A DNA stretch of 6,848 nucleotides, taken from an archaeon. Its GTDB lineage: Archaea; Asgardarchaeota; Hermodarchaeia; Hermodarchaeales; Hermodarchaeaceae. Of this stretch, positions 1 to 6,848 are shown one piece after another (positions within the stretch are counted from its first letter, which is position 1; the number at the start of each line of letters is the position of its first letter). The translations under genes and the position numbers were made by a program. Location: assembly GCA_016550405.1 (NCBI GenBank), contig JABXGX010000263.1:1-6848 (forward strand), written 5' to 3'. A model generated the notes under the pieces. That model made no database searches and was not told where the DNA came from. It worked only from the letters and a program-made list of their open reading frames with translations.

Positions 1-1497
1 GGCATCGGGTTCTCTGGAATTCTTCAACCCAATGGAACCGATGGCTGGTACTCTACCACATTCCAAGTTGAAGCAATCACGGTGGGCACATATACAATTA
101 CGCTTCGGGCTCAAATCGCTGCGTACGAAGATGCAACTGCACAAGTTCTGCTTTATGTCGCTCCTCAACCGACCAGTGCTACCCTCATTGATGCATACAC
201 AACAGATCAGGCAGGGCTTAGTAACAATAGCATCACCGATTTCGACACCTTACAAGTGCCTATTAATGATCTATTAGTTCTAACCTTCAATTACTCAGGG
301 CTTTGGAACCAACTTATTCCCAATGCAACCGCACAAATCAGTTATCAAGTTGGCTTCCAATCCATTCAATATATCGGCAATGGTCTCTACCGAGTTATCA
401 TCAATTCCAGTACAGTACCCATAGGATCCTACTCTGCGGCTGCTGGATTCTCAGGACAAAATTATGAAATATCTATTCTTAGTTTTACAATCGATGTAAC
501 TCTCATCCCAACGGAGTTATATCTGCTCAACCCGATTCTCGACACGGACTTTCATGAGCTTAATATTGGAGACCTCTTTCGAATCCGCGTTAATTTTACT
601 GATCTCGCTCACCTTACATACATTTCTGAAGCTACTTTGACTCTTGATATTCCCGGTGTGACTCTTGGCCCCATTCTCATGCAAGAAGTCGAACCAGGTA
701 TCTATGAAGCAATTGGGCTCAGTGTTCTCCTCGAAGGAGTCTGGGAACTCAATATCGTAGCCTCAAAGACGGACTACGCACCAGCCACCTTCAGGCTTCA
801 ACTTATCGTCCAAGTCCCTGAAGTCTCCCGAAGCCTCATCACCTGGGGACTTATAGCCGCTGTTATTGGCATCATCATTCTCATTGCGTGGGTTGCCTAC
901 ACCCGTGTATTTGCCATTCCTTGGCTGGTTCGAAAAATGCGAAAAATGTCAACCACTCTTGGTAAAGGAAAGATGACTAAACTTTCCAGCCGGGATCAGC
1001 GACGGATATCTAATCGGTCTGACCAAATGGGCGATATAATGCAAGACGCCTATGGCAACGCAAAAATTGCCTTTGTTGCAAGCTCTATTCCCATTGTCGT
1101 CACAATTGATGAACGAGAAGCCGAAGAAGTTGATATCTGGAATGAGCTCGATCAGCTCGAAGGTTTAGGTCGCGACCAGAAACTCGAGCTCTTTGAAGAG
1201 ATGAAACGCATCCCCGCCAAAGACCGCATCTGGTTCCTCGAAGACTTGAAACGTCAAATGGCCGACGGAACTCGCTTTAGGCGCCCATCAGCTCTCCCAC
1301 CCGAAGGACTTCTCGATAAGACTGCAGAGGAACAAATCATCCAGGCGCGTCTGGATGCGATTCCAGCGCTAAGTGAACTTGAGAAAAAAACCCTCTTCAA
1401 GCATATCAGCAGTCTCCCTCCAGAAGACCGGGACGAAGTCTTTGAAACCCTCAAAGAACAATACGACATCAGAGAAGAGGACGAAGAAGAATCATAA
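1..1497 (+). CDS. C-terminal part of a membrane-anchored Ig-like repeat surface protein (5' end outside window)
   Basis: The frame is open from base 1 and ends at TAA 1495-1497, giving 498 visible residues; the true start lies upstream, and the GTG at 82 is only an internal codon. I do not recognise a named family. Residues 1-55 end one beta-sandwich repeat (pattern GWYSTTF...VGTYTITL). Residues 56-170 and 171-273 are two further repeats of about 115 and 103 residues, each with the G-x-Y...G-x-Y/W strand pattern and NAT, NSS, NFT sequons. Residues 279-300 are a very hydrophobic helix, followed by the basic stretch WLVRKMRKM, so the tail should be cytosolic. The tail (about 198 residues) has a basic region, a short hydrophobic segment near 350-365, then two copies of a 39-residue helical module (382-420, 450-488), and ends EEDEEES. 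By analogy with similar archaeal proteins this is a surface stalk with a cytosolic partner-binding tail; that function is inferred. It is probably a paralogue of the next gene. Confidence 0.9.
   Translation, partial: GIGFSGILQPNGTDGWYSTTFQVEAITVGTYTITLRAQIAAYEDATAQVLLYVAPQPTSATLIDAYTTDQAGLSNNSITDFDTLQVPINDLLVLTFNYSGLWNQLIPNATAQISYQVGFQSIQYIGNGLYRVIINSSTVPIGSYSAAAGFSGQNYEISILSFTIDVTLIPTELYLLNPILDTDFHELNIGDLFRIRVNFTDLAHLTYISEATLTLDIPGVTLGPILMQEVEPGIYEAIGLSVLLEGVWELNIVASKTDYAPATFRLQLIVQVPEVSRSLITWGLIAAVIGIIILIAWVAYTRVFAIPWLVRKMRKMSTTLGKGKMTKLSSRDQRRISNRSDQMGDIMQDAYGNAKIAFVASSIPIVVTIDEREAEEVDIWNELDQLEGLGRDQKLELFEEMKRIPAKDRIWFLEDLKRQMADGTRFRRPSALPPEGLLDKTAEEQIIQARLDAIPALSELEKKTLFKHISSLPPEDRDEVFETLKEQYDIREEDEEES
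835..900 (+). other. Transmembrane helix of the first protein
   Basis: Visible residues 279-300 form about 22 mostly aliphatic residues (LITWGLIAAVIGIIILIAWV plus AY) with no charge. It is directly followed by a cluster of Arg and Lys (LVRKMRKM), so by the positive-inside rule the repeats are outside and the C-terminal tail inside. It is the only such segment in the visible part, which gives a single-pass type I layout. Confidence 0.92.
1144..1464 (+). repeat. Two tandem 39-residue helical modules in the cytosolic tail
   Basis: Copy A is encoded by 1144-1260 and copy B by 1348-1464, separated by 29 residues rich in Pro, Arg and Glu. They align without gaps with 13 of 39 identical residues by hand. 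The shared skeleton is L-D at positions 2-3, L8, K13, L-F at 16-17, P24, D-R at 27-28, E33, L-K at 35-36 and Q38. Each copy reads as two amphipathic helices joined by an I/L-P-x-K/E-D-R turn (KRIPAKDR, SSLPPEDR). I cannot name the fold. A duplicated helix-turn-helix module on a cytosolic tail suggests a protein-protein docking site; this is inference. Confidence 0.72.
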
Positions 1498-1539
1498 TCA
1501 AATTAATGTGATTCTGCTTCCTCTTCGTAACATTAGACG

Positions 1540-1647
1540 GCATTTCACGATGTGTACTAATAATTCACAGACAATTATCTTAACCGCGCATTTCAGGAAA
1601 TGCATTTAAAGCATAATTCGAGGAGTCTAGTGCACACACTGCATTTC
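1540..1647. repeat. Cluster of GCATTTC heptamers around the promoter
   Basis: The heptamer GCATTTC occurs at 1540-1546 and 1588-1594, inverted (GAAATGC) at 1597-1603, and again at 1641-1647. The middle two form a perfect 7-bp inverted repeat with a 2-base spacer. A fifth near-copy (GCATTTA) at 1602-1608 runs into the TATA-like box, forming the palindrome AAATGCATTT (1598-1607). Four exact copies in 108 bases is far above chance for a heptamer. The dyad overlaps the BRE position, so it is a reasonable operator candidate for a dimeric regulator; no binding protein can be named. Confidence 0.55.
1596..1610 (+). promoter_or_regulatory. Candidate archaeal promoter (BRE plus TATA box) of the giant gene
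   Basis: GGAAA at 1596-1600 resembles the purine-rich archaeal BRE, and TTTAAA at 1605-1610 serves as the TATA box. Archaeal transcription normally starts about 25 bases downstream of the TATA centre, which predicts a start near 1632 and a leader of about 60 bases. Other AT-rich stretches (1556-1583, 1665-1670) lack a good BRE or lie too close to the start codon. The call rests on motif and spacing only. Confidence 0.5.
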
Positions 1648-1656
1648 CAGCGTGTG
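1633..1656 (+). other. Hairpin near the expected mRNA 5' end
   Basis: CACACACTG (1633-1641) can pair with CAGCGTGTG (1648-1656), giving 8 of 9 base pairs with one A-C mismatch and a six-base loop CATTTC that includes most of the fourth GCATTTC copy. It begins at or next to the predicted transcription start, so it could be a 5'-terminal stem that protects the message or affects translation, or it could be a second DNA dyad for a regulator. Confidence 0.4.
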
Positions 1657-1681
1657 GATTTGGGATAATAGATGGAAACGT

Positions 1682-1687
1682 AGGTGA
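1682..1687 (+). promoter_or_regulatory. Shine-Dalgarno AGGTGA that fixes the start of the giant gene
   Basis: AGGTGA is an exact match to the archaeal anti-Shine-Dalgarno (UCACCU) and lies six bases before ATG 1694. The bases 1685-1687 within it are also an in-frame TGA, so no start further upstream is possible. Together with the signal peptide that begins at once, this fixes the start with high confidence. Confidence 0.85.
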
Positions 1688-1693
1688 GAAACC

Positions 1694-1786
1694 ATGAAAT
1701 CCCGACATATAACACTTTTCACGCTATTTGTTTTGATAGTGCCTCTACTTATACAACCAATTCTAATTACTCCGGCTATATTGAGC
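1694..1786 (+). other. Signal peptide of the giant protein
   Basis: The N-terminus MKSRHITLF has Lys and Arg at residues 2 and 4, followed by a hydrophobic stretch to about residue 30 (LFVLIVPLLIQPILITPAIL). This is a Sec-type signal. The cleavage site is uncertain: after A28 or near A37, where the Ser-rich linker begins. No twin-arginine or lipobox motif is present. An uncleaved anchor cannot be excluded. Confidence 0.85.
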
Positions 1787-4700
1787 ACAAATCACTTGAA
1801 CGCTTTATCATCCTCAAGTGGTATATCAACCCCGAATAGTGCTAACAGCTCACCTGCTTTTCCAAACGGTCCAGTTCCTCCATCACCAGGATGGAGCGGA
1901 CTCGGTGACAATCAACCAGTCATCGAATCTGCAGAAGGAATCAATTCCTACCAATATGTAGATTTGATCTCTAATCCAAATGCATCAATTGACTTACCAG
2001 AATATTGGCAAGGGAATTATATAGAAATCGCTGTTTTCTATTTACAAGATCAGCAAGAATGGATTTCTGATGGTGGCTTCCCCACAGGTTCAGGAGGGTC
2101 TTCTGGATCTTGGGTTTACGATGAGGATGACCGAGCTACTAGTAATATTGCGGGGTCATGGGTTTCAAGTGGCCCCAGTGGCGCAGGGGCCTGTGTTTAT
2201 GTTGAAATGACCATGGGTGGCGGGAGTGCAACTTTTGCTACGGGCGAATATGGGCGTTGGAGTAGCTCTTTTCAGGTACCAAGAGGGAGTGTCACTTCTG
2301 CTCGGTTGAATTTTGATTTCTTTCCAAATGATGTAATTGAACGTTCTGAATTTGAAACATACGTTGAGATTGAAGGAACCGATGTGTGGGTTCGCCATAT
2401 GAAGTATTTCAGAGATAATGGCCTCGACGAACAATGGAATCATGCGAATATTTCGATTGGAGATCCCTGGAATATCTTTGATTTAATTAACGACCCACAG
2501 GTCACAATGCGGTTTGGTATTCGGTTTGCATCAGGCGGTGCCACATACACAGGCTGGTCTGATATTAATCGTATGTATTTCGATAATATGTCTCTGTCAA
2601 TTCAAGCAGAGACACGCCCAGAATATCACGAACTTCAGCTCCGTGATACACAGGGCATAGTTCATGATGTCAACAATACCAGTCCAACAGCGTGGGGAGT
2701 TGGACAAGTCAACTTTTCTACAACAGTCGGTCCTGCTCCTCCCCCACTTTATGCAACTTACGATTTTGAATTCCTTTCAAACATCACCTCTCCTCAATCT
2801 GGTTCGCTTGTATGCAATTCAACTGTCCAAGCGACATTGGCAACAGAAACCGATGTTGCGTCATACGATGCAGAGAATGCAGTGCCAATCAACTGGTCGC
2901 TAGTGTATGATCCTTATATGGACGTATATAACCAACCTGTTGGTGATGGACCTACTAAGTACACACGGGATTACTTCAATCTAACAATTCCCTTAGATTG
3001 GACCATTTCCGCTGTATTAGATGTGAATAGTGTAAATCGGAGTGGTCCAGGAGAATATGAAATTTATCCTTTAGGGGCTCGAAATGTTGTTGTTGTGAAT
3101 GTTACTCTGATTGATATCTACTATCCTTACACAATAATCGCTACTTCAATGAATTACGTTCTCGACATCGATATCTTCGATGCTAGCTCTCCAGGTACGC
3201 CAGATTCTGAGTTTCGAGCAGGAGATACACCTAGGGTTAATGCGACAATTAGTGATGATCCCGATGGTGTTTATTCTGGAAATGCAACGTTGACAATATT
3301 GGCACCCGATCTGACCGTATGGTATACTGAAGTCAAAGAAGTGAATGCGGTTAATCAAGGGCAAATCACTTTTGATGGAATTCCTTCGCTTTTAGGAACC
3401 GGTCAAGTGGGTGTCTTTGAAGTTACTGTGAGCTGGGATAACAGTACTGTAACTAGTGGTGCCACTGAAGTAGGAGGAAACATCGATGCCTTTACTGTGA
3501 CACATGCAACAAGTCTATCTCGTTATGGTATGGGAAGTAATGTCCCTGTCTTTCTCGGAGAGGAAGCAATTATTCGTGTTCGCTTTGTTGACACCGATGC
3601 TAATCAGGGTGTTTGGTCTGCTGATACTGCTGTTTGGAATATCAGTGAAGTAACATGGACAATCAGTGGTTCTTTTATTGACTATGGTGGCGGTATCTAT
3701 GTTGGAGAAATTAATACCACAACAGCTCCTGATTATGGCGCATATTCGTGTACTGTCACTCTAAACAAATCATATTATGATCCGCAAATCCAGTTGCCTC
3801 TTTTCACTATTGAAATCACTAAACACACCACACTTGACTCACCTCAAGCTCCACGGGTGTCGGTGCCTTTTGGGGAAGATATCTTAATTGAGCTTACTTA
3901 CAATGACACCAGTTCTATTCCTGCAGTTCCCATTGATAATACGGCTCCTGATATCCAAGTGACTTGTGATTGGGATACTATCTCAGGAGGAACTTATACG
4001 GGTCCCACCTATTCTTCAGGAAAGGGGATGTGGGAGTTTACTCTTCACACGACAGGTATTCCAGTAAATAGCTATGATGTCACATTCACTGCAAATGCGA
4101 CAGGGTATGAGTGGCAGCAAATTAAAATTGAGGTGAATGTTCGTAAACATGCCACCGATCTCGTTGTATATCCGCCTGCAGCCACTCCTTGGAATGAAAA
4201 TACCAGCATTGAGATTTATTTGACAGATGCGGATTTGAGTATTCCAATTACAGGAAATGTGTCTCAAATAACAATTCAAACTTCGCAGGGTACATTCATT
4301 TATGATTCGTCTAATTGGGCGCAATATGTCACAAATGGATCTGCTGGAATTTACTTCATTAATGTTACAACTGATGGCTGGTCCATTGGTGCATACAATG
4401 ATAACCTTGTAAGTGTCACTATGGGTGCGTGGCACCTCCCGGTTTCCAGGACTGTCGATATTACGGTGCGACAGCTCAATACGATTCTCACTTATGAGCC
4501 ACCTCAAAACACGCCTTGGGGTAATGATGTTAATATCAACCTCTTTTATACCGTATTTGATGCTGCAAGCCATCATAATGGTGAAGGAATTCTTCCTGCA
4601 GTAGATGTAACTGTAGATTCCTTAACGGGTGGTTGGACATTAGATCCATCTGATTATGGGGTGGTTCATCTCGGCTTCGGTCAATATTTACTAACAATTG

Positions 4701-6848
4701 ACGCATCTGCCTTTCCTGCGATTCAATCTTACTCTATACAGGTTTTCATCAGTGAAACTTCCACAGGCCGATACGCCGATGCACAAACACCAGCAATTGG
4801 CTTTGCCATTCGAACTACTTTCACCGAGCTTACTTACACACCACCTGATCCGGTGGCTTGGGCATCAAATAGCTCAATCATAGTGTTGTATAGAATTAAT
4901 GATGATCTCAGCTCTCAAAACGGTGATCCCATCCTCGGAGCTCCGTTTGAAGTCTTGGGAGTGGGATGGACCCTCCCTGGAACGAATTATTGGGTAAAAG
5001 AACTTGGTAGTGGTTATTATCAAATTTTAGTTGACACTTCGGCGGTCACTGGACCTGGAGCTTGGAGTGTTAATATTTCAATCAATTGGCCAGCTTCACC
5101 GCCAATCTATCAGGAAAGGTATGTAATTCCAACGATGACCGTGACAACTCGGGCAACCATCGTGTCCATTTCTTATGGAACTAATGTAGACTATGGCTCC
5201 AATATCACAGTCAATCTTTACTACATTGACGTTGCCACCGACTCAAATGTTGATAACGTAACTGAAGGTCCCTATGTTCGAATCACCGTTTACAATACGA
5301 CCTCCGGGCTTCTACTATCTGATGCAATCCATTGGATTTTTGGACCTGGACCCCTATTCACAATTGAAATCAACACTAGTGCCTTTGCAAACGTGAACAC
5401 GTTCCACTCATTTACCATTAATGCTTCATGGGTAGCTGGTAATCCACCATTTTATGACTCAGCTGTAGCCATTGCCACAGTCTATGTAGTTGGAACAAAA
5501 ACTACTGTGACATACATTCCCCCAGAACCTCAACCAATAGGCGATGACCTGATTTTCATTATATATTATAATGCCACAGATACAGGTCTTCCAATTGACA
5601 ACTCATCAGGTTATGTAGGTCTTGTTGCTTCATGTGTCAATTATCCTGCTTTAACCTTGATCTATACAGTTCAAGAAATCAACGGCGGACTGGATGGGTA
5701 TCGTCTAATAATCTCAACCTCAAACTTTCCCAATCTGGGTCAGTATACCTTCCGAGTCAATGTCACTTGGCCAATAAATCAAGAACCCTTCTATGCCTCT
5801 CAATCAATCCTAATGGGTGGTTATGTACGTGCAATTCACACTTCCCTTACCTGGGAACTTCCAGGAGCTCTTTATTGGGGAGATAATCTAGTTTTCCTTG
5901 TAACCTATTATGATGTAGATCATAGCATTGCACTCTATGATCTAACGAATACTACAATAACCACCTGGATTAGTTGGGCTGGCTGGTCGGTTTTACAAAT
6001 CTTACCGAATGGCACCTATCAAATTCAAGTACCGACATCCAGTGAAAATGTAGGCTTGGCTAGCTTCACCATACGTTTCTCAAGCAATTTCTATGAAACG
6101 CGACAACAACTCGTCCAAATAACAATCAATCCCTTGCCCCAGTTTGTCAGCATTTTATCCACCTCACCTTGGACAACAGAATATGCGGGTGAAGTGGTCG
6201 TAACTGTTCAAATTCTTGATATCTATGGGCGGCGAATCAATGATTCAACGGTCACTTATCACTGGGGTGGTTTTCCTTCTGCACCAATGGTCTTTCTGGG
6301 TAATGGCATTTACAATGTTTCATTTGCTGCAAACCATGATGTTGGAACATGGATTGTCTCAGTTGAATCTGTGAAGACGAATTGTCAAACAGGGATTGGA
6401 TCAGTTACTCTTTACATCCTGCCAACAGACACAATTCTCACTCTCCTAACTCCCACAATTATAACCGTGGTTGGATCCAGCTTCGTTATCTCTGCGAATT
6501 TCAGTACCGCTGATGGAAATCCGATTATTACAGCCACTCTTCTATATGTGTGGGCAGGTGGTAATGGTTCGCTCACACATGTGGGGCAAGGCATTTACAA
6601 TGCAACCATTGGCAGCCTTGGATTAGAGTTAGGTCAATTCAGTCTCTATGTTACCGCAAGTAGTCCCAATGCGATTGAACGCTTCAATATAGTCAATGTA
6701 TTTCTGGTAGTCATTCCCACGGATTTGTCTCCAACCGACACAGTCATCGCTGAATATTGGGGTACAAACTTTACAATCAACGTCTATTTCAACGACACTT
6801 TCCACAACACGCCTATCACTGGAGCAAACGTGACCTACTTCTGGGGCA
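1694..6848 (+). CDS. Giant exported Ig/MG2-like repeat surface protein (3' end outside window)
   Basis: One frame runs from ATG 1694 to the right edge without a stop: 1718 codons, C-terminus missing. I do not recognise a named family. In order: signal peptide (about 1-31); Ser/Pro-rich linker (37-69); a beta-sandwich with a GSGGSSGS loop (about 105-305) ending in YFDNMSLSI, as in carbohydrate-binding jelly rolls; a connecting beta-rich region (306-482); an MG2-like domain (483-603); then ten Ig-like repeats starting at residues 604, 711, 819, 928, 1042, 1153, 1268, 1381, 1481 and 1578, and the start of another at 1676. There are over 40 N-X-S/T sequons by eye, only six cysteines and very few lysines, as expected for a glycosylated exterior protein not held by disulfides. 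No catalytic motif was seen. By comparison with gene 1, the missing end probably holds a membrane helix and cytosolic tail. A role as stalk, adhesin or envelope component is inferred. Confidence 0.93.
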   Translation, partial: MKSRHITLFTLFVLIVPLLIQPILITPAILSTNHLNALSSSSGISTPNSANSSPAFPNGPVPPSPGWSGLGDNQPVIESAEGINSYQYVDLISNPNASIDLPEYWQGNYIEIAVFYLQDQQEWISDGGFPTGSGGSSGSWVYDEDDRATSNIAGSWVSSGPSGAGACVYVEMTMGGGSATFATGEYGRWSSSFQVPRGSVTSARLNFDFFPNDVIERSEFETYVEIEGTDVWVRHMKYFRDNGLDEQWNHANISIGDPWNIFDLINDPQVTMRFGIRFASGGATYTGWSDINRMYFDNMSLSIQAETRPEYHELQLRDTQGIVHDVNNTSPTAWGVGQVNFSTTVGPAPPPLYATYDFEFLSNITSPQSGSLVCNSTVQATLATETDVASYDAENAVPINWSLVYDPYMDVYNQPVGDGPTKYTRDYFNLTIPLDWTISAVLDVNSVNRSGPGEYEIYPLGARNVVVVNVTLIDIYYPYTIIATSMNYVLDIDIFDASSPGTPDSEFRAGDTPRVNATISDDPDGVYSGNATLTILAPDLTVWYTEVKEVNAVNQGQITFDGIPSLLGTGQVGVFEVTVSWDNSTVTSGATEVGGNIDAFTVTHATSLSRYGMGSNVPVFLGEEAIIRVRFVDTDANQGVWSADTAVWNISEVTWTISGSFIDYGGGIYVGEINTTTAPDYGAYSCTVTLNKSYYDPQIQLPLFTIEITKHTTLDSPQAPRVSVPFGEDILIELTYNDTSSIPAVPIDNTAPDIQVTCDWDTISGGTYTGPTYSSGKGMWEFTLHTTGIPVNSYDVTFTANATGYEWQQIKIEVNVRKHATDLVVYPPAATPWNENTSIEIYLTDADLSIPITGNVSQITIQTSQGTFIYDSSNWAQYVTNGSAGIYFINVTTDGWSIGAYNDNLVSVTMGAWHLPVSRTVDITVRQLNTILTYEPPQNTPWGNDVNINLFYTVFDAASHHNGEGILPAVDVTVDSLTGGWTLDPSDYGVVHLGFGQYLLTIDASAFPAIQSYSIQVFISETSTGRYADAQTPAIGFAIRTTFTELTYTPPDPVAWASNSSIIVLYRINDDLSSQNGDPILGAPFEVLGVGWTLPGTNYWVKELGSGYYQILVDTSAVTGPGAWSVNISINWPASPPIYQERYVIPTMTVTTRATIVSISYGTNVDYGSNITVNLYYIDVATDSNVDNVTEGPYVRITVYNTTSGLLLSDAIHWIFGPGPLFTIEINTSAFANVNTFHSFTINASWVAGNPPFYDSAVAIATVYVVGTKTTVTYIPPEPQPIGDDLIFIIYYNATDTGLPIDNSSGYVGLVASCVNYPALTLIYTVQEINGGLDGYRLIISTSNFPNLGQYTFRVNVTWPINQEPFYASQSILMGGYVRAIHTSLTWELPGALYWGDNLVFLVTYYDVDHSIALYDLTNTTITTWISWAGWSVLQILPNGTYQIQVPTSSENVGLASFTIRFSSNFYETRQQLVQITINPLPQFVSILSTSPWTTEYAGEVVVTVQILDIYGRRINDSTVTYHWGGFPSAPMVFLGNGIYNVSFAANHDVGTWIVSVESVKTNCQTGIGSVTLYILPTDTILTLLTPTIITVVGSSFVISANFSTADGNPIITATLLYVWAGGNGSLTHVGQGIYNATIGSLGLELGQFSLYVTASSPNAIERFNIVNVFLVVIPTDLSPTDTVIAEYWGTNFTINVYFNDTFHNTPITGANVTYFWG
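1802..1900 (+). other. Ser/Pro/Asn-rich linker after the signal peptide
   Basis: Residues 37-69 are low complexity: SSSSG, then repeated Pro, Ser and Asn (SPAFPNGPVPPSPGW). This should be an extended and possibly O-glycosylated spacer between the signal peptide and the first folded domain. Confidence 0.7.
2006..2608 (+). other. N-terminal beta-sandwich domain, jelly-roll-like
   Basis: Residues about 105-305 differ from the later repeats. They contain alternating hydrophobic strands, a Gly/Ser-rich loop (TGSGGSSGSW), the paired strand pattern SSSFQVPRGSVTSARLNFDF, and a closing YFDNMSLSIQ. A final strand of the form F-D-N-x-S-L is common in carbohydrate-binding modules and discoidin-like jelly rolls. 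This suggests the distal tip of the stalk binds a glycan or another surface, but the fold is inferred from pattern only and the binding residues cannot be picked out. Confidence 0.45.
2609..3139 (+). other. Connecting beta-rich region of unknown fold
   Basis: Residues 306-482 are rich in Val, Thr, Asn and Tyr with many sequons (NNT, NFS, NIT, NST, NWS, NLT, NRS, NVT). A proline run (GPAPPPLY) marks a hinge near residue 350. The segment does not follow the period of the later repeats, and may hold one or two degenerate beta-sandwich domains. Confidence 0.4.
3140..6848 (+). repeat. Array of Ig/MG2-like protein repeats
   Basis: Units start near 3140, 3503, 3824, 4148, 4475, 4817, 5150, 5495, 5834, 6134, 6425 and 6719 (cut by the edge). 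Each opens with a strand such as T-x-L-T-Y, continues with G-[ED]-x-[IV]-x-[IV]-x-[LV]-x-[YF], has a central G-x-G-x-Y-x-[IV] strand, then a G-x-Y/W-x-[VF]-x-[VI] hairpin, and closes on [IV]-x-[IV] before the next unit. Units 4148 to 5834 mostly share a Y-x-P-P...P-W-G entry motif. From 5834 onward the units shorten to 97-100 residues, and units 6134, 6425 and 6719 carry a Y-x-W-[GA] motif. DNA identity between units is low, so the duplications are old. Confidence 0.8.

What the first reader, a model, noticed from the sequence alone, without database searches (positions are those of the whole stretch)
1694..6848. A single open frame of at least 1718 codons encoding a giant surface stalk
The frame covers three quarters of the window with no stop, has a signal peptide and about eleven complete beta-sandwich repeats, and still has not ended. 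It is easy to overlook because it lacks a stop within the window, so stop-to-stop or complete-gene callers may drop it and report only short shadow frames in its place. Proteins of this type in uncultured archaea are largely undescribed.
Basis: partly seen in the sequence, partly recalled or inferred. Interest (0 to 1): 0.7.

Follow-up and report, generated by a model that had tools for sequence, protein, structure and literature searches.

The report
Giant Asgard surface receptor, shared tail
The long reading frame is most of a real 2,202-residue surface protein of a Hermodarchaeia (Asgard) archaeon: a jelly-roll head on a rod of about 14 immunoglobulin-like domains, crossing the membrane once to an undescribed internal tail that its giant relatives share, so it looks like a long-reach cell-contact receptor rather than a mere stalk.

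Summary
Confirmed: 1694-6847 is one open frame (1,718 codons) with eleven complete beta-sandwich repeats and part of a twelfth. The protein ends outside the window: a near-identical complete copy (P0001; 3 differences over the 1,718 residues) has 2,202 residues: signal peptide, jelly-roll head, about 14 repeats, one membrane helix, a 187-residue cytoplasmic tail. The named tail matches are 8 loci in 4 Hermodarchaeota-labelled MAGs.
The unexpected part is the tail: a basic juxtamembrane segment plus two 42-residue three-helix modules, usually better conserved than the outside, shared by the neighbouring paralogue in the window, by 3-6 matches in each of four Hermodarchaeota MAGs, and by giant Thorarchaeota-type proteins. 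Strong matches occur in 50 of 227 genomes of the phylum (23 of these gave rows to the profile); all 33 of 89 database hits that bear an organism name are Asgard. Pfam, NCBIfam and PDB gave no convincing family for it.
Heads vary (one Thorarchaeota class inserts an NHL propeller) and the gene looks mosaic at a repeat boundary. Best reading: a long-reach adhesion or recognition receptor with exchangeable heads and a constant internal base. Function is inferred, untested.

The parts
1694..6848 (+). 5' 78% of the giant gene: residues 1-1718 of 2202 (complete in P0001)
1592..1610 (+). putative archaeal promoter: TTCAGGAAATNNATTTAAA (BRE-like CAGGAAAT + TATA-like ATTTAAA; element names recalled), conserved before the gene in the same position in two other Hermodarchaeota contigs
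   Evidence: L003 10686-10704, L004 1494-1512; L083/L011 and L013 are the same places refetched
1694..1774 (+). signal peptide (about residues 1-27, cleavage site not determined)
1931..2626 (+). [not shown]
   Evidence: in A5 18 of the 19 other rows share the domain's D-N motif, L083 (UP type) does not
2627..3148 (+). head domain D2 (residues 312-485), beta-rich, poorly modelled (pLDDT mostly 33-68)
3149..3505 (+). repeat R1 (residues 486-604)
   Evidence: structure only; the repeat HMM gives only a non-significant partial hit there
3506..6712 (+). repeats R2-R11 (residues 605-1673), each 97-114 residues: 3506-3814, 3815-4141, 4142-4468, 4469-4810, 4811-5149, 5150-5491, 5492-5827, 5828-6127, 6128-6418, 6419-6712
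   Evidence: E 3e-9 to 3e-30; R3-R11 are training units
6713..6847 (+). first 45 residues of repeat R12
6110..6110 (+). apparent mosaic breakpoint (residue 1473, five residues before the R9/R10 boundary): upstream closest to P0002, downstream closest to P0003/P0004
1..1497 (+). 3' part (498 residues) of the upstream paralogue UP: last beta-sandwich repeats, membrane helix (about 832-903) and the same type of cytoplasmic tail (907-1494); complete ortholog about 1,410 aa in L003/L083

Best explanation
It is a giant single-pass (type I) cell-surface receptor/adhesin of a Hermodarchaeia archaeon. SHOWN by sequence and models: signal peptide, jelly-roll head, about 14 tandem Ig/macroglobulin-like domains, one membrane helix, a basic juxtamembrane segment and two tandem three-helix modules in a 187-residue tail; a tail family shared by several giant proteins per genome in Hermodarchaeota and Thorarchaeota-type genomes; variable heads. 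INFERRED: after export the rod holds the head some 50-60 nm from the membrane (14 domains at about 4 nm each, recalled figure), where it binds glycans or partner-cell surfaces; the constant tail docks to one shared intracellular partner (membrane lipid, cytoskeleton or signalling protein), so that different heads feed the same inside machinery. Recombination at repeat boundaries swaps heads and rod lengths while keeping the C-terminal base.
For: Complete copy and its tail; strong hydropathy peaks at the signal peptide (2.46) and the membrane helix (2.56, residues 1995-2013); two weaker ones lie inside the ectodomain (1.62 at 465, 2.02 at 1581). AlphaFold model of residues 1791-2202: two beta sandwiches mostly at pLDDT 89-96, a 48-residue helix, then 3+3 helices at about 79-88. 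Ig/FnIII/MG-like matches. The two tail modules of P0001 are a tandem repeat: score 39 against -11.6+-8.7, 0 of 2,000 shuffles. Conservation gradient against P0003: head 20-22%, R10-R13 83-91% (R14 65%), tail 79-92%; in 52 Thorarchaeota-type proteins mean pairwise identity is 0.70-0.71 in the tail and 0.54-0.57 outside. Same tail, different heads: UP with an unlike head; NHL-propeller heads in 18 of 18 hits of 2,850-2,910 aa. 49 N-glycosylation sequons against 23.5+-4.4 in 500 shuffles. Cultured Ca. [quoted passage not shown]
Against: No ligand, no partner and no expression data. The head is not clearly like one ligand-binding family: D1 has pLDDT 47-85 and its best matches tie with other folds. 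The segment between the membrane helix and the first module is modelled poorly (pLDDT 53-67). In 18 NHL-type proteins the tail excess is small or absent (0.54-0.63 against 0.50-0.60), and against P0002 the tail (71-92%) overlaps the ectodomain range (56-82%). Not every module pair is clearly alike: the P0010 pair is reached by 50 of 2,000 shuffles. Neighbouring genes that I scanned are housekeeping types (tRNA synthetase, enoyl-CoA hydratase, nitroreductase, CoA ligase and others; 10 proteins), so context names no partner.
Confidence: 0.65

Rival explanations
1. A structural cell-envelope protein: the giants form a fuzzy protein coat in place of an S-layer; the tail merely anchors or spaces them.
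For: Ig-type domains also match S-layer proteins SbsC, Sap and SlaB (4uid, 9g93, 8qox); a cultured Asgard lacks an ordered S-layer but carries unordered surface densities (passages); several giant copies per genome.
Against: A conserved 187-residue internal tail with repeated modules is more than an anchor needs; heads diverge strongly and carry optional propellers; the head is the least conserved part against P0003-P0006 (not so against P0002).
Confidence: 0.2
2. A signalling or trafficking receptor whose main job is inside: the tail recruits sorting or signalling proteins, adhesion being secondary.
For: Tail conservation and modular tail repeats; of 70 short proteins (121-496 aa) that match the tail profile the 11 that I read look like cut-off, split or chimeric genes, so no free-standing tail protein was seen.
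Against: No signalling domain recognised by Pfam or NCBIfam in the proteins scanned.
Confidence: 0.12
3. A macroglobulin/complement-like trapping protein (tandem MG domains).
Against: No thioester-type G[CS]xEQ motif in P0001; rmsd over several domains is about 6-27 A, so only single domains match; other Ig folds lie within 1-2 Z in the same lists; a cytoplasmic tail is foreign to that family (recalled).
Confidence: 0.03

Closest known systems
Bacterial Ig-like adhesins (invasin/intimin Big_1/Invasin_D3 type; giant adhesins such as SiiE)
   Same: Long rods of ~100-residue Ig-like domains with a distal binding part; the relative P0009 has one repeat above the Pfam cut-off for Invasin_D3 (48.7 against 33 bits); SiiE 2yn5 and invasin 1cwv appear in the fold lists.
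   Different: Single-pass membrane helix with a large conserved cytoplasmic tail instead of an outer-membrane barrel, sortase motif or type-1-secretion end; no homology over the whole protein found.
Eukaryotic single-pass adhesion receptors with Ig/FnIII ectodomains (RPTP-mu, contactin, Dscam type)
   Same: Works-like resemblance: jelly-roll/MAM-like head, Ig/FnIII rod, one membrane helix, internal tail (RPTP-mu 2v5y is the top Foldseek hit of the head model).
   Different: No sequence homology shown; tail without a recognised relative; whole-chain alignment is poor (TM 0.19 by query, rmsd 23 A), so this is analogy only.
S-layer and cell-surface Ig proteins (SbsC, Sap, SlaB)
   Same: Tandem Ig-like domains at the cell surface.
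   Different: No S-layer anchoring domain recognised; variable head and conserved internal tail.
Giant proteins of Thorarchaeota annotated as hypothetical protein or '6-bladed beta-propeller' (71 of 89 hits are 2,500-2,999 aa; P0010, P0053 and others)
   Same: Homologous tail, repeats and head; two such genes in tandem in the 7 Thorarchaeota-type loci that I fetched.
   Different: Arranged as overlapping or abutting pairs; one length class carries an NHL propeller; tails are about 20-25% identical to a Hermodarchaeia tail.

Membership tests
Giant Asgard surface-receptor family defined here (Hermodarchaeia + Thorarchaeota type) | membrane helix + basic juxtamembrane segment + two or more three-helix tail modules | tested here: met
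   P0001; A2/A3 profile matches. The window ends before this gene's own tail; its UP gene shows one directly.
Giant Asgard surface-receptor family defined here (Hermodarchaeia + Thorarchaeota type) | tandem ~100-residue Ig-like repeats in the ectodomain | tested here: met
Giant Asgard surface-receptor family defined here (Hermodarchaeia + Thorarchaeota type) | N-terminal jelly-roll head | tested here: met
   not shared by the UP paralogue
Bacterial Ig-like adhesin (invasin/Big clan) | repeat matches a Big/Invasin Pfam model above its cut-off | tested here: inconclusive
   P0001: no Pfam family at E<=0.01; relative P0009: Invasin_D3 48.7 bits, cut-off 33
Bacterial Ig-like adhesin (invasin/Big clan) | outer-membrane barrel, LPxTG sortase motif or type-1-secretion end | tested here: not met
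   no LPxTG; the C-terminus is a membrane helix + helical tail
Alpha-2-macroglobulin / thioester proteins | thioester motif (GCGEQ type) | tested here: not met
   no G[CS]xEQ in P0001
Alpha-2-macroglobulin / thioester proteins | MG-type beta sandwiches | tested here: inconclusive
   [not shown]
S-layer protein | forms an ordered lattice | not testable with these tools
   -
Carbohydrate-binding (CBM-like) head | jelly-roll fold with a ligand site | tested here: inconclusive
   [not shown]
Adhesion receptor coupled to the cytoskeleton | tail binds actin or an actin linker | not tested
   needs biochemistry

The most novel reading that the evidence does not exclude
Asgard archaea possess their own transmembrane adhesion-receptor system: long Ig-rods with exchangeable heads outside, all plugged into one Asgard-specific intracellular tail that couples surface contact to the Asgard cytoskeleton or membrane-remodelling machinery, i.e. 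a pre-eukaryotic analogue of integrin/cadherin-type outside-inside linkage, and the identity of part of the unordered surface densities seen on cultured Asgard cells.
Probability: 0.2. Interest if true: 0.88.

Novelty: new variant of a known kind. Interest (0 to 1): 0.56.

Why it matters
Asgard archaea are the closest known prokaryotic relatives of eukaryotes; a cultured one shows actin-filled protrusions and unordered surface proteins but no ordered S-layer (PMC9834061, PMC12993045, passages), and the passages I read do not say which proteins these are. This family supplies named candidates, several per genome in the lineages that have it, with a conserved intracellular handle that can be expressed and used as bait to find what lies beneath the membrane. 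That makes the question 'how do Asgard cells couple outside contact to the inside' directly testable.

Tried and rejected
Whole-genome search of the window's own genome: none held. Pfam on the clipped frame: only a sub-cut-off SpaA hit, E 0.24; on the upstream gene only BET (0.063) and Glycophorin_A (0.35), both below cut-off. PDB by sequence: none for the window protein at E<=1; for the tail profile best E 0.025 to a PKC-binding protein coiled coil, then 0.19 PcfF, taken as chance. Pfam on 28 tails: scattered weak hits (best E 0.0007 RecX_HTH1; BET and Arg_decarbox_C in 5 of 28 each, YqbF_HeH in 3), no family in most members, taken as generic helical hairpins; cut-offs were shown for the first member only. 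NCBIfam: nothing for P0001, P0010 and the UP ortholog; P0053 only a sub-cut-off NHL model. Rfam, tRNA and tandem-DNA-repeat scans: nothing. Sigma-70/terminator scan of 1400-1800: nothing, and unsuited to archaea. First genome-contig scan with the whole protein: no relative. Genomes outside the phylum were not scanned (no handle to reach them); restriction to Asgards rests on the two database searches, which see only relatives sharing short words and of similar length. Neighbouring genes as functional partners: rejected, housekeeping types. Weak phylum-wide hits: I looked again at 16 of the 82 weak genomes and read 20 loci; by eye 19 of 20 show a membrane helix followed by a basic P..[VI]R-type segment, only some show modules, so I do not count them as members.

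Literature: Hermodarchaeota 21 papers, 15 listed, PMC8163825 searched for adhesion/surface terms, nothing relevant (passages); Asgard archaea + adhesin + immunoglobulin-like 0; Thorarchaeota + surface protein + immunoglobulin 2, one opened (PMC11573180, passages: about 23 Asgard proteins of 5,000 aa or more, this family not described in the passages shown); Asgard + archaea + giant proteins + cell surface + adhesion 1, not opened; Asgard archaea + Ig-like domains 5, 4 listed, not opened; Lokiarchaeum ossiferum + surface structures + protrusions 2, both opened (passages); Asgard + archaea + integrin + extracellular + cytoplasmic tail 3, one opened (PMC10846614, passages, no Asgard adhesion receptor mentioned in them); Thorarchaeota + beta-propeller + cell surface 0; Asgard archaea + surface proteins + transmembrane + repeat domains + adhesion 0; Asgard archaea + adhesin 19, 12 listed, titles and abstract starts seen, one opened and irrelevant. 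The library is open-access PMC only, so a description elsewhere cannot be excluded.
Full report
OBSERVATION. The frame at 1694-6847 is open for 1,718 codons from ATG; the other five frames over the same stretch carry 75-135 stops, and the chance of such an open frame by composition is about 10^-42. A search of 5.8 billion proteins returned 11 relatives (7,993 candidates scored). P0001 is the same protein complete, 2,202 residues on a 32,157-base contig, with 3 differences in the 1,718 shared residues. The clipped window therefore holds 78% of the gene.

ORGANISM. No genome is held for the window. A profile of the tail (A2) found 8 loci in 4 MAGs of the GTDB species genomes: Candidatus Hermodarchaeum yapensis, two labelled Candidatus Hermodarchaeota archaeon, and one labelled archaeon isolate H03M_Hermod_104. 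Of the 11 relatives four bear organism names, all Promethearchaeota lineages. The window is from a Hermodarchaeia archaeon or a close relative (inference).

ONE TAIL, MANY HEADS. The upstream gene in the window (1-1497) ends in the same tail (56% identical), but its complete ortholog (about 1,410 aa) has a different head. In Hermodarchaeota one contig reads enoyl-CoA hydratase - UP - gene in our position (L083/L003), another reads gene in our position - THIRD paralogue - nitroreductase (L075/L001), L002 repeats our position - THIRD and L004 UP - our position; the whole order was not seen on one contig, and the gene in our position is only 42-60% identical over the aligned parts (25% for the N-terminal end in L004), so orthology rests on position and best hit. 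Against this simple order, L084/L008 has a THIRD-like tail, not ours, before THIRD. In L077 a single giant stands between the enoyl-CoA hydratase and the nitroreductase, with a first part like THIRD (38% over residues 26-1596) and a C-terminal part that also matches ours (34% over 863-2102). Four Hermodarchaeota MAGs have 6, 5, 5 and 3 tail matches with A3 (9, 6, 7 and 4 rows with A2, where some are two pieces of one tail). Over the phylum the narrow profile A2 hits 39 of 227 genomes, the broader A3 132 of 227 (28 rows). By my count of that table 50 have a best E below 1e-30, and 23 of these 50 contributed a row to A3; 82 are weaker. Genomes are incomplete MAGs, so misses are not absences, and the match table was capped. 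In all 7 Thorarchaeota-type loci that I fetched two giants lie in tandem, overlapping or abutting; the 3 junctions printed overlap by four bases (L067, L069, L079). Frames reach 4,069 and at least 5,794 residues in the fetched loci, and 7,129 and 5,894 in the search table. With the Thorarchaeota tail of P0010 as query 89 proteins of 1,377-2,900 aa matched among 1,733 candidates; 33 carry an organism name, all Promethearchaeota lineages (28 Thorarchaeota, 3 Promethearchaeota, 1 Odinarchaeota, 1 Lokiarchaeota). 52 are 2,540-2,640 aa and 18 are 2,850-2,910 aa; all 18 carry NHL repeats in the precomputed Pfam column, and in A5 the propeller sits inside the jelly-roll head. A profile search for short proteins found 70 of 121-496 aa; 15 have organism names, all Promethearchaeota lineages; the 11 that I read look like cut-off, split or chimeric genes.

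EVOLUTION. Against P0003 identity rises from 20-22% in the head to 83-91% in R10-R13 (65% in R14) and 79-92% in the tail; against P0002 it is 63-82% from head to R11, 56-68% in R12-R14 and 71-92% in the tail. Scanning 766 informative sites puts one breakpoint at residue 1473: 528 P0002-like to 74 P0003-like before, 36 to 128 after; 0 of 2,000 site shuffles reach the statistic. Shuffling ignores linkage, so this is strong but not a formal recombination test, and an assembly chimera is not excluded. In 52 Thorarchaeota-type proteins the tail is better conserved than the outside (0.70-0.71 against 0.54-0.57), in 18 NHL-type ones hardly (0.54-0.63 against 0.50-0.60).

FUNCTION. Shown: architecture, homology, conservation pattern. 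Inferred: contact or recognition at tens of nanometres from the membrane, with a common inside partner. The reported absence of an ordered S-layer and presence of unordered surface densities in a cultured lokiarchaeon (PMC9834061, passages; review PMC12993045, passages) fits but does not prove it; that organism is from another class, and I did not search its genome. In unnamed weaker-hit genomes I mostly saw only the juxtamembrane-type segment.

REGULATION. A 19-base BRE/TATA-like element at 1592-1610 is conserved before the gene in the same position in L003 and L004, while much of the stretch between it and the start codon differs: our gene probably has its own promoter.

VERDICT. Observation confirmed, interpretation widened: a member of an undescribed family of giant receptors found in Hermodarchaeia and Thorarchaeota-type Asgard archaea. 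The kind (Ig-rod surface protein) is known; the constant tail and its association with such giants is new to the libraries searched (Pfam, NCBIfam, PDB).

Noticed in passing
window 6110 (residue 1473): Apparent mosaic breakpoint at the R9/R10 repeat boundary: N-terminal two thirds closest to P0002, C-terminal third closest to P0003/P0004.
   Followed up: partly
L067 1946-10642, L079 668-9331, L071: An NHL six-bladed propeller is inserted inside the jelly-roll head of the first gene of the Thorarchaeota-type pair; the first gene in L069 lacks it, so the insert is optional.
   Followed up: partly
L047-L066: Surface proteins in other Asgard genomes end in a membrane helix followed by a basic P..VRKIRK..KKIRKGKK-like segment, often close to the C-terminus (19 of 20 loci by eye): a possible Asgard cytoplasmic anchor motif.
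   Followed up: partly
L080 2617-19998, L081 1298-13504: Far larger tail-bearing proteins: at least 5,794 residues with 41 repeat hits (frame 7,129 aa), and 4,069 residues with 27 repeats.
   Followed up: no
L077 9089-15325: One hybrid-looking giant where other Hermodarchaeota contigs have two or three: first part like the THIRD paralogue, C-terminal part also like ours.
   Followed up: partly
window 1592-1630: BRE/TATA-like promoter conserved in three Hermodarchaeota loci; in all three a GTCTAG follows within about 15 bases.
   Followed up: partly
window 1-1497: Upstream paralogue with the same tail and an unlike head; complete copy in L003, nearly complete (cut by the contig end) in L005.
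   Followed up: partly
P0158 (contig of 179,721 bases, the same length as that of P0003): A 157-residue protein that is the tail of a UP-type gene, probably a split or mis-called gene beside P0003.
   Followed up: no
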